This document shows, one piece after another, positions 1-64,000 of a stretch of 64,000 nt of DNA. The DNA comes from Sporocytophaga sp. GTDB taxonomy: Bacteria > Bacteroidota > Bacteroidia > Cytophagales > Cytophagaceae. The DNA lies in the NCBI RefSeq assembly GCF_017745095.1, contig NZ_JAGHZZ010000008.1:237830-301829 (forward strand), given 5' to 3'. A program made the translations under genes and the position numbers. The notes under the pieces were generated by a model. The model saw only the letters and a list, made by a program, of their open reading frames with translations. It ran no database searches and was not told the origin of the DNA. The stretch's first letter is position 1. Each line of letters opens with the position of its first letter.

Positions 1-1564
1 CTCTCAAAATTGATCCTGTGGCACAAGATACTGCAGGCAATAGATCTGATAGATTTTTAAACTCATTTATATCTCCCAGACAAACTGGGTCAGAGGAAAT
101 ATTAAAAGAAATATCCGGAGGAACAATTACTGCGGCACTTCTTTCAGAAATACAGTTAAGACTATTACGCCCTATCAACTTAACACTATAGTAACCAGGT
201 TCAAAATCAATAGTCCATGGGCCACTACCCGATTGCGTTATTCCATTACCAAAATCCCAGGCAAAAGAAGATGCGTTTGTGGAAATATTTTTAAACAGAA
301 CAGAGGCCTTTCCACAACCTGTAGGTTTATCAAAAGTAAAATTCGCTTGTGGAAGTCCTAGCACGGAAACTGATGAAGTAGAAGTATCAGAGCAGCCAAG
401 AGCTTTGTCCTGAACTGCAGCCATTTTGATAGTATAATTTCCCGCAGTGTTATATTTATGGTAAAGTGAAGGATTATTATTTTCTACCCAGCCCGTTCCA
501 TCACCGAAATTCCATCTAAATCTGTTTGCTCCACCAGTTGAAGTATTTTGAAAAAAAACTGAATCCCCAGCGCAAATAGCCGAAGTTGAAGTGTTAAATT
601 GAGAAAAAGGAGGATCAATGATTTCTACTTTCATAGAAGTCTGATTTACTCCACAAAAGTTGGAATCCAGGAGCGTGATATTATAAATGGTACCGGGAGC
701 ACCGGTAATATAAGCTTTAAGAGACTTGTTTACAGGAGTTGCCTGAAGCCATGGGGTTGAAATTCCCAAATCAGAGGAAATCCATTTTATTTTCCTTGCC
801 TGCTTATTATTACAATTATATTTAGAAACATCCTTAAATGTCACCGAATCTGCCCCGCAAATTTGCTGCACAGACGCACTGATGATAGCAGAATCAGTAT
901 CCCAGAAATTAAAAGGACCGTAACTGGCAAATGATGCATCGCACAAACCTGTCGCAGTGAGTCGGACAATCATATTACAACTGGATGTTCCTTTTTGGTA
1001 AGTATGCAACATTAACTGACCCGCATTGGAAGCATCAACCAGATCTTTAGTCCCATCTCCCCATGACCATTCAAATTTTGTAAATGCCGAAGTGTTGGTG
1101 GAAGTGTTTTTGAAGGTTAGAATATTAGGGGCACAGGTACTGGCTCCTATGGTAGGCGGCAAAGCTGCTGCACCCGCTTTCCTGTCATTAATAAAAGTTC
1201 CCGTTATTGTTTTCTTGGTACAGCCTGCTTTGGTTTCGGAAAGTGTTATTGTAAATTTTCCCAAACCAAATGAGTGAGAAAGAATAGTATTGGAAGGCCA
1301 GAATACACCTGATACTACAGCAGAACCATCACCAAAATCAATGGTATAATTCTGAATGTCATAAGGAGACATCAACTCTAGATTGTATATATCCGGATCA
1401 GTTTCGTTATCGATACAATTGACCCACGTTTGGGAAGAGCTGGGATTTGCATAGGTTAAATCATATAATTCTGGTAAAGCACACTGACCTAAGGCCTCAA
1501 AAGAGCCTAGACTCAATAAAAGTAAAACACAAATTTTCCAGGTAAATGATATTTTTTCACGCAT
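1..1564 (-). CDS. PKD-repeat surface protein, 5' part only (C-terminus beyond left edge)
   Basis: An open frame runs from an ATG at 1564 to base 1 without a stop, giving about 521 residues. It starts with a signal peptide (basic MREK, then a hydrophobic stretch ending near SFEALG). At least four PKD-type cores follow, recognisable by their conserved Trp/Phe and G-D-G triplets: IDFGDGSA, WSWGDGTKD, WNFGDGTGW and WDFGNGI. Cysteine pairs recur at domain ends. Such chains of PKD domains are typical of exported adhesins and gliding-motility proteins of Cytophagales, usually ending in a T9SS sorting domain; that end lies outside the window, so export by T9SS is inferred. The gene diverges from pyrG across a 281-base gap. 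No enzymatic domain is visible. Confidence 0.85.
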   Translation of the reverse strand, partial: MREKISFTWKICVLLLLSLGSFEALGQCALPELYDLTYANPSSSQTWVNCIDNETDPDIYNLELMSPYDIQNYTIDFGDGSAVVSGVFWPSNTILSHSFGLGKFTITLSETKAGCTKKTITGTFINDRKAGAAALPPTIGASTCAPNILTFKNTSTNTSAFTKFEWSWGDGTKDLVDASNAGQLMLHTYQKGTSSCNMIVRLTATGLCDASFASYGPFNFWDTDSAIISASVQQICGADSVTFKDVSKYNCNNKQARKIKWISSDLGISTPWLQATPVNKSLKAYITGAPGTIYNITLLDSNFCGVNQTSMKVEIIDPPFSQFNTSTSAICAGDSVFFQNTSTGGANRFRWNFGDGTGWVENNNPSLYHKYNTAGNYTIKMAAVQDKALGCSDTSTSSVSVLGLPQANFTFDKPTGCGKASVLFKNISTNASSFAWDFGNGITQSGSGPWTIDFEPGYYSVKLIGRNSLNCISERSAAVIVPPDISFNISSDPVCLGDINEFKNLSDLLPAVSCATGSILR

Positions 1565-1774
1565 AAATACAATCCAACCTATCAAAATATATCCGTTAAA
1601 CAATTGATTTGGTGTGCCTTTTTTGCAGAAAACAACTTCACAAGATAATCAAAAAGTAAGAATGATAGAACTTATTTTGATGGATTTCCATTTCAAAAAG
1701 GTGGATTCATGGTATATTCTTATTAAAGTTTCAGATTCTCAGCTTTTCAAAAAAATAATACACAAAAAAAGGGT

Positions 1775-1810
1775 TTTGTATAAATTTATAAGACGAAACA
1801 TATACCTTTG
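1775..1810 (+). promoter_or_regulatory. Putative Bacteroidota promoter of pyrG-yidC
   Basis: TACCTTTG at 1803-1810 fits the Bacteroidota -7 consensus TAnnTTTG exactly, and TTTG at 1775-1778 could be the -33 element. The 24-base spacing is longer than the usual 17-21, so the -33 assignment is weak. The pyrG start codon lies 36 bases downstream. Confidence 0.45.
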
Positions 1811-1845
1811 TATCCCATAAGTAAAATAGAGTCTTTTTAGTACTT

Positions 1846-3477
1846 ATGGCTTCTGCTAAATATATCTTTGTAACCGGAGGGGTAACCTCATCATTAGGAA
1901 AAGGAATAATCTCCGCATCACTTGCGAAACTGCTTCAGTCCAGAGGATTTTCCGTCACCATTCAAAAATTTGATCCCTATATTAATATAGATCCAGGGAC
2001 ACTTAATCCTTATGAACATGGCGAATGCTATGTAACTGAGGATGGAGCGGAAACGGATCTTGATCTAGGTCACTATGAGAGGTTTTTGAATATCAATACT
2101 TCTCAGGCAAATAATGTCACTACCGGAAGAATTTACCACAATGTAATTTCCAAAGAAAGAGAAGGTGCATTTTTAGGAAAAACCGTTCAGGTTATTCCTC
2201 ACATCACAGATGAGATCAAAAGAAACTTTCTTGCTTTAGGAGAAAAAGGAAATTACGACATAGTCATTACAGAAATAGGTGGATGCGTAGGAGATATTGA
2301 ATCTCTTCCTTTTATAGAAGCTGTAAGACAATTAAGATGGGATCTTGGTCCTCATGACACTCTCGTGATACACCTTACCCTGGTTCCATTCCTTAAAACA
2401 GCAGGAGAATTAAAAACCAAGCCAACCCAACATTCTGTAAAACAGCTTTCTGAATCAGGAATCCAACCGGATATACTTGTTTGTCGCTCAGAACATCCAA
2501 TCCCTGCAGAAATCAGAAAGAAGCTTGCCCTGTTCTGCAACGTAAATGTTAACTCAGTAATTGAATCACTTGATGCTGAAACGATTTACGATGTTCCTTT
2601 ATTAATGAAAAAGGAAAAACTGGACGAAAGAGTGTTAACCAAGCTGAAACTTCCACATAAAGGAGAAGCTCAAATCGACACCTGGAAAGATTTTCTAGGG
2701 AAACTGAAAAATACTACCCATGAAGTGCAGATTGGTCTTGTAGGAAAATATGTAGAATTACCTGACGCTTATAAATCTATTGCTGAAGCATTCGTACATT
2801 CGGGTGCAGAAAATGAATGTAAGGTAAAAATCAAATGGATTCAGTCAGAACATCTTACTGCCGAAACTATTCCATCTGTTTTAGGTAATCTTGATGGGAT
2901 ATTAGTAGCACCTGGATTCGGAGAAAGAGGAATTGAAGGGAAAATTCAAGCCGTAAAATTTGCCAGAGAAAACCATATTCCATTCTTTGGTATATGTCTT
3001 GGAATGCAATGTGCGGCTATCGAGTTTGCAAGAAATGTTGTGGGAATTAAAGACGCTGCATCTGCTGAATTAGACAAAAAGACTCCTAACCCGGTTATTG
3101 ATATGATGGAATCTCAGAAAAACGTCACTAAAAAAGGCGGAACTATGAGATTGGGAGCTTATCCTTGTGAGATAACCAAAGGAAGTAAAGCTTATCATGT
3201 GTATGGTAAAACCAAAATTACCGAAAGACACAGACACAGATATGAATTTAACAACAAGTATCTGAAACAGTTTGAAAAAGCAGGAATGATTGCATCCGGA
3301 ATAAATCCGGATACTGGTCTTGTAGAAATTATAGAATTAAAGGATCACAGATTTTATATCGGTACACAATTTCACCCAGAGCTGAAGAGTACAGTATTAA
3401 ATCCACATCCGCTGTTTGTAAAATTTGTAAAAGCAGCAATTGAGTTTTCAAAAGAAAAGGAGTCTAAAACAGAATAA
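1846..3477 (+). CDS. pyrG: CTP synthase
   Basis: It catalyses ATP- and glutamine-dependent amination of UTP to CTP, the last step of de novo pyrimidine nucleotide synthesis, in the cytoplasm. The 543-residue length is normal for the family. The N-terminal synthetase domain (about 1-270) opens with [16 protein letters not shown], the P-loop region, and contains the typical [19 protein letters not shown] segment. The C-terminal class I glutamine amidotransferase domain (about 300-535) has the nucleophile Cys in FGICLGMQ and the His-Glu of QFHPE. It is probably co-transcribed with yidC, 36 bases downstream. Confidence 0.98.
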
Positions 3478-3513
3478 TAACCTAAAATATTTTTAGATAA
3501 TTAATAATTTAAG

Positions 3514-5325
3514 ATGGATAAGAATCAGGTTACGGGGATAGTGTTAATTACTGCCATGATGCTATTGTACTTTATGTACTTCGGGCAAAAAGATAAACCC
3601 CAACCAAACGCACAACAACAACAATCTACTCAGGTCATTCTCAAAAAATCAGAAGCAGAACTTCCTGATTCGGTAATAAAACAGCAATTAAAAGCTGCCT
3701 ATGGAGAACTTGCAAATCTGGCTTCCGGAGAAGCAAAAGATGTTGTAGCTGAAAATAAAGACCTTAAGGTAACTTTTTCTTCAAAAGGTGGAAAAATCAA
3801 AAGCGTACTTTTGAAACACTACTTAACCGACCAGAAAAAACCTTTATATCTTATAAGTGAAGAGAATAGCAACATTTCCCTTCTTGCTGCGTCTAAAACT
3901 GGGAATCTTGACTTATCGACTCTATTTTATCAAGCTGAGACTCAAAAGGCAGGAGATACTACAAAGATAATTTTCAAGGCTACCTTATCTCCAGGAAATG
4001 CTATTTCCCAAACTTATTCAATTGCACCTGAAGGATATCTCGTTAATTATGATCTGAAATTTGACGGAATGCAAGGTATTCTGTTAAACCAGCCTGTAAC
4101 TTTTGACTGGAGAGCAGATGCACCAAAAGTGGAATATGACCTTAAACAAAGTAGAATTACTACTTCTGTAAATTATTATACAGTAAAAGATGGCTTTGAT
4201 CATCTAAAGGAAACCTCTAATGATCCGGAAAGCGCTACATTAAGTGAGCCAATGAAATGGGTTTCCATGAAGCAAAAATTCTTCAACGCTGGATTTATAG
4301 CTGAGAATGAATTTTCAAATGGAGCTGTTAAAAGCCATGTGAAACAAGGTGATACAACAAGTTTGAAGCATCTTGAAGCTTCAGTATCATTGCCATATAA
4401 TGATTTAACTTCCGGAAAAGGAAAATATAAATTCTATTTCGGACCAAATCATTATCAGACACTTAAAGCAGTTCCTGCTCCAGACTATGATAAAAACGTT
4501 TATCTGGGCTGGCCTGTAATCAACCTGATCAACAGATTTATTGTAATTCCTGTATTTAATTTCTTTGAAACATTTATAGGAAATTACGGGGTTATCATCA
4601 TCATTCTCGTCTTTTTATTAAAAGCTATATTATTTCCTCTTAGCTACAAGTCATACATTTCAATGGCTAAAATGAAAGTATTGAAGCCGGAAATTGACGA
4701 AATAAAGGAAAGAAATGGCGATGACATGCAGAAAGTGCAGGCAGAGCAGATGCAGTTATACCAAAAAGTTGGGATTAACCCTTTAAGCGGTTGTATTCCT
4801 GTACTTTTACAGACTCCAATCCTTCTTGCGATGTTCAACTTCTTCCCGAACTCAATAGAGCTAAGACAAGAGCCATTCTTATGGGCGCATGATTTATCCA
4901 CTTACGATTCTATCTTCTCGTGGAACACTCATATCTGGGGTCTAAGCGATACTTACGGAAATCACTTCAGCTTATTTACCTTCCTGATGACTCTTTCTAC
5001 CCTCCTATTAACCTGGGTAAACAATCAGGTAAGTACAGTTACCGGACCAATGAAATCAGTTTCATACATTATGCCGGTAGTCTTTATGTTTGTTCTTAAC
5101 TCCTTCCCTGCAGGTTTAAGTTTCTATTACCTTGTATCAAACTTAGTTTCTATTGCACAGCAATTCATCATCAAAAGATTTGTTGATGAAGACAAAATCA
5201 GAGCTGTTTTAGATGAAAACAGAAAGAAATTTGCAACTACAGGAGGAAAAAAATCTAAATGGATGCAGAGAGTAGAGGAAGCTATGAAGGCTAGAGACGA
5301 AGAAATTAAGAAGAAGAAGAAATAA
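3514..5325 (+). CDS. yidC: Membrane protein insertase YidC
   Basis: YidC inserts and folds inner-membrane proteins, alone or with SecYEG. The 603-residue protein has the Gram-negative architecture: an N-terminal membrane anchor (GIVLITAMMLLYFMYF, residues 9-24), a large periplasmic beta domain (about 70-330), and the conserved 60KD_IMP core (about 345-560) with several hydrophobic segments, including YGVIIIILVFLLKAILFPLSYKS and the GCIPVLLQTPILLAMFNFF loop-helix. A Lys-rich cytoplasmic tail follows (ends EEIKKKKK), which in this family helps contact ribosomes. A strong hairpin terminator follows the stop. Confidence 0.98.
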   Translation: MDKNQVTGIVLITAMMLLYFMYFGQKDKPQPNAQQQQSTQVILKKSEAELPDSVIKQQLKAAYGELANLASGEAKDVVAENKDLKVTFSSKGGKIKSVLLKHYLTDQKKPLYLISEENSNISLLAASKTGNLDLSTLFYQAETQKAGDTTKIIFKATLSPGNAISQTYSIAPEGYLVNYDLKFDGMQGILLNQPVTFDWRADAPKVEYDLKQSRITTSVNYYTVKDGFDHLKETSNDPESATLSEPMKWVSMKQKFFNAGFIAENEFSNGAVKSHVKQGDTTSLKHLEASVSLPYNDLTSGKGKYKFYFGPNHYQTLKAVPAPDYDKNVYLGWPVINLINRFIVIPVFNFFETFIGNYGVIIIILVFLLKAILFPLSYKSYISMAKMKVLKPEIDEIKERNGDDMQKVQAEQMQLYQKVGINPLSGCIPVLLQTPILLAMFNFFPNSIELRQEPFLWAHDLSTYDSIFSWNTHIWGLSDTYGNHFSLFTFLMTLSTLLLTWVNNQVSTVTGPMKSVSYIMPVVFMFVLNSFPAGLSFYYLVSNLVSIAQQFIIKRFVDEDKIRAVLDENRKKFATTGGKKSKWMQRVEEAMKARDEEIKKKKK

Positions 5326-5357
5326 AGCGGAAAGCTAAAAGCTTAAGGCGTATAGTT

Positions 5358-5402
5358 AAAAAGCAGAAAGTCAAAACTTATATTTTGATTTTCTGCTTTT
5401 TT
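5358..5402 (+). terminator. Rho-independent terminator after yidC
   Basis: AAAAGCAGAAAgTCAAAA pairs with TTTTGAtTTTCTGCTTTT around a short AT loop and ends in a T run. It lies 33 bases after the yidC stop. The left arm belongs to the AAAGC-rich repeat family discussed in the findings. Confidence 0.8.
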
Positions 5403-5984
5403 CATAGTCAGTAAATCTTTTTATTCAATAATATCTAAAATCCCTTGAATATTTTCGTCAGAAAGATTGGGAAGATTTGTTTACTTTCAACTTTCCGTTT
5501 TAAGCTTTAAGCTCAAATTAACTATCTAACATCCAACAAACTTCCACTTATCCACATACTTTCCACAGCCCCCAAGTGCAAAATATGTGCATAATAAAAT
5601 AAACAATTAGCTTACCTAAATTTCATTTTATCTTAATTTTAAAAATCACTTTGTCAGAAATTTTGAAAATATGCTAGATTGGATATCTTTTAAAAATTTG
5701 ATAAAGCAAAATTTTGAAAGAAAATTGATGTCTGTAACATCAACCGCTAAGTAAAAGCTTCGTTTGAAAAATACCGGATTTAAATTCCGGCATTATTTTC
5801 GAAGCATAAAAATCCTCATTCAGCCTGATTTTCTTAAGTAAAGAAAATCAATCAATTAAAAAACAGACAAGTATCTGAAATATAAATTGATTACCTGAAG
5901 CAAAAATAATTGCACAATGAGGCGAAAAAGCGTTAATTTTATTGGAAATAGGAGATTCAGTTAAACTTAATTATTTTAATTTAA
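5403..5984. other. Non-coding yidC-parA gap with DnaA-box matches and hairpins (candidate origin/partition region)
   Basis: No convincing gene is visible in these 580 AT-rich bases. TTATCCACA at 5548-5556 is a perfect DnaA box, and TGTGCATAA at 5586-5594 is TTATGCACA on the other strand, also within the TTATNCACA consensus. TTTCCACAG at 5560-5568 is a degenerate match. An A+T-rich stretch follows with a direct repeat AAATTTTGAAA at 5658-5668 and 5709-5719. Three hairpins come next: 5725-5743, 5757-5805 and 5826-5850. Position immediately upstream of parAB suits an origin or segregation site, but dnaA is not in the window and I found no canonical parS. Confidence 0.4.
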
Positions 5985-6761
5985 ATGGGTAAAATCATTG
6001 CAATTGCCAATCAAAAAGGTGGAGTAGGTAAAACCACAACCGCTATCAACCTGGCTGCCAGTCTTGCAGCTTTGGAATTTAAGACCCTATTGGTAGACGC
6101 TGATCCTCAGGCTAACTCAACCTCAGGATTAAGTTTTAACCCAAAGACAATTGAAAAAAGTATTTATGAGTGCATGGTTGACGGAATAAATGCTGATGAG
6201 CTTATTCTTACCACTAATGTAGCTTATCTGGACCTCCTGCCTGCTCACATCGACCTTGTAGGTGCTGAAGTAGAGATGATCAGCCTTGATCACAGAGAGG
6301 AAAAGATGAAAGAATCTTTAAAAAATGCCAAAGAAAGATACGACTACATAGTTATAGACTGCTCACCTTCTCTTGGTCTTATCACTGTAAACGCTTTGAC
6401 CGCTGCTGATTCTATACTAGTTCCGGTTCAGTGCGAATACTTTGCACTTGAAGGATTAGGAAAACTTCTTAACACGATCAAGATCATCCAGACCAGACTT
6501 AACACTGCGCTTGAAATCGAAGGAATTCTACTTACAATGTATGATCCAAGGGTAAGATTATCAAATCAGGTAGTGGAAGAAGTTAAAACTCACTTCCAGC
6601 ATCTGGTATTTGAAACCATTATCCCTAGAAATATTAAACTCAGTGAGTCTCCAAGTTTTGGTTTGCCTGTGATTGCTCACGATGCAGAAAGCAAAGGAGC
6701 TATCAGCTATCTGAACCTTGCTCAGGAGATTCTTGAAAGAAATAAAGTCGCATTAAGTTAA
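5985..6761 (+). CDS. parA: ParA/Soj chromosome partitioning ATPase
   Basis: A 258-residue Walker-type ATPase that, with ParB, segregates newly replicated origins by ATP-dependent non-specific DNA binding. The deviant Walker A motif KGGVGKTTTAINLAASLA is at residues 10-27, the Walker A' LVDADPQAN near 36-44, and Walker B YIVIDCSPSLG near 120. The length is that of chromosomal Soj, without the N-terminal DNA-binding extension of type Ia plasmid ParA. It is 12 bases upstream of parB and heads the conserved Bacteroidota run parA-parB-DUF5683-dapB-lepB. Confidence 0.96.
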   Translation: MGKIIAIANQKGGVGKTTTAINLAASLAALEFKTLLVDADPQANSTSGLSFNPKTIEKSIYECMVDGINADELILTTNVAYLDLLPAHIDLVGAEVEMISLDHREEKMKESLKNAKERYDYIVIDCSPSLGLITVNALTAADSILVPVQCEYFALEGLGKLLNTIKIIQTRLNTALEIEGILLTMYDPRVRLSNQVVEEVKTHFQHLVFETIIPRNIKLSESPSFGLPVIAHDAESKGAISYLNLAQEILERNKVALS

Positions 6762-6773
6762 TACCCGATTTCA

Positions 6774-7709
6774 ATGAACGATAAGAAATCAAATATACCT
6801 CAAGCAAAAAAGAGTGTTTTAGGAAGAGGTCTGGGAGCCCTGCTTCAGGATTCCGATACCGCAAAACCTGAAAGAAAAGTAGAAGTAGTAGAAAAAGCGC
6901 CGGAAAGTGCAATCAACGAAATACCTGTTGACAGCATTGAAGTCAATCCTTATCAGCCAAGAACTCATTTTGACCAGGAAGCCCTTCAGGAGCTTTCTGA
7001 ATCTATAAAGGTTCAGGGTATTATACAGCCAATTACAGTAAGACAACTTTCACCTGGGAAATACCAGTTAATTTCGGGAGAAAGAAGACTTCAGGCTACC
7101 AAACTTGCTCAGATTCCTAAAATAACTGCCTATATAAGAACCGCTAACGACCAGCAAATGCTGGAAATGGCTCTTATTGAGAACATTCAGAGAGAAAACC
7201 TTAATGCTCTTGAAATTGCATTAAGTTATCAGAGGTTAATTTCTGAATGCAGCCTGAAGCAGGAGGAACTAGGAGAACGTGTGGGAAAAAACAGAACCAC
7301 GGTTACCAATTATTTAAGACTTCTGAAACTTCCGCCAGACATTCAGGCAGCTGTAAGAGACAACAGGATCTCCATGGGTCACGCAAGAGCCTTGATTACC
7401 ATTGAAAGAATCGATGATCAGCTCAGCATCTTCAAAAAAATTCTGGAAGAGGAATTATCAGTTAGAAAAACAGAAGATCTGGTAAGATCAATATCTCAGC
7501 CTTCCTCCCAAGCAAAAGTTTCAGAATCGAAAAGTGAAGACAAGAAGACATATTTCAATCCGGAAATTGTCCATATACAGACAAAATTGTCTACACATTT
7601 CGGAACAAAAATCAATATTAATTGTGATAAACAAAACAAAGGCGAGATTAAGATCCCATTTGTTAATGCTGATGATTTAAATCGGATATTAGATATATTA
7701 AATTTTTAG
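6774..7709 (+). CDS. parB: ParB/Spo0J centromere-binding protein
   Basis: A 311-residue CTP-dependent clamp that loads at parS and spreads. It begins with a short basic tail containing VLGRGLGALL, typical of Spo0J N-termini that stimulate ParA. The ParB/sulfiredoxin-like nuclease fold (about 45-140) has NPYQPRTHFD and GERRLQATK. The helix-turn-helix (about 150-200) has EELGERVGKNRTTVTNYLRLL. The C-terminal dimerisation part ends near ILDILNF. The third Arg of the usual GERRxR motif is Gln here; I recall this variant from relatives and do not treat it as a defect. Confidence 0.95.
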   Translation: MNDKKSNIPQAKKSVLGRGLGALLQDSDTAKPERKVEVVEKAPESAINEIPVDSIEVNPYQPRTHFDQEALQELSESIKVQGIIQPITVRQLSPGKYQLISGERRLQATKLAQIPKITAYIRTANDQQMLEMALIENIQRENLNALEIALSYQRLISECSLKQEELGERVGKNRTTVTNYLRLLKLPPDIQAAVRDNRISMGHARALITIERIDDQLSIFKKILEEELSVRKTEDLVRSISQPSSQAKVSESKSEDKKTYFNPEIVHIQTKLSTHFGTKININCDKQNKGEIKIPFVNADDLNRILDILNF

Positions 7710-7711
7710 AT

Positions 7712-8311
7712 ATGATATTAAAGCTGGTAAGACCCATTGTATTAATCACCGTTATAACTTTTTTTAATACAATGGGGGCCACAGCCCAGGATGATACCCT
7801 TTCTCAGGCACCCGTTAAAAAATCAAAACCCAAACACAATTACAGACCAGGAAGAGCGGCTTTGCTTTCCACCGTTCTGCCGGGAGCCGGACAGTTTTAT
7901 AATCGCAGATACTGGAAACCTCCTATTTTATATGCAGGGGCTGCTGCACTTATTTATTGGATAAATTTCAATTCTACTGAGTACAACAAATTCAATACAG
8001 CTTATGCCAGTCGGGTAGCTTTCAGGGCAACTGATACTACAAATGCTTTAACTCAGGTAGGAACCCCTTATGAAGACTTTAGTGATAATGAATTAAGGGT
8101 AACTAGGGATGCTTATAGAAGGGATCTTGAATTTTCTATAATCATTTCTACAGCGGTCTATGCTCTTAACATTGTAGATGCATATGTGGATGCCCACCTT
8201 AGGCAGTTTGATATTAATGAAGATATTTCTTTATCTGTGCATCCGCTTTTATATTCCTATAATTATTCCCAATTTGCAGGAGGAATAAAGTTAAACTTTA
8301 CTATAAAATAA
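7712..8311 (+). CDS. DUF5683 family membrane protein
   Basis: A 199-residue protein of unknown function that sits between parB and dapB in many Bacteroidota. It has an N-terminal signal-like segment (about 6-25, ending near TAQDD), a Pro/Lys-rich linker, then the family hallmark RAALLSTVLPGAGQFYNRRYWKPP followed by a hydrophobic segment (ILYAGAAALIYWINF) and a second one (FSIIISTAVYALNIVDAYVDAHL). Association with the envelope is inferred from these segments. Its stop is followed directly by the dapB start codon, so the genes are translationally coupled. Confidence 0.85.
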   Translation: MILKLVRPIVLITVITFFNTMGATAQDDTLSQAPVKKSKPKHNYRPGRAALLSTVLPGAGQFYNRRYWKPPILYAGAAALIYWINFNSTEYNKFNTAYASRVAFRATDTTNALTQVGTPYEDFSDNELRVTRDAYRRDLEFSIIISTAVYALNIVDAYVDAHLRQFDINEDISLSVHPLLYSYNYSQFAGGIKLNFTIK

Positions 8312-9034
8312 ATGAGAATTTTACTTTTGGGCTATGGCAAAATGGGAAAAACCATTGAGCAAATTGCCATAAGTCGTAACCACACTGCTCCCTTCAAAAT
8401 CGATCTTGAAAACTATAGTTCACTTACTTCAATAACCAAAGATCAGGTTGACGTTGCTATTGAATTTACACAGCCAGAGAGCGCATATAACAATGTAAAA
8501 TACTGCATAGAACAAGGTATACCGGTTGTTTGCGGAACCACAGGTTGGCTTGAAAAGAAAAAAGAACTGGAAGAACTTTGTAGAAAAAATGGAAGTGCTT
8601 TCTTTTATGCTTCAAATTTCAGTGTAGGAGTTAATCTATTCTTTCATTTAAATAATATACTTGCCAAAATCATGAATCCTTTCCCTGAATATGAAGTAAG
8701 CATGGAAGAGATTCATCATAAGCAAAAGCTGGATGCTCCAAGCGGAACTGCTATTACCTTAGCAGAAGGCATTATCGATGCTACTCCAAAAATCAATAAC
8801 TGGGTAAACCAACCGACAAAAGATAAAAATCTTTTGGGAATCACATCCAAAAGACTTGATGCGGTACCAGGCACTCATACTGTTTATTATAATTCCCCCG
8901 TTGATACTATTGAAATTACACATACAGCACATTCCCGCGAAGGATTTGCAAAAGGTGCGGTAGTAGCTGCTGAATGGCTGGTAGGTAAAAAAGGTGTTTT
9001 CGGCATGGATGATATGCTAAAAATCAGTTACTAA
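8312..9034 (+). CDS. dapB: 4-hydroxy-tetrahydrodipicolinate reductase
   Basis: It reduces 4-hydroxy-tetrahydrodipicolinate with NAD(P)H to tetrahydrodipicolinate in the lysine/diaminopimelate pathway, supplying peptidoglycan precursors. The protein is 240 residues, on the short side of the family. The Rossmann motif GYGKMGK is at 7-13. The family signature EIHHKQKLDAPSGTA (about 132-146) carries the catalytic His pair and substrate-binding Lys. CGTTGW near 71-76 lines the cofactor site. The ATG abuts the upstream stop codon. Confidence 0.96.
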   Translation: MRILLLGYGKMGKTIEQIAISRNHTAPFKIDLENYSSLTSITKDQVDVAIEFTQPESAYNNVKYCIEQGIPVVCGTTGWLEKKKELEELCRKNGSAFFYASNFSVGVNLFFHLNNILAKIMNPFPEYEVSMEEIHHKQKLDAPSGTAITLAEGIIDATPKINNWVNQPTKDKNLLGITSKRLDAVPGTHTVYYNSPVDTIEITHTAHSREGFAKGAVVAAEWLVGKKGVFGMDDMLKISY

Positions 9035-9070
9035 GAGGAGAAAATTATTTTTTAATAAATCATATAAGGT

Positions 9071-10159
9071 ATGAATTTAAAATTCTGGGAAAAGAAAAAA
9101 GAACCACAAAAAAAGAAATCCAAAAGCAGAGAATGGGTTGACGCAATTGTATTTGCAGTTGTGGCTGCTACCCTCATCAGGTGGATTTTCATGGAAGCTT
9201 TTACTATCCCGACTCCTTCCATGGAAAAATCATTGCTAGTAGGTGACTTCCTATTTGTAAGTAAATTTCATTATGGAGCCAGAACCCCTAAAACTCCTTT
9301 ACAGATGCCATTGACGCATCAGAAAATATGGGGAACAGATATACCTTCCTACCTGGACTGGATACAATTGCCTCAATACAGGCTCCCTGGTATCAGCAAG
9401 GTTAAAAACAATGATGTTGTTGTATTTAACTGGCCACCGGAAGAAGGATATCCAACTGACCTGAAGACCAACTATATCAAAAGATGTATTGCTATTGGGG
9501 GAGACACTATAACCCTCAAAAAAGCTAAAGTTTTTGTTAACGGTAAACCTGTTACAGATCCTCCAAAATCTCAATACAGATATTTTATGGAAACACCGGA
9601 AGTATTCTCTTCAAAAGAATTCAGAAAATATGGAGTTACGGAATATCAGCCAGTTCAAAATGGGTTCTATATCTTTACCACAGAGGAGCAAGCTAATGTA
9701 TTTAAAGGTTTTCAGGGAATTAAAAGCGTAGAGCCGATCATCAGACCTGCAGGTGATCCGGAGCCGAGAATATTTCCAAACTCATCCAAATTTATCTGGA
9801 ACGAGGACAACTTCGGACCTCTTTGGGTGCCTGCAGAAGGTGCTACTATTCAGCTAACACCTGAAAACATTATTCTATACGGAACCACGATTAAAAATTA
9901 CGAAAACCTGGAAGACGTAAGATTAGAAGATGACAAGTTGTTTATTGATGGTAAAGAAGCGAAAGAATACACCTTCAAGCAGAATTACTATTTCATGATG
10001 GGTGACAACAGACACAACTCATTGGATTCAAGATACTGGGGCTTCGTGCCGGCAGATCACATAGTTGGAAAGGCCTTGTTTATCTGGCTTTCACTTGATC
10101 AGAACGGAGGTGTCACAGATAAGATACGCTGGAACAGATTCTTCAACATTATTAAATAA
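9071..10159 (+). CDS. lepB: Signal peptidase I
   Basis: A membrane-bound S26 serine/lysine endopeptidase that removes signal peptides on the periplasmic face. The N-terminal anchor is AIVFAVVAATLIRWIFMEAF (about 25-44). Box B carries the nucleophile Ser in IPTPSMEKSLLVGD, and the catalytic Lys is in NYIKRCIAIGGD. The C-terminal box GDNRHNSLDSRYWGFVP completes the fold. At 362 residues it is longer than E. coli LepB; the extra sequence is an insertion between the catalytic Lys and the last box (about 175-300), as is usual in Bacteroidota. A strong terminator ends the par-dap-lep run. Confidence 0.96.
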   Translation: MNLKFWEKKKEPQKKKSKSREWVDAIVFAVVAATLIRWIFMEAFTIPTPSMEKSLLVGDFLFVSKFHYGARTPKTPLQMPLTHQKIWGTDIPSYLDWIQLPQYRLPGISKVKNNDVVVFNWPPEEGYPTDLKTNYIKRCIAIGGDTITLKKAKVFVNGKPVTDPPKSQYRYFMETPEVFSSKEFRKYGVTEYQPVQNGFYIFTTEEQANVFKGFQGIKSVEPIIRPAGDPEPRIFPNSSKFIWNEDNFGPLWVPAEGATIQLTPENIILYGTTIKNYENLEDVRLEDDKLFIDGKEAKEYTFKQNYYFMMGDNRHNSLDSRYWGFVPADHIVGKALFIWLSLDQNGGVTDKIRWNRFFNIIK

Positions 10160-10160
10160 T

Positions 10161-10195
10161 AAAAAATCCCGGACCTAAAATCCGGGATTTTTTTA
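10161..10195 (+). terminator. Rho-independent terminator after lepB
   Basis: AAAAAATCCCGGA pairs with TCCGGGATTTTTT around a seven-base loop, with a T tract, directly after the lepB stop codon. Confidence 0.92.
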
Positions 10196-10253
10196 TGGTA
10201 TCTTTAAAAACTAGCCCCAATCCTAAAAATTAAAATTCTGAGATTATGGATAA

Positions 10254-10277
10254 GGAGACGCCAGCATGTGAGTCTCC
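10254..10277. repeat. REP-like small palindrome
   Basis: GGAGAC at 10254-10259 pairs with GTCTCC at 10272-10277 around a 12-base loop, between the lepB terminator and the end of ung. It resembles short REP-type palindromes, but only one copy was seen in the window. Confidence 0.3.
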
Positions 10278-10343
10278 ACACTTTAAATCCAGATTTGAGC
10301 TTCCTTTCTTACAACTTAAAACCTATTACTTACAACTTAATAA

Positions 10344-11006
10344 TTACCAGTCAATCTCCTTTTTGCCCATTTTCCTCAAATATTCATTTGTTTTGCTAAA
10401 ATGATTATTCCCAAAAAATCCTCTCTCAGCTGAAAATGGCGAAGGGTGCGCAGATTCCAGCACCAGGTGCTTTGAACGGTCAATTACACTGCCTTTTTTC
10501 TGAGCATAAGCCCCCCAAAGTATAAAAACCAAATGTTCCTTTTCTGAGGACAAAATCCTGATTACTTCATCAGTGAACTCTTCCCAACCTTTTTTCTGAT
10601 GTGACCCTGCCGTATTTGCACGAACTGTTAGAGTGGCATTTAACAAAAGTACCCCTTGTTTGGCCCATCTTTCGAGGTTACCAGATTTTGGTATCGGCTT
10701 GCCCAGATCCCTATTAATTTCTTTAAAAATATTCTTTAACGACGGAGGCAGGGCAACATGATCAGCTACAGAAAAACACAATCCATTTGCTTGTCCCGGT
10801 CCATGATATGGGTCTTGTCCGATAATTACAACCTCTACATTATCAAATATACACCACTCAAATGCATTAAAAATCTGATTTCCGGGAGGATAAATTGTAT
10901 GGTTTTGCCTTTCCTCTTTTAAAAAGTTTACCAAATTCTGAAAATATGGTTTTTCAAACTCCTGGGAAACTCTTGCCTTCCAGGAAGGCTCTATTTTAAC
11001 ATCCAT
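10344..11006 (-). CDS. ung: Uracil-DNA glycosylase (family 1)
   Basis: It excises uracil from DNA as the first step of base-excision repair. The 220-residue protein has all family-1 motifs: the water-activating loop GQDPYHGPGQANGLCFSV (about 63-80, catalytic Asp in GQDPYH), the GVLLLNATLTVR strand, and the DNA-intercalating HPSPFSAERGFFG loop (about 187-199, catalytic His). The ATG start sits just upstream of the conserved WKARVSQEFEKPYF segment. It is a stand-alone gene facing away from apaG. Confidence 0.97.
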   Translation of the reverse strand: MDVKIEPSWKARVSQEFEKPYFQNLVNFLKEERQNHTIYPPGNQIFNAFEWCIFDNVEVVIIGQDPYHGPGQANGLCFSVADHVALPPSLKNIFKEINRDLGKPIPKSGNLERWAKQGVLLLNATLTVRANTAGSHQKKGWEEFTDEVIRILSSEKEHLVFILWGAYAQKKGSVIDRSKHLVLESAHPSPFSAERGFFGNNHFSKTNEYLRKMGKKEIDW

Positions 11007-11222
11007 TTTAACCTAAAATTTTTAGAGTCTCAATTTAAAATCAGATTATTCAATAGACAAATTGTACTTAATTAATTTTAATAAACAGATATTATCAGCC
11101 ATCAATAAGGGCCTTTGATGTAGCGCTCAGAGCCTAAAAGATTTTCAAACAAAATCATTGATTTAAAAAAACTTCTCTTTAACTTTAGAGTTAAGAGTCA
11201 AAACTTCAAAACTCAGAAAAAT

Positions 11223-11609
11223 ATGGTAACAGAAATCACAGATGGTCTTAAAGTCAGCGTGGTTACCTCTTACCAGCCTGAGTATTCCAGCCCTTCTCAA
11301 TCTCATTTTGTTTTTACCTATAAAATCAGAATTGAAAATTTCAGCAATTACACAGTGCAATTACTTAAAAGACACTGGTATATCTATGATGCAAATGGCA
11401 TTATAAGAGAAGTAGAAGGCGAAGGCGTTGTAGGACAGCAACCTGTAATAGAACCAGGCCAGGCTCATGAGTATGTGTCAGGTTGTAATCTCAAAACAGA
11501 GTTGGGAAAAATGAAAGGTTCTTATCTTATGGAAAGAATCGTAGACGGAAAGCAATTCAAAGCAGTTATTCCGCAATTTGTAATGGTTGTGCCTTATAAA
11601 CTAAATTAA
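11223..11609 (+). CDS. apaG: ApaG domain protein (DUF525)
   Basis: A 128-residue single-domain protein of the ApaG family, a fibronectin-III-like beta fold linked in enterobacteria to Co2+/Mg2+ resistance and diadenosine tetraphosphate metabolism; its biochemical role is unsettled. Family motifs seen are FVFTYKIRIEN, LLKRHWYIYDANG and VVGQQPVIEPGQAHEYVSGC, the last being the most conserved stretch. The length matches the family. It lies 23 bases upstream of a methyltransferase gene on the same strand. Confidence 0.93.
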   Translation: MVTEITDGLKVSVVTSYQPEYSSPSQSHFVFTYKIRIENFSNYTVQLLKRHWYIYDANGIIREVEGEGVVGQQPVIEPGQAHEYVSGCNLKTELGKMKGSYLMERIVDGKQFKAVIPQFVMVVPYKLN

Positions 11610-11632
11610 TTTTCTAACAGAGTACTTTTTCA

Positions 11633-12421
11633 GTGAAGCGTTTTTTCTTTTTTATAACTAGTTATTTAAAATATTTTTTTTCATCCAAAGACGAACATTC
11701 AATTCACAGTCCTTTTGTCTTTAACCTCTACAGAGATATCATAAAAAAGAAAAAGCATTATTATGCTTTTGAAGATCTGAATAAGATCCGATACCATCTT
11801 TTATCTGATAGAACAGCTCTTAAAATTAATGATCTGGGAGCTGGCTCTAAAGTGAACCAGAGCAAAGAGCGATTTGTCTATGATATTGCAAAAAACTCCG
11901 GTAAAAGCTCCAAAATTTCAGAATTACTTTTCAGGCTGACCAATCATTTTCACCCTTCTACCTTGATAGACCTTGGTACCTCAGTAGGATTAACCACTTT
12001 GTATTTATCTAAAGCATCTCAGCATGGCACTATATATTCATTTGAGGGTTGTCATGAAACAGCTGAATATGCTAAGAAACTATTCAAATCTGCCAAATCA
12101 GATAACATCATTACAATAGAGGGAAACATTGACAACACACTACCCGCACAGTTAGAAAAAATCAAAAAAATAGACTTTGCTTATTTTGATGCCAACCACA
12201 CCTATGAAGCCACCAAAAGGTATTTCGAATGGTGCATCAAAAACATCCATAATGAGACACTTTTTATTTTTGATGATATCCACTGGTCTCCCGGAATGGA
12301 ACTTGCCTGGAAGGAGATAACAGAAGATCCTAGAACGGTGGTCACTATTGATCTCTTTGACATTGGCCTGGTGTTTTTCAGAAAAGAGCAACCGAAGCAG
12401 CACTTTATTTTGAAGCTATAA
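11633..12421 (+). CDS. Class I SAM-dependent methyltransferase (O-methyltransferase-like)
   Basis: A 262-residue protein starting at a GTG, since no in-frame ATG precedes the conserved region. The SAM-binding motif I is STLIDLGTSVGLTTLYLSKA (about 106-125), followed by an acidic residue (SFEGCHETAEYAKK) and a second motif KIDFAYFDANHTYEATKRYFEW, whose aspartates resemble those of cation-dependent O-methyltransferases. FIFDDIHWSPGMELAWKEI follows. The substrate cannot be told from sequence. It is probably co-transcribed with apaG. Confidence 0.8.
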   Translation: MKRFFFFITSYLKYFFSSKDEHSIHSPFVFNLYRDIIKKKKHYYAFEDLNKIRYHLLSDRTALKINDLGAGSKVNQSKERFVYDIAKNSGKSSKISELLFRLTNHFHPSTLIDLGTSVGLTTLYLSKASQHGTIYSFEGCHETAEYAKKLFKSAKSDNIITIEGNIDNTLPAQLEKIKKIDFAYFDANHTYEATKRYFEWCIKNIHNETLFIFDDIHWSPGMELAWKEITEDPRTVVTIDLFDIGLVFFRKEQPKQHFILKL

Positions 12422-12485
12422 GCTCAAAGCAGAAAGCTCAAAGTTAGATTTATTTACTTTTAGCTTCCTGCTTTGAGCTTTTTGC
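12422..12485. terminator. Bidirectional terminator between convergent genes
   Basis: AGCTCAAAGCAGaAAGCT (12421-12438) pairs with AGCTTcCTGCTTTGAGCT (12462-12479), with A and T tracts on either side. It fills the gap between the methyltransferase stop and the kdsA stop, so it can serve both strands. It is built from the dispersed AAAGC-type repeat. Confidence 0.8.
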
Positions 12486-13298
12486 TTACAATGCTTGTCT
12501 CAACCTCACCAACTTAATCATAAGATCTTCAAGATAATCTAATTTAAGCATGTTAGCGCCATCGGATTTTGCTACGCTTGGATTGGGGTGTGTTTCGATA
12601 AATAACCCGTCTGCCCCTACTGCTATTGCTGCTTTTGAAATTGTCTCAATTAGCTCTGGCTTTCCTCCAGAAACTCCTGAGGCCTGATTGGGCTGCTGAA
12701 GTGAATGCGTACAGTCCATAATTACAGGTACTCCTGTTTCTTTCATGGCTGGAATGTTTCTGTAATCTACCACCAAGTCAGTATATCCAAATGTATTACC
12801 TCTGTCGGTCAGCATTACCTTTTTATTTCCAGCATCTATAATTTTGTCTACTGCAAATTTCATAGCCTCTCCGGAAAGGAACTGTCCCTTTTTCACATTC
12901 ACAACTTTTCCTGTATTCGCAGCAGCAATCAAAAGATCTGTCTGACGACAAAGGAAAGCCGGGATCTGCAGAATGTCTACGTATTTAGCCGCCAATGCTG
13001 CATCACTGCTTTCGTGAATATCTGTAACTACAGGTACGCCAAATTTAGCCTTTACTTCAGCTAGGATTTCCAATGCCTTCTCATCCCCAATTCCCATAAA
13101 GGAACCACCTTTTGTACGATTAGCTTTTTTAAATGAGCTTTTGAAGATATATGGAATTTTAAGTTTTTCAGTAATAGCAATTACTTTTTCAGCTACCTCA
13201 AAGACATTTTCTTTGCTTTCTACCACACAAGGACCAGCAATCAGAAAGAAGTTTCCGGAATCAGTATGTTTGATTTCCGGCAAAAAGGATTTGATCAT
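12486..13298 (-). CDS. kdsA: 3-deoxy-8-phosphooctulonate (KDO-8-P) synthase
   Basis: It condenses phosphoenolpyruvate with arabinose-5-phosphate to KDO-8-phosphate, the committed step towards the KDO of LPS. The 270-residue TIM barrel shows FLIAGPCVVESKE (about 18-30), KSSFKKANRTKGGSFMGIG (PEP/A5P binding, about 53-71), VPVVTDIHE, QIPAFLCRQTDLL and LFIETHPNP. The residue before the final NPSVAKSDGANML is consistent with substrate and metal binding. Its presence indicates an LPS-type outer membrane. It is followed downstream by a bidirectional terminator. Confidence 0.97.
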   Translation of the reverse strand: MIKSFLPEIKHTDSGNFFLIAGPCVVESKENVFEVAEKVIAITEKLKIPYIFKSSFKKANRTKGGSFMGIGDEKALEILAEVKAKFGVPVVTDIHESSDAALAAKYVDILQIPAFLCRQTDLLIAAANTGKVVNVKKGQFLSGEAMKFAVDKIIDAGNKKVMLTDRGNTFGYTDLVVDYRNIPAMKETGVPVIMDCTHSLQQPNQASGVSGGKPELIETISKAAIAVGADGLFIETHPNPSVAKSDGANMLKLDYLEDLMIKLVRLRQAL

Positions 13299-13308
13299 TA
13301 TATACTTT

Positions 13309-13896
13309 TTATTTTTTTATCAGATAAATAAACAACTCCCTACCCGCACGAGGTGGAATTGAATTAGTACAAGTTTCGAAATATTTTATTTCAAAATAAG
13401 GACGAAAATAAGAAATATATTCCTCTTTTGTGCCCCCGAATGGTGGTTTATCATTATTTAAGGTATCATTAAAGAGAACACCTACAAGTCTGCCCCCGGG
13501 TTTGAGTAACTCTGCCATTTTAGCTGCGTATTCAGGTCTCAGTTTTGGATCCAGGGCACAAAAGAAAGTTTGCTCTATAATAATATCAAATGAGTCTTTT
13601 AAAAGAAAAAAATCAACATGCAAAAGTTGTTCAGCTGGAAACTCTGGAACTCTTTTTTTAAAATTCTCTAGGGGAAAAGCGGAAATATCAGCTACAAAAA
13701 CATTTTTAAACCCGGAACGGAAAACATACTCAGCTTCATGAGCGTTTCCACATCCGGGAACTAAAACGCGGAGATTCTTGTCTTTATCGTCAAGTTGATC
13801 AAAATAATCCTTAATCGGAGTAGTTATATTGGAAGCATCCCAACCAGTGTCGTTGGAGACGTATCTTTGATCCCAAAATTCTTTATTTAGATTCAT
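13309..13896 (-). CDS. TPMT-family SAM-dependent methyltransferase
   Basis: A 195-residue protein of the thiopurine S-methyltransferase-like family. It begins with the family pattern NKEFWDQRYVSNDTGWD, then SAM motif I RVLVPGCGNAHEAEYV (about 43-58) with the acidic residue in FVADIS, the TFFCALDPKLRPEYAAKMAELLKPGGRL segment, and a C-terminal AGRELFIYLIKK. Bacterial members methylate small thiol or selenium compounds or have unknown substrates. The gene ends 10 bases before kdsA on the same strand, so the two may be co-transcribed. Confidence 0.85.
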   Translation of the reverse strand: MNLNKEFWDQRYVSNDTGWDASNITTPIKDYFDQLDDKDKNLRVLVPGCGNAHEAEYVFRSGFKNVFVADISAFPLENFKKRVPEFPAEQLLHVDFFLLKDSFDIIIEQTFFCALDPKLRPEYAAKMAELLKPGGRLVGVLFNDTLNNDKPPFGGTKEEYISYFRPYFEIKYFETCTNSIPPRAGRELFIYLIKK

Positions 13897-14005
13897 ATCT
13901 AGCTGTAATTAACGCCCTTTTTTAAAAAAAAATTGATAAAATTGAATATATAATTAATTTTACAACGTAAACTTTAACAAAAAAGACACCTATTAACCAA
14001 CAATC

Positions 14006-14947
14006 ATGGCCGAAGTTAACGAACCAAAAGAAACGCAAAAAAGCGGAAGCAAAAAAGGCTTGATCATTGCTTTCATCATTATCTTATTGGCTATCAATGC
14101 CGTACAACTTTTTCTCAATATCAATAAAAGCAATGATATTGCAGTAAAGGACCAACAAATTGTTGAAGCAAACGCAAAAATTGACAGCACAACTTCAGAG
14201 TTGACCAAAGCAATTGACGACCTGAAATTAAAACAACAGGAGATTGCAAGACTTGGAGGGGATACTGCCACACTTGGAGAACAAATCAGAAGTCTGGAAG
14301 CGGAAAGTGTAAAACTGAAAAATGAAAGTGCTGCTAATTACAGCAAATACATTAAAATCAAGAAAGAGATAGACAAAGCAAATCAGATTGCCCGTGAAGC
14401 TTCAGCAGAAGTTGACAGACTTAAAGCTCAGCTAGCAGTTGCTGATTCAAGCATTAAAGATTACCAGAATAAAGTTGTTGCCAACCTAGACACTATTAGT
14501 AAACTAAAAGTTACCCAAAACGAACTTGCTGAAAAAGTGGCAATTGCCAGCGTATTAAAAGCAGAAAGTTTCCAAATAGACGCTATCACAGCAAAAGGTA
14601 AAGTTAAAGATGGTGGTGAGTTTAAAGCTAAGAGCATTGATAAACTAAAAATTTCATTCTACTTAGGCGATAACAAAGTTGCTAAACAGGAAGGAAAAGA
14701 GATTATTATGAGAGTGATCGAGCCAGATGGAAGCGCATTGTTTGATGTAGGAACAGGTGGAGGAAGCTTCCAGTTTGAAGGCAAAGAGATTTTTTACACC
14801 TTGAAACAAGATGTATTGTTCGACAACAGAAAACCTCAGGTTGTTTTCACCTATGTTAAAGGTAGTGCTTACAAGCCAGGAAAACATAATGTTGAAGTTT
14901 ATTCAGAAGGACATAAAATTGGAGAAGGAAGCTTCTTAGTGAAATAA
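14006..14947 (+). CDS. Single-pass coiled-coil membrane protein of unknown function
   Basis: I do not recognise a characterised family. The 313-residue protein has a charged N-terminus, one transmembrane segment (GLIIAFIIILLAINAVQLFL, about 23-42), then a long coiled coil (about 45-190, rich in Lys/Glu/Ala heptads such as LTKAIDDLKLKQQEIARLG), and a C-terminal beta-rich domain (about 195-313) ending GEGSFLVK. A type II topology with the coiled coil in the periplasm is inferred. The last residues and the terminator resemble the 3' end of the following gene. Confidence 0.75.
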   Translation: MAEVNEPKETQKSGSKKGLIIAFIIILLAINAVQLFLNINKSNDIAVKDQQIVEANAKIDSTTSELTKAIDDLKLKQQEIARLGGDTATLGEQIRSLEAESVKLKNESAANYSKYIKIKKEIDKANQIAREASAEVDRLKAQLAVADSSIKDYQNKVVANLDTISKLKVTQNELAEKVAIASVLKAESFQIDAITAKGKVKDGGEFKAKSIDKLKISFYLGDNKVAKQEGKEIIMRVIEPDGSALFDVGTGGGSFQFEGKEIFYTLKQDVLFDNRKPQVVFTYVKGSAYKPGKHNVEVYSEGHKIGEGSFLVK

Positions 14948-14985
14948 GTTTTTGAGCTGAAAGTTTAAAGCTAAAAGTATAAAGG

Positions 14986-15015
14986 AACCCTGACGAGATG
15001 ATCGTCGGGGTTTTG
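14986..15015 (+). terminator. Terminator after the coiled-coil gene
   Basis: AACCCTGACGA pairs with TCGTCGGGGTT (one G-T pair) around a short loop, followed by TTTT. It is preceded by an AAAGC-type repeat stretch at 14954-14983. Confidence 0.75.
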
Positions 15016-15057
15016 TGTTTTTATGGCTTTCAAAGTAAGATTAATTAAGATTTAAAA

Positions 15058-15088
15058 GAAACGAAGCAGCGTCGTTTCCTTAACTTCG
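15058..15088 (+). promoter_or_regulatory. Inverted repeat and -7-like box upstream of the T9SS cargo gene
   Basis: GAAACGA (15058-15064) and TCGTTTC (15072-15078) form a perfect 7-base inverted repeat with a 7-base spacer. TAACTTCG at 15081-15088 matches TAnnTTTG at seven of eight positions. The start codon follows 31 bases later. The layout looks like an operator overlapping a promoter. Confidence 0.35.
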
Positions 15089-15118
15089 TACATAGTAAAA
15101 AAATAATTTAATTTTTAT

Positions 15119-17608
15119 ATGAAAAGAGTACTACTGTTTTTATTGATTTTTATTCCATTTTGGGTAAATGGACAAGGATTCATAAAATATCAACAAGGAA
15201 TGTTTCCAGCAATTAAAGTCGACCAAAAAGGAAATTTTGAGGGATTAAGTATTTATAAAACTACTGGACCAGATAATTTTTGCAAGTTTGATTCATTAGG
15301 AAATACTCTTTCCTCAATAAACTTTTCTAATTCTCTTTCCTCTTTGTATGGAAGCGAAATTTATCCAGCAGATAGTAATAAGTACCTAATACTTGGCTCT
15401 GAAAATCAAATTTACAAATTAATAAAAACAGATACATTGGGAAATATTCTGTGGAATACTTCTCTTCCTTCTATAAAATCAAACCCAACTATTAAAGAAG
15501 ATATTCAAAAGCACATAGTGATAGCATACGGACGCTCCGGTAACAGTATTTCAATCCTAAATCCTGGGGGTGAAATTCTTTCATCAAAATCATATTCATT
15601 TTCAATTGCCGAAGTTTTTTCTACTTCAACTGGCTACTTAGTAGTTGGTAGCATAGATAATTACCTGATAGCTGCTGAAATCTTTGAAAATGGAGATATA
15701 GTTTGGATAAAAAAGTACGAGGGATCATTTTATAATTTTGTCCAAATTACTAAAGATGGCAGCTTCATTGCAGCCTTTAACAATGGTGATTTCATACGGT
15801 ATAATAATAAAGGAGAAACTCTTTGGACTAAAAAACTATCTAATGCTATATCTGTAAATTCAATTGCTGATGGTCACCTAATAGCGGCATTTTCAGACGG
15901 CACTATTATTAGATTTGATGAACAAGGAAATACATTATGGTCGAAAAAAGTCTTTTCAAAAGCTAAATTTCATAGTATCTCCTTCTCAGACAATGCTATT
16001 TTTGCTGGCTACTCAGCCGACAAAATTGATTGCTATATTACGAAAATAGATTTTGATGCCAATCTACTTTGGAACTCTCTTATTAAAACTAGTGAAATTG
16101 AAACGATTACACCTTTATCCGATGGGGGATTCATAGCAACATGTACAACCTATGCACAAAAAAGATATATCGGCTATACGTTGTTTGCAAGGGGGGATAA
16201 AAACGGCAAGATCTATCCGAACTATATTAAAGGCAAAATAATCAATGACATTAGTAATAATTGCTTACAAGATGCCGGAGATGCTGGTATTTCAGGAATA
16301 GCCATAAGAATAGAACCCCATAACTACTTTACATTCACCAATAATATAGGAGAATACACTTTCCCTGCTGACACTGGAGTTCTATACACTATTAGCCCGA
16401 TGGTAGAAATACATCAAACCTCTGAATGCTATCCCTTCAGAACTATTTCCTTTAATAAAAAGGAAACAGATTCCCTCAATAATAATTTTTACATTAAGAG
16501 AGATTTATGTCCTAAACTGATCTTAAATGCTAATATATCTTTAAATAAAGCCCGATGCTTCAATGGAGTTTCAACGATTGTTTGCAGTAATTTAGGGATC
16601 ACAAAAGCTGAAAACGTTGAGGTTTCACTAGAGGTACCTTCAGCATTTGTCATTAAAAACGCTTCTGTACCTTTTTCCTTAAGTGGAAATAAGTATTCAT
16701 TTAAAGCAGGCAATGTAGATCCCAATGGCGAATTAAAAATATCTATCACAGATTCCATTTCTTGTAATGCTCAGTTAGGAGAATCAGCTTATATAAGATC
16801 AACAGTAAGCACTAATACATCCTGTTTCAAACCAAGGTTGGTTAACGATACAGTCATCACAAAAATTAATATTGTAGGATCTTTTGACCCTAATGACAAA
16901 CAAGTATTTCCTACAAAAATAAATTTTGATGATTATGTAAATAGTAAGAAAGAACTTAAGTACATGATTCGATTTCAAAATACCGGAACCTGGCAAGCAA
17001 ATTTCATAAGGGTAATTGACACATTACCTTCAAGTCTTGAATTAAGCACAATTAGGAATATTAAAATAAGTCATCAATATTCAATGGAGGTTATTAAGAC
17101 CAATCCAACAATCATCGAATGGATCTTCGAAAACATCAACCTCCCCTACCAAAGCCAGAGCGAAGAGCTAAGTCAAGGCTTTATCTCTTTCACTATTGAC
17201 CTGAAAGATGAATTGGCGGATAAAACTATCGTATCCAATGGAGCAGCAATTTACTTTGATTACAATGAACCTGTTATCACAAACAGAGCCATTACTCTGA
17301 TCAGTTCTGAAGAGGTAACGGAAACGTATAAAGAATCTATCACGACAGGAACTCAAAAAGTTACTTCGAACCATTCCATCATTCTTTTCCCCAACCCAAT
17401 CACAGAATCTTCTGTCATAAGGATCTCTCCTGCTTTGAACTCATTTAAAACAGCTATCTATGACTCAAAAGGAATTAAACTTCTTGAAAAAGATGGCTCG
17501 GGAGATGAAGTTTCAATCCAAAGAAATGAGTTGAGACCGGGGATTTATTTCTTTCGCATTTACACAGAAAGTCAAGAGATTGGAACTGGGAGTTTTCTGG
17601 TGAAATAA
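15119..17608 (+). CDS. T9SS type A sorting-domain protein with beta-propeller and DUF7619-like region
   Basis: An 829-residue exported protein. A signal peptide (MKRVLLFLLIFIPFWVNGQ) is followed by propeller-like repeats of the form GxTLWTKKLS / GNTLWSKKVF (about 30-360), then a short SdrD-B-like segment (IKGKIINDISNNCLQDAGDAG, about 375), then a conserved region containing SFDPNDKQVFP and FQNTGTWQANFIRVIDTLP (about 590-640), typical of the DUF7619/DUF11-like domains of Bacteroidota. The last 75 residues are a type A T9SS sorting domain (LFPNPITESS to GIYFFRIYTESQ). Secretion to the cell surface is expected. Its molecular role is unknown. Confidence 0.85.
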   Translation: MKRVLLFLLIFIPFWVNGQGFIKYQQGMFPAIKVDQKGNFEGLSIYKTTGPDNFCKFDSLGNTLSSINFSNSLSSLYGSEIYPADSNKYLILGSENQIYKLIKTDTLGNILWNTSLPSIKSNPTIKEDIQKHIVIAYGRSGNSISILNPGGEILSSKSYSFSIAEVFSTSTGYLVVGSIDNYLIAAEIFENGDIVWIKKYEGSFYNFVQITKDGSFIAAFNNGDFIRYNNKGETLWTKKLSNAISVNSIADGHLIAAFSDGTIIRFDEQGNTLWSKKVFSKAKFHSISFSDNAIFAGYSADKIDCYITKIDFDANLLWNSLIKTSEIETITPLSDGGFIATCTTYAQKRYIGYTLFARGDKNGKIYPNYIKGKIINDISNNCLQDAGDAGISGIAIRIEPHNYFTFTNNIGEYTFPADTGVLYTISPMVEIHQTSECYPFRTISFNKKETDSLNNNFYIKRDLCPKLILNANISLNKARCFNGVSTIVCSNLGITKAENVEVSLEVPSAFVIKNASVPFSLSGNKYSFKAGNVDPNGELKISITDSISCNAQLGESAYIRSTVSTNTSCFKPRLVNDTVITKINIVGSFDPNDKQVFPTKINFDDYVNSKKELKYMIRFQNTGTWQANFIRVIDTLPSSLELSTIRNIKISHQYSMEVIKTNPTIIEWIFENINLPYQSQSEELSQGFISFTIDLKDELADKTIVSNGAAIYFDYNEPVITNRAITLISSEEVTETYKESITTGTQKVTSNHSIILFPNPITESSVIRISPALNSFKTAIYDSKGIKLLEKDGSGDEVSIQRNELRPGIYFFRIYTESQEIGTGSFLVK

Positions 17609-17651
17609 GTTTTAAAGCTGAAAGCTGAAAGCCTAAAGCAAAAATTGCAAC

Positions 17652-17684
17652 AAACCCTGATGAGATAATTGTCAGGGTTTACTA
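17652..17684 (+). terminator. Terminator after the T9SS cargo gene
   Basis: AAACCCTGA (17652-17660) pairs perfectly with TCAGGGTTT (17672-17680). The T tract is short. The sequence resembles the terminator at 14986-15015. Confidence 0.65.
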
Positions 17685-17766
17685 TTTATACACCAGTAAA
17701 AAATACTATATTTCAAATACTTACCATCAAAACGCACTTTACAATAAAACCTCCCTTAAAGATTTT

Positions 17767-17796
17767 TTTGTTTTCCGGTAATTCTCAGTATATTTG
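17767..17796 (+). promoter_or_regulatory. Bacteroidota-type promoter of rpsF-rpsR-rplI
   Basis: TTTG at 17767-17770 and TATATTTG at 17789-17796 match the -33 TTTG and -7 TAnnTTTG consensus with an 18-base spacer. The rpsF ATG lies 37 bases downstream. It is the best promoter match I saw in the window. Confidence 0.75.
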
Positions 17797-17832
17797 CGGT
17801 CCTAAAAATTATCATTTTACATAAAAGTAATT

Positions 17833-18201
17833 ATGGAATTAAATAACTACGAGACGGTATTCATTTTAACTCCCGTTTTGTCTGAAGCTCAGATGAAGGA
17901 TACCGTAGAAAAATTTAAGCAGGTTCTGAAAGATCAGGGTGCTCAAATCATTAACGAGGAGAACTGGGGTCTGAAAAAGCTAGCTTACCCTATTAACCAC
18001 AAAACTACAGGTTTCTACACGCTTATCGAATTCAACGCGAAGCCTACTACAATCAACACTTTGGAGATTGAGTACAAACGTGATGAGAGAGTGATGAGAT
18101 TCTTGACTGTATCTCTTGATAAACATGCTGTTGCTTACAACAACAAGAGAAGAAAAGGTGAATTTAAGAAATCAGCTGAAAAACAGGAGGAAAAAGCATA
18201 A
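17833..18201 (+). CDS. rpsF: 30S ribosomal protein S6
   Basis: A 122-residue primary rRNA-binding protein of the small subunit platform that partners S18. The ferredoxin-like fold starts with [24 protein letters not shown] and contains the conserved [18 protein letters not shown] and [15 protein letters not shown] strands. The C-terminal tail is Lys/Glu-rich. Its stop overlaps the rpsR start by one base (TAATG), so rpsF and rpsR are translationally coupled, as is common in this conserved operon. Confidence 0.97.
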
Positions 18202-18452
18202 TGACACTAGTAAACGAGCCCGTAAACAGAGTTGAGAATCGCAAAAAATACTGCAGATTCAAAAAACTAGGTATCAAATACATCGATTATAAAGATGCTA
18301 ACTTCCTTCTAAAATTTGTAAACGAACAAGGTAAAATTTTACCAAGAAGGTTAACAGGTACTAGTCTTAAATTTCAAAGAAAAGTTTCTCAGGCGGTAAA
18401 AAGAGCGAGACACCTTGCTTTACTACCATATGTAACTGATTCACTAAAATAA
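18201..18452 (+). CDS. rpsR: 30S ribosomal protein S18
   Basis: An 83-residue basic small-subunit protein that binds S6 and 16S rRNA. The conserved core runs [18 protein letters not shown], then [20 protein letters not shown] and the RNA-binding [13 protein letters not shown] near the C-terminus. It is in the rpsF-rpsR-rplI order, with a 12-base gap to rplI. Confidence 0.97.
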
Positions 18453-18464
18453 TCTCTTGGATCC

Positions 18465-18908
18465 ATGGAAGTAATATTAAAAGAAGATATAAAAGGATTA
18501 GGTTACAAGAATGACCTTGTAAAGGTTAGACCTGGTCACGGCAGAAATTTCCTTATCCCAAAAGGACTTGCTGTAATTGCTAGCGAAAGCAACAAAAAAA
18601 TGCTTCAGGAAAACCTGAAACAAGCTGCTCACAAAGCTGAGAAAATTAAAAAAGATGCGCTCGCTCTTTCTGAAAAAATCGGTGCTTTGGTTCTTACAAT
18701 CCCTGCTAAAGTAGGTGAAAGCGGAAAAATCTTCGGAGCTGTTACAGTTCTTCAGGTTTCTGACGCTCTGAAAGACAAAGGTTTCAATGTTGACAGAAAG
18801 AAAATCACTTTCAAATCTGAAGTTAAAGAAGTTGGAGAGTATTCTGCAATCCTTGACCTTCACAAAGAAGTGAAACATGAAGTAAAATTCAAAGTTGTTG
18901 CTGGTTAA
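18465..18908 (+). CDS. rplI: 50S ribosomal protein L9
   Basis: A 147-residue large-subunit protein. The N-terminal 23S rRNA-binding domain has the L9 signature GLGYKNDLVKVRPGHGRNFLIPKGLA (about 11-36). A long connecting helix follows (about 42-75), then the C-terminal domain (GKIFGAVTVLQVSDAL to IILDLHKEV-type strand). The length is normal. A strong terminator follows the stop. Confidence 0.97.
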   Translation: MEVILKEDIKGLGYKNDLVKVRPGHGRNFLIPKGLAVIASESNKKMLQENLKQAAHKAEKIKKDALALSEKIGALVLTIPAKVGESGKIFGAVTVLQVSDALKDKGFNVDRKKITFKSEVKEVGEYSAILDLHKEVKHEVKFKVVAG

Positions 18909-18928
18909 GCACTTACTTAAAATATTTC

Positions 18929-18966
18929 AAAATCCCGGGTAGTGCTATCCGGGATTTTTTATTTTT
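18929..18966 (+). terminator. Rho-independent terminator after rplI
   Basis: AAAATCCCGG (18929-18938) pairs with CCGGGATTTT (18949-18958), with inner TAG/CTA pairs and a T tract. It overlaps a possible upstream GTG at 18942 for the next frame, which argues for the ATG at 18975 as that gene's start. Confidence 0.9.
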
Positions 18967-18974
18967 ATACATCT

Positions 18975-19949
18975 ATGAATCTAAGAACTGAATTAACGAT
19001 AGAAAATCAGGGATTCACGCTCTCCCATCAATCAACCATACTCACAGCAGGCTCTTGTTTTGCTGAGGTAATTGGAAATAAACTGAAAGACGCCAAATTC
19101 CAAAGTCTGGTCAATCCCTTCGGGACCATTTTTAACCCGCTATCACTTTTTTCCTTACTCCAAAATTCTATTGACAATCAATATCTTAGCCAGGATTATT
19201 TTATCCAGCAAGATGACATATGGTATAACTACGATTTCCACTCTGATCTCTCTGCTCTTACAAAAAACGAACTTTGGGATAAAATAAGAGTGCAAATCAA
19301 TGAAACGAATGGCTTTCTTAAAAAGGTAGATTTACTCATTATTACCTTAGGTACTTCATACATATACAAACTACTACCGGATAATAAGGCTGTTGCAAAC
19401 TGCCATAAAAAGCCTTCTTCATATTTCAGTAAAAACCTCTTGACATCAGAAGAAATCGTTTCAGCATTTTCGGAAGTCTATCCACAGCTTAAAAAATTTA
19501 ATCCGGATCTGAAAATTCTATTAACTGTAAGTCCGGTGAGGCACATAAAAGATACAATCACCTTAAACTTCGTCAGCAAATCCATTCTGAGGGTAGCGGT
19601 GCATCAGCTTACTGAAAAATTTAAGGACGTATTTTACTTTCCTGCATATGAAATAATGATGGATGACCTGAGGGATTACCGATTTTACAAGGATGACCTG
19701 ATTCATCCAACTTCAATGGCTGAAAATTATATCTGGGAAAAATTTTCTGAGTGCTACTTTTCAGAAGAAACAAATAACATTTTAGTGGAATGGAACCAGG
19801 TTCAAAAGGCATTGAATCACAAAGCATTTAATCCATATTCTGCCGCTCATCAAAAGTTTCTCAGAGATACGATCAATAAGTTGAATAAATTTAAAAATCT
19901 TTTTTCAGTAGACTCTGAAATCAAGGCTTTGGAAAAACAGCTTTTATGA
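18975..19949 (+). CDS. GSCFA domain protein
   Basis: A 324-residue protein named after its conserved GSCFAEVIG motif (here TAGSCFAEVIGNKL, about 25-38). GSCFA proteins are related to SGNH/GDSL hydrolases, and this one shows a second block LLIITLGTSYIY, a third LLTVSPVRHI, and a C-terminal DLIHPTSMAENYIWE resembling the Asp-x-x-His of GDSL enzymes. Activity on an acylated envelope substrate is a family-level guess. The frame extends upstream to a GTG inside the rplI terminator, so I chose the ATG at 18975. Confidence 0.88.
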   Translation: MNLRTELTIENQGFTLSHQSTILTAGSCFAEVIGNKLKDAKFQSLVNPFGTIFNPLSLFSLLQNSIDNQYLSQDYFIQQDDIWYNYDFHSDLSALTKNELWDKIRVQINETNGFLKKVDLLIITLGTSYIYKLLPDNKAVANCHKKPSSYFSKNLLTSEEIVSAFSEVYPQLKKFNPDLKILLTVSPVRHIKDTITLNFVSKSILRVAVHQLTEKFKDVFYFPAYEIMMDDLRDYRFYKDDLIHPTSMAENYIWEKFSECYFSEETNNILVEWNQVQKALNHKAFNPYSAAHQKFLRDTINKLNKFKNLFSVDSEIKALEKQLL

Positions 19950-19996
19950 CCCGTTTTCCTTTTTATTTTTGTTAATGAATAAAAGCCATACGAGAT

Positions 19997-22042
19997 ATGC
20001 AGGGAGATACGACAACTAAAAAAGCTAATAAGCTGCTTAAGGAAACCAGTCCTTATCTAAAGCAGCATGCATATAATCCTGTACAATGGCAGCCTTGGAG
20101 AAATGAAGCGCTGGAACAGGCTAAAAAAGAAGATAAACCTATTATAGTAAGTATCGGATATTCATCATGCCACTGGTGCCACGTTATGGAAAGGGAATCT
20201 TTTGAAGATGACGGGGTAGCTGAAATCATGAATGCCGGATTTGTTAATATTAAAGTTGACCGCGAAGAAAGACCAGATCTTGATCACATCTACATGGAAG
20301 CAATACAGCAGATGAACCTTGGTGGAGGCTGGCCTCTAAACGTATTCCTTACTCCTGATGCCAAGCCGTTTTTCGGCGGGACGTATTTCCCCCGCGATAA
20401 CTGGAAGCATGTTTTAAATGAAGTTTTAAAAGCTTTTCAAGATCAAAGAAAGGCGCTGGAAGATTCCGCTGATTCTTTTACCAGCTCATTGAATACTTCA
20501 GAGCTGCAAAAGTATGGATTAGCAGAAGATCAATCAGATTTCAGCATAAAAGATCTGAATGCTGGCTACAAAGCCATGTCAGCTCAATTCGACACTACAC
20601 TTGGTGGAATGGATAAAGAGCCCAAATTTCCCATGCCGACATTGTACTTCTTTCTCCTCAGATACTATCATCTGACGAAGGATGATCTTGCTTTGAGGCA
20701 ATTGGTTCTTACATTAGATGAAATGGCCAAAGGCGGGATATATGACCAGATTGGCGGAGGCTTTGCAAGGTATTCTACCGATGTGGAATGGTTTGCTCCT
20801 CACTTCGAAAAAATGCTGTATGATAACGGACAGCTCATGGCGCTATACTCTGAAGTGTATACTTTAACCAAAAATACAACCTACAAAGAAGTGGTCCGTG
20901 AGACATTCGAATGGTTGAAGCGAGAAATGACTTCTCCCGAAGGTGGCTTCTATTCAGCTTTAGACGCAGACAGCGAAGGTGAAGAAGGTAAGTTTTATAC
21001 TTGGACTTTAGATGAGGTTGAAAAGTTAATTCCTGATGATATCCTTTTATTGAAAGCTTACTATAACCTCAGCGAAAATGGGAATTGGGAACACGGTCAG
21101 AATATACTATTCAAGGCAGTGACTGATGAAATGATTGCTAAATATTCAGAAACTCCCCTTGATGATCTAAAGACAAAAGTTGCATATTGGAAAAAGACTT
21201 TGCTACAAGCCAGAAGTAAAAGACCCTCCCCTGGCCTTGATGACAAGATACTTGCTGGTTGGAATGGCATCATGCTCAAAGGACTTGCAGAAGCTTACAG
21301 AGCATTTGATGAAGATGAATATCTTCAACTTGCTCTTTCAAATGCTTCTTTTATAAAAAATAACCTCATAAAAGATAAAGTTCTTTATAGAACCTACAAC
21401 GACGAGAGAGTAAGCCAGGAAGGCTTTCTGGAAGACTATGCCTGGGTGATAGATGCATACATTTCTCTTTACCAGGCTACATTTGATGAGCAATGGCTAA
21501 CTTTATCCAAGGAACTGACTGAGCATGTTGTGATGCATTTCTATGATGCAGAAGAAAATCTTTTCTATTTCACTTCTGACAATGCAGAGAAATTGATTGC
21601 CAGAAAAAAAGAAATTTTCGACAACGTGATTCCTGCATCTAATTCAGTCATGGCCCAAAATCTACGGAAACTTGGCATCTTACTTGAAAGATCCGACTTG
21701 GGTAATCTTGCAAAAAACATGGCTTCCAAAATGAAAAAATTAATAACAACAGATCCTTCATGGGTTTCCAATTGGGCTAGCCTTGTAACCTCAATGATTG
21801 AGCCTACTGCAGAGATTGCTATCTCAGGAAGCGAATACCTGAACTTAAGAAAAGAAATCGATAAGACATTTTATCCTAATAAAATCCTTGCTGGCACTGC
21901 GTCAAGAAGTGAACTCCCTCTGTTGATTGATCGACCAGCAACTGGAGATCAGACAAGAATTTTCGTGTGCTATAATAATATGTGTCAATGGCCAGTCACC
22001 AGTGTTGACGACGCCTGGAAACAGATCAATAAAACTAGTTAA
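19997..22042 (+). CDS. DUF255 thioredoxin-fold protein (YyaL/spermatogenesis-associated 20 type)
   Basis: A 681-residue protein in two parts. The N-terminal thioredoxin-like domain (about 1-165) has [21 protein letters not shown] and the CxxC site [16 protein letters not shown]. The C-terminal (alpha/alpha)6-type domain (about 190-670) resembles glycosidase/N-acylglucosamine epimerase barrels, with [30 protein letters not shown] and [17 protein letters not shown]. The family is widespread, but its reaction is not established. It precedes priA by 7 bases and is likely co-transcribed with it. Confidence 0.93.
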
Positions 22043-22049
22043 TTTGTAA

Positions 22050-24551
22050 GTGGAGTTTAATAAGGAAAATATAAAAGACAGGCTCTTTGCAGACATTCTG
22101 CTTCCTCTGCCTTTACCAAGGCCTTTCACTTATCATATCCCTGATACAGAAAGGGAAAAAGTAAACATAGGATCAAGAGTTATTGTACAGTTCGGAAAGA
22201 AAAGAATTTTAACAGGAATAATAGTTAAAGTACATTCTATTGAGCCTGATGTATATGAGGCTAAAGATATTATTGAGATTCTTGATGACACACCTTCTGT
22301 AAATGCCTTCCAGCTCAAGCTTTTTGAGTGGATGGCAGAATACTATATGTGTCATCCGGGAGAAGTATTGAATGCGGCATTACCTTCAGGACTTAAAGTC
22401 AGCAGTGAATCAAAAATTCAACTGAATCCTAACTTTGAGGACCTTGAAGAAAAAATACCTTTTGCAGATAAGGAACTTCTAATCATTGAAATGCTTGAGA
22501 AAAAGGAAGCTTTGACCTTTGATGAAGTGAGTCTTATTGTCGGAAAAAAAAGCGGTTCTTCTCTAATCAAATCATTGATTAAGAAAGATCGCATCTTAGT
22601 TTTTGAAGAAGTAAAAGAAAAATTCACTCCGAAAATATTAAAGAAGGTAAGACTCTGTCCTCCTTACGACCAAAAGGGAAATATGCAGGAGCTGTTTACC
22701 AAGCTGGAGAAAAAGCCCAAGCAGACTGATCTTCTTTTAAAGTATATCAAGCTTACTGGGTTTCTTGAAAACCCTGCCAAAAATGCCAATGGCATTAACA
22801 AGAGCCAACTGATCGAAGAGAGCTCTCTTTCTCCCTATACATCCTTGGTAAAAGGTGGAATCTTTGAAGAATATGAAGTAGTAGTTTCAAGATTTGAAGA
22901 AGACAGTGAAGAAAATACTTTCACTGAAGTACGCTTGTCAGAAACTCAGCAAAGCGCTAAAGATTCCATACTTGAGCAATTTGGTGAAAAAGAAGCCGTG
23001 TTGCTTCATGGTATTACCGGGAGTGGAAAAACAGAGATATACATTGAGCTCATCAAAAATGTATTAAGTGGCGGCAGCCAGGTTCTATATCTTTTACCTG
23101 AAATAGCTCTTACTACACAGATAGTACAGCGTCTGCGCAAGATATTCGGAGACAAGATGGGAATTTACCACTCCAAATTTTCGGATAACGAACGTGTAGA
23201 AACGTGGAGAGGTATTATCTCAGGACGCTTCTCTTTTGTAGTTGGTGTTCGCAGCAGCATCTTTCTTCCTTTTGATAACCTTGGCCTGATCATTATCGAT
23301 GAGGAACATGAAACATCATACAAGCAGCAGGATCCTGCACCAAGATACCATGCAAGAGATACAGCCCTGATGCTGGCTAGAATGCATCATTCTAAAACTC
23401 TATTAGGCTCGGCTACACCTTCAGTCGAATCATATTTTCAGGCAATGAATAAAAAATGGGGATTGGTGGAAATAACACAACGTTTTGGAAATGCTAAACT
23501 TCCTCAACTGATTGCTGTAGATGTAAGAAAGGAAAAAAGAGACAGAAAACTTCATGGTGACTTTACTAGCCTATTGACTCATCAGATTGAAAAAAGTCTT
23601 CATGAAAGAAATCAGGTAATCTTGTTTCAGAACCGCAGAGGTTATGCACCCTATATTTCCTGTGAAGATTGCGGACATATTCCTAAATGCGACAATTGTG
23701 CTGTAAGCCTCACCTATCACCTTTATCATAAAGAGCTGAGATGTCACTACTGCGGAAGTCATGAAAGCATTCCTACGCGTTGCGAGGCCTGCGGATCCAA
23801 TAAAATAAAGACTGTAGGTTTGGGAACAGAGAAAATAGAAGATGATATCAAGCTTCTGTTTCCTGATGCCATCACCCAGAGGATGGACCTTGACACAACC
23901 CGGAAGAAGAACAGTTACCAGAAGATCATTGAAGACTTTCAAAATAATAAAATTGACATTCTGGTAGGAACCCAAATGGTAACCAAAGGGTTAGACTTTG
24001 ACAGAGTAAATCTCGTAGGCATACTTGATGCTGATTCACTCATTCACTTCCCGGATTTCAGAGCGCATGAAAAGGCTTTTCAGACTTTCACCCAAGTAAG
24101 CGGCCGTGCAGGAAGAAGAGAAAAGGCTGGAACTGTAATCCTTCAAACTGCATCCATTAATCATCCTGTAATAGGCAAATTGCTTCAGCAGGATTATTCA
24201 GGATTCTTCAATACGGAGATTTCGGAGAGGGAAAAATTTCATTACCCACCCTTCTACCGACTCATTAGCATCACGTTCAAAGATCCTGATGCAGGAATCA
24301 CTTCTAAGGGCGCTGACAGGCTTTTTGGAAAATTGAAGTATTTTATTCCGAAAGAACAAATTCTTGGTCCTGAGCCACCTTTAATTAACAAAATAAGAAA
24401 TTATTACCTGGAAGAAATAATTCTGAAATTTGAGCGAAATAAATCAAACCTCCCTGCTATAAAATATAAAATCAAGGAAGCTATAGACAAAGTTCTTGCG
24501 GAAACTGCATTTAGAAACTCGATTATTGTCTGCGACGTAGACCCTGTTTAA
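22050..24551 (+). CDS. priA: Primosomal protein N' (replication restart helicase)
   Basis: An 833-residue 3'-5' superfamily 2 helicase that reloads DnaB at collapsed forks. The N-terminal DNA-binding domain (about 8-110) begins ADILLPLPLPRPFTYHIP. Walker A is GITGSGKTEIY (about 316), and the DEAH-type box is IIIDEEHE. The zinc-binding insertion has the expected cysteine pairs, CEDCGHIPKCDNC and CHYCGS/CEACGS. Motif V/VI is GTQMVTKGLDFDRV and QVSGRAGRREKAG. The start is a GTG 7 bases after the preceding stop; no ATG fits the conserved N-terminus. Confidence 0.96.
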   Translation: MEFNKENIKDRLFADILLPLPLPRPFTYHIPDTEREKVNIGSRVIVQFGKKRILTGIIVKVHSIEPDVYEAKDIIEILDDTPSVNAFQLKLFEWMAEYYMCHPGEVLNAALPSGLKVSSESKIQLNPNFEDLEEKIPFADKELLIIEMLEKKEALTFDEVSLIVGKKSGSSLIKSLIKKDRILVFEEVKEKFTPKILKKVRLCPPYDQKGNMQELFTKLEKKPKQTDLLLKYIKLTGFLENPAKNANGINKSQLIEESSLSPYTSLVKGGIFEEYEVVVSRFEEDSEENTFTEVRLSETQQSAKDSILEQFGEKEAVLLHGITGSGKTEIYIELIKNVLSGGSQVLYLLPEIALTTQIVQRLRKIFGDKMGIYHSKFSDNERVETWRGIISGRFSFVVGVRSSIFLPFDNLGLIIIDEEHETSYKQQDPAPRYHARDTALMLARMHHSKTLLGSATPSVESYFQAMNKKWGLVEITQRFGNAKLPQLIAVDVRKEKRDRKLHGDFTSLLTHQIEKSLHERNQVILFQNRRGYAPYISCEDCGHIPKCDNCAVSLTYHLYHKELRCHYCGSHESIPTRCEACGSNKIKTVGLGTEKIEDDIKLLFPDAITQRMDLDTTRKKNSYQKIIEDFQNNKIDILVGTQMVTKGLDFDRVNLVGILDADSLIHFPDFRAHEKAFQTFTQVSGRAGRREKAGTVILQTASINHPVIGKLLQQDYSGFFNTEISEREKFHYPPFYRLISITFKDPDAGITSKGADRLFGKLKYFIPKEQILGPEPPLINKIRNYYLEEIILKFERNKSNLPAIKYKIKEAIDKVLAETAFRNSIIVCDVDPV

Positions 24552-24592
24552 GATTTATTCATTATTTTCGGACTTTGAAAAGAGTATTTAAA

Positions 24593-25237
24593 ATGAAGCT
24601 TAAATTAAATATTTGCCTGCACTGTCTATTGATGGTAGGTCTAATTGCCTGTCATGAAGAGGCTCAAAATGATACTAAAGAGGTTGTTAAGGATACTGTT
24701 GTTGTTCCTCCAAAAGATACAGTAGTTAAAGAGGAACCAAAACATGAAGAAGTAGAACAGGAAAAAGTGATTGATCTAGGTTTAACAAAAGATGACAAAA
24801 AGAATCTAATGGTCATCAATGAGTTACCTCTTGGCACTCCTTTAAAAAAAATCAAAGAATTATTTCCTACAATGAAAGATTCTCGTCCTGAAGGCGGTAG
24901 CGCGGATCTCGCTAAACAAGGTTATTCAGAAGCATCCGTAAAGCTTGATCTGATGGGCAAAAAAACTGATCTGGAATTCAATCTTAAAAACGATACGTTG
25001 TACAGCTACTTTTATACAATCTCCGAAGCCGACTACGAAAAGGCTTCTAATATCTATCTTGGTATTCAACAGTTTTACAATAAACAATTCGGAACCTGTA
25101 AAGAGGAAAACGTAGAAGAATATAATCACTATTCTAAGTCATGTATGTGGAACCCAGGAAAATTCAGTATTGTAATGACTCAGGATATTAACAACGGAAC
25201 TGTAAGCTGGGGATTCCAGAGACCTGTTGAGTTCTAA
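24593..25237 (+). CDS. Putative lipoprotein of unknown function
   Basis: A 214-residue protein taken from the ATG at 24593; an in-frame TTG 18 bases upstream would extend it without need. The N-terminus is a lipoprotein signal with lipobox LIAC (Cys at about residue 20). An acidic, Val/Pro/Lys-rich linker follows (about 22-62), then a globular domain with LPLGTPLKKIKELFPTM, a motif reminiscent of small repeated lipoprotein folds. I do not recognise a characterised family. It has its own strong terminator. Confidence 0.75.
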   Translation: MKLKLNICLHCLLMVGLIACHEEAQNDTKEVVKDTVVVPPKDTVVKEEPKHEEVEQEKVIDLGLTKDDKKNLMVINELPLGTPLKKIKELFPTMKDSRPEGGSADLAKQGYSEASVKLDLMGKKTDLEFNLKNDTLYSYFYTISEADYEKASNIYLGIQQFYNKQFGTCKEENVEEYNHYSKSCMWNPGKFSIVMTQDINNGTVSWGFQRPVEF

Positions 25238-25267
25238 GTAGTAAGTTATAAGTATTAAGTTTTTTTG

Positions 25268-25312
25268 ATGGTTGTATTGGTGATTAAATCTATCGATACA
25301 ACCATTTTTATT
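25268..25312 (+). terminator. Rho-independent terminator after the lipoprotein gene
   Basis: ATGGTTGTAT (25268-25277) pairs perfectly with ATACAACCAT (25296-25305), followed by TTTTTATTTATTT. It is preceded by a short repeat-rich stretch (25238-25261). Confidence 0.85.
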
Positions 25313-25421
25313 TATTTATACCAGATAACTTGTAAAGAATTTCTTATCATTTCGTATAAGCAATAAAACAAAGAGATTACCTGCCCCCAGCTATCAACTT
25401 GCAGATCTCAACTTAATGATA

Positions 25422-25862
25422 ATGAACAACAAATTATCTCTTCTAGGAGTTTTATATTTTATAATAGGAATAATGTATTTTTATCTAAGAAACTTGATTC
25501 CTATAGAGTTTGCGTGGGATTGGTTGCGGACGATAATTTTAATTTCTTTTTTAGCAAGTCCATTTGTTTTAGGAGTTTCTATTGCTTTTTGGATTCCGGC
25601 AAGATTTCAGGAAAGTAAGGTCTTGGGGTGCACCATCCCGTTAATGATCTTCATATTTCTGATACATAATTTTATTTGGATTTCCTTTATTCTATGGGGT
25701 TATAGATATGAAGACCCAGAGATAAGTTATCCTGAAAAAGATGATCAGAAGCGTAAATTCACAACACAATACATAGATAAAGGAGCTCTCGGAGATCATG
25801 ACAGAAAAAATGAAGGGCATGAATTCTTTCCTGCTTCAATGTATGTTTATAGCATCAAATAG
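25422..25862 (+). CDS. Small integral membrane protein of unknown function
   Basis: About 146 residues from the ATG at 25422 (an ATG two codons earlier is equally possible). Three hydrophobic segments are visible: LLGVLYFIIGIMYFYL, IILISFLASPFVLGVSIAFWI and IPLMIFIFLIHNFIWISFILWG. A hydrophilic C-terminal tail of about 45 residues follows (KDDQKRKFTTQ...). I do not recognise a family. It is isolated between a terminator and the convergent AsmA-like gene. Confidence 0.6.
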   Translation: MNNKLSLLGVLYFIIGIMYFYLRNLIPIEFAWDWLRTIILISFLASPFVLGVSIAFWIPARFQESKVLGCTIPLMIFIFLIHNFIWISFILWGYRYEDPEISYPEKDDQKRKFTTQYIDKGALGDHDRKNEGHEFFPASMYVYSIK

Positions 25863-26006
25863 AATGATAAGATTATATTTTCGTTTATCCATGAATATTC
25901 AAATATCAGTATTATCTCTTATGTAAGCCCCGCCGAATATGAGAATGATAATAGACGACGGTATGAAAATATGATATAAAAACTGAAAGATCAGACAAAC
26001 AAAAAT

Positions 26007-28367
26007 CTACAAAACCTTCAATTTTCCTGATTTTCCTTTAAGCTTCAGAGGCAAAGACAATCCTGCTTTGGAATCATTCGTTAAGTCACTGGTATCCGGA
26101 TTTTTCTTAAGATTCTTAACCGGCACAAGCATTTTAAACTCAGCTTCTCCATCCGGCTGAATAGTTGCATTCAGATAAAAATATAAGATGTTGGTCACAA
26201 ATAATGTACGTGGTATATCTATCACATTATTTTTGATAATAACAGAAGATTTAATTTTATCAAAAGTTACACGCTGAAGATCCATTTCCTTAAAGCCCAC
26301 TTTTGATAATTTCATAATAGGCTCAACATCGATCATTTCTAGTCTATGAATCTCATAATCACCTTTTACATAAACTGAATTACTATCCAGCTCCAAAGCA
26401 GAATTCATTCTGAAATAAGTATCAAACTTTCCATTTACAATTCCTCTGATATTGTCTGACAAAATTATTTCCTGGCCAAAATTATTGAATGCCCTGAATA
26501 TCTTATCAATCCTGATCTTTTCGATTCTTACATCTGTATTGCAATGAATGTGATTCTTTCTGGGAATGAAATCTGTTACGGAACGCATTGTTCCACCAAA
26601 TGAAGTCAAAGACTCTGATACTCTAAGATTTTTACTATCCATATGAATGCTCAGATCTATATCATTAGCCTGATAATTATGAGCTTGAAATCTGGATGTT
26701 TTTCCTTTTAATGTTGCGCGGAGATTATATGGCCAGATAAATTTACTCCCTTCTACCAATCGGATATTTCTTTTTTCATTCTTTACCTTAGACCTTGGGA
26801 ACTGTGTAAAATCACTGAAGTAGAATTGCTCAGAAACAAAATTAAGATCCAATTCAAGACCTGGTTTGTCATTATAAACTGAATTAAATAAATTTCTGGC
26901 AATACCATTCACTTTCATATCTGTCTTACCACACTGCACTTCCAGCCTTTTCATCTTAATAAAATCATTCTCAAACTCAGCTTCACCATTCAGATTATCA
27001 AATGGGAAGTAAACCTTATTCAGCTTCACATTGACACGATGAAGCTTCACTGTTCCTTTAATTACAGGTGTTTTAGTAGTTCTCCCCAATAGATAATTCA
27101 CTTTACCATTATAAGTTCCTCTTATGAAAAAGCTTCCTCCTGCTTCAGAATATTGATCAAAGTGCACAAGATCAAACAGTGTCTTGCTCCTCAGTTTGAT
27201 GCTCACTTTCGCATGCAAATCAGGATCAACAAAGTTTTCAAACGCAAGTTGTGACGCCATAATCGAATCACTTTTGTTAATCACTCCTTTCAAACCGGTA
27301 AAAGTGATTTTATATTTTTCTGCACCCTGACTATCTGCAGAAGTCAGATTAGCTGTTGGAAAAGAAATATCATGAACATCTGCATTCAATAATTTATTCG
27401 CTATAGAAAAACCTTTTCCTGAAAAATCTATATTGAATTTGGGTTGATGTCCTGGCAGCAGATTGATTGCAATAGAAGCCTCAGCATTGACTTTTCCTGA
27501 AACATTCAATTCTTCAATGCTTTTTGTCCACCTTGCAGGTAATAGACTGAATATGTTCTGTACACTGGCATTCTCTGTTTTAATATTCAAAGACATCAAA
27601 GACTTATTTAAAAAATCAATATTACCATTGACAATATATAGATCATTTTTAGCCTCTAAAGTGCTTTTATCAAATGATAACAATTCAGAATTAAAATCAT
27701 AGTTGATTAAAAAATGAGCTAGCAAATCAGCATTTTGAAAGAGTGTTCCGGGACGAAGTGTAACTTCTTCAGAATGTATAGAACCGCGTAAATTAGCATT
27801 AACCTGATTTGAATCTAGATGCACCCTGCTTTCTGTATCCTTCAATATCAGATGAATACACTTTGATTTATACTGATCCTCATAATAGATTTCAAAATTC
27901 TTAAGTTTTACTTTATCAATTTTAATTTCTGAAATATGAGATTTCTCAGCAACAGTATCTTTTTTAATAAAAATATCAAAATCTTTATTTCCCAAGGAAT
28001 CAACTCGACCATCGAGTATACCATCTGAAAGCGTTATTCCTGTTATATTATAATCTTTAAACAAGAGACGGTGGAGACCAAGTAAGACCTCCATTTTCTT
28101 AAGTTTTAATAATGGACGCTCACTTGAATCTGATTTAGGAACTACAACATCATGAAGTGTTAATGAGATATAAGGGAAACCTGAAAATGGCGATAAGTCG
28201 ATATCTTTGATCTTTACAGGCTTTTTAATCTTATCATTAATGGAATTGACAATAAACTTATGGATCTGATGCTTATAGTTTAAAGAAAGTACAAAGAATA
28301 CTCCGAAGTATAAAACAAGAACAGATGTTAATGCTAAAAAGATTTTAAAAAAATATTTCCGAATCAT
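26007..28367 (-). CDS. AsmA-like family protein
   Basis: A 786-residue envelope protein with one N-terminal transmembrane anchor (IFLALTSVLVLYFGVFFVL, about 9-27) followed by a long periplasmic region. Directly after the anchor is KPVKIKDIDLSPFSGFPYISLTLHDVVV, the usual start of AsmA/TamB-type beta-groove proteins, and long stretches of alternating beta strands follow to the C-terminal FKMLVPVKNL. The superfamily is implicated in lipid transport between the membranes and in outer-membrane homeostasis. A specific role cannot be assigned. It is divergent from the U32 gene across a 362-base gap. Confidence 0.82.
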   Translation of the reverse strand: MIRKYFFKIFLALTSVLVLYFGVFFVLSLNYKHQIHKFIVNSINDKIKKPVKIKDIDLSPFSGFPYISLTLHDVVVPKSDSSERPLLKLKKMEVLLGLHRLLFKDYNITGITLSDGILDGRVDSLGNKDFDIFIKKDTVAEKSHISEIKIDKVKLKNFEIYYEDQYKSKCIHLILKDTESRVHLDSNQVNANLRGSIHSEEVTLRPGTLFQNADLLAHFLINYDFNSELLSFDKSTLEAKNDLYIVNGNIDFLNKSLMSLNIKTENASVQNIFSLLPARWTKSIEELNVSGKVNAEASIAINLLPGHQPKFNIDFSGKGFSIANKLLNADVHDISFPTANLTSADSQGAEKYKITFTGLKGVINKSDSIMASQLAFENFVDPDLHAKVSIKLRSKTLFDLVHFDQYSEAGGSFFIRGTYNGKVNYLLGRTTKTPVIKGTVKLHRVNVKLNKVYFPFDNLNGEAEFENDFIKMKRLEVQCGKTDMKVNGIARNLFNSVYNDKPGLELDLNFVSEQFYFSDFTQFPRSKVKNEKRNIRLVEGSKFIWPYNLRATLKGKTSRFQAHNYQANDIDLSIHMDSKNLRVSESLTSFGGTMRSVTDFIPRKNHIHCNTDVRIEKIRIDKIFRAFNNFGQEIILSDNIRGIVNGKFDTYFRMNSALELDSNSVYVKGDYEIHRLEMIDVEPIMKLSKVGFKEMDLQRVTFDKIKSSVIIKNNVIDIPRTLFVTNILYFYLNATIQPDGEAEFKMLVPVKNLKKNPDTSDLTNDSKAGLSLPLKLKGKSGKLKVL

Positions 28368-28729
28368 AACTGTCTGCTGTGATAGTTTTTACACTCCAGT
28401 CTTTTAAGACATCTAGACTTCTGAGTACCTTCTCGATTTAAAAATGTTAAGTCTTCATGTTTAAACTCGTCCTGGATTTCAATTGTTTTGAAGAACCTCT
28501 ATGTAAAATATATTTCATTGTTATTCAAGGCTCTAGCATCATTATACAAGTAATAAAGATATCATAATAAACTGAATTACAGATTTTTATTTAAGCATAA
28601 TTTAACCTTATAAATTCAAAAGTTAATTTAGCAACTTTTAATCTTTTTCCCTTGTTCTCAACTGATCTACCTTCAAACTCCCCTCTTCACTTGGAAAGCA
28701 GGGGTAATTTGCGGAAATTTATAGTTCAT
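28368..28729. other. Divergent intergenic region, AsmA-like gene / U32 gene
   Basis: About 360 AT-rich bases between two divergent genes, so promoters for both are expected. I saw only partial -7-like matches (for example TAATTTAG on the plus strand) and no clear -33 partner, hairpin or RNA gene. An in-frame upstream codon at 28652 would extend the U32 protein by 26 unconserved residues. Confidence 0.4.
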
Positions 28730-30586
28730 ATGAAAAAGAAAGTTGAAATTCTGGCTCCTGCCAAGAATTTATATCAGGGCATGGCTGCCATTAATGCCGG
28801 TGCTGATGCAGTATATATTGGTGCACCTCAGTTCGGCGCGCGAAGCAATGCTACCAATCCGGTAGAAGATATAGCACAATTGGTGGAATATGCCCATCTT
28901 TTCAAGGCAAAGGTTTATGTCGTTCTCAATACCATCTTATATGACAATGAATTGGAAACCTGCCGAGAACTTATTTATGAACTATATGAAATCGGTGTAG
29001 ATGCATTGATTGTTCAGGATATGGCTATCCTGGAAATGGACCTCCCTCCGATTGTCATTCATGCCAGCACACAGGCAAATAACAGAGATCCCAAACACGT
29101 TAAATTCCTCGCAGATGCAGGAATCAAGCAAGTCGTACTTGCTAGAGAATTAAATCTGGACCAGATAAAGGAGATACGAAATGCTACGGATGTAGAGCTT
29201 GAATTTTTCGTATCCGGGGCCCTATGCGTTTCTTTCAGTGGTAACTGCTACATGAGTGTTGCCAATGGTGAACGTAGCGCCAACAGAGGCTCTTGTGCAC
29301 AAAACTGCAGATTACCATACAGACTTTTTGATGGAAAAGGTGAAACCCTGATAGAAAACAGTCATTTATTATCGATAAAAGACCTTGATCTTAGTGAGCA
29401 GCTGCCTAATCTGGTTGAGGCTGGTATTACATCATTTAAAATCGAAGGTCGTCTGAAGGACATTGTCTATGTTAAAAACAATGTTTCTTACTTGAGACAA
29501 AAGCTCGATGCCTTTCTGGAAAACAATGACAAGTTTAAGAAAGCTTCTTCAGGAAAAACGTTTTATAATTTCGTCCCGGAAATGGACAGAAGCTTCAACA
29601 GAGGCTATACAGACTATTTTCTGAATCACAGAAAAGAAAGAATAGGTTCCTGGGAAACTCCCAAATCTCAAGGACAAGAGATAGGTAAACTTATTGAAGT
29701 AAGAGGAAAAGGATACATCATTGAGAATTCAGACCTGTTAAACAATGGGGACGGTCTTTACTTTGTAAATGAACAAGGTGAAGCAGATGGAGCTCAGGTA
29801 AATGTAATCTTGAATAATGTAGTAATTCCAAATACCTTCAAGCCTATCAAAGAAGGCACAATGATTTACCGTAACTCAGATGCAGAGTTTAATAAGATAG
29901 TCGAAAGAGAAGATAGTGCAGTAAGAAAAATCAGTGTAAAGCTAAGATTCACTGAAACGAATGATGGATTCAAATTGACTGCAGTTGACGAAGACGGACA
30001 CACATGCAGCTCGTCCATTCTATCTGCTAAAGAGATCAGTAAAAGCGGAGAATCCATTTCAGGTATTAAGAAAAATCTTTCCAAAGCAGGAAGCACACCA
30101 TTCGTTGTCGATGAAATTAACATTGATTTATCTGATAACTGGTTTCTACCTACCTCTAAAATCAATGAAATCAGAAGAACCGTTCTGGATGAATTGATGG
30201 AAGTCCGAATAAAAGAATATCATCGCGAAGAATTCCAGATGACCAAAACAGATCATCCATATCCTGTTTCTCAACTTGATTTTACATACAATGTGTCCAA
30301 TAAAATGGCCAGAGCATTTTATCACAGGCATGGAGTAACAGATATTGAAAAAGCTTTCGAGTTGCAGTGGGATCCTGGCAAGTCACGTGTAATGGTTACA
30401 AAGTATTGTGTGAAATACGAATTAGGTAAATGCTGGAAATACAATAAAGAGACAATGGGAGAAAAACTATCTGAACCTCTTGTGCTGAAACACGGAGAAG
30501 TAGAGTATAAACTCAAATTCAACTGCAAGCCTTGTGAAATGGAGATCTGGGAAAAAGATGCTGAATTTGAGATAGAAGAGTATTAA
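28730..30586 (+). CDS. U32 family peptidase-like protein (tRNA uridine hydroxylation type)
   Basis: A 618-residue protein from the ATG at 28730, where the family-typical KKKVEILAPAKNLYQGMAAINAGADAVYIGAP begins. The TIM-barrel core contains FVSGALCVSFSGNCYMS and SANRGSCAQNCRLPYRL, the Cys signature of the U32/YegQ-TrhP group, and ITSFKIEGRLKD. Members of this group are called collagenase-like peptidases, but several (TrhP, YrrN/O, YdcP type) act in tRNA wobble-uridine hydroxylation, which I consider more likely. Four further Cys near the C-terminus (CVKYELGKC, NCKPC) may bind metal or Fe-S. Confidence 0.9.
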   Translation: MKKKVEILAPAKNLYQGMAAINAGADAVYIGAPQFGARSNATNPVEDIAQLVEYAHLFKAKVYVVLNTILYDNELETCRELIYELYEIGVDALIVQDMAILEMDLPPIVIHASTQANNRDPKHVKFLADAGIKQVVLARELNLDQIKEIRNATDVELEFFVSGALCVSFSGNCYMSVANGERSANRGSCAQNCRLPYRLFDGKGETLIENSHLLSIKDLDLSEQLPNLVEAGITSFKIEGRLKDIVYVKNNVSYLRQKLDAFLENNDKFKKASSGKTFYNFVPEMDRSFNRGYTDYFLNHRKERIGSWETPKSQGQEIGKLIEVRGKGYIIENSDLLNNGDGLYFVNEQGEADGAQVNVILNNVVIPNTFKPIKEGTMIYRNSDAEFNKIVEREDSAVRKISVKLRFTETNDGFKLTAVDEDGHTCSSSILSAKEISKSGESISGIKKNLSKAGSTPFVVDEINIDLSDNWFLPTSKINEIRRTVLDELMEVRIKEYHREEFQMTKTDHPYPVSQLDFTYNVSNKMARAFYHRHGVTDIEKAFELQWDPGKSRVMVTKYCVKYELGKCWKYNKETMGEKLSEPLVLKHGEVEYKLKFNCKPCEMEIWEKDAEFEIEEY

Positions 30587-30600
30587 ACATAACTGAGTTT

Positions 30601-30628
30601 AGAGAGCGTTGAGAAACGCTCTCTTTTT
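30601..30628 (+). terminator. Rho-independent terminator after the U32 gene
   Basis: AGAGAGCGTT pairs perfectly with AACGCTCTCT around the tetraloop GAGA, followed by TTTTT. It lies 14 bases after the stop. Confidence 0.93.
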
Positions 30629-30681
30629 ATGATTGAATTACATTTTTCAAACTCTTACAGCCCTATGAAGGAAATTGTCAA

Positions 30682-31116
30682 ATGAAAAAAACAGATGACT
30701 TTTTAATCAATCGAATAAAATGGAAAGCTGATAGTTATCATTTGCCTACAAAATCATCATTCTACTTTAAAGATCTTAATAGTGATCTTCAGCTTGACCT
30801 AAAAGCTTTCGTAGATCAAACAAACAGTGGCCCCCCTATATTATTTTTTACCAAACCGACAAAGGAATGGACTCTTATCTGCACACGACAAGTTATATTT
30901 AATGACAATCTAACTACAACTCATATTGATATTTCAGATATTGATTCAATGATCGCAACGGGTTGGGGAACAGAAAATCATGACAAAAATAAATTGCATC
31001 AACTTACTGTTACAGACAAAAAAAGTAATCAATACATTTTGCATGCCGACAAAGGCACTGACTTATTTGCTTTATGGAATATCCTTCTAATGATGAAAAG
31101 GATTTTAACTGACTGA
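30682..31116 (+). CDS. Small hypothetical protein
   Basis: A 144-residue protein with no signal peptide or membrane segment. I do not recognise it. The alternating strands in the middle (WTLICTRQVIF, HQLTVTDKKSNQYILHADKG) and a closing helix (DLFALWNILLMMKRIL) suggest a small PH-like beta fold. It opens a same-strand run of five short genes with modest spacing, which may be one transcript. Confidence 0.6.
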   Translation: MKKTDDFLINRIKWKADSYHLPTKSSFYFKDLNSDLQLDLKAFVDQTNSGPPILFFTKPTKEWTLICTRQVIFNDNLTTTHIDISDIDSMIATGWGTENHDKNKLHQLTVTDKKSNQYILHADKGTDLFALWNILLMMKRILTD

Positions 31117-31139
31117 TTAAATTTTTCAAACGCAGGACT

Positions 31140-31349
31140 ATGTTCAATCTAAACAGCAATGCAGAATATAAAATTGATAGAACCTGCAAGGATTGTAAAA
31201 ACATTGATTCATTTCCTCTGACTAAATTAGAAGCTGCTTTTGATCTTTTTGATCACCAGAAAATATGGAATGCAGATTGTTCAAAATGCGGTTCTAAAAA
31301 TTGTCAATCAACAAGCTGGCAAGGCCCTGAATTGAATCAGGAGTTATAG
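31140..31349 (+). CDS. Small CxxC-type zinc-ribbon-like protein
   Basis: A 69-residue protein with CKDC near residue 17 and CSKC near 50 plus a further Cys, a spacing consistent with a zinc ribbon. No other family feature is recognised. It starts 24 bases after the preceding gene. Metal binding is inferred from the Cys pairs only. Confidence 0.5.
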   Translation: MFNLNSNAEYKIDRTCKDCKNIDSFPLTKLEAAFDLFDHQKIWNADCSKCGSKNCQSTSWQGPELNQEL

Positions 31350-31382
31350 GATATCTGGGGAAATAATTTGAACCTGACATTT

Positions 31383-31700
31383 ATGGTGCAAGATGAAGAA
31401 TTATTACTTGCAAAACTTGATTACCTTCCAATGACATTAAAAGCAATAGATGAACAAAAATATCCAAAACATAAAATTGACATTTTAATCGAATCTATTT
31501 GTGTTCTTCTCTATGATAACACTTTTCAGTCAGAAGAGTATAGTAATGAGGAAAATGAACTAAGACAACGAATCGCCGAAGAAGTAAGACCAGAGCTTAT
31601 AAAAAGAAAAGATAAAATTCTGGAGGCCGAACTGCATATTATGGATTATATCAAGAACGTTGTTTTTCCTCAAATTGGTATTGCTTCTAATTTCAGATAA
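31383..31700 (+). CDS. Small hypothetical protein
   Basis: About 105 residues from the ATG at 31383; a TTG at 31368 would add five residues. It is predicted to be mostly helical, acidic and soluble (KLDYLPMTLKAIDEQ, LIESICVLLYDN, EEVRPELIKRKDKILEAELHIMDYI). I recognise no family. Confidence 0.5.
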   Translation: MVQDEELLLAKLDYLPMTLKAIDEQKYPKHKIDILIESICVLLYDNTFQSEEYSNEENELRQRIAEEVRPELIKRKDKILEAELHIMDYIKNVVFPQIGIASNFR

Positions 31701-31727
31701 TAATTATCCCAACTAAATAAAACTGAC

Positions 31728-31943
31728 ATGAACTTCTTTACAAGAAAAACGACCTGGTCAAATATAGAGTTTGCTCCTTTCAAACTTTGTATAGCCTCAT
31801 TTTATGTAATTGTTGGCTCATACTTTCATGACTTTTTTAGTCGTTATTATCTTCCCCTTATCATTGTATTTGCGGTTACAGTAATCTGGACGCTTTATAT
31901 GTGGGTGAGTAAAATGAAAAAGGGAAACAAGCCTAAATATTAA
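31728..31943 (+). CDS. Small two-pass membrane protein
   Basis: A 71-residue protein with two hydrophobic stretches, FKLCIASFYVIVGSYF (about 19-34) and LPLIIVFAVTVIWTLYMW (about 43-60), and a Lys-rich C-terminus (SKMKKGNKPKY). I recall similar short proteins next to unrelated genes in Bacteroidota, but no function is known. Confidence 0.55.
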   Translation: MNFFTRKTTWSNIEFAPFKLCIASFYVIVGSYFHDFFSRYYLPLIIVFAVTVIWTLYMWVSKMKKGNKPKY

Positions 31944-31960
31944 TTCATCTATAACTTTTA

Positions 31961-32414
31961 ATGAAAAAGAATTTATTTGATATCAATGCTGCTAACTCTG
32001 TCATAAGCAGGTCTGGTCAGTTGAAATCTAACAGTACCAACCTCTGGGGCGAAATGAATGCAACAGAAATGTTGCTTCACTGTAACTCATGTAACAGGCA
32101 GAATCTGGAGGAAAGCAGAGGTAATGAAAAAACGACTTTCAAGCAATTACTTTTAAGGATCCTAGCACTATATGTTGCTCCTGATTTTAAAAAAGGTATT
32201 AAAGGTGAAGAGACACATAATACAAAGGGTAAGATAGATAGTTCTTGTTTTGAAGAGCAAAGAGTTGAGTTCATCAATCTGATAAAAAGATTTCCAGAAA
32301 ACAAAAAAAGAGCTGACTTTAACCCATCCTGCATTTGGTAATATATCTACTAATGAAAGGGGTATTGCAACCTTTAAACACATGGATCATCATCTGAGAC
32401 AGTTTGGAGTTTAA
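31961..32414 (+). pseudogene. Frameshifted DUF1569 (DinB-like) gene
   Basis: The first frame (31961-32341, 126 codons) matches the N-terminal pattern of DUF1569 proteins: a helix, then WGEMNATEMLLHCNSC. It stops early. The next frame, entered just after an A7 run at 32303-32309, continues with the family's C-terminal pattern ELTLTHPAFGNISTNERG and ends HMDHHLRQFGV at a stop at 32412-32414. Removing one A restores a single frame of about 150 residues. So the gene carries a +1 frameshift in a homopolymer. This may be a true mutation, slippage or a sequencing error. Intact relatives are small DinB-fold proteins, possibly thiol-dependent enzymes. Confidence 0.75.
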
Positions 32415-32606
32415 TTAAATGATACTTTTATCCTCTAACCTTTGTTACAAGAAATATCAGACCAAGAACAATGAAATATGCAGCATACCCGGCCTCAGAA
32501 CAGATGGGATTCTTAATCGCATAGGTGTAAAAAAACTACCACATCCTAACCCTTCATTTACAGAAGAACTTTATGATGTGGTTATATTTTTGACCCACTT
32601 TTAGCT

Positions 32607-33416
32607 TTAAGCCTTCTTCATCTTACTAAAGCTGGCATTCAACTCAGCTAAAGTCTCATGAGCAGTCATATCAAATGAACAAGGCACTACAGATATATAG
32701 TTATTACTTAGTGCCCACTCATCCGTATCATGGCCATTGTCAAGGCTTACAAAGTTGCCATCCATCCAGAAATATCTTCTGCCTCTCGGATCTCTACGCT
32801 CTTCGAATTTCTCCTGCCATCTGGCCCTGGCTTGTCTGCAGACTTTTATCCCTTTGATCTTTCCTTTGGATTTGGCAGGAATGTTAACATTAAGTGCAAC
32901 ACCTTTCGGCATTCCTTTTTCAAGTACTTGTTTAGCTATCTGCTTAATGAATTTTCTTCCATGCTCCATTTCCGCATTTGGAGAATAATCACACAAAGAA
33001 AAGCCAATCGAAGGCATTCCTTCAATCGCTGCTTCCATCGCGGCAGACATTGTTCCCGAATACAGTACACTGATAGAAGAATTGCTTCCATGATTGATTC
33101 CACTAACAACCAGATCAGGTTTTCTTCCTTTAAGAACAAAGTCTTTAGCAAGCTTTACACAGTCTGCCGGAGTCCCGGAGCATTCGTAAGCTTTAACACC
33201 TTTGAAGATGTCTGTTTCGTCCAGACGAAGAGTATTACCGATAGTAATAGCGTGTCCCATTCCTGATTGCGGACCGCTTGGAGCTACTACAACCACTTCC
33301 CCAAGCTCCTTCATAATATCTACTAACAATCTGATTCCGTAAAAAGAAATTCCATCATCATTAGACACGAGTATCAGAGGCTTTTTCTTCGAAGCTGCCT
33401 TCTTTGCTGTAGCCAT
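32607..33416 (-). CDS. surE: 5'/3'-nucleotidase SurE
   Basis: A 269-residue metal-dependent phosphatase acting on nucleoside monophosphates and used in stationary-phase survival. After a short basic N-terminus comes ILVSNDDGISFYGIRLL (acidic metal ligands, about 16-32), VVVAPSGPQSGMGHAIT, the ECSGTPADCVKLA segment and DLVVSGINHGSNSSISVLYSGTM (about 100-122), all family hallmarks. It starts two bases after the ribBA stop on the same strand, so it is in that operon. Confidence 0.96.
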   Translation of the reverse strand: MATAKKAASKKKPLILVSNDDGISFYGIRLLVDIMKELGEVVVVAPSGPQSGMGHAITIGNTLRLDETDIFKGVKAYECSGTPADCVKLAKDFVLKGRKPDLVVSGINHGSNSSISVLYSGTMSAAMEAAIEGMPSIGFSLCDYSPNAEMEHGRKFIKQIAKQVLEKGMPKGVALNVNIPAKSKGKIKGIKVCRQARARWQEKFEERRDPRGRRYFWMDGNFVSLDNGHDTDEWALSNNYISVVPCSFDMTAHETLAELNASFSKMKKA

Positions 33417-33418
33417 GC

Positions 33419-34639
33419 TTATTTCTTTTTCGGATTAAGAATATTGTGTCCCATTTTATCTCTCTTGGTCATGAGATATTGTTCATTATAAGCGTTAGGA
33501 TTGATCTCCAGAGGAACAACATCAACGATTTCAAGACCATAACCTATCAAACCGGCTCTTTTCACTGGGTTATTGGTAATAAGCTTAAGCTTAGTGATAC
33601 CAAGTTCTCTTATGATCTGAGCGCCTACACCATAATCTCTTTCATCCATCTTAAAGCCAAGTTCAAGATTAGCTTCCACTGTATCTCTTCCCTGTTCCTG
33701 AAGCTTGTATGCCTTCAGCTTATTTAGAAGCCCAATGCCACGTCCTTCCTGATTCATATAAAGGACTAAACCTTTCCCCTCCTTCTCTACCATTTCCATT
33801 GCTTTATGCAACTGTGGACCACAATCACAACGGCATGAACCAAATATATCACCTGTAACACATGAGCTATGTACTCTTACAAGTACAGGTTCATCTTCTT
33901 TCCACGTTCCTTTAACCAAAGCAAGGTGCAGATCTTCCGTATTGGTCTGACGGAAAGCCAGTAATTCAAAGTCACCAAACTCTGTTGGCATTTTTACCCC
34001 AATCTCACTTTTTATCAAAGATTCATTTTTCAGTCTGTAAGCAATGAGATCTTTAATAGAGACAAGTTTCAGCTTAAATTTCTCAGCAACCTTTCTAAGA
34101 TCCGGAAGCCTTGCCATTGAACCATCTTCATTCATGATTTCCACAAGCACACCTGCGGGTTGAAACCCTGCAAGTCTTGCAAAATCTATAGCGGCTTCTG
34201 TATGCCCTGCTCTTCTGATAACACCACCTGTTTTAGCTTTCAGAGGAAAAATATGACCTGGCCTACCTAACTCTTCAGGCTTTATGGAAGGATCAGTAAG
34301 CGCTTTAATAGTTTTGGCCCTGTCACTTGCAGAGATACCTGTAGTACAACCGTGTCCTAAAAGATCAACAGATACTGTAAAAGGAGTATGATGCTGAGCA
34401 GTATTTCTGCCTACCATTAACTCTAGACCAAGTTCCTCGCAACGATCTTCTATTAATGGAGCACAGATCAATCCTCTTCCATGGGTAGCCATGAAATTGA
34501 CGATCTCAGGCGTAATGCATTCCGCTGCACAGATAAAATCCCCTTCATTTTCTCTGTCTTCATCATCAACAACGATGATTACATTTCCCTTTTTTATCTC
34601 AGCGATTGCTTCTTCTATTGTGTCTAATTTTTCTGACAT
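33419..34639 (-). CDS. ribBA: Bifunctional 3,4-dihydroxy-2-butanone-4-phosphate synthase / GTP cyclohydrolase II
   Basis: A 406-residue enzyme supplying both riboflavin precursors. The RibB half (about 1-205) has [31 protein letters not shown] and [16 protein letters not shown]. The RibA half (about 210-402) has the zinc-binding Cys in [18 protein letters not shown], then [21 protein letters not shown] and [18 protein letters not shown]. Both halves look complete. Neighbouring genes share the strand (two glycosyltransferases upstream, surE downstream). Confidence 0.97.
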
Positions 34640-34670
34640 ATGAGCTTGCAGATTTAAAATTCTGCGAATA

Positions 34671-35843
34671 TTAATTTAATATTTTTCTAAATGCTTTTTC
34701 AAGCATGTCATTACTTACTTCCCAGTTAAAGTTTCTCTGGATATAAAGCCTCCCCTTTGCACCAATTTCTCTTGCGTAGTCAGGATCTGAAAGCAAATGC
34801 TGAATTGCTTTCACAAAAGATTCCTCATCATCACAAACCATAATTTCTTGGCCAGGTCTGGCTCCTAAAGCAGAATTAGCCAGAGAGGTAGTGATTGTCG
34901 GAATTCCCATTGCCATCGCTTCAAGCAACTTATTTTGCAAACCCGATCCGGAAAACAACGGAGCTACAAAGATTTTCGCTTTAGCCAGATAATCTCTGAT
35001 GTCATGAACAAAACCTGTAACAATCACATTTTCACTTTCAAGGTTTTGAACTTCAAGTGAAGGACTGGTTCCCGATAAACAAACTTTTATATCTTGTTTG
35101 TTCAATAAGGGCATTATCTGATTTACCAGGTATTTCGATGCTTGTATATTAGGATGATATCCCATATTTCCCGTAAATATGATATCATAACTTTTATCTT
35201 TCGGGAAAGAGCGGAAATTAAAAAATCCGCTGGAAATACCATTAGGAATAATATCCATCCTTTTTCTAATATCAGAAGGAAAAGCAGTAGCGTCCGACTC
35301 GGTAATGATGGAATAACCATTGAAATAAAAGAATGCTTTTGCTTCAAAGTCCCTTAATCTTTTCGCTTCAAGTTTTACCACTGGTTTTTCATACCATCTG
35401 GAAAACTTCACACGCTTGTACATGCCTTCAGACAATGCATCCATGTAATCGAGATAATATTTTGTATTTAGACTGAAGGGAATATTGACAACCAACCTCA
35501 CCAACTGTACATAGCACATATCAATCGATTGTGTTTTAAGGACTTTTTCAATCACATTTTTCATCCTTGAAGACTTAAAATAATTTACCTGAAACGGAAG
35601 ATTATTAAAAAGTCCTAAGCCAAGATTGATCAAGCGTTTTAGTTTGCTTGACTCTATTACTTCAATAGTTTTACAATATTGTTTGACTTCATTAAATTCT
35701 GCAGGAGACGGAGTTTTATCGGCAATACAAACCAGGTGAACCTCGTGATATTTGCTCAGTCCCTGAATCTGATAGAAGGCTCTCAGTTTATCTCCCTTGT
35801 CTATCGGATAAGGAAACCTGGACAGCGCTACTAGTATTTTCAT
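34671..35843 (-). CDS. Glycosyltransferase, GT4-like
   Basis: A 390-residue GT-B fold enzyme. The N-terminal domain starts [29 protein letters not shown], the acceptor-side Rossmann motif. The C-terminal domain contains [63 protein letters not shown], the last with the nucleotide-sugar contact pattern E-x7-E-like of GT4. The donor and acceptor are unknown; polysaccharide or LPS assembly is likely. It overlaps the upstream glycosyltransferase by four bases (ATGA), showing translational coupling. Confidence 0.88.
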
Positions 35844-37045
35844 GCCTTTTTCTTAATAATAAGTTGTTTATAAAAATCGATAAATGTTCTGGTCACTACT
35901 TGATTGGAATAGGTATTTTCTACAAGACGTCCGGCATTATTCCCAAGATTGCGGTATTTTTCAGTGTCTTTAAAATAATTTTTAATTTTCCCTATCCACT
36001 CTTCTTTCGTGTTTGCCAAAAGGATATTTTTTTCGTCTTCGCACATAATTCCTTCAGCCCCAATTGCAGAGGAAATAATTGCTTTATGCAAAGCCATTCC
36101 CTCTATTATTTTAACTCTCATGCCTCCTCCAGAAAGTAAAGGAACGGCCATTAAGTCATATTCCTGCATAAATTTAAGCGAATCCTCTATAAAGCCATGA
36201 ATAAAGACTCTATCCTGCTTTAATTTATAAATTTTTGGTGGAGTATTCTTCCCGGCAATATGCAACTCCAGTTGAGGAAGTGCTTTACTTAACTCTGGCC
36301 AAATATTTTCTACAAACCAAATTGCCGCTTCCTGATTAGGTCTCCAGTCAAGCGAGCCAAGCATGAAAATAGTGAAAGGCTTTTTAGGAACTTCCTCTTT
36401 GTGAAGAAATTTTTCAATTCCCACACCAAAGGGCACAACTTTTATAGATTTATTAATTCCAAGCGCCCTTAACCGTTCTCCATCATCGTATGTGATTGAG
36501 GCAATACCATCAAATTTATTATAGTAATCTTTCTCAAGTACTTTGAGTTTTTTTACCATATCATTGTAGAGGTATCTCTTAATAGGATTGGTCTTATTTT
36601 CTGCCAGCCTTTCCCAAATTACATATTCTACATTATGCGCTCTTATTACAAGGGGGCAATTACTGAATTTCTTTACAACATCAACATACCAGGCTACATA
36701 GGTCCCTTCAAACTGTATAATATCAAAAGTATTTTTTTTCAAAAGTCTTTCGATTGCTTGTAAAAAATCTTCAGATACAAACCTTTCCGCTATGTAAGGT
36801 AGTTTACCGCTAATAATATTTTTAACAGCTTTAAAAAAAGAGAACCTGGTATCCACAAAAACTGCTTCCTGATATACTAAACCAGGAACTACAGGTCCTT
36901 CCTGTAAATGTTTTGGTGTGTTAAGTGAGAGTAGATATACTTCGTGCCCCGCCCTTGCTGCTCCGGTAACAGTGTTGTATATCGCAATTGCACCTCCATC
37001 TGTTGGAGGATATGGCACTCGGGGACTAATGAATAAAATTTTCAA
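35840..37045 (-). CDS. Glycosyltransferase, GT4-like
   Basis: A 401-residue GT-B fold enzyme, similar in layout to its downstream neighbour. MKILFISPRVPYPPTDGGAIAIYNTV opens the N-terminal domain. The C-terminal domain has VVPFGVGIEKFLHKEE, IFMLGSLDWRPNQEAAIWFVENI and LLSGGGMRVKIIEGMALHKAIISSAIGAEGI, with the acidic donor-binding helix. Substrate unknown. It probably heads the minus-strand operon of the two glycosyltransferases, ribBA and surE. Confidence 0.88.
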   Translation of the reverse strand: MKILFISPRVPYPPTDGGAIAIYNTVTGAARAGHEVYLLSLNTPKHLQEGPVVPGLVYQEAVFVDTRFSFFKAVKNIISGKLPYIAERFVSEDFLQAIERLLKKNTFDIIQFEGTYVAWYVDVVKKFSNCPLVIRAHNVEYVIWERLAENKTNPIKRYLYNDMVKKLKVLEKDYYNKFDGIASITYDDGERLRALGINKSIKVVPFGVGIEKFLHKEEVPKKPFTIFMLGSLDWRPNQEAAIWFVENIWPELSKALPQLELHIAGKNTPPKIYKLKQDRVFIHGFIEDSLKFMQEYDLMAVPLLSGGGMRVKIIEGMALHKAIISSAIGAEGIMCEDEKNILLANTKEEWIGKIKNYFKDTEKYRNLGNNAGRLVENTYSNQVVTRTFIDFYKQLIIKKKA

Positions 37046-37209
37046 GTAAACCTCAATTAAATATTTACTGCTTCTGTGTGGACAACTTCAAAAGTCTTAG
37101 CCTTTGATTTTAATTTGCTGCCTTCTACCTCTTTACTCTGCAAAAGTAAACCTGACAGAGTTAAAAATTCAATTTAACAGTAACAATAATACAAAAAATG
37201 ATTTAAATG

Positions 37210-39156
37210 TCATTTCGAGATTACGTTTCCAAGCATCTTGGCAAGTTCCATATCAACCTTTTTCAGGTTTGTGTAGATCATCATCAGCCTAATTTGCTCT
37301 TCTTCCGAAGGATTATTTTTCAGTTGTTCCTTATTTTGCTCCAGCAAGAACATCACATTAAGCTTCTTAAGCTTTAAAACACAGGAATAAATAATTTCTG
37401 CGAGGTTATCCTCTTCCTTGGTTATAAAGATTTTAAACTTCTTTTCCCAGTTCGGACTGTAATCATATTTTGAGACCAGCATATCCACAGCTTCATTCCT
37501 TATTTTTTCATCATTGTGCTGAATAAAAAAGCCTTTGTCAGGCAAATTTCCATTATCATGCTCGGATTTAACCATCTCGAGCATCCTCCTATAAATATCA
37601 GTGTGAAAATCAATATCTTCTACCTGTTCCAGCACATACTCATACAATCTCTTCGATTCTTCAAGTTTTATAGGTGCGTAATTTATGATAAGCCTTAATA
37701 TTTCCCTTTCATGTGCCTCAATGGAAGTCATCTCAGGCTTTTTCTCTTCCTGAAAAAGCTCATAATCAGGATTGAAAAAATCTGGTGGCAGGTCAGGGGG
37801 AGGAGCATCTTCATGCTTCTTTTCCTGGTTCTTTTTAAGGACAATCTTATTATATTCGGAAATGAGGGTTTGTTCCTCTATCTCCATGAGGGCACTGCAT
37901 TGCTTAAAAAATATGGCCCTTTTTATGGCATCGGGAATCTTGGAAATACTTTCTACAATTTCCCTGATCACTCCTGCTTTTTTAACCGGATCTCCTTCCG
38001 TTTCTTTTAAGAAAAGTGCTGTTTTAAAACTGATAAAGTCTTTTTTAGAAGCCTTTATATATTTCTTAAATTCTTCCCCTCCAAGTTTTCTGACATAGCT
38101 ATCCGGATCCTCGCTATCAGGGAAAGTAACAACATTCACATTCATCCCCTGCTCCAGGATCATGTCGATACCGCGCATGGATGCTTTTATCCCAGCAATA
38201 TCTCCGTCATATAGAATGGTAATGTTGATGGTATAGCGGCTGATGAGTCGTACCTGGTCTTCAGTAAGGGAAGTACCAGAAGATGCAACCACATTTTCAA
38301 TTCCGGCCTGGTGAAGGCTAATTACGTCAGTATAACCCTCTACAAGAAAACAGTTATCCTCCTGACGGATAGATTGCTTTGCCTGATAAATCCCATAAAG
38401 GATTTTACTCTTATGATAAACTTCCGTTTCAGGTGAGTTAAGGTATTTCGGCTGACTTTTATCAGTTTTCAGAATCCTGGCCCCAAAAGCAATCACCTTC
38501 CCTGTCACATTATGGATTGGGAAAATCACCCTCGCCCTGAACCTATCGTAGTGCCTTACAGAATTTTTATCATTAGCATTTTCCTTCCTTACAACCAGTC
38601 CGGCCTTTTCTAGCATTTCAATAGAAAAACCTTCTTTTACAGCCTGTTTAAAAAGCCCTTCCCACTCTTCCAGACTATACCCCAGATCAAATTTCTTAAT
38701 GGTAGAGTCAGAAAAACCTCTTTCTTTAAAATAGCTGTAACCAATAGACTGGCCCTCATCATGTTCCTGTAAAATCTTCTGGAAATAATTCTTTGCATAT
38801 TGCAGGACGATCAGCAGGCTTTCTCTTTCATTTTGCTTATGAAAGTCAACATCTTTAGTGGGCCCTTCAGGTATATCTATACCATATTTTTTGGCAAGAT
38901 ACCTCATCGCTTCAATGTAACTCAGACCTTCAATGTCCATCACAAAGCGGATGGCATCACCGGCTTTACCACAACCAAAGCATTTATAAATACCTTTTGC
39001 TGGAGTTACTGCAAAAGAGGGTGTTTTTTCATTATGGAAAGGGCAACAGGCACTATAGTAATGGCCTTTCTTCTTGAGTGTGACAAAATCCCCGATAACT
39101 TCTACGATATCAATACTTTCATTAATCTTGTCGAGGATCTCCTTGGAAACTGCCAT
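37210..39156 (-). CDS. dnaG: DNA primase
   Basis: A 648-residue primase that makes RNA primers for DNA replication. The N-terminal zinc-binding domain (about 1-100) has CPFHNEKTPSFAVTPAKGIYKCFGCGKAGD with CxxH and CxxC ligands. The TOPRIM core (about 255-345) has FLVEGYTDVISLHQAGIENVVASSGTSLT and LYDGDIAGIKAS, the conserved metal-binding acids. The C-terminal helicase-binding part is divergent, as usual. The start is the first ATG before EILDKINESIDIVEVI. Confidence 0.97.
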   Translation of the reverse strand: MAVSKEILDKINESIDIVEVIGDFVTLKKKGHYYSACCPFHNEKTPSFAVTPAKGIYKCFGCGKAGDAIRFVMDIEGLSYIEAMRYLAKKYGIDIPEGPTKDVDFHKQNERESLLIVLQYAKNYFQKILQEHDEGQSIGYSYFKERGFSDSTIKKFDLGYSLEEWEGLFKQAVKEGFSIEMLEKAGLVVRKENANDKNSVRHYDRFRARVIFPIHNVTGKVIAFGARILKTDKSQPKYLNSPETEVYHKSKILYGIYQAKQSIRQEDNCFLVEGYTDVISLHQAGIENVVASSGTSLTEDQVRLISRYTINITILYDGDIAGIKASMRGIDMILEQGMNVNVVTFPDSEDPDSYVRKLGGEEFKKYIKASKKDFISFKTALFLKETEGDPVKKAGVIREIVESISKIPDAIKRAIFFKQCSALMEIEEQTLISEYNKIVLKKNQEKKHEDAPPPDLPPDFFNPDYELFQEEKKPEMTSIEAHEREILRLIINYAPIKLEESKRLYEYVLEQVEDIDFHTDIYRRMLEMVKSEHDNGNLPDKGFFIQHNDEKIRNEAVDMLVSKYDYSPNWEKKFKIFITKEEDNLAEIIYSCVLKLKKLNVMFLLEQNKEQLKNNPSEEEQIRLMMIYTNLKKVDMELAKMLGNVISK

Positions 39157-39188
39157 TCTGCCTTAAAATTATGAGGTATTAAATTTAA

Positions 39189-39196
39189 CAAATTTA
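39189..39196 (-). promoter_or_regulatory. -7-like box upstream of dnaG
   Basis: On the minus strand TAAATTTG matches TAnnTTTG exactly, 33 bases before the dnaG start codon. A GTTG about 15 bases further upstream is a possible but weak -33 element. Confidence 0.35.
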
Positions 39197-39406
39197 ACTG
39201 AGGCATCGAAACAACACTTTATATTATCCGGTTAATAACATTTTAACATTTTTAATAAAAAGACTGAATTGATCAAATTGATTGTATATGAAGATACTTT
39301 TTCAGATTCCACATGTTACTAACAGTTTATTCACACTTTCCCTTAATTTAATGTGGAAAAGTAACCTGGGCTTGGTTTGATTATCTTTAAACTAGATTAA
39401 TACTAT

Positions 39407-40387
39407 ATGATAAAACTTTTTAAAGTACTCCTATTTATTTTTGCCGGAGTTTTTATTCTCCTGATCGGTGCACTTATATACATGAAATTTGCCTTACCCA
39501 ATGTAGGTCCTGCCCCTGAAATGAAAGTAGATATGAGTCCGGCGAAAGTTGAGAGAGGTAAATATCTGGCCAACTATGTATCTGTTTGCATGGATTGTCA
39601 CTCTGAAAGAGATTGGAATAAGTTTGCCGGTCCTATGGTTGAAGGCACCTTGGGCAGTGGAGGGGCAGAATTCAACCAGAAATTAGGGTTTCCGGGTACA
39701 TTTTATGCGCAAAACATTTCACCTGTTGGCCTTGAAAACTGGACAGACGGAGAAATTTTCAGAGCAATTACAAGTGGCGTTTCTAAAGACGGAAAAGCCT
39801 TATTTACTGTGATGCCCCACCCTGCTTACGGCAAAATGGATGAAGATGACATCAAATGTATAATTGCTTACCTCAGAACATTAAAACCAGAAGGTAAACA
39901 AGCTCCTGAGTCCAAAGCAGATTTCCCAATGAACTTCATCATCAATACCATTCCTCAAAAACCTGATTTTCATAAAATTCCTGACACAACTGATGTGGTT
40001 GCTTATGGAAAATATATTTATACCGCAGCTGCCTGCACTGACTGTCATACCAAACAAGATAAAGGACGTAAAATCGAAGGTATGACAGATGCCGGAGGAT
40101 TTGAATTTCCTCTTCCCTATGGTGGAATTGTGAGATCGGCGAATATTACTCCGGATAAAGAAACAGGAATAGGTAACTGGACAGAAGAACAGTTTGTAAA
40201 AAGATTTAAAGCTTACACGGATTCAGCTGCAAGGAATATGATTGTTCATAAAGGTCGTTTTAATACAAATATGCCCTGGACCATGTATGCAGGAATGAAG
40301 GAAGAAGACCTGAAGGCACTGTACGCCTATCTTAAAAGTATTCCTCCTGTAAAAAATAATGTAGTATTATTTTCACCAAAAGAATAA
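39407..40387 (+). CDS. Di-haem c-type cytochrome, membrane-anchored
   Basis: A 326-residue protein with an N-terminal membrane segment (LLFIFAGVFILLIGALIYM, about 8-26) and two class I cytochrome c domains. Haem-binding motifs are CMDCH near residue 62 and CTDCH near 211. Met residues suited as axial ligands occur in VMPHPAYGKM and NMPWTMYAGM. Each domain ends with the usual IAYLRTLKP / YAYLKSIPP helix. An electron carrier on the periplasmic side, in respiration or with an unlinked dehydrogenase, is inferred. No partner gene is adjacent. Confidence 0.9.
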   Translation: MIKLFKVLLFIFAGVFILLIGALIYMKFALPNVGPAPEMKVDMSPAKVERGKYLANYVSVCMDCHSERDWNKFAGPMVEGTLGSGGAEFNQKLGFPGTFYAQNISPVGLENWTDGEIFRAITSGVSKDGKALFTVMPHPAYGKMDEDDIKCIIAYLRTLKPEGKQAPESKADFPMNFIINTIPQKPDFHKIPDTTDVVAYGKYIYTAAACTDCHTKQDKGRKIEGMTDAGGFEFPLPYGGIVRSANITPDKETGIGNWTEEQFVKRFKAYTDSAARNMIVHKGRFNTNMPWTMYAGMKEEDLKALYAYLKSIPPVKNNVVLFSPKE

Positions 40388-40495
40388 ATACTCAATTATT
40401 TAAGGGGAAAGACAACTTATTCGGAAATAGTTTTGTTAAGACAATTGAGCATTTTTGAGTAAATTGCACAGATACAACAGAAGGATTATTAATTG

Positions 40496-41593
40496 ATGGT
40501 TTTTACTAAAGAACAAATTCTTAAAGCCTTATCTACAGTTCAGGAACCGGATCTGAAAAAAGATCTTGTTACCTTGAACATGATTAAGGATGTTCAGACT
40601 GACGGAAATAAAATTTCATTTACTGTAGTTTTAACAACTCCTGCCTGCCCGCTCAAAGAGCTTATCAAATCTTCTTGCATTGATGCAATCCATAAACTTG
40701 TTTCCGCTGATGCAAAAGTTGAAGTTCATATGACTGCAGATGTTACATCGGCTAGAACTAGTGCTGGTCCAATGCTTCCAGGAGTAAAAAATATTATTGC
40801 CATATCCTCCGGCAAAGGTGGTGTTGGTAAATCTACTGTTACAGCCAATCTTGCCATAGCACTTACCAAGTTAGGCGCTAAAGTTGGTTTGATCGATGCA
40901 GATATTTTCGGACCATCTATGCCAACCATGTTTGATCTGGAAGATGTACGTCCAAGTGTGATTCAGGAAAATGGTAAAAACTTCATCATTCCGGTAAAGC
41001 AATACGGTGTAGAATTGATGTCAATCGGCTTCCTTACTCCTCCGGACCATGCAATGGTATGGAGAGGACCTATGGCAAGTTCAGCATTGAAGCAGTTCTT
41101 TTCAGATTGCAAATGGGGAGAGCTTGATTATCTTTTGATAGACCTGCCTCCTGGAACCAGCGACATTCACCTCACTCTTGTACAGACAGTATCCGTAACG
41201 GGTGCCATAGTTGTAACTACACCTCAGAAAGTTGCGCTGGCAGATGCACAGAGAGGATTAGGAATGTTCAGACAACCACAAATTAATGTACCTGTTTTGG
41301 GAGTTGTTGAAAATATGGCTTATTTTACCCCTCTTGAATTACCTGATAATAAATATTTTATTTTCGGGGAAAACGGAGGCAAAGGATTTGCCGAAAATAA
41401 TAACGTTCCTTTACTAGGACAGATACCTTTGGTGCAGGGAATCAGAGAATGTGGAGACAATGGAAAGCCTGCAGCTATGCAAAATGACGTGATTGCAGAA
41501 GCATTCAGAGAACTGGCAGAAACATTGGCCCAACAGGTTGCAATCAGAAATGCAAGTTCAGAAGCTACTCAAAGAGTAGAAATTAAAGTTTAA
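40496..41593 (+). CDS. Mrp/NBP35-type Fe-S carrier ATPase
   Basis: A 365-residue protein (the ATG at 40496; a TTG one codon earlier is less likely). The N-terminal MIP18-like domain (about 1-90) has LKALSTVQEPDLKKDLVTLNMI and TTPACPLKELI. The P-loop ATPase domain (about 98-350) has the deviant Walker A ISSGKGGVGKSTVTANLA, DADIFGPSMPTMF and DLPPGTSDIHLTL. It transfers Fe-S clusters to apoproteins. Its neighbour 33 bases downstream is an Nfu-type Fe-S scaffold protein, which supports this role. It is called ApbC or Mrp in other genomes. Confidence 0.95.
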   Translation: MVFTKEQILKALSTVQEPDLKKDLVTLNMIKDVQTDGNKISFTVVLTTPACPLKELIKSSCIDAIHKLVSADAKVEVHMTADVTSARTSAGPMLPGVKNIIAISSGKGGVGKSTVTANLAIALTKLGAKVGLIDADIFGPSMPTMFDLEDVRPSVIQENGKNFIIPVKQYGVELMSIGFLTPPDHAMVWRGPMASSALKQFFSDCKWGELDYLLIDLPPGTSDIHLTLVQTVSVTGAIVVTTPQKVALADAQRGLGMFRQPQINVPVLGVVENMAYFTPLELPDNKYFIFGENGGKGFAENNNVPLLGQIPLVQGIRECGDNGKPAAMQNDVIAEAFRELAETLAQQVAIRNASSEATQRVEIKV

Positions 41594-41626
41594 AACGTTA
41601 AGTTTAAAAGGCTTATATAAGATAAA

Positions 41627-41926
41627 ATGAATACTACAGCACCAAACTCCGGATTAATTGAAAAAGTAGAAATTGCTTTAAACAGCATCAGACCATACCT
41701 GGAAGCTGACGGAGGTAATGTAAGAGTGATAGAAGTAACAGAAAAAATGGTTGCTAAACTTGAGCTTCTCGGCGCTTGCGGTTCCTGCCCAATGTCAACT
41801 ATGACATTAAAAGCAGGAGTTGAAGAGGCAATCAAAAAAGCTGTTCCGGAAATTACCAGTGTGGTTGCGGTTAATATCACAGCTCCGGATGACCCACATG
41901 CAGTAATGCCTTCAACGGTGTACTAG
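41627..41926 (+). CDS. NifU C-terminal domain (Nfu) Fe-S scaffold protein
   Basis: A 99-residue single-domain protein with the Nfu core IRPYLEADGGNVRVIEV and the cluster-binding motif GACGSCPMSTMTLKAGVEEAI, in which the two Cys of CxxC bridge a 4Fe-4S cluster between two subunits. It delivers clusters to target enzymes. It lies 33 bases after the Mrp-type ATPase gene. A terminator follows. Confidence 0.94.
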   Translation: MNTTAPNSGLIEKVEIALNSIRPYLEADGGNVRVIEVTEKMVAKLELLGACGSCPMSTMTLKAGVEEAIKKAVPEITSVVAVNITAPDDPHAVMPSTVY

Positions 41927-41952
41927 TAGATATTCAACTTATTACAAAACAA

Positions 41953-41983
41953 TAATACCGCTTTACTGTCGGTATTAATTTTT
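41953..41983 (+). terminator. Rho-independent terminator after the nfu-type gene
   Basis: TAATACCG (41953-41960) pairs perfectly with CGGTATTA (41970-41977) around a 9-base loop and is followed by ATTTTTA. Confidence 0.75.
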
Positions 41984-42033
41984 ATACAACAAACCCAAAA
42001 TATACTTTAACCGGTAAAAAGAAGGATTATATC

Positions 42034-44727
42034 ATGAAAATAGGAATATTTTTTGGCGGACAGTCAAGAGAAAGAGAAATTTCCTTTGCAGGTGGACGTA
42101 CCGTTTATGACAACCTTAATAAGAATTTATTTGAAGCTGTTCCAGTTTTTGTTGACAGTGTAGGTGATTTTATACTGCTGGACTGGCAATATATATATAA
42201 AGGTACTATCAGAGATTTCTTCCCTCCGTTTAACCATCTTCCCCCTACTCAACACGGATTTCAAATATATATTGAATCTCTGGGGGATTTAAGCATAGAG
42301 GAAAGAGAAAACGTTATCCGCCAGGTAGGAAGAAGAATCCAACCTGATGAATTTTCCAAACTCTTTGACTTTGCATTCCTCGCACTTCACGGTCCATACG
42401 GTGAGGACGGGAACATTCAAGGACTATTAGAGTGGTATAATATTCCTTATTCAGGATCAGGCATACTTCCTTCTTCTATCGGAATCAACAAGATCGTTCA
42501 GAAGAAACTGATGAAAAATGCAGGATTTCCGGGGCCGAGAAATCTTTATCTGAAAAAAGAAGATTGGTTAAATGAATCAGACAAATCCTCTTTTTTTCAT
42601 CAATTTAGAAATGAGCTCGGACTTCCATTTGTGGTAAAAGCTCCTTACCAGGGATCTTCTATCGGAATCTCTGTAATCAGCAAGGAAGATCATCAGGCAT
42701 TTGAGAAAGCAGTTTACAGAAGCTTTTTCATACAACCTGTTTCAAAACAGGACTGGACAAGCCTTTCAGAAGAAGGCAAAATCAATTTCATAAGAACATT
42801 AACAGATATACGTGATGGTATTGGTCTGCCGGTTATGATGAGCGGTAATAAGATCAACCATCCTGAAAATCTATACAACTATCTTAACGCTCATTTCAGT
42901 CAGTCAGACTCCACTCTGATCCTTGAAAGCCTTGACAACGAAGAAGAAATTGTAATTGAAGGTTTCATCAGCGGTAAAGAGTTCAGCTGTATTGTAGTGC
43001 AGGACGATAAAGGTAAAGCAGTAGCTTTGCCTCCAACAGAAATTCGTAAAGGTAACGACGTATTTGACTATCGCTCTAAATACCTTCCAGGTATGAGTAG
43101 AAAAGTTACCCCGATTGACATTTCCACCAATCAGATCGAAGGAATCAGAACAGCATGCGAGCGTCTTTTCAATGAATTAAACTTCAACGTTTATGCACGT
43201 CTGGATGGGTTCATCAATCAGGAAGGAGAAATTTTCCTGAACGATCCGAATACTACTTCGGGAATGCTTCCATCAAGTTTCTTTTTCCATCAGGCTGCCG
43301 AGATAGGATTAAATCCATCTCAATTCCTGACCTATATTATCAGGACATCACTTGCTGAAAGAATTAAAACAGGTAAGAAGACTTTTGCATTTAAGCAATT
43401 ATTAAATGCGCTTGACTCAAACCTTCATAGATTGAATACTGCTGCTTCAGAGAAAACAAAAGTTGCAGTGATCATGGGTGGTTATTCTTCTGAAAGACAT
43501 ATTTCAGTAGAAAGCGGAAGAAATATATTTGAGAAACTAGCTTCCAGCAAGAAATACGAGCCTGTTCCGATTTTCCTTACAGGAAATGAAGAATCTCACA
43601 AGCTTTATCTCATCCCTGTAAACATCATGTTGAAAGACAATGCAGATGATATCAGAGATAAGGTCCTTTCAGCAGATTCAAAATCCAAGCATCCTGTGAT
43701 TCAGAAAGTGATCACAGAGGCAAAAGATATCACTGTTAAATATGCTGGTAATGCCATACTTGAGCCGAGAGAAATCAGTTATCCTGAGCTGGCGGAGAAA
43801 GTTGATTCGGTATTCATAGCATTGCATGGAAGACCAGGAGAAGACGGAGTTGTACAAAGTAACCTTGAGAAATTCGGGGTTCCATACAATGGATCAGGAG
43901 TACAAAGCTCTCAGATCACCATAAATAAGTATGAGACCAATAAACTTCTCAGAGAGAATGGCGTAAAGGTTGCCAATCATAAACTTGTATTCAAAAATGA
44001 TTGGGCTAATAATTATGAAACCCTTATTAAAGAAATCGAAAGCACTTTCCAATATCCTATTATTGCAAAACCAGCTGACGATGGTTGTAGCTCTGCTGTA
44101 AAAAAGATCAATAACCTTGAAGAATTGACAGCTTATGCAAAATTGATCTTTGCATGGGATGATCTCAGAGATTCAGAGTCTTCAAGAACTTTAAAACTGA
44201 AGTACAATGAAGAATTTCCTTGCAAAAACTATTTTCTGATAGAAGATCTTGTAAGTAAAGGCAATGCAAAACATTTCCTTGAAGTTACAGGAGGTTTACT
44301 AACCAAATTTAATGCAAGCGGGGAAATTGAGTATGAAATGTTTGAGCCAAGTGAAACGCTGGCTACAGGAGATGTACTTTCACTTGAAGAAAAATTCCTT
44401 GCTGGTGAAGGTCAGAATATAACACCTGCCAGGTACAGCAAAGATCCTGAAGCTCAAAAATATATTTCTTCTCAGGTGAGAGCTGAACTTCAAAGAGCAG
44501 CAAAAATTCTTAACATTCAGGGATATGCCCGTATCGATGCTTTCGTTAAAATTTACGATGATAACAGAGCAGAGACAATAGTTATAGAGGTAAACTCGTT
44601 GCCAGGTATGACACCTGCGACCTGTATTTTCCATCAGACGGCGATCAATGGCTATAAGCCTTATGATTTCATTGACAAAATACTTACATTCGGAATCGAA
44701 AGAAATAACAGAAAAGTTTTAATATAA
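42034..44727 (+). CDS. ddl: Tandem-fused D-alanine-D-alanine ligase (two ATP-grasp units)
   Basis: An 897-residue protein, more than twice the usual 300-370 residues of Ddl. Unit 1 (about 1-455) starts IGIFFGGQSREREISFAGG and has ALHGPYGEDGNIQGLLE, YQGSSIGISVI, VFDYRSKY and NDPNTTSGMLPSS. Unit 2 (about 472-897) restarts with VAVIMGGYSSERHISVESG and has ALHGRPGEDGVVQSNLE, ADDGCSSAVKKI and EVNSLPGMTPATC. Unit 1 keeps the Tyr region YDYxxKY-like but has Asp in place of the metal-binding Glu of ExN. Unit 2 keeps ExN but lacks the Tyr motif. Only one half, or both together, may make D-Ala-D-Ala. The gene lies next to a PASTA protein. Confidence 0.88.
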   Translation: MKIGIFFGGQSREREISFAGGRTVYDNLNKNLFEAVPVFVDSVGDFILLDWQYIYKGTIRDFFPPFNHLPPTQHGFQIYIESLGDLSIEERENVIRQVGRRIQPDEFSKLFDFAFLALHGPYGEDGNIQGLLEWYNIPYSGSGILPSSIGINKIVQKKLMKNAGFPGPRNLYLKKEDWLNESDKSSFFHQFRNELGLPFVVKAPYQGSSIGISVISKEDHQAFEKAVYRSFFIQPVSKQDWTSLSEEGKINFIRTLTDIRDGIGLPVMMSGNKINHPENLYNYLNAHFSQSDSTLILESLDNEEEIVIEGFISGKEFSCIVVQDDKGKAVALPPTEIRKGNDVFDYRSKYLPGMSRKVTPIDISTNQIEGIRTACERLFNELNFNVYARLDGFINQEGEIFLNDPNTTSGMLPSSFFFHQAAEIGLNPSQFLTYIIRTSLAERIKTGKKTFAFKQLLNALDSNLHRLNTAASEKTKVAVIMGGYSSERHISVESGRNIFEKLASSKKYEPVPIFLTGNEESHKLYLIPVNIMLKDNADDIRDKVLSADSKSKHPVIQKVITEAKDITVKYAGNAILEPREISYPELAEKVDSVFIALHGRPGEDGVVQSNLEKFGVPYNGSGVQSSQITINKYETNKLLRENGVKVANHKLVFKNDWANNYETLIKEIESTFQYPIIAKPADDGCSSAVKKINNLEELTAYAKLIFAWDDLRDSESSRTLKLKYNEEFPCKNYFLIEDLVSKGNAKHFLEVTGGLLTKFNASGEIEYEMFEPSETLATGDVLSLEEKFLAGEGQNITPARYSKDPEAQKYISSQVRAELQRAAKILNIQGYARIDAFVKIYDDNRAETIVIEVNSLPGMTPATCIFHQTAINGYKPYDFIDKILTFGIERNNRKVLI

Positions 44728-45495
44728 ATGATTTTTAAAGCAAACTCCTGGAAGCACATAGTTATTCATGTGATCATTATTGCAACATTATTTTTCGGAC
44801 TGTTGGCTATGTTCTTTTACTTCTATCTTCCTTCTGCTACCAAGCATGGGGAAAGTATAACAGTGCCTAAACTAACCGGAATGACTGTTGCCGAGCTTGA
44901 CGAATTTCTTTCTTCCAGAAATCTGAGATATCAGATCAATGACTCTACTTATGTAAGCGGATCTAAGCCACATACTGTACTTTCCCAACACCCACTGGAA
45001 GGATCAAAAGTGAAAGATGGCAGAAAGATTTATATTTCTGTTAGTTCATTGAATCCTCCAAAGGTTAAAATGCCTAACCTTGTAGACCTTTCTTTGAAAA
45101 GTGCTGAAATGATGCTTAAAGGTTATGATCTTGTTCTTGCCGGAACACAATATGTACCAAGCCCATACTCAAATGTGGTAATAGACCAAATAGTTGACGG
45201 AAAACATATTGAGCACGGAGCACCAGTATCAAAAGGAACCAAAGTAACATTAATGGTTGGAAATGGCACAGGTACTGAAGAAAAAGAAATACCTGATCTT
45301 ATTGGAATGCCACTTGATGAGGCAAGAGTTTTACTTTCCGGAACCGGACTTTCCATTTCGGAAAAATCTGATCCTGAATCTACAGAGCCTGAAGGAACTG
45401 TAATCAGACAAAAACCTGCAGCAGGAGAAAAATTAAAAATCGGAGAAATCGTTGATGTATGGGTAGCGGGTCAACCGACTACTATAACTCATTAA
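44728..45495 (+). CDS. PASTA domain membrane protein
   Basis: A 255-residue protein with one N-terminal membrane segment (IVIHVIIIATLFFGLLAMFFYFYL, about 12-35) and three extracytoplasmic PASTA repeats. These begin VPKLTGMTVAELDEFLSSRNL, MPNLVDLSLKSAEMMLKGYDL and IPDLIGMPLDEARVLLSGTGL. PASTA domains bind peptidoglycan fragments or beta-lactams. No kinase or transpeptidase domain is attached. The ATG follows the ligase stop directly, so the pair is coupled, which fits a cell-wall role. Confidence 0.93.
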   Translation: MIFKANSWKHIVIHVIIIATLFFGLLAMFFYFYLPSATKHGESITVPKLTGMTVAELDEFLSSRNLRYQINDSTYVSGSKPHTVLSQHPLEGSKVKDGRKIYISVSSLNPPKVKMPNLVDLSLKSAEMMLKGYDLVLAGTQYVPSPYSNVVIDQIVDGKHIEHGAPVSKGTKVTLMVGNGTGTEEKEIPDLIGMPLDEARVLLSGTGLSISEKSDPESTEPEGTVIRQKPAAGEKLKIGEIVDVWVAGQPTTITH

Positions 45496-45505
45496 AATTA
45501 TCTAT

Positions 45506-47356
45506 ATGCTAAAAAGCTTTATAAGATCTCCATTTTTTTATTTTCTTTTTACTTTTTTCCTGTTCAATGAAAATACTTGGGGGCAGATTTTTATCCGCCC
45601 CCTCGAATACGATCCTTCAAGAGGATTAAATAAAAACTTAAGAGTGGCTGCTATTAATGATACGCTCTCTTTACCTTTCTTCGAAGACTTTTCCCAGAAT
45701 ATAACTACTTCTCCCGACCTTTCCAGATGGATGTCGGGTAGCGGCACTTTTATCTCTCAGGATTATGCCATGAATCCTCCTAGTGTAAAAGTTGCAACCT
45801 TTGATGGCCTCAATGCAGAAGGAATGCCTTATAACTTTTCTATACCAACTGCAGAGGGAAAAACAGACGACCTGACATCAAAACCGATAAATCTTAAATC
45901 ATTAACCCCAGCAGACTCTGTCATGCTGAGTTTCTACTGGCAAAACTCTGGTTTCGGAGATCCTTCAGACAATAAAATTGATTCACTGAGACTTGAATTT
46001 AAAAATGCGGAAGAGAAATGGAAGACAGTCTGGTCTAATAAGCCTCCGATCGCAGACAAATCAAATTTCTTTCAGAAAATTATTCCGATAAAAGATTCCT
46101 CCTTCTTTCATGGTGGCTTCCAATTCCGCTTTACTTCTTACGGAAGACAAAGCGGGTCTTTCGATATCTGGAATATTGATTATATCATCTTGGATTCTAA
46201 CAGAACTCAAAGCGATACATTATATCCAGACGCAGCTCCAATTACATTACCTACCTCCTTGCTTAAAAATTATCAGTCAATGCCGGTAAATCAGTTCGTA
46301 GCTGGTGGAGGAAGTGCAAAAGCATCGTCAAGCAATGTTCGTGTTCACAACTTGGGTATTACTCGAACTCCTACATATACGAGTTATGCCATTGATAAAA
46401 CAACTCAAAACATTCTTCAGACAAGAAACTTGCAGGGTGCTTTGATCGGCCCCTTTGCTCAGGCTACAATTGCATGGGATCTTGATGATATCAATGTAAC
46501 AGAGACAACTGAACCTGTTTTCATTAATCAATGCTTTGCAATACATTCTAAAGATACTATTGAGAATGGAATTGATTTCAGGGTAAATGACAGCATTTGC
46601 AAAAGCACAGCATTATCTGATTATTATGCTTATGATGATGGCACAGCTGAGTTTTATGTAGGATCTAACTCTGCCGGATCTAGATTCGCACTGAAATTCG
46701 GGTTAACCAAACCTGATACCATTACGGATATTGAAATATACTTTCCCCGAGTTGGACTCTCATTCGACAAACAGCCTCTGGTGCTGAATGTATGGAAATC
46801 CATAACTATTGGTAAAAACAATGAAGAAGTTCTAACATCACAAGATATTATCATTGAATACACAAGTCTTAATACATACAAAAGGTATCATCTTGCAAAT
46901 CCTGTATTGCTAACTGATTCCTTCTACGTTGGATATCGTCAGAATTTTGGGAATACATATCAATTAGGAATTGGCTTTGATAAGAATAATGATAACCAGA
47001 GTCATACGTTTGTGAACCTTGGAAATGAGTGGCAGAATTTTGACAAGGCTCCAGGCACTATCATGATTAGACCAGTCTTTGGAAAAGGATTTCCTGTTGG
47101 GAATAAACCTCCTGTGCAAGAGCTTGAAGCTAATGTTTTCCCAAACCCAAGCACAGGGTTGATTAATATTTATGGTAAAATATCAAAAGCTACTTTATAT
47201 GACTTGTCAGGCCGAGTGATGGCTGAACAGATTTACGATAATTATGTCTTCTCAGAAAACCTGATGGATATCAGTCATCTGAACAATGGATTGTACCTAC
47301 TTCACCTTACTGACGGCAATGCCTTGACAGTTAAAAAGGTTCTACTTAACAAATAA
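45506..47356 (+). CDS. T9SS type A sorting-domain protein
   Basis: A 616-residue exported protein with a signal peptide (FYFLFTFFLFNENTWGQ, about 10-26). The mature part is beta-rich with an N-terminal segment LPFFEDFSQ and a jelly-roll-like region (LDLKSLTPADSVMLSFYWQNSGF style, about 130-235), typical of Bacteroidota cargo proteins. It ends in a type A sorting domain (VFPNPSTGLINIYGK to GLYLLHLTDG, about 545-616). No catalytic motif is recognised. The stop is only four bases from the convergent M50 protease stop. Confidence 0.85.
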   Translation: MLKSFIRSPFFYFLFTFFLFNENTWGQIFIRPLEYDPSRGLNKNLRVAAINDTLSLPFFEDFSQNITTSPDLSRWMSGSGTFISQDYAMNPPSVKVATFDGLNAEGMPYNFSIPTAEGKTDDLTSKPINLKSLTPADSVMLSFYWQNSGFGDPSDNKIDSLRLEFKNAEEKWKTVWSNKPPIADKSNFFQKIIPIKDSSFFHGGFQFRFTSYGRQSGSFDIWNIDYIILDSNRTQSDTLYPDAAPITLPTSLLKNYQSMPVNQFVAGGGSAKASSSNVRVHNLGITRTPTYTSYAIDKTTQNILQTRNLQGALIGPFAQATIAWDLDDINVTETTEPVFINQCFAIHSKDTIENGIDFRVNDSICKSTALSDYYAYDDGTAEFYVGSNSAGSRFALKFGLTKPDTITDIEIYFPRVGLSFDKQPLVLNVWKSITIGKNNEEVLTSQDIIIEYTSLNTYKRYHLANPVLLTDSFYVGYRQNFGNTYQLGIGFDKNNDNQSHTFVNLGNEWQNFDKAPGTIMIRPVFGKGFPVGNKPPVQELEANVFPNPSTGLINIYGKISKATLYDLSGRVMAEQIYDNYVFSENLMDISHLNNGLYLLHLTDGNALTVKKVLLNK

Positions 47357-47360
47357 AATA

Positions 47361-48494
47361 CTATTCAACCATTATAGGCTGGGGAGAAAAGCAGATTATG
47401 AAGATAATCAAAGCTACCCAGCCTAATATTTTTCTTGAAGTACTTAATGGTTCTTCTATCTCAGCCGGTGGATGGTATATCCCCAGAAAACGCCCAAACA
47501 ACAAAGCGAATACCAGATAGCCTACAGCCCCCTGAAGAGATGGCATCAGTATGCTTAGGAAGAAATGTAGAGTAAAAACAACTGTAGCAATTAAAAAATT
47601 AGTGATCTTATTTTCACTGACCTTTGAAAATATTAAATAGAGCAAAAATAGATAGAAAGGTGCAAATCCTATAAAGTTTTCAAATGAACCTAAGGGAACA
47701 TAACTTCCAAAAATATTATCATTAGAAAAAATTCCTAGTCCACCTATAAAGACAAACAGAGTAAAAATTACAGGTGTTATCTGCCTTTGTCTTTTAGCGC
47801 CTACCAGTCCATACAAAATATGGCCTCCATCTGTCTGCCCTATTGGAAGCAAATTAAGTGCTGTAAAAAATAAAGCCCAAAAGCCCGCAAAAAGAAATGG
47901 ATAATGAATCAGTTCATATGTATTTGGCACTAATGAAGGATCGGCAGCAACATATTTTTTAAAAAACTGGAACAACAGGTTATCACCTATCTTGTAAGAA
48001 ATGCTTTCCGGATCCTTATTTTCAGGATTGTATACATACTTTTCATATTCAAGACCATATTTTTGATATTCAGGATGTATAGTAAAAATATGTTCACGAG
48101 GAGGCAAATGTGTAAAGCCATAACACAATATAATTAGAGCAGCAACAAATCCAGCCAACGGTCCGGCAATACCGATATCAAAGATCTCCTTTTTAGATCT
48201 CAATTTACTTTTCATTTTTATAAAAGCTCCCAGAGTGCCTATAAAAGTGAAAAAGGGTATGAAGTAAGGAAGCGTTACTTTTACTTTATATAATCGGGCT
48301 GTGATATAATGCCCAAACTCATGAATAGTAAGGATTCCAAGAAAAGGGATTGAGAAATACAAACCCTGCAAGATTGCTTCAAAGCTTGAAGACTTTGAAG
48401 AGGTAAATGTATAACCTGCTAAAGTTGTAGTGGTTAAAGTTGTAACAAACAGGAAAAATTGAATCAGGTATGTCTTTATTTTTTCTCTATGCAT
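47361..48494 (-). CDS. Site-2 protease family (M50) membrane metalloprotease
   Basis: A 377-residue polytopic protein. The zinc-binding HEFGH motif (TIHEFGHYITARLYKVK) is near residue 58, and the second motif LLPIGQTDGGHILYGL, in which an Asp completes the site, is near 215. About six hydrophobic segments flank them (VTTLTTTTLAGYTF, PLAGFVAALIILCYGF and others). Such proteases cleave membrane-spanning substrates, for example anti-sigma factors. It overlaps the HAD gene by eight bases on the same strand. The substrate is unknown. Confidence 0.9.
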   Translation of the reverse strand: MHREKIKTYLIQFFLFVTTLTTTTLAGYTFTSSKSSSFEAILQGLYFSIPFLGILTIHEFGHYITARLYKVKVTLPYFIPFFTFIGTLGAFIKMKSKLRSKKEIFDIGIAGPLAGFVAALIILCYGFTHLPPREHIFTIHPEYQKYGLEYEKYVYNPENKDPESISYKIGDNLLFQFFKKYVAADPSLVPNTYELIHYPFLFAGFWALFFTALNLLPIGQTDGGHILYGLVGAKRQRQITPVIFTLFVFIGGLGIFSNDNIFGSYVPLGSFENFIGFAPFYLFLLYLIFSKVSENKITNFLIATVVFTLHFFLSILMPSLQGAVGYLVFALLFGRFLGIYHPPAEIEEPLSTSRKILGWVALIIFIICFSPQPIMVE

Positions 48495-49152
48495 CTTTCA
48501 ATAAATCTAAAATCGTCAATGGAGGATTTACCCATAAACTGGTAATTCCCGCCCTTTCAGATGCTTTTATATTATCTAAATTATCATCCAGGAAGATTGT
48601 TTCAGAGGCTTTTAAATCTTTGTCCCTCAACACATATTCGTAAATCGCTACATCTGGCTTTCTTAACAAGACCTCGTGAGAATAATACACCTTTTCAAAA
48701 ATCTTGTCAAGATTTGAGATACCTGTTGTTTTATCCAATATAGCATTTACTCCTTTAATATGAATCGCGTTCGTATTGCTCAGGATAAATATCCTGTATC
48801 TGTTTTTCAGTCTTAAGATCAAATCTATCCTTTCCTGAGGGATATCCAGCAGCAATGCATTCCAGGCATTGTCGATCTGTTCATCGGACAACTGGCTTCC
48901 GAATTCCTTTCGGATAAGATTTCTGAAACCATTGTCATCTACCTCCCCTGTTTCATATCTATGTAATATTTTCTGCTCTTCAAAGTTTTTAAGCACCTGT
49001 AGGACATCGGTATTACCAAGTTTTGCAAAAGCTTCAAAAGTTTTCTGAAAGTCGATATTGATGATTACAGCGCCGAGATCAAAAATAATATTTTTATATT
49101 CTGAAAAATTCAATTGAAAATAGTGTTTAAATGTTTGGCAATATGAATGCAA
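48487..49152 (-). CDS. HAD family phosphatase
   Basis: A 221-residue HAD-superfamily hydrolase of the subfamily IA type. Motif I is FDLGAVIIN (the nucleophile site has Asp then Leu-Gly rather than the usual DxD, so the acid/base residue differs). Motif II is FILSNTN, motif III the Lys of LLRKPDVAIYEYV, and motif IV FLDDNLDNIKASERAGI. The ATG at 49152 gives a leader of about 20 residues before motif I; a TTG closer in is possible. It may be coupled to the M50 gene. Substrate unknown. Confidence 0.85.
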   Translation of the reverse strand: MHSYCQTFKHYFQLNFSEYKNIIFDLGAVIINIDFQKTFEAFAKLGNTDVLQVLKNFEEQKILHRYETGEVDDNGFRNLIRKEFGSQLSDEQIDNAWNALLLDIPQERIDLILRLKNRYRIFILSNTNAIHIKGVNAILDKTTGISNLDKIFEKVYYSHEVLLRKPDVAIYEYVLRDKDLKASETIFLDDNLDNIKASERAGITSLWVNPPLTILDLLKDA

Positions 49153-49209
49153 ATATGTAAAATTGCACTCCCAAATTCAAGGGGGCTTGTAAAAGTCTTC
49201 TGAGGGAAG

Positions 49210-49283
49210 GGGCCCTTAGCTCATTCGGTTAGAGCAACTGACTCATAATCAGTAGGTGGCTGGTTCGATTCCAGCAGGGCCCA
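49210..49283 (+). tRNA. tRNA with CAU anticodon (probably tRNA-Ile2, possibly tRNA-Met)
   Basis: A full 74-base cloverleaf: acceptor GGGCCCT/AGGGCCC, D-arm GCTC...GAGC, anticodon stem ACTGA/TCAGT with loop CTCATAA (anticodon CAT), T-arm GCTGG TTCGATT CCAGC, discriminator A. No CCA is encoded (ACAG follows). The start GGGCCCTTAGCTCA and CTCATAATC resemble tRNA-Ile2, whose C34 is modified to lysidine, but an elongator tRNA-Met cannot be excluded by eye. Confidence 0.93.
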
Positions 49284-49292
49284 CAGACAATA

Positions 49293-49334
49293 AAATAAAG
49301 AAGCCTCATCAAGCGATGAGGCTTCTTTATTTTT
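49293..49334 (+). terminator. Strong terminator after the tRNA
   Basis: AAATAAAGAAGCCTCATC (49293-49310) pairs perfectly over 18 bases with 49315-49332 around the loop AAGC, ending in a T run. It lies 9 bases after the tRNA. Confidence 0.95.
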
Positions 49335-49925
49335 AGACATTTCAGCTCTTTTAAAGAGCACAAAAACCACGCACATCACCTTCACAGGACACGGCTCCAT
49401 TCAAAAAATCAATATCAGATTCTTTTATGCCCCCATTAAATTTTATTCAACAGCAAAAATACATACACTTAAAAAAAATTAAGTAAGCAATTTAGAATCT
49501 CTAATTCCAAAGAGGTAGAGAAACTATTCTGGTTTGAAATAAAAAAAACGGGGTAAACTTCACCATATTTATTCTCAAAAAAGGGCAGATGAAAAATGGT
49601 TGTTAATTTGGAAATCCGAAGCATGTATTGGCTTGTTAAATGACATTCGGGCAAACCTTCCAGTCGAGTCTTTTCAGACAAGAAAAAAACAGCTCCCGGG
49701 CCTTTGATATTGGCATTAATTCTCTGATACATCTCAAAGACTTTTATATTGCTCCATTATAGTATATGGGTTGGTATAAGTTTGATAATCCGTCTTTCGA
49801 ATAAAAATAGAATTATGTTTCATGTTTTAAAATAGGAGTAATGACCATACAAGTCATTACTCTTTGGCATTATTAGTTAAAAGAAAATCGATAAGGTTAA
49901 AAGACGTTCCAATCAGATTATCATT
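49335..49925. other. Non-coding stretch between tRNA and GH5 gene
   Basis: About 590 AT-rich bases with no recognised gene. A minus-strand frame of 87 codons at 49469-49732 has no recognisable domain and may be chance or a remnant. The stretch marks the change from housekeeping to accessory genes. I saw no copy of the tRNA 3' end that would mark an attachment site. Confidence 0.4.
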
Positions 49926-51956
49926 TCAATGCATTACGGTTATTTTCTTTTTAGTGAATTGATCATCCTTTCTGAGCACCAGAAAGTATGAACCATCAGG
50001 TAAGGAGCTAACATCAACTACTCCTTTTCCACCATTTATATTTATGGATATCTGCACCTTCTGACCCAATGCATCGGTCAATTGGATTGTTGCATCTGAC
50101 AGATCAAAGTCCATTTGAAGATTAAGATCTCCAGTTGCAGGATTGGGATAAATGGTACTATTCAATTCCTTAATATCATGTATACCGGTAGTTATACCGA
50201 CATTGACTGTCACAGGAGCAGAAGTTGATCTGCAGAGTGAAGCATTCGTCACATCCACTGTGTAGCTTCCTGAAGTTGTAGCTATAATGCTGGCACTGGT
50301 CCCAATCTGAGAAAGATCTTTAAACCAATTATAACTTAATCCTGCTCCTGCATTTGCCGTTAAGGTAACGCTTTCTCCTTCCACAAATGTTGTAGGCCCG
50401 CTTGCTGTAATTTCAGCTTTGGGAAAACTATTCACTGTTATTGTAAATGTCTGAGTACTACTACATCCATTGGAAGTATAAGTTGACGTGTAAACGCCTC
50501 CCTGATTTGCAGAGATAGGTGTTAAAGAAACCTCCCTTATACCTGAGGTAAAACCATTGGGGCCAGACCAACTCCATCCTGTTGTAGTTCCAGGTTGTGG
50601 TCCCAGTTTCAATGATCCTCCCTGGCAAATCTGAGCAGTATTCTGTTGTAACCAGGTTCCTCCATCCAGCTGAACGTAAGGAACAATTGAAGGAACTGGA
50701 TTTACTGTTACAGCAATGGCTGCCCTGGGGCCTTCACATCCATTAAGTGTCTGTGACACATAATATGTGGTACTTCCCGCTGTTGCCGTAGAGGGTGTAG
50801 GCGCTGCAGCCGAACCAGTCCCGCCTGAAGCTGTTGTATACCATTTTAATGATGTCCCATTGGCTATTATGGGTGATGCAACGGCATTCTGACAATAAGA
50901 TAGCGAAGTGGTAACCACTGGAGCTGATGTGGTACAGGGCGGAGGTGTCAGGCCACACCGGGCTTTCAGCTCATTTCTAACCAGGGTACCTGAAGGTTTA
51001 ATCTGACTGGCAGTCCAGCCGCCATTCGGACTCGCTCCTGAATATAGTGCTGCTGAACTTTCACTAATATCAGCAACAGACCAGTTACAGTGGCCGATAG
51101 AATTTTTATTTAAAAAGTCCCACCATAATCTGGATTCCGCAGCGTCCACTGTACCATCGCCACTAGCCTCAGTTGTACCGTATTCGGTAACAAAAAGAGC
51201 TATCCCATTATTCATTGCGGTCTGCGCATTATTTCTTAGCCATTGCTTATGTGAAGCAGCGTAATAGTGCAGGGTGTAAGCAATATTGGGTCCGTTTATA
51301 GGATTTAAAGAGGCCTCAACAACTTCCTGTGACCACTTCCGTGTACCGCAAATAATGATATTATCCGGATCATATTGCCTGATTGTAGAAATGACCTGTT
51401 CGTGATAAGGTTTTATGACAGAAGCCCAGGAAACATCCAGAGGCTCATTAAATGTTTCATACAAAACATTAGGTTGATTTCCATAACGCTGCGACATATC
51501 TGCAAAAAATGTTTTGGCAATATTGAGTCTATTTTGCGCTCCATGCTCATGAAAATCAATAATAACGTATATCCCAAGACTTATGGCTGCATCCACTACT
51601 GTTATCACTTTATTCCTTTCCGCAGTAGGATTGGTCTCATAGCCACCACTTGACACTGCCATAGGAATTCTGATCACATTAATGCACCAATCGTCTCTAA
51701 GCCATTTTACAGTATTGTAGGTATAATACTTAGGAAGCCACTGACTCCAATAAAGTGACATTCCTCTCAGTTGAACTGGCGCTCCATTCTTATCAACAAT
51801 TTTATTTCCTTGCACCCGGAGCTGACCGTGCTGTTCTACAAAAGTTTGTCCATGCACATTTACATGGACGTGTGCAAAAAGGATAGCACTGATAAGCATC
51901 ATCTTCAAAACAGGAGGCAGCGCTTTACTAAAAGTTAAATGCAGGTTCTTTTTCAT
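49926..51956 (-). CDS. Secreted GH5 endoglucanase with Ig-like modules and T9SS sorting domain
   Basis: A 676-residue cellulase from the ATG at 51956, which places the signal peptide at the N-terminus; an in-frame ATG at 52022 would add 22 residues and lie near an upstream element. The GH5 domain (about 45-345; probably subfamily 2 by RGMSLYWSQW) has the acid/base Glu in YETFNEP and the nucleophile Glu in FVTEYGTTEASG. Then come an Ig-like module (CQNAVASP... YYVSQTLNGCEG), a Trp-rich module (VPYVQLDGGTWLQ to WSWSGPNGFTSGIREV), another Ig-like module, and a type A sorting domain (STIYPNPATGDLN). It cleaves internal beta-1,4-glucan bonds at the cell surface or outside. Confidence 0.93.
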   Translation of the reverse strand: MKKNLHLTFSKALPPVLKMMLISAILFAHVHVNVHGQTFVEQHGQLRVQGNKIVDKNGAPVQLRGMSLYWSQWLPKYYTYNTVKWLRDDWCINVIRIPMAVSSGGYETNPTAERNKVITVVDAAISLGIYVIIDFHEHGAQNRLNIAKTFFADMSQRYGNQPNVLYETFNEPLDVSWASVIKPYHEQVISTIRQYDPDNIIICGTRKWSQEVVEASLNPINGPNIAYTLHYYAASHKQWLRNNAQTAMNNGIALFVTEYGTTEASGDGTVDAAESRLWWDFLNKNSIGHCNWSVADISESSAALYSGASPNGGWTASQIKPSGTLVRNELKARCGLTPPPCTTSAPVVTTSLSYCQNAVASPIIANGTSLKWYTTASGGTGSAAAPTPSTATAGSTTYYVSQTLNGCEGPRAAIAVTVNPVPSIVPYVQLDGGTWLQQNTAQICQGGSLKLGPQPGTTTGWSWSGPNGFTSGIREVSLTPISANQGGVYTSTYTSNGCSSTQTFTITVNSFPKAEITASGPTTFVEGESVTLTANAGAGLSYNWFKDLSQIGTSASIIATTSGSYTVDVTNASLCRSTSAPVTVNVGITTGIHDIKELNSTIYPNPATGDLNLQMDFDLSDATIQLTDALGQKVQISININGGKGVVDVSSLPDGSYFLVLRKDDQFTKKKITVMH

Positions 51957-52036
51957 TTTTATTGGATTAAGATTAAATACTAAAATGTCCAGCCATTTTT
52001 TCAGTTTAAATCTTCTTTCCAAAAGGACTTCAAAAG

Positions 52037-52072
52037 GTGACCCCTCATTGAAAATATTCTTAAAAGATAATT
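52037..52072 (-). promoter_or_regulatory. GGGGTCAC element upstream of the GH5 gene
   Basis: GTGACCCC at 52037-52044 (GGGGTCAC on the gene strand) and the following AT-rich bases closely match 55274-55310 upstream of the ECF sigma gene, in the same orientation to the downstream gene. It ends 80 bases before the chosen GH5 start. A shared sigma-factor-dependent promoter is possible. Confidence 0.4.
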
Positions 52073-52156
52073 AATTAATCTTAAGGGTTGGTATAGTCAG
52101 ATTTTTGCTGAATAAAAAAAGGAGATTCGGGGAAAACGTATTCTAAAAATGCAGGC

Positions 52157-53590
52157 TTACCTGACAATATTCATATGATAAGTGATCTCATCATTGATCC
52201 GGATCACATAATACCCTATTTCAAGGTCTCTTCCGGATCTGGTCGTGCCGTTCCAATAGCATGGGGAAGATCGTTGATCCACAAGATCTCCTGAGGAAGC
52301 ATATACTTTGAGTGTACCATGCTCTTCAAAATAGATCTCATCGTTTTTGCCGTCCCCATTTGGACTTAGGGTAAGCTCTTCTGACCCCTTCAGGAAATCC
52401 GGGATCATGATAATGGTAAATTCTGTAGAAGTAAGGGTTAGAGCGCTTAATGAAGGTTGGGAGGATGTAACAACACAATAGTAGGAGCCATTGTCAGATT
52501 TTTGCAGCGAAGGGATCTCAAGTACGGGCTCTGCAGTTTGTGTTCTTAACGAATCGTTCTGATACCAGGAAAAAGTAAGTCCTGATATCGATGAGTTATA
52601 ATTAAGAGAAATTTCAAGACGTTGGTTTTCCATTCCTTTATAAGAGGGCGATACCTGTATCGGATTTTGAGGATGGATGGTCCAGCTTCCGAAATTCGGA
52701 TTGGCAGCGGAAGGTGACAAGTCTTCAAAAGTAAAGAAATTTTTATGCAGCCAGCAAAAAGTAAGCTGGTTCAGACCTGATAAATCAGGCAGATCGCTGA
52801 GAAGGTTATTATCAAGAGTTAAGTGGTTCAGGTTTGTTAAAGTACTCAAATTGGGAACAGAAGAAATTTTATTCGTTCCCAGATTTAAATGTACTAAAGA
52901 AGTAAAAGTTGATAAATCTGGCAAAGACGAAATTTGATTAGTATAAGCCGCAAGCAGGGTTAATCCTGTTGCAAGTGAAATATCGGGTATAACGGTCATC
53001 CGATTATCGCCAAAGTTCAGCTCTTTCAACGATGCTGGCATTTTACCAATGGAGGTAAGATTGTTCTCATAGCATGAGAGTTTCTGCAGATTGGATAAGC
53101 CCGAAAGATCCGGAATGGAAGAAAGCTGATTTTTGTAAATGCGTATCTCCTTAATATTTGTCAAGCCGGAAAGATCAGGGAAGGCAGTTATCTTATTCTC
53201 CATCACATTCAATACCTGAAGATTGATCAGTGAATTCAATGCAGGCAGAATAGTAAGTTGATTTCCGGAGGCGTTCAGCTGTGTAAGACCGGTAAGATTG
53301 CTCAGATTCGGAAGTGTGGTTAACTTGTTTTTGAGGCATTGGAGCTCTTTAATTCCGGTAAAGTTTTGAATTCCTTCAAGGCTGGAAATATTTGCTTCAC
53401 TGCAATAAAACACCCCTGTAACGGCAGCAGCATTGGCTGTGATCAGCTCCTGATTTGCATTCATTAAAGATGGATGATTGGTAACAAGGAATTGCCTGAA
53501 GGCCGGATCAGGAATCACCGCCGTTTGGGAGAGGACTTTCGTAACACATACCCCCAAAAATATTCCCAGAAATAGTACAACCTTTTTCAT
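52157..53590 (-). CDS. Leucine-rich repeat surface protein with gliding-motility-type C-terminal domain
   Basis: A 477-residue exported protein. A signal peptide (VVLFLGIFLGVCVTKVLSQ, about 3-21) is followed by about nine leucine-rich repeats (about 65-290) of the form LTxLxLxxNxLxxLPDLSGL, a typical ligand-binding solenoid. Then an Ig-like domain (about 305-390, with SWYQNDS and SGSYYCVV-like cores) and a C-terminal domain starting LTLSPNGDGKNDEIYF (about 408-477), the gliding-motility-associated/T9SS type B signature. It starts three bases after the stop of the anti-sigma gene. Surface display and ligand recognition are inferred. Confidence 0.88.
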   Translation of the reverse strand: MKKVVLFLGIFLGVCVTKVLSQTAVIPDPAFRQFLVTNHPSLMNANQELITANAAAVTGVFYCSEANISSLEGIQNFTGIKELQCLKNKLTTLPNLSNLTGLTQLNASGNQLTILPALNSLINLQVLNVMENKITAFPDLSGLTNIKEIRIYKNQLSSIPDLSGLSNLQKLSCYENNLTSIGKMPASLKELNFGDNRMTVIPDISLATGLTLLAAYTNQISSLPDLSTFTSLVHLNLGTNKISSVPNLSTLTNLNHLTLDNNLLSDLPDLSGLNQLTFCWLHKNFFTFEDLSPSAANPNFGSWTIHPQNPIQVSPSYKGMENQRLEISLNYNSSISGLTFSWYQNDSLRTQTAEPVLEIPSLQKSDNGSYYCVVTSSQPSLSALTLTSTEFTIIMIPDFLKGSEELTLSPNGDGKNDEIYFEEHGTLKVYASSGDLVDQRSSPCYWNGTTRSGRDLEIGYYVIRINDEITYHMNIVR

Positions 53591-53593
53591 CCG

Positions 53594-54676
53594 TTAATAA
53601 ATAATGGTAATGTAACCTTGTCTTATTTCTTTATCTTCCGGTTCTGCAATATACAAATAAGTACCTATTTCAACGTACTCACCTGTCCGGAACCGGCCAT
53701 CCCACTCCTCAGGAACACCTGAAATAACTTTGGTGCCGTACACAACTTTTCCCGATTGATCCAGAATAGTGATCGTTCCGCTTTCTCCTGTCAGGAAAGG
53801 CAATTTCCAATTGCCCAAGCTAGGGTTAAATGTATAATCTTTAAATTCCGGACAAGGTTTTTCATGCACCTCTACCTGCTTCTGAGCTACACATCCATTC
53901 TGGTCTTTTACCTTAACTTGATAAATCCCCTTGGCAAGTCGGTTGTTAAAAGATTCCAAGTTAAAATCATTGCCATCAATGGAATATGAATAAGGTTTTT
54001 CTCCGCCTTTAATAGCCGAAACCTGTATTTGTATACTCCCGTTTTCCTGGTTCCTGCATGATGGCTTCGTATGGACACCAAATGTAATTTCCGGACAGGT
54101 CTTGTCTGGAATTACAGGAGGGGTAGTATTAACCGGCTGCTGCTTTATCAATGAATCTTCTTTCGGCGATGCAACTAAATTTTCTTTAAGCGCTAAATTG
54201 GTATCATGCGGCACTACCAGCATTTTTTCTTTGTGTTCTGTACCGATCATATTTTTTTTGTTTGCTTTATTTTCCGGTAACGTTTCTTCCGGAGATCGTT
54301 CAGCTTTATTTGAATCATATTGATCAACCTGTTTGATAGTTACGGATTTTGGCAATGCTATAATTTCTTTTTCCCTTAAGGTTAAATAATAAATGGTAAT
54401 CCCTGCAAGGATAAGTGCTCCGGCAAAAAACATCAGTATTTTTTTATAAAAGAGAGAAGGCGGCGGTTGCTGAGACAAATCCTGGCCTACTTTTTCCCAG
54501 ATATCCACTAATCCTTTTTCAAAGCTCAGTTCATCCGCTAACTGATGAAGTTGAAGTTGCTCAGCCAGTTCGGGGTTATTGCCAACTTCTTTTTCAAATG
54601 CAAATATCTCTTCAGAAGAAAGGTCTCCTTTAAGGTATTGATCAATCAGATCATATTTTTCCTTATCCAAGCTCAC
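53594..54676 (-). CDS. Membrane anti-sigma factor fused to SprB-type repeat and gliding-motility C-terminal-like domain
   Basis: A 360-residue protein with no signal peptide. The N-terminal cytoplasmic part (about 1-75) has the helical pattern YDLIDQYLKGDLSSEEIFAFEKEV..NPELAEQLQLH, as in Bacteroidota anti-sigma factors. A single membrane span (ILMFFAGALILAGITIYYL, about 80-98) follows. A Pro/Lys/Glu-rich linker leads to a SprB-type repeat (ITFGVHTKPSCRNQENGSI to IYQVKVKDQNGCVAQKQVEV, about 195-275) and a gliding-motility C-terminal-like domain (FNPSLGNWKLPFLTGESGTITILDQSGKVVYG..., about 280-360). It overlaps the sigma gene by four bases. Confidence 0.78.
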   Translation of the reverse strand: MSLDKEKYDLIDQYLKGDLSSEEIFAFEKEVGNNPELAEQLQLHQLADELSFEKGLVDIWEKVGQDLSQQPPPSLFYKKILMFFAGALILAGITIYYLTLREKEIIALPKSVTIKQVDQYDSNKAERSPEETLPENKANKKNMIGTEHKEKMLVVPHDTNLALKENLVASPKEDSLIKQQPVNTTPPVIPDKTCPEITFGVHTKPSCRNQENGSIQIQVSAIKGGEKPYSYSIDGNDFNLESFNNRLAKGIYQVKVKDQNGCVAQKQVEVHEKPCPEFKDYTFNPSLGNWKLPFLTGESGTITILDQSGKVVYGTKVISGVPEEWDGRFRTGEYVEIGTYLYIAEPEDKEIRQGYITIIY

Positions 54677-55242
54677 GATTTGAAAAAGTTTATCAGGTTA
54701 TTTTCTTGTACCAATTTTATAAGCCTTTGCCTGCATTTATAACTTTTGGTCTTTGCTACTCCTTCATTGCTGAACCCCATTTTTTCTGAAATCTGCTTTA
54801 AATTATATCCATTAAACATCGTAAGTTTTAGGAGTTCGCCGCAGGTAGGACCAAGTTCGTTAAATATTTTTTTTATAAGCATCCGCCTCTCTTTTCCGAT
54901 TATTTGATGCAGTAAATCTTCATATTCCTTGTCTTCTGCTACAGAATCAACAAGGACATTTTTTCTGGTGTGACGGGTAAAATGTTTGAAATAAAGATTC
55001 CTTGCAACTGAGTACAGGAAACCGTCAATATCTAGTTCGCTTTTAAATTTACCCGATTTTACCTGCCGATAAAAAACTACTATCGTATCCTGAAAAATAT
55101 CTTTTACATCTTCTTCAGTCCCATTATTAGATAATATAAATTTTTTGATTTTGGGCAAAGAAATTTTATATAGAGCACCCAATGCCTCATTGTCTCTTCC
55201 CTTCGCAATACTATCCAGAATCTCCTTATCCTTTTCAGCCAT
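54673..55242 (-). CDS. ECF-type RNA polymerase sigma factor
   Basis: A 189-residue sigma-70 family protein with regions 2 and 4 only. Region 2 has EEDVKDIFQDTIVVFYRQVKSG and FLYSVARNLYFKHFTRHTR. Region 4 has the helix-turn-helix LKQISEKMGFSNEGVAKTKSYKCRQRLIKLV. The ATG of the next gene overlaps its stop (ATGA), so sigma and anti-sigma factor are coupled. It is divergent from a PorP/SprF gene. Autoregulation is suggested by the upstream element at 55274-55310. Confidence 0.93.
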   Translation of the reverse strand: MAEKDKEILDSIAKGRDNEALGALYKISLPKIKKFILSNNGTEEDVKDIFQDTIVVFYRQVKSGKFKSELDIDGFLYSVARNLYFKHFTRHTRKNVLVDSVAEDKEYEDLLHQIIGKERRMLIKKIFNELGPTCGELLKLTMFNGYNLKQISEKMGFSNEGVAKTKSYKCRQRLIKLVQENNLINFFKS

Positions 55243-55273
55243 GTTTATCTACTTCCCCGTATATGGATCATAT

Positions 55274-55310
55274 GTGACCCCCTATTCAAAAAATTATTAA
55301 AGAAATAAAC
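55274..55310 (-). promoter_or_regulatory. GGGGGTCAC element upstream of the ECF sigma gene
   Basis: GTGACCCCC at 55274-55282 (GGGGGTCAC on the gene strand) with an AT-rich flank that matches 52037-52072 base by base over most of its length. It ends 31 bases before the sigma start codon. An autoregulated promoter is plausible. Confidence 0.4.
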
Positions 55311-55356
55311 TTGTGATTATATAAAGTACTAATTTTAGATTTAGTATAAAAATAGT

Positions 55357-56244
55357 GTGGCGATTATACCTTCTTTAAAGAGTTGTCCAGTTTGTTTCCT
55401 GATAATCTTATTATCGCTTGTATCCCATGCTCAAAACAATTTTCTTTACCCACCGGTTTTTTCTCAATTTTTCAATTATCAATCGCTTGTAAATCCTTCT
55501 GCTACAGGAAGGTATGATAAACTATCCATGCTGGCAGGAGAAAGGCTCAATGCCGGTTATTTTAGTAGAATACGTACATTTTTAGCAATTGGTGAATATG
55601 CCAGAAAAAAAGATGAAGGCTCAGGTCATGGCTTTGGACTAATCTTTATGAACCATAAAGAGGGAAGTCTGTTTTCATTCAACAGAATGTATGCTCAATA
55701 TGCTTATCATCTGGCTCTTTCTGAAAATTGGAAAATTTCAGGAGGTGTATCTTTAGGATTGCTTAATCTGTCTGTTGATCCTACACCTACCTCACAGGGA
55801 GTTTCATCTTATGCTCCGGATGGAAGTATAGGTTTTCTTTTTTACAGGGATAAAGAACAGATTGGCGTTTCTTCCTCCCAGATTTTTAATAGATCCATTG
55901 AACTTCTTTCACAACCCTTACCGATAAAAAGGTATTATAAATTTTTATATTCCAGAAAAATGGAGCTCACCCCTCACACCTCTTTTACTCCCTGGTTTTT
56001 TTATACAATGAAGAAAGAAAGATCAGAACTTGATATTACGGGTTCTTTTTTAATTGACGATCTGTTTTTTCTTGGATTAAGTTATCAATTACAAAGAGGG
56101 ACCGTTTATTTTTTAGGCATCAGAGATTTTTCTTTTTTAGAAGGCTTAACAGATTTGACGGTTTCTTATAGTTTGCCATGGCCATCGATTAATTTGGGAA
56201 ACATACAGACTTTTGAAATTGTCCTGGCATATAAACTGAAATAA
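55357..56244 (+). CDS. PorP/SprF family T9SS-associated outer-membrane protein
   Basis: A 295-residue protein starting at a GTG, the only codon that keeps the signal peptide (CPVCFLIILLSLVSHAQ, about 10-26). The mature protein is a predicted beta barrel. Early it has the family pattern FSQFFNYQSLVNPSATGRYDKLSMLAGERL, then GFGLIFMNHKEGSLFSFNRMYAQYAY and SGGVSLGLLNLS. It ends with a strand of aromatic residues (FEIVLAYKLK). In flavobacteria SprF is needed to secrete the adhesin SprB, and PorP/SprF genes often sit beside type B cargo genes. It diverges from the sigma gene. Confidence 0.88.
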   Translation: MAIIPSLKSCPVCFLIILLSLVSHAQNNFLYPPVFSQFFNYQSLVNPSATGRYDKLSMLAGERLNAGYFSRIRTFLAIGEYARKKDEGSGHGFGLIFMNHKEGSLFSFNRMYAQYAYHLALSENWKISGGVSLGLLNLSVDPTPTSQGVSSYAPDGSIGFLFYRDKEQIGVSSSQIFNRSIELLSQPLPIKRYYKFLYSRKMELTPHTSFTPWFFYTMKKERSELDITGSFLIDDLFFLGLSYQLQRGTVYFLGIRDFSFLEGLTDLTVSYSLPWPSINLGNIQTFEIVLAYKLK

Positions 56245-56447
56245 TATCTCAACTTACTGCGGGAAAAATTGTCCTACCGTACTTGATCCTACAGTAATCT
56301 TTTCTATACAATGACAAGTTTCAGTACCGGAAAGACCTCGACTTCTTTTAGTGTTTTTTTAAAGACCTTAACGAACCTGATACAGGCTCACGCTAAAAGA
56401 CGGGAACAACTGCGCAAGACAACTGCCTTATACAATTTATATTCCAA
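56245..56447. other. Non-coding stretch after the PorP/SprF gene
   Basis: About 200 bases without a recognised gene. CTTTTAG/CTAAAAG-type inverted pieces flank a T run near 56350-56400 and could serve as a weak terminator. It leads into the GH5 remnant. Confidence 0.35.
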
Positions 56448-56660
56448 GGAAAAAATGTGAGGATGTCTTCCCTAAACTAATGGCAGCATCCACTTCAGTA
56501 ATCAGTTATTCCTTTCCGCAGTAGGATTGGTCTCACAGCCACCACTTGTCACTGCCATAGGAGTTCTGATAACGTTAATGCATCAATCGTCTCTAAGCCA
56601 TTTTACAGTAGTGTAGGTTTAGGACTTGGGAAGCTACCTGACTCCAATAAAATATCAACC
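56448..56660 (-). pseudogene. Degraded fragment of a GH5 cellulase gene
   Basis: The sequence matches 51552-51760 inside the GH5 gene at most positions. Read on the minus strand it gives recognisable pieces of the GH5 protein, for example WLRDD, then a stop at the Trp codon, then CINVIRTPMAVTSGGCETNPTAERNN. It has stops and frameshifts, no start and no complete domain. It is a decayed partial duplication, about 5 kb from the intact copy. Confidence 0.85.
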
Positions 56661-56701
56661 ATGTTCAGACACAATACTAAGGAAACAATTATGATTTGCC
56701 T

Positions 56702-57238
56702 CTAAAAGCTAATCTCAGCTTCTTCTTCACCATTTTCAAAAGTTAGAATCTCTTCCTCTTTACCATTCATATTTATATGAACAAAATTATATTGATCAAA
56801 AATATGATTTAAGAAGGAGTTGTGGATCTTAATTTGTTTTACAGATGCAATTGGATCATTGGACGACATCTCTATGATCAAGACCGGTTCTCCCAGTTTA
56901 AAGGAAGCTTGATCCCAGGCGAGAGACAGGATTGCTAAATTAACTTTTTTCGTATTCACGGTAAGATGAAAATGATAATTCATGTAACCTTGAATTAGCT
57001 TTTTTACTTCATCAGGGAATGGAGCTTTATAAAACTGTGTCAAGTTTATCTCTTTCTTATAATGCTTGATCAACGCATTCTGAAGATCATCGCCAAACAT
57101 ACGAGTGTTCATGGTAGCTTTACCTTTGGAAAAGTTTATCATTGATTGGGTCATTCTTGTATCATGACCATAGACATGATAAACAAGTAACCAAAGGAAA
57201 AATAACAGAATTGGTTTCAACACGGGAGTAGTACGCAT
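56702..57238 (-). CDS. DUF6702-like exported protein
   Basis: A 178-residue protein with an N-terminal signal peptide (PILLFFLWLLVYHVYGHD, about 8-25). The pattern of a short beta-rich domain with MTQSMINFSKGKATMNTRMFGDDLQNAL and a closing ILTFENGEEEAEISF is like the DUF6702 proteins of Bacteroidota, whose function is unknown. It lies 88 bases downstream of the GH43 gene on the same strand and may be on that transcript. Confidence 0.6.
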   Translation of the reverse strand: MRTTPVLKPILLFFLWLLVYHVYGHDTRMTQSMINFSKGKATMNTRMFGDDLQNALIKHYKKEINLTQFYKAPFPDEVKKLIQGYMNYHFHLTVNTKKVNLAILSLAWDQASFKLGEPVLIIEMSSNDPIASVKQIKIHNSFLNHIFDQYNFVHINMNGKEEEILTFENGEEEAEISF

Positions 57239-57326
57239 ATCTATGAATTAAATTCACCTTCCTTTTTTTATACAAGCATCAGGGGATATTGATCTATCCA
57301 CTGATGCGGTAAGAATTTAAAAATGA

Positions 57327-59753
57327 TCACAGTTTTTGTACCCTTTTCGCTTCCAATCTTCCATTTGTGTATCTGATCATTAGTGTATAAAGTCCGGAAG
57401 CGAGGTCACTTCCAAAATCAATGCTTTCTCCTTTTCCGACTTTCCCATGCGCAAACAGAACCAATCCCCTTATGTCTATTACTTCTATACTGTTCGCTTC
57501 ATCCTGAACTGTGACATTGAAAGAAGTTTCAGCCGGATTAGGAAGTATAGTTGCTAAAGAACGTGCTTCGAATGGAGAAACCGTATTAGTGATCGTATTT
57601 ACAGTGACTTCCAGAGTGCCCTTGCTTTGACATCCAGAAGCATCTGTATAGGCAGCAACATAATTCCCAGCCTGATTCTCCTGTATGGAATTTATAGTAA
57701 CCTCGCGGGTTGTGGCAGTGAATCCGTTAGGTCCGGTCCAGGACCATGTTCCCACTGTCATGGGATGGGGGCCGAAGCGGACCGTACTTCCTGCATTCAC
57801 AGATTCTGAAGATGTTTGTATCCATGCTCCCCCGTCGATCTGTACATAATGCGTGACCGTTGTAGGTGAACACACCGTGACTGTAAATGTACCCATACTT
57901 GTACATCCTTCTGTATTTTTGAATGTAGCTACATAATTACCTGCCTGATTTTGCTGGATGTTATCCAGTGTGATCTCACGGTTTGCGGATGTAAAACCTT
58001 CGGGTCCTGTCCAGCTCCATGTACCACCGCTTGCTGGCTGAGGTCCCAGTACTACTTTTCCTCCGACATCTGTTGAAGCAGTTGCTCCTTGCACCCAGGC
58101 TCCTCCATTGAGCTGGTAATAAGGAACGACAGTTGTGACACTTGAACAGTCATTACCGTCTGTCCTGACCAGACTGAAATCATCTACATTTACCCAGTTG
58201 CCTGCATTTGCATCAGAAAATACCCCCACCTGAATTGTTCCATTCGTCACATTAATGTTGGAGATAGTTACTTTCGTCCAATTTCCCATGGACCTGTTGA
58301 TCGAATAATTCATTTCACTGCCTCCGAAATTCTTTGCATAGATATTCGCTGCTTTCTGACCACCGCTGCTCTTGACCCAGGCAGACAAGGTGTATGTTCC
58401 GTTCGGCAAAGTGATATTTTGATATATGGTAGACTGGTAAGCAGAGGAACTACTTTGAGACAAGGCATAACGTCCAGGGTCATGACTTCCTCCGGTATTA
58501 CCTCCAATTATACCGGTTTTTGACCATCCAGTCACGCTGGTTACGGAGATCCGGTCCGCTTCGAAGTTAGGGTTCAAAACATAATTGTTACCGCTTCCTA
58601 CAGACCAGGTCCCCTCGGCGGCATCGATATTCCATTGACTGAGCGAATTAAATACCGGTGTATTCCCATTAAAGGAAATAGGTATCCATTGATTATATCC
58701 TACGCCGTTTCCAGCGAAGTCTGCCCAGCGGTCTCCACCAAATATGACGAAAGATCCCTTCGTCCCCTTTACTTCTACTGCCAGGCCACATTGTGTAACA
58801 TGTGAATAATCTGCACTAGTGCCCTGTATAACAAATTCTGAAGAATACGGACCGAAAATATTTTTTGCTGTAATGCAATAGGTCTTGGATGTATTCCATC
58901 CGTGAAGATCGGATGAGCAGAAATAATAGGTCCCATTCTGTTTGAACATGATGCTCCCTTCGCGTCCTCCTGATCTGCTGTTATAAATATTTACAGCCGG
59001 TTCTGCATTCAGAAAATCAGAAGTTCGTAACGCAGATACATACAAGTGAGATCTTCCTTCCCTGTTGCTGTAAACCAGATACGCCTGACCATCTTCATCG
59101 GTATAGACAGATTGGTCACCGGTCATATCGTTCACCACATTCTGGATCTTTGTTTGGGTGTGGTGGTATGTGAATCTTCCATTTGGCGTATTGCAAGTAG
59201 CAAACATCAGCCCATCGTTAAGCTGGGAGAGCAACACATATTTTTTTGTTGTGCGGTTGTATGCCACACCCACACGCCCGATCCAGCCTCCATTGATTTC
59301 CGAGGGTGTCAGCGCATATCCTTCAAACTTCCAATTGGTAAGATCCGTGGAAGAGTAACAGGTGATACCCTGAAAGGCAATATCTCCGTTCTTACCTGAA
59401 TAAGGATCGTTGTAATAGGTGACTGCGCCTCTGTACTTAACCCCGTACCAGTAATATGTATTTCCAACTTTTAGCGTACCTCCGCCCTGAGAATAAATCG
59501 GATTTCCCTGAGTATCTTTCCAGAAGACATCATTTTGTATCTTCTGACCATACACGTTCGAAAAAGTAACTAGGAGAAATGCTATAAATGTTAGCGATAT
59601 ATGCTTTCCTATAGAAACAGCTTTTATAAAATCCTCATAAATAAAAAGCCGAATCGGAAAACGATTATCATAAGAGAACATTTTCTTGATCATTGATTGG
59701 GTCTGCTCTCTTTGAACATCAATCAGACGAAGACTATGTAATGTTTTTTTCAT
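57327..59753 (-). CDS. Secreted GH43-like glycosidase with CBM-like, Ig-like modules and T9SS sorting domain
   Basis: An 808-residue protein. The hydrophobic signal (ISLTFIAFLLVTFSNVYGQ) begins only at about residue 52, after an unusually long leader, so the start may be one of the later ATGs. The five-bladed propeller (about 73-395) has KIQNDVFWKDTQGNPIYSQGG, the DMTGDQSVYTDEDG strand and SGGREGSIMFK, consistent with the three acidic GH43 residues. A CBM4_9-like jelly roll (about 400-545), two Trp-rich Ig-like modules and a type A sorting domain follow. Likely acts on pectin side chains (arabinan or galactan); the subfamily is not certain. It is 19 bases downstream of the PL11 gene. Confidence 0.82.
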   Translation of the reverse strand: MKKTLHSLRLIDVQREQTQSMIKKMFSYDNRFPIRLFIYEDFIKAVSIGKHISLTFIAFLLVTFSNVYGQKIQNDVFWKDTQGNPIYSQGGGTLKVGNTYYWYGVKYRGAVTYYNDPYSGKNGDIAFQGITCYSSTDLTNWKFEGYALTPSEINGGWIGRVGVAYNRTTKKYVLLSQLNDGLMFATCNTPNGRFTYHHTQTKIQNVVNDMTGDQSVYTDEDGQAYLVYSNREGRSHLYVSALRTSDFLNAEPAVNIYNSRSGGREGSIMFKQNGTYYFCSSDLHGWNTSKTYCITAKNIFGPYSSEFVIQGTSADYSHVTQCGLAVEVKGTKGSFVIFGGDRWADFAGNGVGYNQWIPISFNGNTPVFNSLSQWNIDAAEGTWSVGSGNNYVLNPNFEADRISVTSVTGWSKTGIIGGNTGGSHDPGRYALSQSSSSAYQSTIYQNITLPNGTYTLSAWVKSSGGQKAANIYAKNFGGSEMNYSINRSMGNWTKVTISNINVTNGTIQVGVFSDANAGNWVNVDDFSLVRTDGNDCSSVTTVVPYYQLNGGAWVQGATASTDVGGKVVLGPQPASGGTWSWTGPEGFTSANREITLDNIQQNQAGNYVATFKNTEGCTSMGTFTVTVCSPTTVTHYVQIDGGAWIQTSSESVNAGSTVRFGPHPMTVGTWSWTGPNGFTATTREVTINSIQENQAGNYVAAYTDASGCQSKGTLEVTVNTITNTVSPFEARSLATILPNPAETSFNVTVQDEANSIEVIDIRGLVLFAHGKVGKGESIDFGSDLASGLYTLMIRYTNGRLEAKRVQKL

Positions 59754-59772
59754 ATTGTGATTTCATTAATGA

Positions 59773-62403
59773 TTAAAGTTTTTGTACTCTTTTCGCCTCC
59801 ACTCTTCCATTGATATATCTGATCATTACTGTATAAAGCCCAGAAGCCAGATCACTTCCACAATCAATACTTTCTCCTTTTCCAACTTTTCCGTGAGCAA
59901 ACATAAACGAGCCCTTCATATCTATTACTTCTATACTTTGCACTTCTTCCTGAACCGTGACGGTGAAAAACGTTTCAGCCGGATTAGGAAGTATAGTTGC
60001 GGAAGAACGCGCTTCTAATGGTGAGACCGTATTAGTGATCGTATTTACATTAACTATGAGAGTTCCTTTGCTTTGACATCCGGAAGCATCATTATAGGCA
60101 GCAACATAATTCCCGGCCTGATTCTCCTGTATGGAATTTATAGTAACCTCTCGGGTCGTAGAAGTGAATCCGTTAGGTCCTAACCAGGACCATGTTCCCA
60201 CTGTCATGGGATGGGGGCCGAAGCGGACCGTACTTCCTGCATTTACAGATTCTGAAGATGTTTGGATCCATGCTCCTCCGTCTATCTGTACATGATGCGT
60301 GACCGTTATAGGTGAACACACCTTGACAGTAATTGTACCTGTACTTGTACATCCTTCAGCATTTTTGAATGTAGTTACATAATCACCTGCCTGATTTTGT
60401 TGGATGTTATCCAGTGTGATCTCACGGTTTGCGGATGTAAAACCTCCGGGTCCTGTCCAGCTCCATGTACCACCGTTTGCTGGCTGAGGCCCCAGTACCA
60501 CTTTTCCTCCGGCATCTGCCGTAGCAGTTGCGCTTTGCACCCAGGTTCCTCCATTGAGCTGATAATAAGGAACCACGGCTGTAGGTGTACATGTTGATTT
60601 ACCTACGATTTTAATATTTGGCGGAGCAGGTGCTTTCATTCCAAAACCGAGATAGTAATCAACCATATGGGACTGATAATATCCCCTATTAGTCATGCTA
60701 TTTCTATATCCAGGGTTATGAGGCAAGGTATAGATCCGTTCACTTGTAGGAGTAATTGTTGTAAATACCAACAGGCTTCGACCATCATCAGAAGAATATA
60801 CCGCTTCTTCTCGCCAGTCGCCCATTATATCTCCATAACATCCGGGGACGTTCCTGGCCCATTGTACGTTATTCCTGAAATTATATAATCGGTCTTCATA
60901 CTGACCAGTATAATTCCACTTGGTCATTTTGTTATTATCCAGATTCTCACTCAATAAATCTCCGTCCCACCAGATCCTAAGGTTAGGATAGGAATCAGGA
61001 GTGCCTGAAGATGTTCTTGTTCCGGATACATTGTACAATCCGTCAGTGAAAGTATGAAATTCATAACCGCTGTATCTTGGATCAAGATCTCCTGCATAAC
61101 CTCTTGCCATATCATATACAGCGTCCATGAACTGACTCTTCAATATTTTCCCTGTAAGTGCATCATAATATACCCATCCAAGTTTTGAAGGATTGTCTTG
61201 CTGAATAAGATACCCCTCCAGCCCTGGTCGATTAGGATCCAGATCCCCAATATGAAACCGGTCTCCATGAATAACACCTTGTGATCCGAGATCCCATAGC
61301 AATGTACCGTTTGGTCTCAGTGCGAATCCGAAAGGAATAATTTCGTCTTTCCCGTCTCCATCCAGGTCCGTGATCCTAAGATTGTGTCCGTCAGGACAAC
61401 CTCCACTTCGTTTCCATTTCCAGTTCATGCTCAGAGATCCGTTGGCAAGTGTGTATGAAGTTACCATCATATTAAATCCACCCTTTCCGACACGGTTTTT
61501 AGACGACCAAACAATGCTCGGGTTGGTGCCGTCGAGATAGCCAATTCCCATCTGTCCGTTCATAGGGCCGTCTGCAATAAAATCGGTTGGAACTGAAGCT
61601 CGAGCCATTTCTTTACCTGTCATTCCATCCAACACTGAGATGAATTGTCTGTTGTTGTTGCTCTCACTAAGTACACTTCTGTCTCCAAAAACACTTCCAT
61701 TGGCAGTGCGGATGACCACTTCCGCTTTTCCATCATTGTTCAAATCGTACACCATCCAATTGTCTCCATGTCCTGGGTCGAGGGTAGCAGAACCAGGTTC
61801 TATCCGATCTTTATTTACACTATTGGGACCGCAATTGTATTGCCATAAGAAGGTACCGTTATTTAAATAGGCTTCCACCATGATTTGCTGAGCCGGATCA
61901 TTAGGATGTCTTGTAAAGACATAATCATACTCGCCATCTCCATTCAAATCTCCCACATGTATAAGGCCTATGTAGGTATTGGGTAAATTATTAATAGGTA
62001 CTCTTACACAAGCCATCGCATTCGTTCCCTGCACATGAGTGTTTACATTTACCATAGGAGATTTAGTTTGTTCCACTCCGTTTAATACAGCAGCAACATA
62101 ATAGGTACTGTTTGTATTTGTGTTATCGGTAAAATTGGATACATTTAAATTAGAAGCAACCCGTGTATTTCCTCTGTATACATTATATCTAATGTCTGTA
62201 TTAAATTCTTGCCCGAGAATCCTCCAACTCACAAAGACCTCATTACTGCTCTTCCTGACAGCCACAGTACCGCGGCCCAGATTCTCCATCCACCTTTGTG
62301 CCTGAGACGCATTCATCAGTGCGAAAAACATAATGAACAAGAGTATTAATTTCTTCCCTTGTATGGAAGGTGGAAATCCGCTTGAGTGTTCGGCTTTTTT
62401 CAT
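59773..62403 (-). CDS. Secreted PL11-type rhamnogalacturonan lyase with Ig-like modules and T9SS sorting domain
   Basis: An 876-residue protein. A signal peptide (KLILLFIMFFALMNASQAQ, about 18-36) is followed by the PL11 beta-propeller (about 37-620) starting RWMENLGRGTVAVRKSSNEVFVSWRILG. It has Ca-binding-type loops GDLNGDGEYDYV, DLNNDGKAEVVIRT and ITDLDGDGKDEI. It cleaves rhamnogalacturonan I by beta-elimination. Two Trp-rich Ig-like modules (about 630-800) and a type A sorting domain (ILPNPAETFFTVTV, ending VEAKRVQKL) follow. It heads the operon with the GH43 gene. Its last 270 codons are nearly the same as those of the GH43 gene. Confidence 0.93.
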   Translation of the reverse strand: MKKAEHSSGFPPSIQGKKLILLFIMFFALMNASQAQRWMENLGRGTVAVRKSSNEVFVSWRILGQEFNTDIRYNVYRGNTRVASNLNVSNFTDNTNTNSTYYVAAVLNGVEQTKSPMVNVNTHVQGTNAMACVRVPINNLPNTYIGLIHVGDLNGDGEYDYVFTRHPNDPAQQIMVEAYLNNGTFLWQYNCGPNSVNKDRIEPGSATLDPGHGDNWMVYDLNNDGKAEVVIRTANGSVFGDRSVLSESNNNRQFISVLDGMTGKEMARASVPTDFIADGPMNGQMGIGYLDGTNPSIVWSSKNRVGKGGFNMMVTSYTLANGSLSMNWKWKRSGGCPDGHNLRITDLDGDGKDEIIPFGFALRPNGTLLWDLGSQGVIHGDRFHIGDLDPNRPGLEGYLIQQDNPSKLGWVYYDALTGKILKSQFMDAVYDMARGYAGDLDPRYSGYEFHTFTDGLYNVSGTRTSSGTPDSYPNLRIWWDGDLLSENLDNNKMTKWNYTGQYEDRLYNFRNNVQWARNVPGCYGDIMGDWREEAVYSSDDGRSLLVFTTITPTSERIYTLPHNPGYRNSMTNRGYYQSHMVDYYLGFGMKAPAPPNIKIVGKSTCTPTAVVPYYQLNGGTWVQSATATADAGGKVVLGPQPANGGTWSWTGPGGFTSANREITLDNIQQNQAGDYVTTFKNAEGCTSTGTITVKVCSPITVTHHVQIDGGAWIQTSSESVNAGSTVRFGPHPMTVGTWSWLGPNGFTSTTREVTINSIQENQAGNYVAAYNDASGCQSKGTLIVNVNTITNTVSPLEARSSATILPNPAETFFTVTVQEEVQSIEVIDMKGSFMFAHGKVGKGESIDCGSDLASGLYTVMIRYINGRVEAKRVQKL

Positions 62404-63319
62404 TTTGATCTAGGTTTATTTGTTATCATTTATAGTAAAGACACTACATCACATTTACTATTATGCCATTGATCAAATCGACCTGACTCATTCCTTCTTG
62501 AATCAATTGCTGGTAGGAGACATTCAACAAAATGAGAAGTAACGATATGAGGAAAAAATTTTTGAGAAAGTATAATTGAATATGTTTTCTTATATAAAAT
62601 TTTATCTATGAATTTATACTATAAATAAAAGGTATATAACTCAAGCGTTATTTAGATTGTATCTATAAGAAATGAGAAATTAGTAAAGAGGAAAAGTAAT
62701 AAAGATAAAAAATAAAAAATAATGAGTAAAACAACGAAACAGATTCCCATCATGTATTAATCAACTCTTATTCTTTTGACAAGATTGATAATTAAAAGAG
62801 TGTAAAATTTTATTTTAAATTCAAAAATAAAATTCTCTAGACTAAAGATGTACAGAAATAAAACTTAATATCATAAGAGTAATAACAATAAATGTGAAAA
62901 TGATCCTTATAACTCCAATGATTATTTTCGAATGAATAATAGTTCTTATCATATTGAAAGCTTATAGTAAAGTACATTCTTTATCAGATCCTTATTCTAC
63001 TACAATTACTGGAAACAATGGTGAACATTTTTTTATGAGAATTTAAAATTGACTCACTTACCTTTAATTAATTATGTTTCTCTTACAGTTATGTTAAGCA
63101 AAGGTGAACATGGTTTCCAATATTTTTTTTCTAGTCATAACTTTTTATAAAAAGGTTGAAAGATATTAGCTATGTTTATTGTGATACAATCAGATAGAAA
63201 TTAGAAGTCGGATTTAAACAAACCTATTATTTGTATAGTCAATATGATGCCGACATTCAGGAACCAGTTTTATTAAAGCGTAATCATGGTCAAAGTATTA
63301 AGTCAAAGTAATTGCATCT
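62404..63319. other. 916-base non-coding AT-rich region with palindromes
   Basis: No gene is recognised. It holds a perfect 11-base AT hairpin (62806-62816 with 62824-62834). GGAAACAATGGTGAACAT at 63011-63028 and GGTGAACATGGTTTCC at 63103-63118 share GGTGAACAT and carry GGAAAC/GTTTCC ends in inverted order, bounding about 108 bases. A promoter for the PL11 operon should lie in the first part. A short plus-strand frame near 63200-63310 has no start and may be a decayed gene end. Confidence 0.45.
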
Positions 63320-64000
63320 TTATTGCTTATTGATGTTATATTTCAATCCAATCTCAAATGAATTTCCCCATAGAGGATTGGAACCCAAAAAAGACGTATT
63401 ATAAGTCATTAGAATGGAAAGAGGGTTATTCTCCTGATTCAATATTATTGTACCTAAGTAAGATACTCCTCTTGGCCTGAAATACAATGCCCCTGCTTCC
63501 AGGAATCCACCATAAAAAAAGGTTAACGCTCCAATATATTGATCTGGCAAGCTGGGCAGGCTTCTCCACAAAAAGTATGATTTGAGATCCAGATTTTCAC
63601 TTACTGTTTTTTCAGCACTAAAATGCATATTATAGAATCTCTCAAACCGCACCTTACCAGAGGTTACCGTACCTTGGGCATTAAAAGCCTGAATAGCGGC
63701 CATACCAGCAGAGATTTTCCGGTAATTGAAACCAAGACCTATATTCCCGTCTAAAACAGTGAGGGAACCTGCTGCAGACGGAGTGGAGAAATTTATACCT
63801 GCCAACCCCAGAGAAGCTCCTCCTGAAATATCCACTTCAGAAGATAAATGCTCTTTCACAGCATAATTTCCATAAGCTCTGGAACTGGATATAAAGGGAC
63901 CTTCTTTTTCATTAAAAAAGATAAGCCTTGCAAGATGGTCAGGCGCATTTTCTTTTCTCCATACTTTATGACCTGAAGCCATAAAAGTGGAAACATCACT
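63320..64000 (-). CDS. PorP/SprF family T9SS-associated outer-membrane protein, 5' end cut by the right edge
   Basis: At least 226 residues, open through base 64000, so signal peptide and N-terminus are missing. It aligns with the protein at 55357: LARLIFFNEKEGPFISSSRAYGNYAV and ISGGASLGLAGINFS against LIFMNHKEGSLFSFNRMYAQYAY and ISGGVSLGLLNLS. The remainder is a beta-barrel pattern ending FEIGLKYNINKQ. It is presumably a partner of a type B T9SS cargo outside the window. Confidence 0.85.
   Translation of the reverse strand, partial: SDVSTFMASGHKVWRKENAPDHLARLIFFNEKEGPFISSSRAYGNYAVKEHLSSEVDISGGASLGLAGINFSTPSAAGSLTVLDGNIGLGFNYRKISAGMAAIQAFNAQGTVTSGKVRFERFYNMHFSAEKTVSENLDLKSYFLWRSLPSLPDQYIGALTFFYGGFLEAGALYFRPRGVSYLGTIILNQENNPLSILMTYNTSFLGSNPLWGNSFEIGLKYNINKQ

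Follow-up and report, generated by a model that had tools for sequence, protein, structure and literature searches.

Four adjacent genes of a Sporocytophaga sp., a cellulose-degrading soil bacterium, encoding an ECF sigma factor, an anti-sigma factor, an LRR surface protein and a PorP/SprF-family protein, constitute a module (here called a cassette) whose conservation we regard as virtually certain. The four genes probably derive from T9SS parts an ECF circuit that signals across the cell envelope and would report the status of polymer or cargo through PorP to the sigma factor. The window, i.e. the whole stretch of DNA analysed, comprised 64,000 nucleotides. Gene order and strands were as the initial annotation had given them, with the sigma, anti-sigma and LRR genes on the minus strand and the PorP/SprF gene divergent (Table 1).

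Table 1. Features of the cassette, its predicted outputs and the neighbouring second cassette (L041) in the window
Feature	Position	Strand	Remarks
PorP/SprF-family gene	55357..56244	+	PF11751 119 bits; TIGR03519 111 bits (cut-off 90.55)
Predicted ECF promoter of sigma operon, GGTCAC-N16-GGGAAG	55252..55279	-	also kept in L104
ECF sigma factor gene	54673..55242	-	TIGR02937 62.8 bits (cut-off 42.9); adjoins anti-sigma gene in 72/72 loci
Anti-sigma factor gene	53594..54676	-	anti-sigma role suggested by position and architecture
LRR surface protein gene	52157..53590	-	N-terminus resembling a signal peptide, then LRRs and an Ig-like domain; type-B-like CTD at the C-terminus, with PNGDG motif
Predicted ECF promoter of GH5, GGTCAC-N16-GGAAAG	52015..52042	-	
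GH5 endoglucanase gene, predicted output	49926..52022 (likely start 51956)	-	PF00150 203 bits; predicted promoter
Predicted promoter of RGL11-GH43 pair, CGTTACTT-N13-ATGTC	62519..62544	-	common to sigma gene of second cassette
RGL11 rhamnogalacturonan lyase gene, predicted output of second cassette	59773..62403	-	PF21348 247 bits; predicted promoter
GH43 gene	57327..59753	-	PF04616 62.6 bits; 19 nt past RGL11
PorP/SprF gene of second cassette, cut at window edge	63320..64000	-	sigma, anti-sigma and LRR genes directly outside window

The survey covered 72 loci in 19 genomes, which were picked by anti-sigma matches. Eleven of these loci belong to the Sporocytophaga genome, and the conservation outside this strain that the initial annotation had looked for was found at 61 loci in 18 relatives. 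A sigma gene was present at all 72 loci and was followed each time by the anti-sigma gene, a PorP/SprF gene lay within 700 nt at 69, and a T9SS-type cargo was encoded at 70, with LRRs in 59 of the cargos. The PorP gene of L151 is 2.9 kb distant, while L143 has none and contains a 458-aa ORF in the 1.7 kb past its sigma gene. In the Sporocytophaga genome 31 PorP/SprF genes exceed the cut-off, and each of the 11 anti-sigma genes adjoins one of the 11 with the lowest scores.

In the window the sigma and anti-sigma genes overlap by 4 nt, and the LRR gene begins 3 nt past the anti-sigma gene; the three resemble one operon. The GH5 gene lies 134 nt beyond the LRR gene, outside the stretch that the initial annotation had delimited. 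Its listed start codon is a TTG that overlaps the predicted promoter, and the ATG at 51956 is therefore the likelier start.

The sigma factor, which was identified by the TIGR-type profile, matched Pfam region 2 slightly below the cut-off (23.4 against 24 bits). The anti-sigma factor was modelled with a helical N-domain (about residues 1-68), a single membrane helix (about 75-100) and a disordered linker (about 98-191), followed by a four-Cys SprB-like domain (194-275) and a CTD-like domain (281-360). None of the curated anti-sigma profiles in the Pfam and TIGR-type searches scored above its cut-off on this protein. CHU_C did so with 32.0 bits (cut-off 27), and the SprB repeat (21.7 bits, cut-off 28) and the type A profile TIGR04183 at residues 217-266 (22.3, cut-off 23) gave weak matches below theirs. 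Among 69 anti-sigma factors the four Cys were present in 61, and the best 19-residue hydropathy was at least 1.6 in 57 (minimum 1.29).

The initial annotation had assigned gliding-motility-type C-terminal domains to both the anti-sigma factor and the LRR protein. The window LRR protein matched LRR_4 and an Ig-like domain; its CHU_C score was below the cut-off (21.7 bits), with the domain plainly visible in the family alignment. Among ten proteins scored, the LRR cargos L045 and L047 and the LamG-like cargo L048 exceeded the CHU_C cut-off. Searches with TIGR04131, whose presence in the profile library is unconfirmed, gave no match at E 0.1 in the anti-sigma factor or the LRR protein. The NGDG-type motif is a defining motif of the type B CTD, and the window LRR protein carries it as SPNGDGKND. 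LRRs as a class are, to our knowledge, not established polysaccharide binders.

An AlphaFold2 model of the window PorP/SprF protein, which had been identified by profile searches, was a FadL-like barrel with 14 predicted strands (pTM 0.73). Its best structural match was 8gl6_F, one chain of a structure entry for a T9SS translocon, which we take to be PorV (Z 25.9, rmsd 3.0, 259 aligned residues). The protein has no Cys near its C-terminus of the kind found in the gliding SprF. A Cys anywhere in the last 20 residues occurred in just 3 of 70 cassette PorPs, and the median tail past the profile end was 1 residue. The window PorP/SprF protein may, as is typical of this shuttle family, bring its own type B cargo to the surface.

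The pattern GGTCAC-N16-GGRWAG precedes the sigma and GH5 genes in the window and the sigma and GH26 genes in the orthologous cassette of a sister genome. The Sporocytophaga genome contains four such sites, two within ORFs and one each before sigma and GH5. Genome G002 contains six, of which four are clustered within 10.7 kb, three of them before sigma, GH26 and a gene for a 970-aa T9SS protein and the fourth unassigned; one site in G002 is 327 nt ahead of a small ORF. No promoter site was found for the GH44 gene beside L104. Over the whole survey a two-box match preceded 52 of the 72 sigma genes (shuffled sequences: mean 3.4, maximum 12), with a spacer of 16 in 45 of the 52, and was absent before the other 20. 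The general pattern GT?TTAC-N15-17-[TC]GTA occurred 59 times in intergenic positions before genes in 80 regions, compared with once for the reversed pattern, and 58 times in 852 kb of cassette regions (7 in the 132 kb from the Sporocytophaga genome), compared with none in 175 kb of background of the Sporocytophaga genome. Its total count was 125, with 111 for the control. The boxes and spacers of the target sites resembled those of their own sigma gene in 30 of 39 features (permutation p 0.00024; p 0.00088 with one row per cassette), although all three features matched in just 7 of 13 target rows and none did in L133. The patterns GGTCAC-N16-GGRWAG, AATRRGGGGTCAC and CGTTACTT-N13-ATGTC are post hoc, having been drawn up from the sites that they describe. 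Genome totals for the GGTCAC pattern were 6, 6, 1 and 1 in four genomes, with 3, 5, 3 and 2 for the reversed pattern; the AATRR pattern with one mismatch allowed gave 5 against 14, and the CGTTACTT pattern 2 against 3. For these patterns the placement of the sites is informative, while the totals are barely or not above the reversed controls.

To judge from the promoters, the sigma factor very probably drives its own operon and GH5. The GH5 protein carries an Ig_7 domain and a type A CTD (TIGR04183, 42.9 bits), and its best PDB match was the endoglucanase 5ihs (E 3.7e-107). The initial annotation had made the cellulase a member of the circuit, switched on by the sigma factor. The second part of this proposal gained from the two-box promoter that sigma and glycosidase share both in the window and in the orthologous cassette, with further cases close to several other cassettes. 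Membership had to be given up: GH5 adjoins the conserved set without belonging to it and is probably a target, and next to the orthologous cassette lie GH26 and GH44 instead. An enzyme target is predicted near 4 of the 11 Sporocytophaga cassettes (the window cassette, L039, L041 and L042). For L041 the spacing indicates that GH43 is probably on the same transcript as RGL11. A GH5-like neighbour of L044 has no site; L040 is accompanied by a PAS histidine kinase and L046 by a TonB-dependent receptor. A non-cassette gene with a site was found in just 18 of the 80 regions.

In the proposed mechanism the LRR protein would be a type-B-like cargo that the T9SS exports and that stays outside, held by its own PorP/SprF barrel, while the inner-membrane anti-sigma factor would bind the sigma factor and retain it in the cytoplasm. 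The linker of about 106 residues would span the periplasm and bring the cargo-like SprB-CTD module to this barrel or its cargo. Docking of the anti-sigma CTD on PorP or the cargo is an evenly balanced prospect. Contact of the LRR protein with polymer, or a shift in barrel loading, would alter this contact and free the sigma factor to transcribe the operon that encodes it. In some cassettes the sigma factor would also transcribe a gene close by for a secreted polysaccharidase, i.e. GH5 here and RGL11-GH43 for the neighbour. The predicted targets are mostly secreted polysaccharidases, which makes polymer sensing plausible, and a polymer or export-linked cue is rather likely; any polymer sensed would probably come from plants. 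Promoter variants differ among paralogues, so that several circuits could run side by side in one genome, in part isolated from one another. More tentatively, and with slightly less than even weight, the anti-sigma factor may be a cargo mimic, an inner-membrane protein that spans the periplasm and whose export-signal-like domain, docked on a dedicated shuttle, would read cargo loading or polymer binding outside directly at that shuttle.

The same domains could be read differently. The outer half of the anti-sigma factor is akin to the C-terminal end of its cargo (SprB-like plus T9SS-CTD-like), and it might gauge, rather than a polymer outside, how much periplasmic cargo awaits export or how busy the T9SS is, with enzyme production confined to times of working export. 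The motif N[GN]D[GN], present in 44 of 70 cargos, occurred in the last 100 residues of 0 of 69 anti-sigma CTDs, and the anti-sigma factor may therefore remain periplasmic. The available part of PMC12618676 reports that secretion of SprB requires conserved type B motifs. A general load sensor, however, would require neither 11 separate paralogues with a cargo and a barrel apiece nor distinct enzyme families among its outputs, and we consider it unlikely. The missing motif also weighs against the quite improbable alternative that the membrane-anchored anti-sigma factor is itself exported by the T9SS and senses polymer outside with its SprB-CTD part, in the manner of RsgI. The linker would suffice to cross the periplasm, its length is kept (106.3 ± 8.8 residues, range 90-133) without sequence conservation (19% column identity), the CTD-like domain is at the extreme C-terminus, and T9SS-CTD folds appear among the structure matches. 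A membrane-tethered substrate would nevertheless be expected to jam the translocon, and no Pfam match to a carbohydrate-binding domain or the RsgI N-terminal domain was found in the window anti-sigma factor at E 0.1.

The operon-like arrangement of sigma, anti-sigma and cargo genes is what one would expect if the LRR protein were an output, and PorP and LRR genes in L144 and L145 have their own sigma-type sites. An anti-sigma factor that directly senses periplasmic oligosaccharide or envelope stress, with LRR and PorP as merely regulated adhesin parts, would explain both. We judge this somewhat less probable than the load sensor. Against it, the outer half of the anti-sigma factor shows kinship with the end of the cargo, and the anti-sigma CTD co-diverges with PorP (partial correlation 0.31) and the cargo CTD (0.26) rather than with its own N-domain (-0.07); the value for sigma was -0.06. 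PorP also correlates with sigma (0.38), so this co-divergence partly mirrors shared history. Finally, polysaccharidase genes might merely be plentiful nearby without being sigma targets. Secreted CAZymes abound in these genomes (PMC6247017, as far as available), the neighbour gene differs between orthologous cassettes, pattern totals are close to the reversed controls and most regions lack a target site. The placement of sites (59 against 1 and 58 against 0), the resemblance of variants (p 0.00024) and the four clustered sites in G002 make such coincidence very improbable.

The probable transenvelope module is our preferred reading. An ECF sigma factor reportedly controls chu_1276 in Cytophaga hutchinsonii (work ascribed to Wang, 2019, as cited in PMC12016534 and PMC10766802); cellulose use would there, too, be under an ECF factor, in a member of this bacterial family. 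We know of no established mechanism of polymer sensing in C. hutchinsonii and Sporocytophaga myxococcoides. Both digest crystalline cellulose but, as the available part of PMC6247017 states, encode no polysaccharide utilization loci of the kind that many other Bacteroidetes have. SusD_RagB genes (PF07980 only) numbered 3 in the Sporocytophaga genome, 2 in G014 and 0 in G010, which contain 11, 5 and 5 cassettes. A real circuit of this kind would offer several enzyme classes a candidate sensor, receptor and promoter, and would give T9SS shuttles a new role; the cassette could also yield polymer-responsive promoters for enzyme production. If cargo mimicry is true, a secretion-system carrier would have become a receptor. 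Its many parallel copies, whose promoters differ, would take the place of SusCD-type sensing in cellulolytic Cytophagaceae. For the laboratory species C. hutchinsonii, gene deletion has been reported (PMC12016534, available part).

Several known systems share features with the cassette. In the PorA-PorXY-SigP pathway of Porphyromonas gingivalis a CTD protein is likewise upstream of a T9SS-linked ECF sigma factor, but the pathway includes a two-component system and regulates T9SS genes, and the available part of PMC7712824 describes no CTD-bearing anti-sigma factor. The cargo and PorP/SprF genes share a locus also in SprB-SprF of Flavobacterium johnsoniae (PMC12618676, PMC12635249 and PMC9143113, available parts), where the periplasmic C-terminal Cys-X-Cys of the gliding SprF links to GldK (PMC12635249). 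The cassette differs by the added sigma/anti-sigma pair and by a barrel without this tail. In FecI-FecR-FecA and ECF/SusCD loci, described here mostly from general knowledge and partly from PMC10766802, an ECF sigma factor, a single-pass anti-sigma factor and one outer-membrane barrel per locus similarly relay an outside cue. The barrel here is a FadL-like PorP/SprF protein rather than a TonB-dependent transporter, and the anti-sigma factor bears a T9SS-CTD-like module; among the window proteins scanned, no Pfam match to a FecR domain or a TonB-dependent receptor was obtained at E 0.1. RsgI holds the sensor itself, in a Gram-positive envelope. The SigI-RsgI systems of Clostridium thermocellum resemble the cassettes in that sigma/anti-sigma pairs occur as several paralogues, each with a distinct enzyme regulon (PMC10766802, available part), whereas the putative sensor here would be a separate LRR cargo beside the barrel.

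The initial annotation described sigma, anti-sigma and LRR protein genes with a divergent PorP/SprF gene. This set was recovered in the described order and on the described strands, and Pfam and NCBIfam profiles backed the assignments (see table). The anti-sigma gene was named by no curated profile of either collection, and its role rests on gene position and architecture. The LRR protein matched the type B profile CHU_C with 21.7 bits, under the cut-off of 27; the domain was nonetheless plain in the family alignment. A small DUF6702 gene (56702-57238, minus strand) lies between the PorP gene and a GH43 gene.

Features of the window cassette and its predicted target
Feature	Position	Strand	Basis or remark
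PorP/SprF gene	55357-56244	+	divergent from sigma; Pfam and NCBIfam
Predicted ECF promoter before sigma	55252-55279	-	GGTCAC-N16-GGRWAG match
Sigma gene	54673-55242	-	Pfam and NCBIfam
Anti-sigma gene	53594-54676	-	position and architecture
LRR protein gene	52157-53590	-	Pfam and NCBIfam
Predicted ECF promoter before GH5	52015-52042	-	GGTCAC-N16-GGRWAG match
GH5 gene	49926-52022	-	beyond the LRR gene by a 134-nt gap

Ten full-length paralogues of the window anti-sigma were present in the same genome, and all 11 loci had sigma, anti-sigma, cargo and PorP genes. Of 31 PorP/SprF genes scoring over the cut-off in this genome, the 11 weakest each adjoin one of the 11 anti-sigma genes. Nine of the cargos are LRR proteins, while that of L048 gave a weak LamG-like match and that of L043 Ig-like matches only. 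A second complete cassette (L041) spans the right edge of the window (63320-64000). Relatives added 61 loci from 18 genomes, giving 72 loci in total, all picked by anti-sigma match. A sigma gene was adjacent to the anti-sigma gene in all 72, a cargo was present in 70 (LRR-bearing in 59), and PorP lay at most 700 nt away in 69 (64 divergent, 5 on the same strand). At the three other loci, the PorP side was lost at a contig start and the sigma gene lay in two reading frames (L139), a different 458-aa ORF adjoined sigma (L143), or PorP was 2.9 kb off (L151). Among the 59 relatives searched, members of the module occurred in 15 of the 19 genomes of the family and in 4 others. In a sample of 395 genomes of the phylum, full-length anti-sigma matches at E 1e-15 were found in this genome only, and those in the other 11 genomes with a match were partial; this shallow first look scored at most 5 candidates per genome, so that absence elsewhere is not proven. 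Alignment of the sigma factor in named genomes gave 23 loci. PorP accompanies the 8 that belong to records of Cytophaga, Sporocytophaga and other Cytophagales; the 15 more distant ones had no PorP within about 7 kb. A literature search, some queries of which matched too broadly to be useful, found no paper describing this gene set.

Several related loci were arranged differently. At L033 (2683-9104) sigma, anti-sigma, an RCC1-repeat cargo with a strong CHU_C match, PorP and a PD40-repeat gene lie on one strand; the anti-sigma has the SprB-like domain and no CTD (domain scans covered L033 alone). Three sister genomes share this layout (L166-L168). Anti-sigma variants with a CTD-like domain and no SprB-like domain were found at L156-L159 and L163; the former adjoin cargo and PorP on one strand, with the sigma side of L159 cut off, and L163 had no PorP match. 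At L144 (9014-13154) and L145 the cargo is split over two adjacent genes, an LRR part and a SprB-CTD part, with separate sigma-type sites for PorP and for the LRR gene. In the metagenome-derived genome G003 the anti-sigma genes of L110, L111, L112 and L168 are split over two reading frames, which may be assembly errors.

With the split genes of L110-L112 excluded, 69 full-length anti-sigma factors were compared. All share the order of a conserved N-domain, a hydrophobic stretch, a linker, an SprB-like domain and a C-terminal CTD-like domain. The 19-residue hydropathy was at least 1.6 in 57 of the 69 (lowest 1.29), and 61 have four Cys. The linker has a fairly constant length (106.3 +/- 8.8 residues, range 90-133) and a mean column identity of 19%, compared with 40-43% in the N-domain. 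An AlphaFold2 model (mean pLDDT 63, pTM 0.32) had ordered ends and a disordered region at residues 91-191. Its structural matches were of middling Z (best 9.0), with Ig-like folds common, and do no more than fit a T9SS CTD fold. The outer half of the anti-sigma factor resembles the C-terminal part of the cargo proteins, and it is possible, at somewhat short of even chances, that this factor mimics a secretion cargo. An NGDG-type motif was present in 44 of 70 cargos but in none of the 69 anti-sigma factors. According to PMC12618676, SprB secretion needs each of five conserved type B motifs. PorP was modelled as a 14-strand barrel. A sequence search for a solved relative found none, but structure comparison did find one, the best match being a chain from a T9SS translocon structure. 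According to PMC12635249 the gliding protein SprF has a Cys tail, whereas the cassette PorP has none.

Co-divergence was determined from distance matrices. Of the 69 full-length loci, the 65 that had PorP at most 700 nt away and whose cargo CTD was clear were taken, and these were reduced to 32 non-redundant cassettes. For the anti-sigma CTD the partial correlation was 0.31 with PorP, 0.26 with the cargo CTD and 0.23 with its own SprB part, but -0.06 with sigma and -0.07 with its own N-domain. In 1000 subsamples the value for PorP was always above those for the N-domain and sigma, and among the 11 paralogues of this genome alone it was 0.41. As PorP also tracks sigma (0.38), common history contributes to the co-divergence.

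Upstream of the cassette sigma genes a GTTAC/GTTTAC-like box was found, followed, usually after 16 nt, by TGTA, CGTA or TGTC. Matches occurred in 52 of the 72 loci (spacer of 16 in 45), whereas shuffles averaged 3.4 and never exceeded 12. The form that the boxes take in the window lineage is GGTCAC-N16-GGRWAG. The orthologous cassette of the sister genome G002 (L104; sigma 67% and LRR protein 64% identical) has this pattern before sigma and before the next gene, a GH26 mannanase. With spacers of 15-17, six matches were found in this genome, four of them with spacer 16; all except the sigma and GH5 sites lie within reading frames. G002 also had six. Four of them cluster within 10.7 kb: before sigma, before GH26, before the gene of a T9SS protein of 970 aa that carries Ig_7 domains, and 327 nt ahead of a small ORF; the other two lie within reading frames. 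Since the pattern was drawn up from four of the sites it describes, only two further G002 sites are independent. Totals in four genomes (6, 6, 1 and 1) were close to those of the reversed control (3, 5, 3 and 2), and the evidence is where the sites fall, not how many there are. This applies equally to AATRRGGGGTCAC: its two exact genome matches are the sigma and GH5 promoter sites, but with one mismatch allowed it matched 5 times and the control 14 times. The 8-mer GGGGTCAC alone was weak as an enriched motif (two sites, a number equalled or exceeded in 8 of 100 shuffles). The initial reading holds in part: the gene set is conserved as a unit, and GH5 is, from the common promoter, a predicted output of the cassette sigma. 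GH5 as a conserved member is ruled out, as GH26 and GH44 genes stand at the orthologous cassette in G002, the GH44 gene having no promoter site.

A more general pattern derived from the sigma promoters, GT?TTAC-N15-17-[TC]GTA, was applied to 80 regions. At all positions 125 matches were found against 111 for the reversed pattern, while in intergenic sequence just upstream of genes there were 59 against 1. All cassette regions together, 852 kb, held 58 such sites. In this genome 132 kb of cassette regions held 7, and 175 kb of sequence from elsewhere held none. Of the 59, 37 precede sigma genes, 2 PorP and 20 other genes; these 20 fall in 18 of the 80 regions, and many repeat a gene already counted in a sister genome. 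Pfam scans of ten of these putative target genes gave GH10, GH30C with CBM6/35, two PL1, RGL11, two Sortilin/BNR propellers and an esterase; the last two, both at L136, gave a GH30C match just below the cut-off (755 aa) and no match (621 aa). Nine of the ten are CAZyme-like, including the sub-cut-off one, and one propeller matches GH74 xyloglucanases (PDB 6p2l, E 1.7e-221). The L042 target is a GH10 gene, identified via L192. Targets at L096, L097, L105, L114 and L116 were judged from length and N-terminus, profiles identify those at L144 and L145 as LRR cargos, and those at L119 and L127 lay outside the domain scans of the 20 sites.

The target sites also resembled the promoters of their own sigma genes. 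In 13 rows, from which same-length repeats in sister genomes were excluded, 30 of 39 features agreed, with 18.6 expected (permutation test, p 0.00024, or p 0.00088 with a single row for each cassette), and all three features matched in 7. The pattern CGTTACTT-N13-ATGTC, written from its two sites, is common to the RGL11-GH43 pair within the window and the second cassette, L041, across its right edge; it has only those two sites in the genome, and its reversed control three. Predicted enzyme targets thus stand at 4 of the 11 cassettes of this genome (GH5, RGL11-GH43, GH74-like and GH10). Against such a pattern count L044, whose GH5-like neighbour has no site, and L040 and L046, where the neighbours are a histidine kinase and a TonB-dependent receptor.

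The gene set, its conservation, the promoter sites and the co-divergence were computed, and their simplest interpretation is a transenvelope ECF module. For this module we infer the binding of sigma by the anti-sigma factor, the docking, the ligand and the direction of the signal. With one family model, three SusD_RagB genes were found in this genome, two in G014 and none in G010. As these genes are few, and as the abstract of PMC6247017 describes the two cellulose specialists as lacking the polysaccharide utilization loci that many Bacteroidetes have, the cassette circuits could stand in for such loci in these genomes. Whereas classical surface signalling employs a TonB-dependent receptor, in the cassette a T9SS cargo-shuttle pair would take its place.
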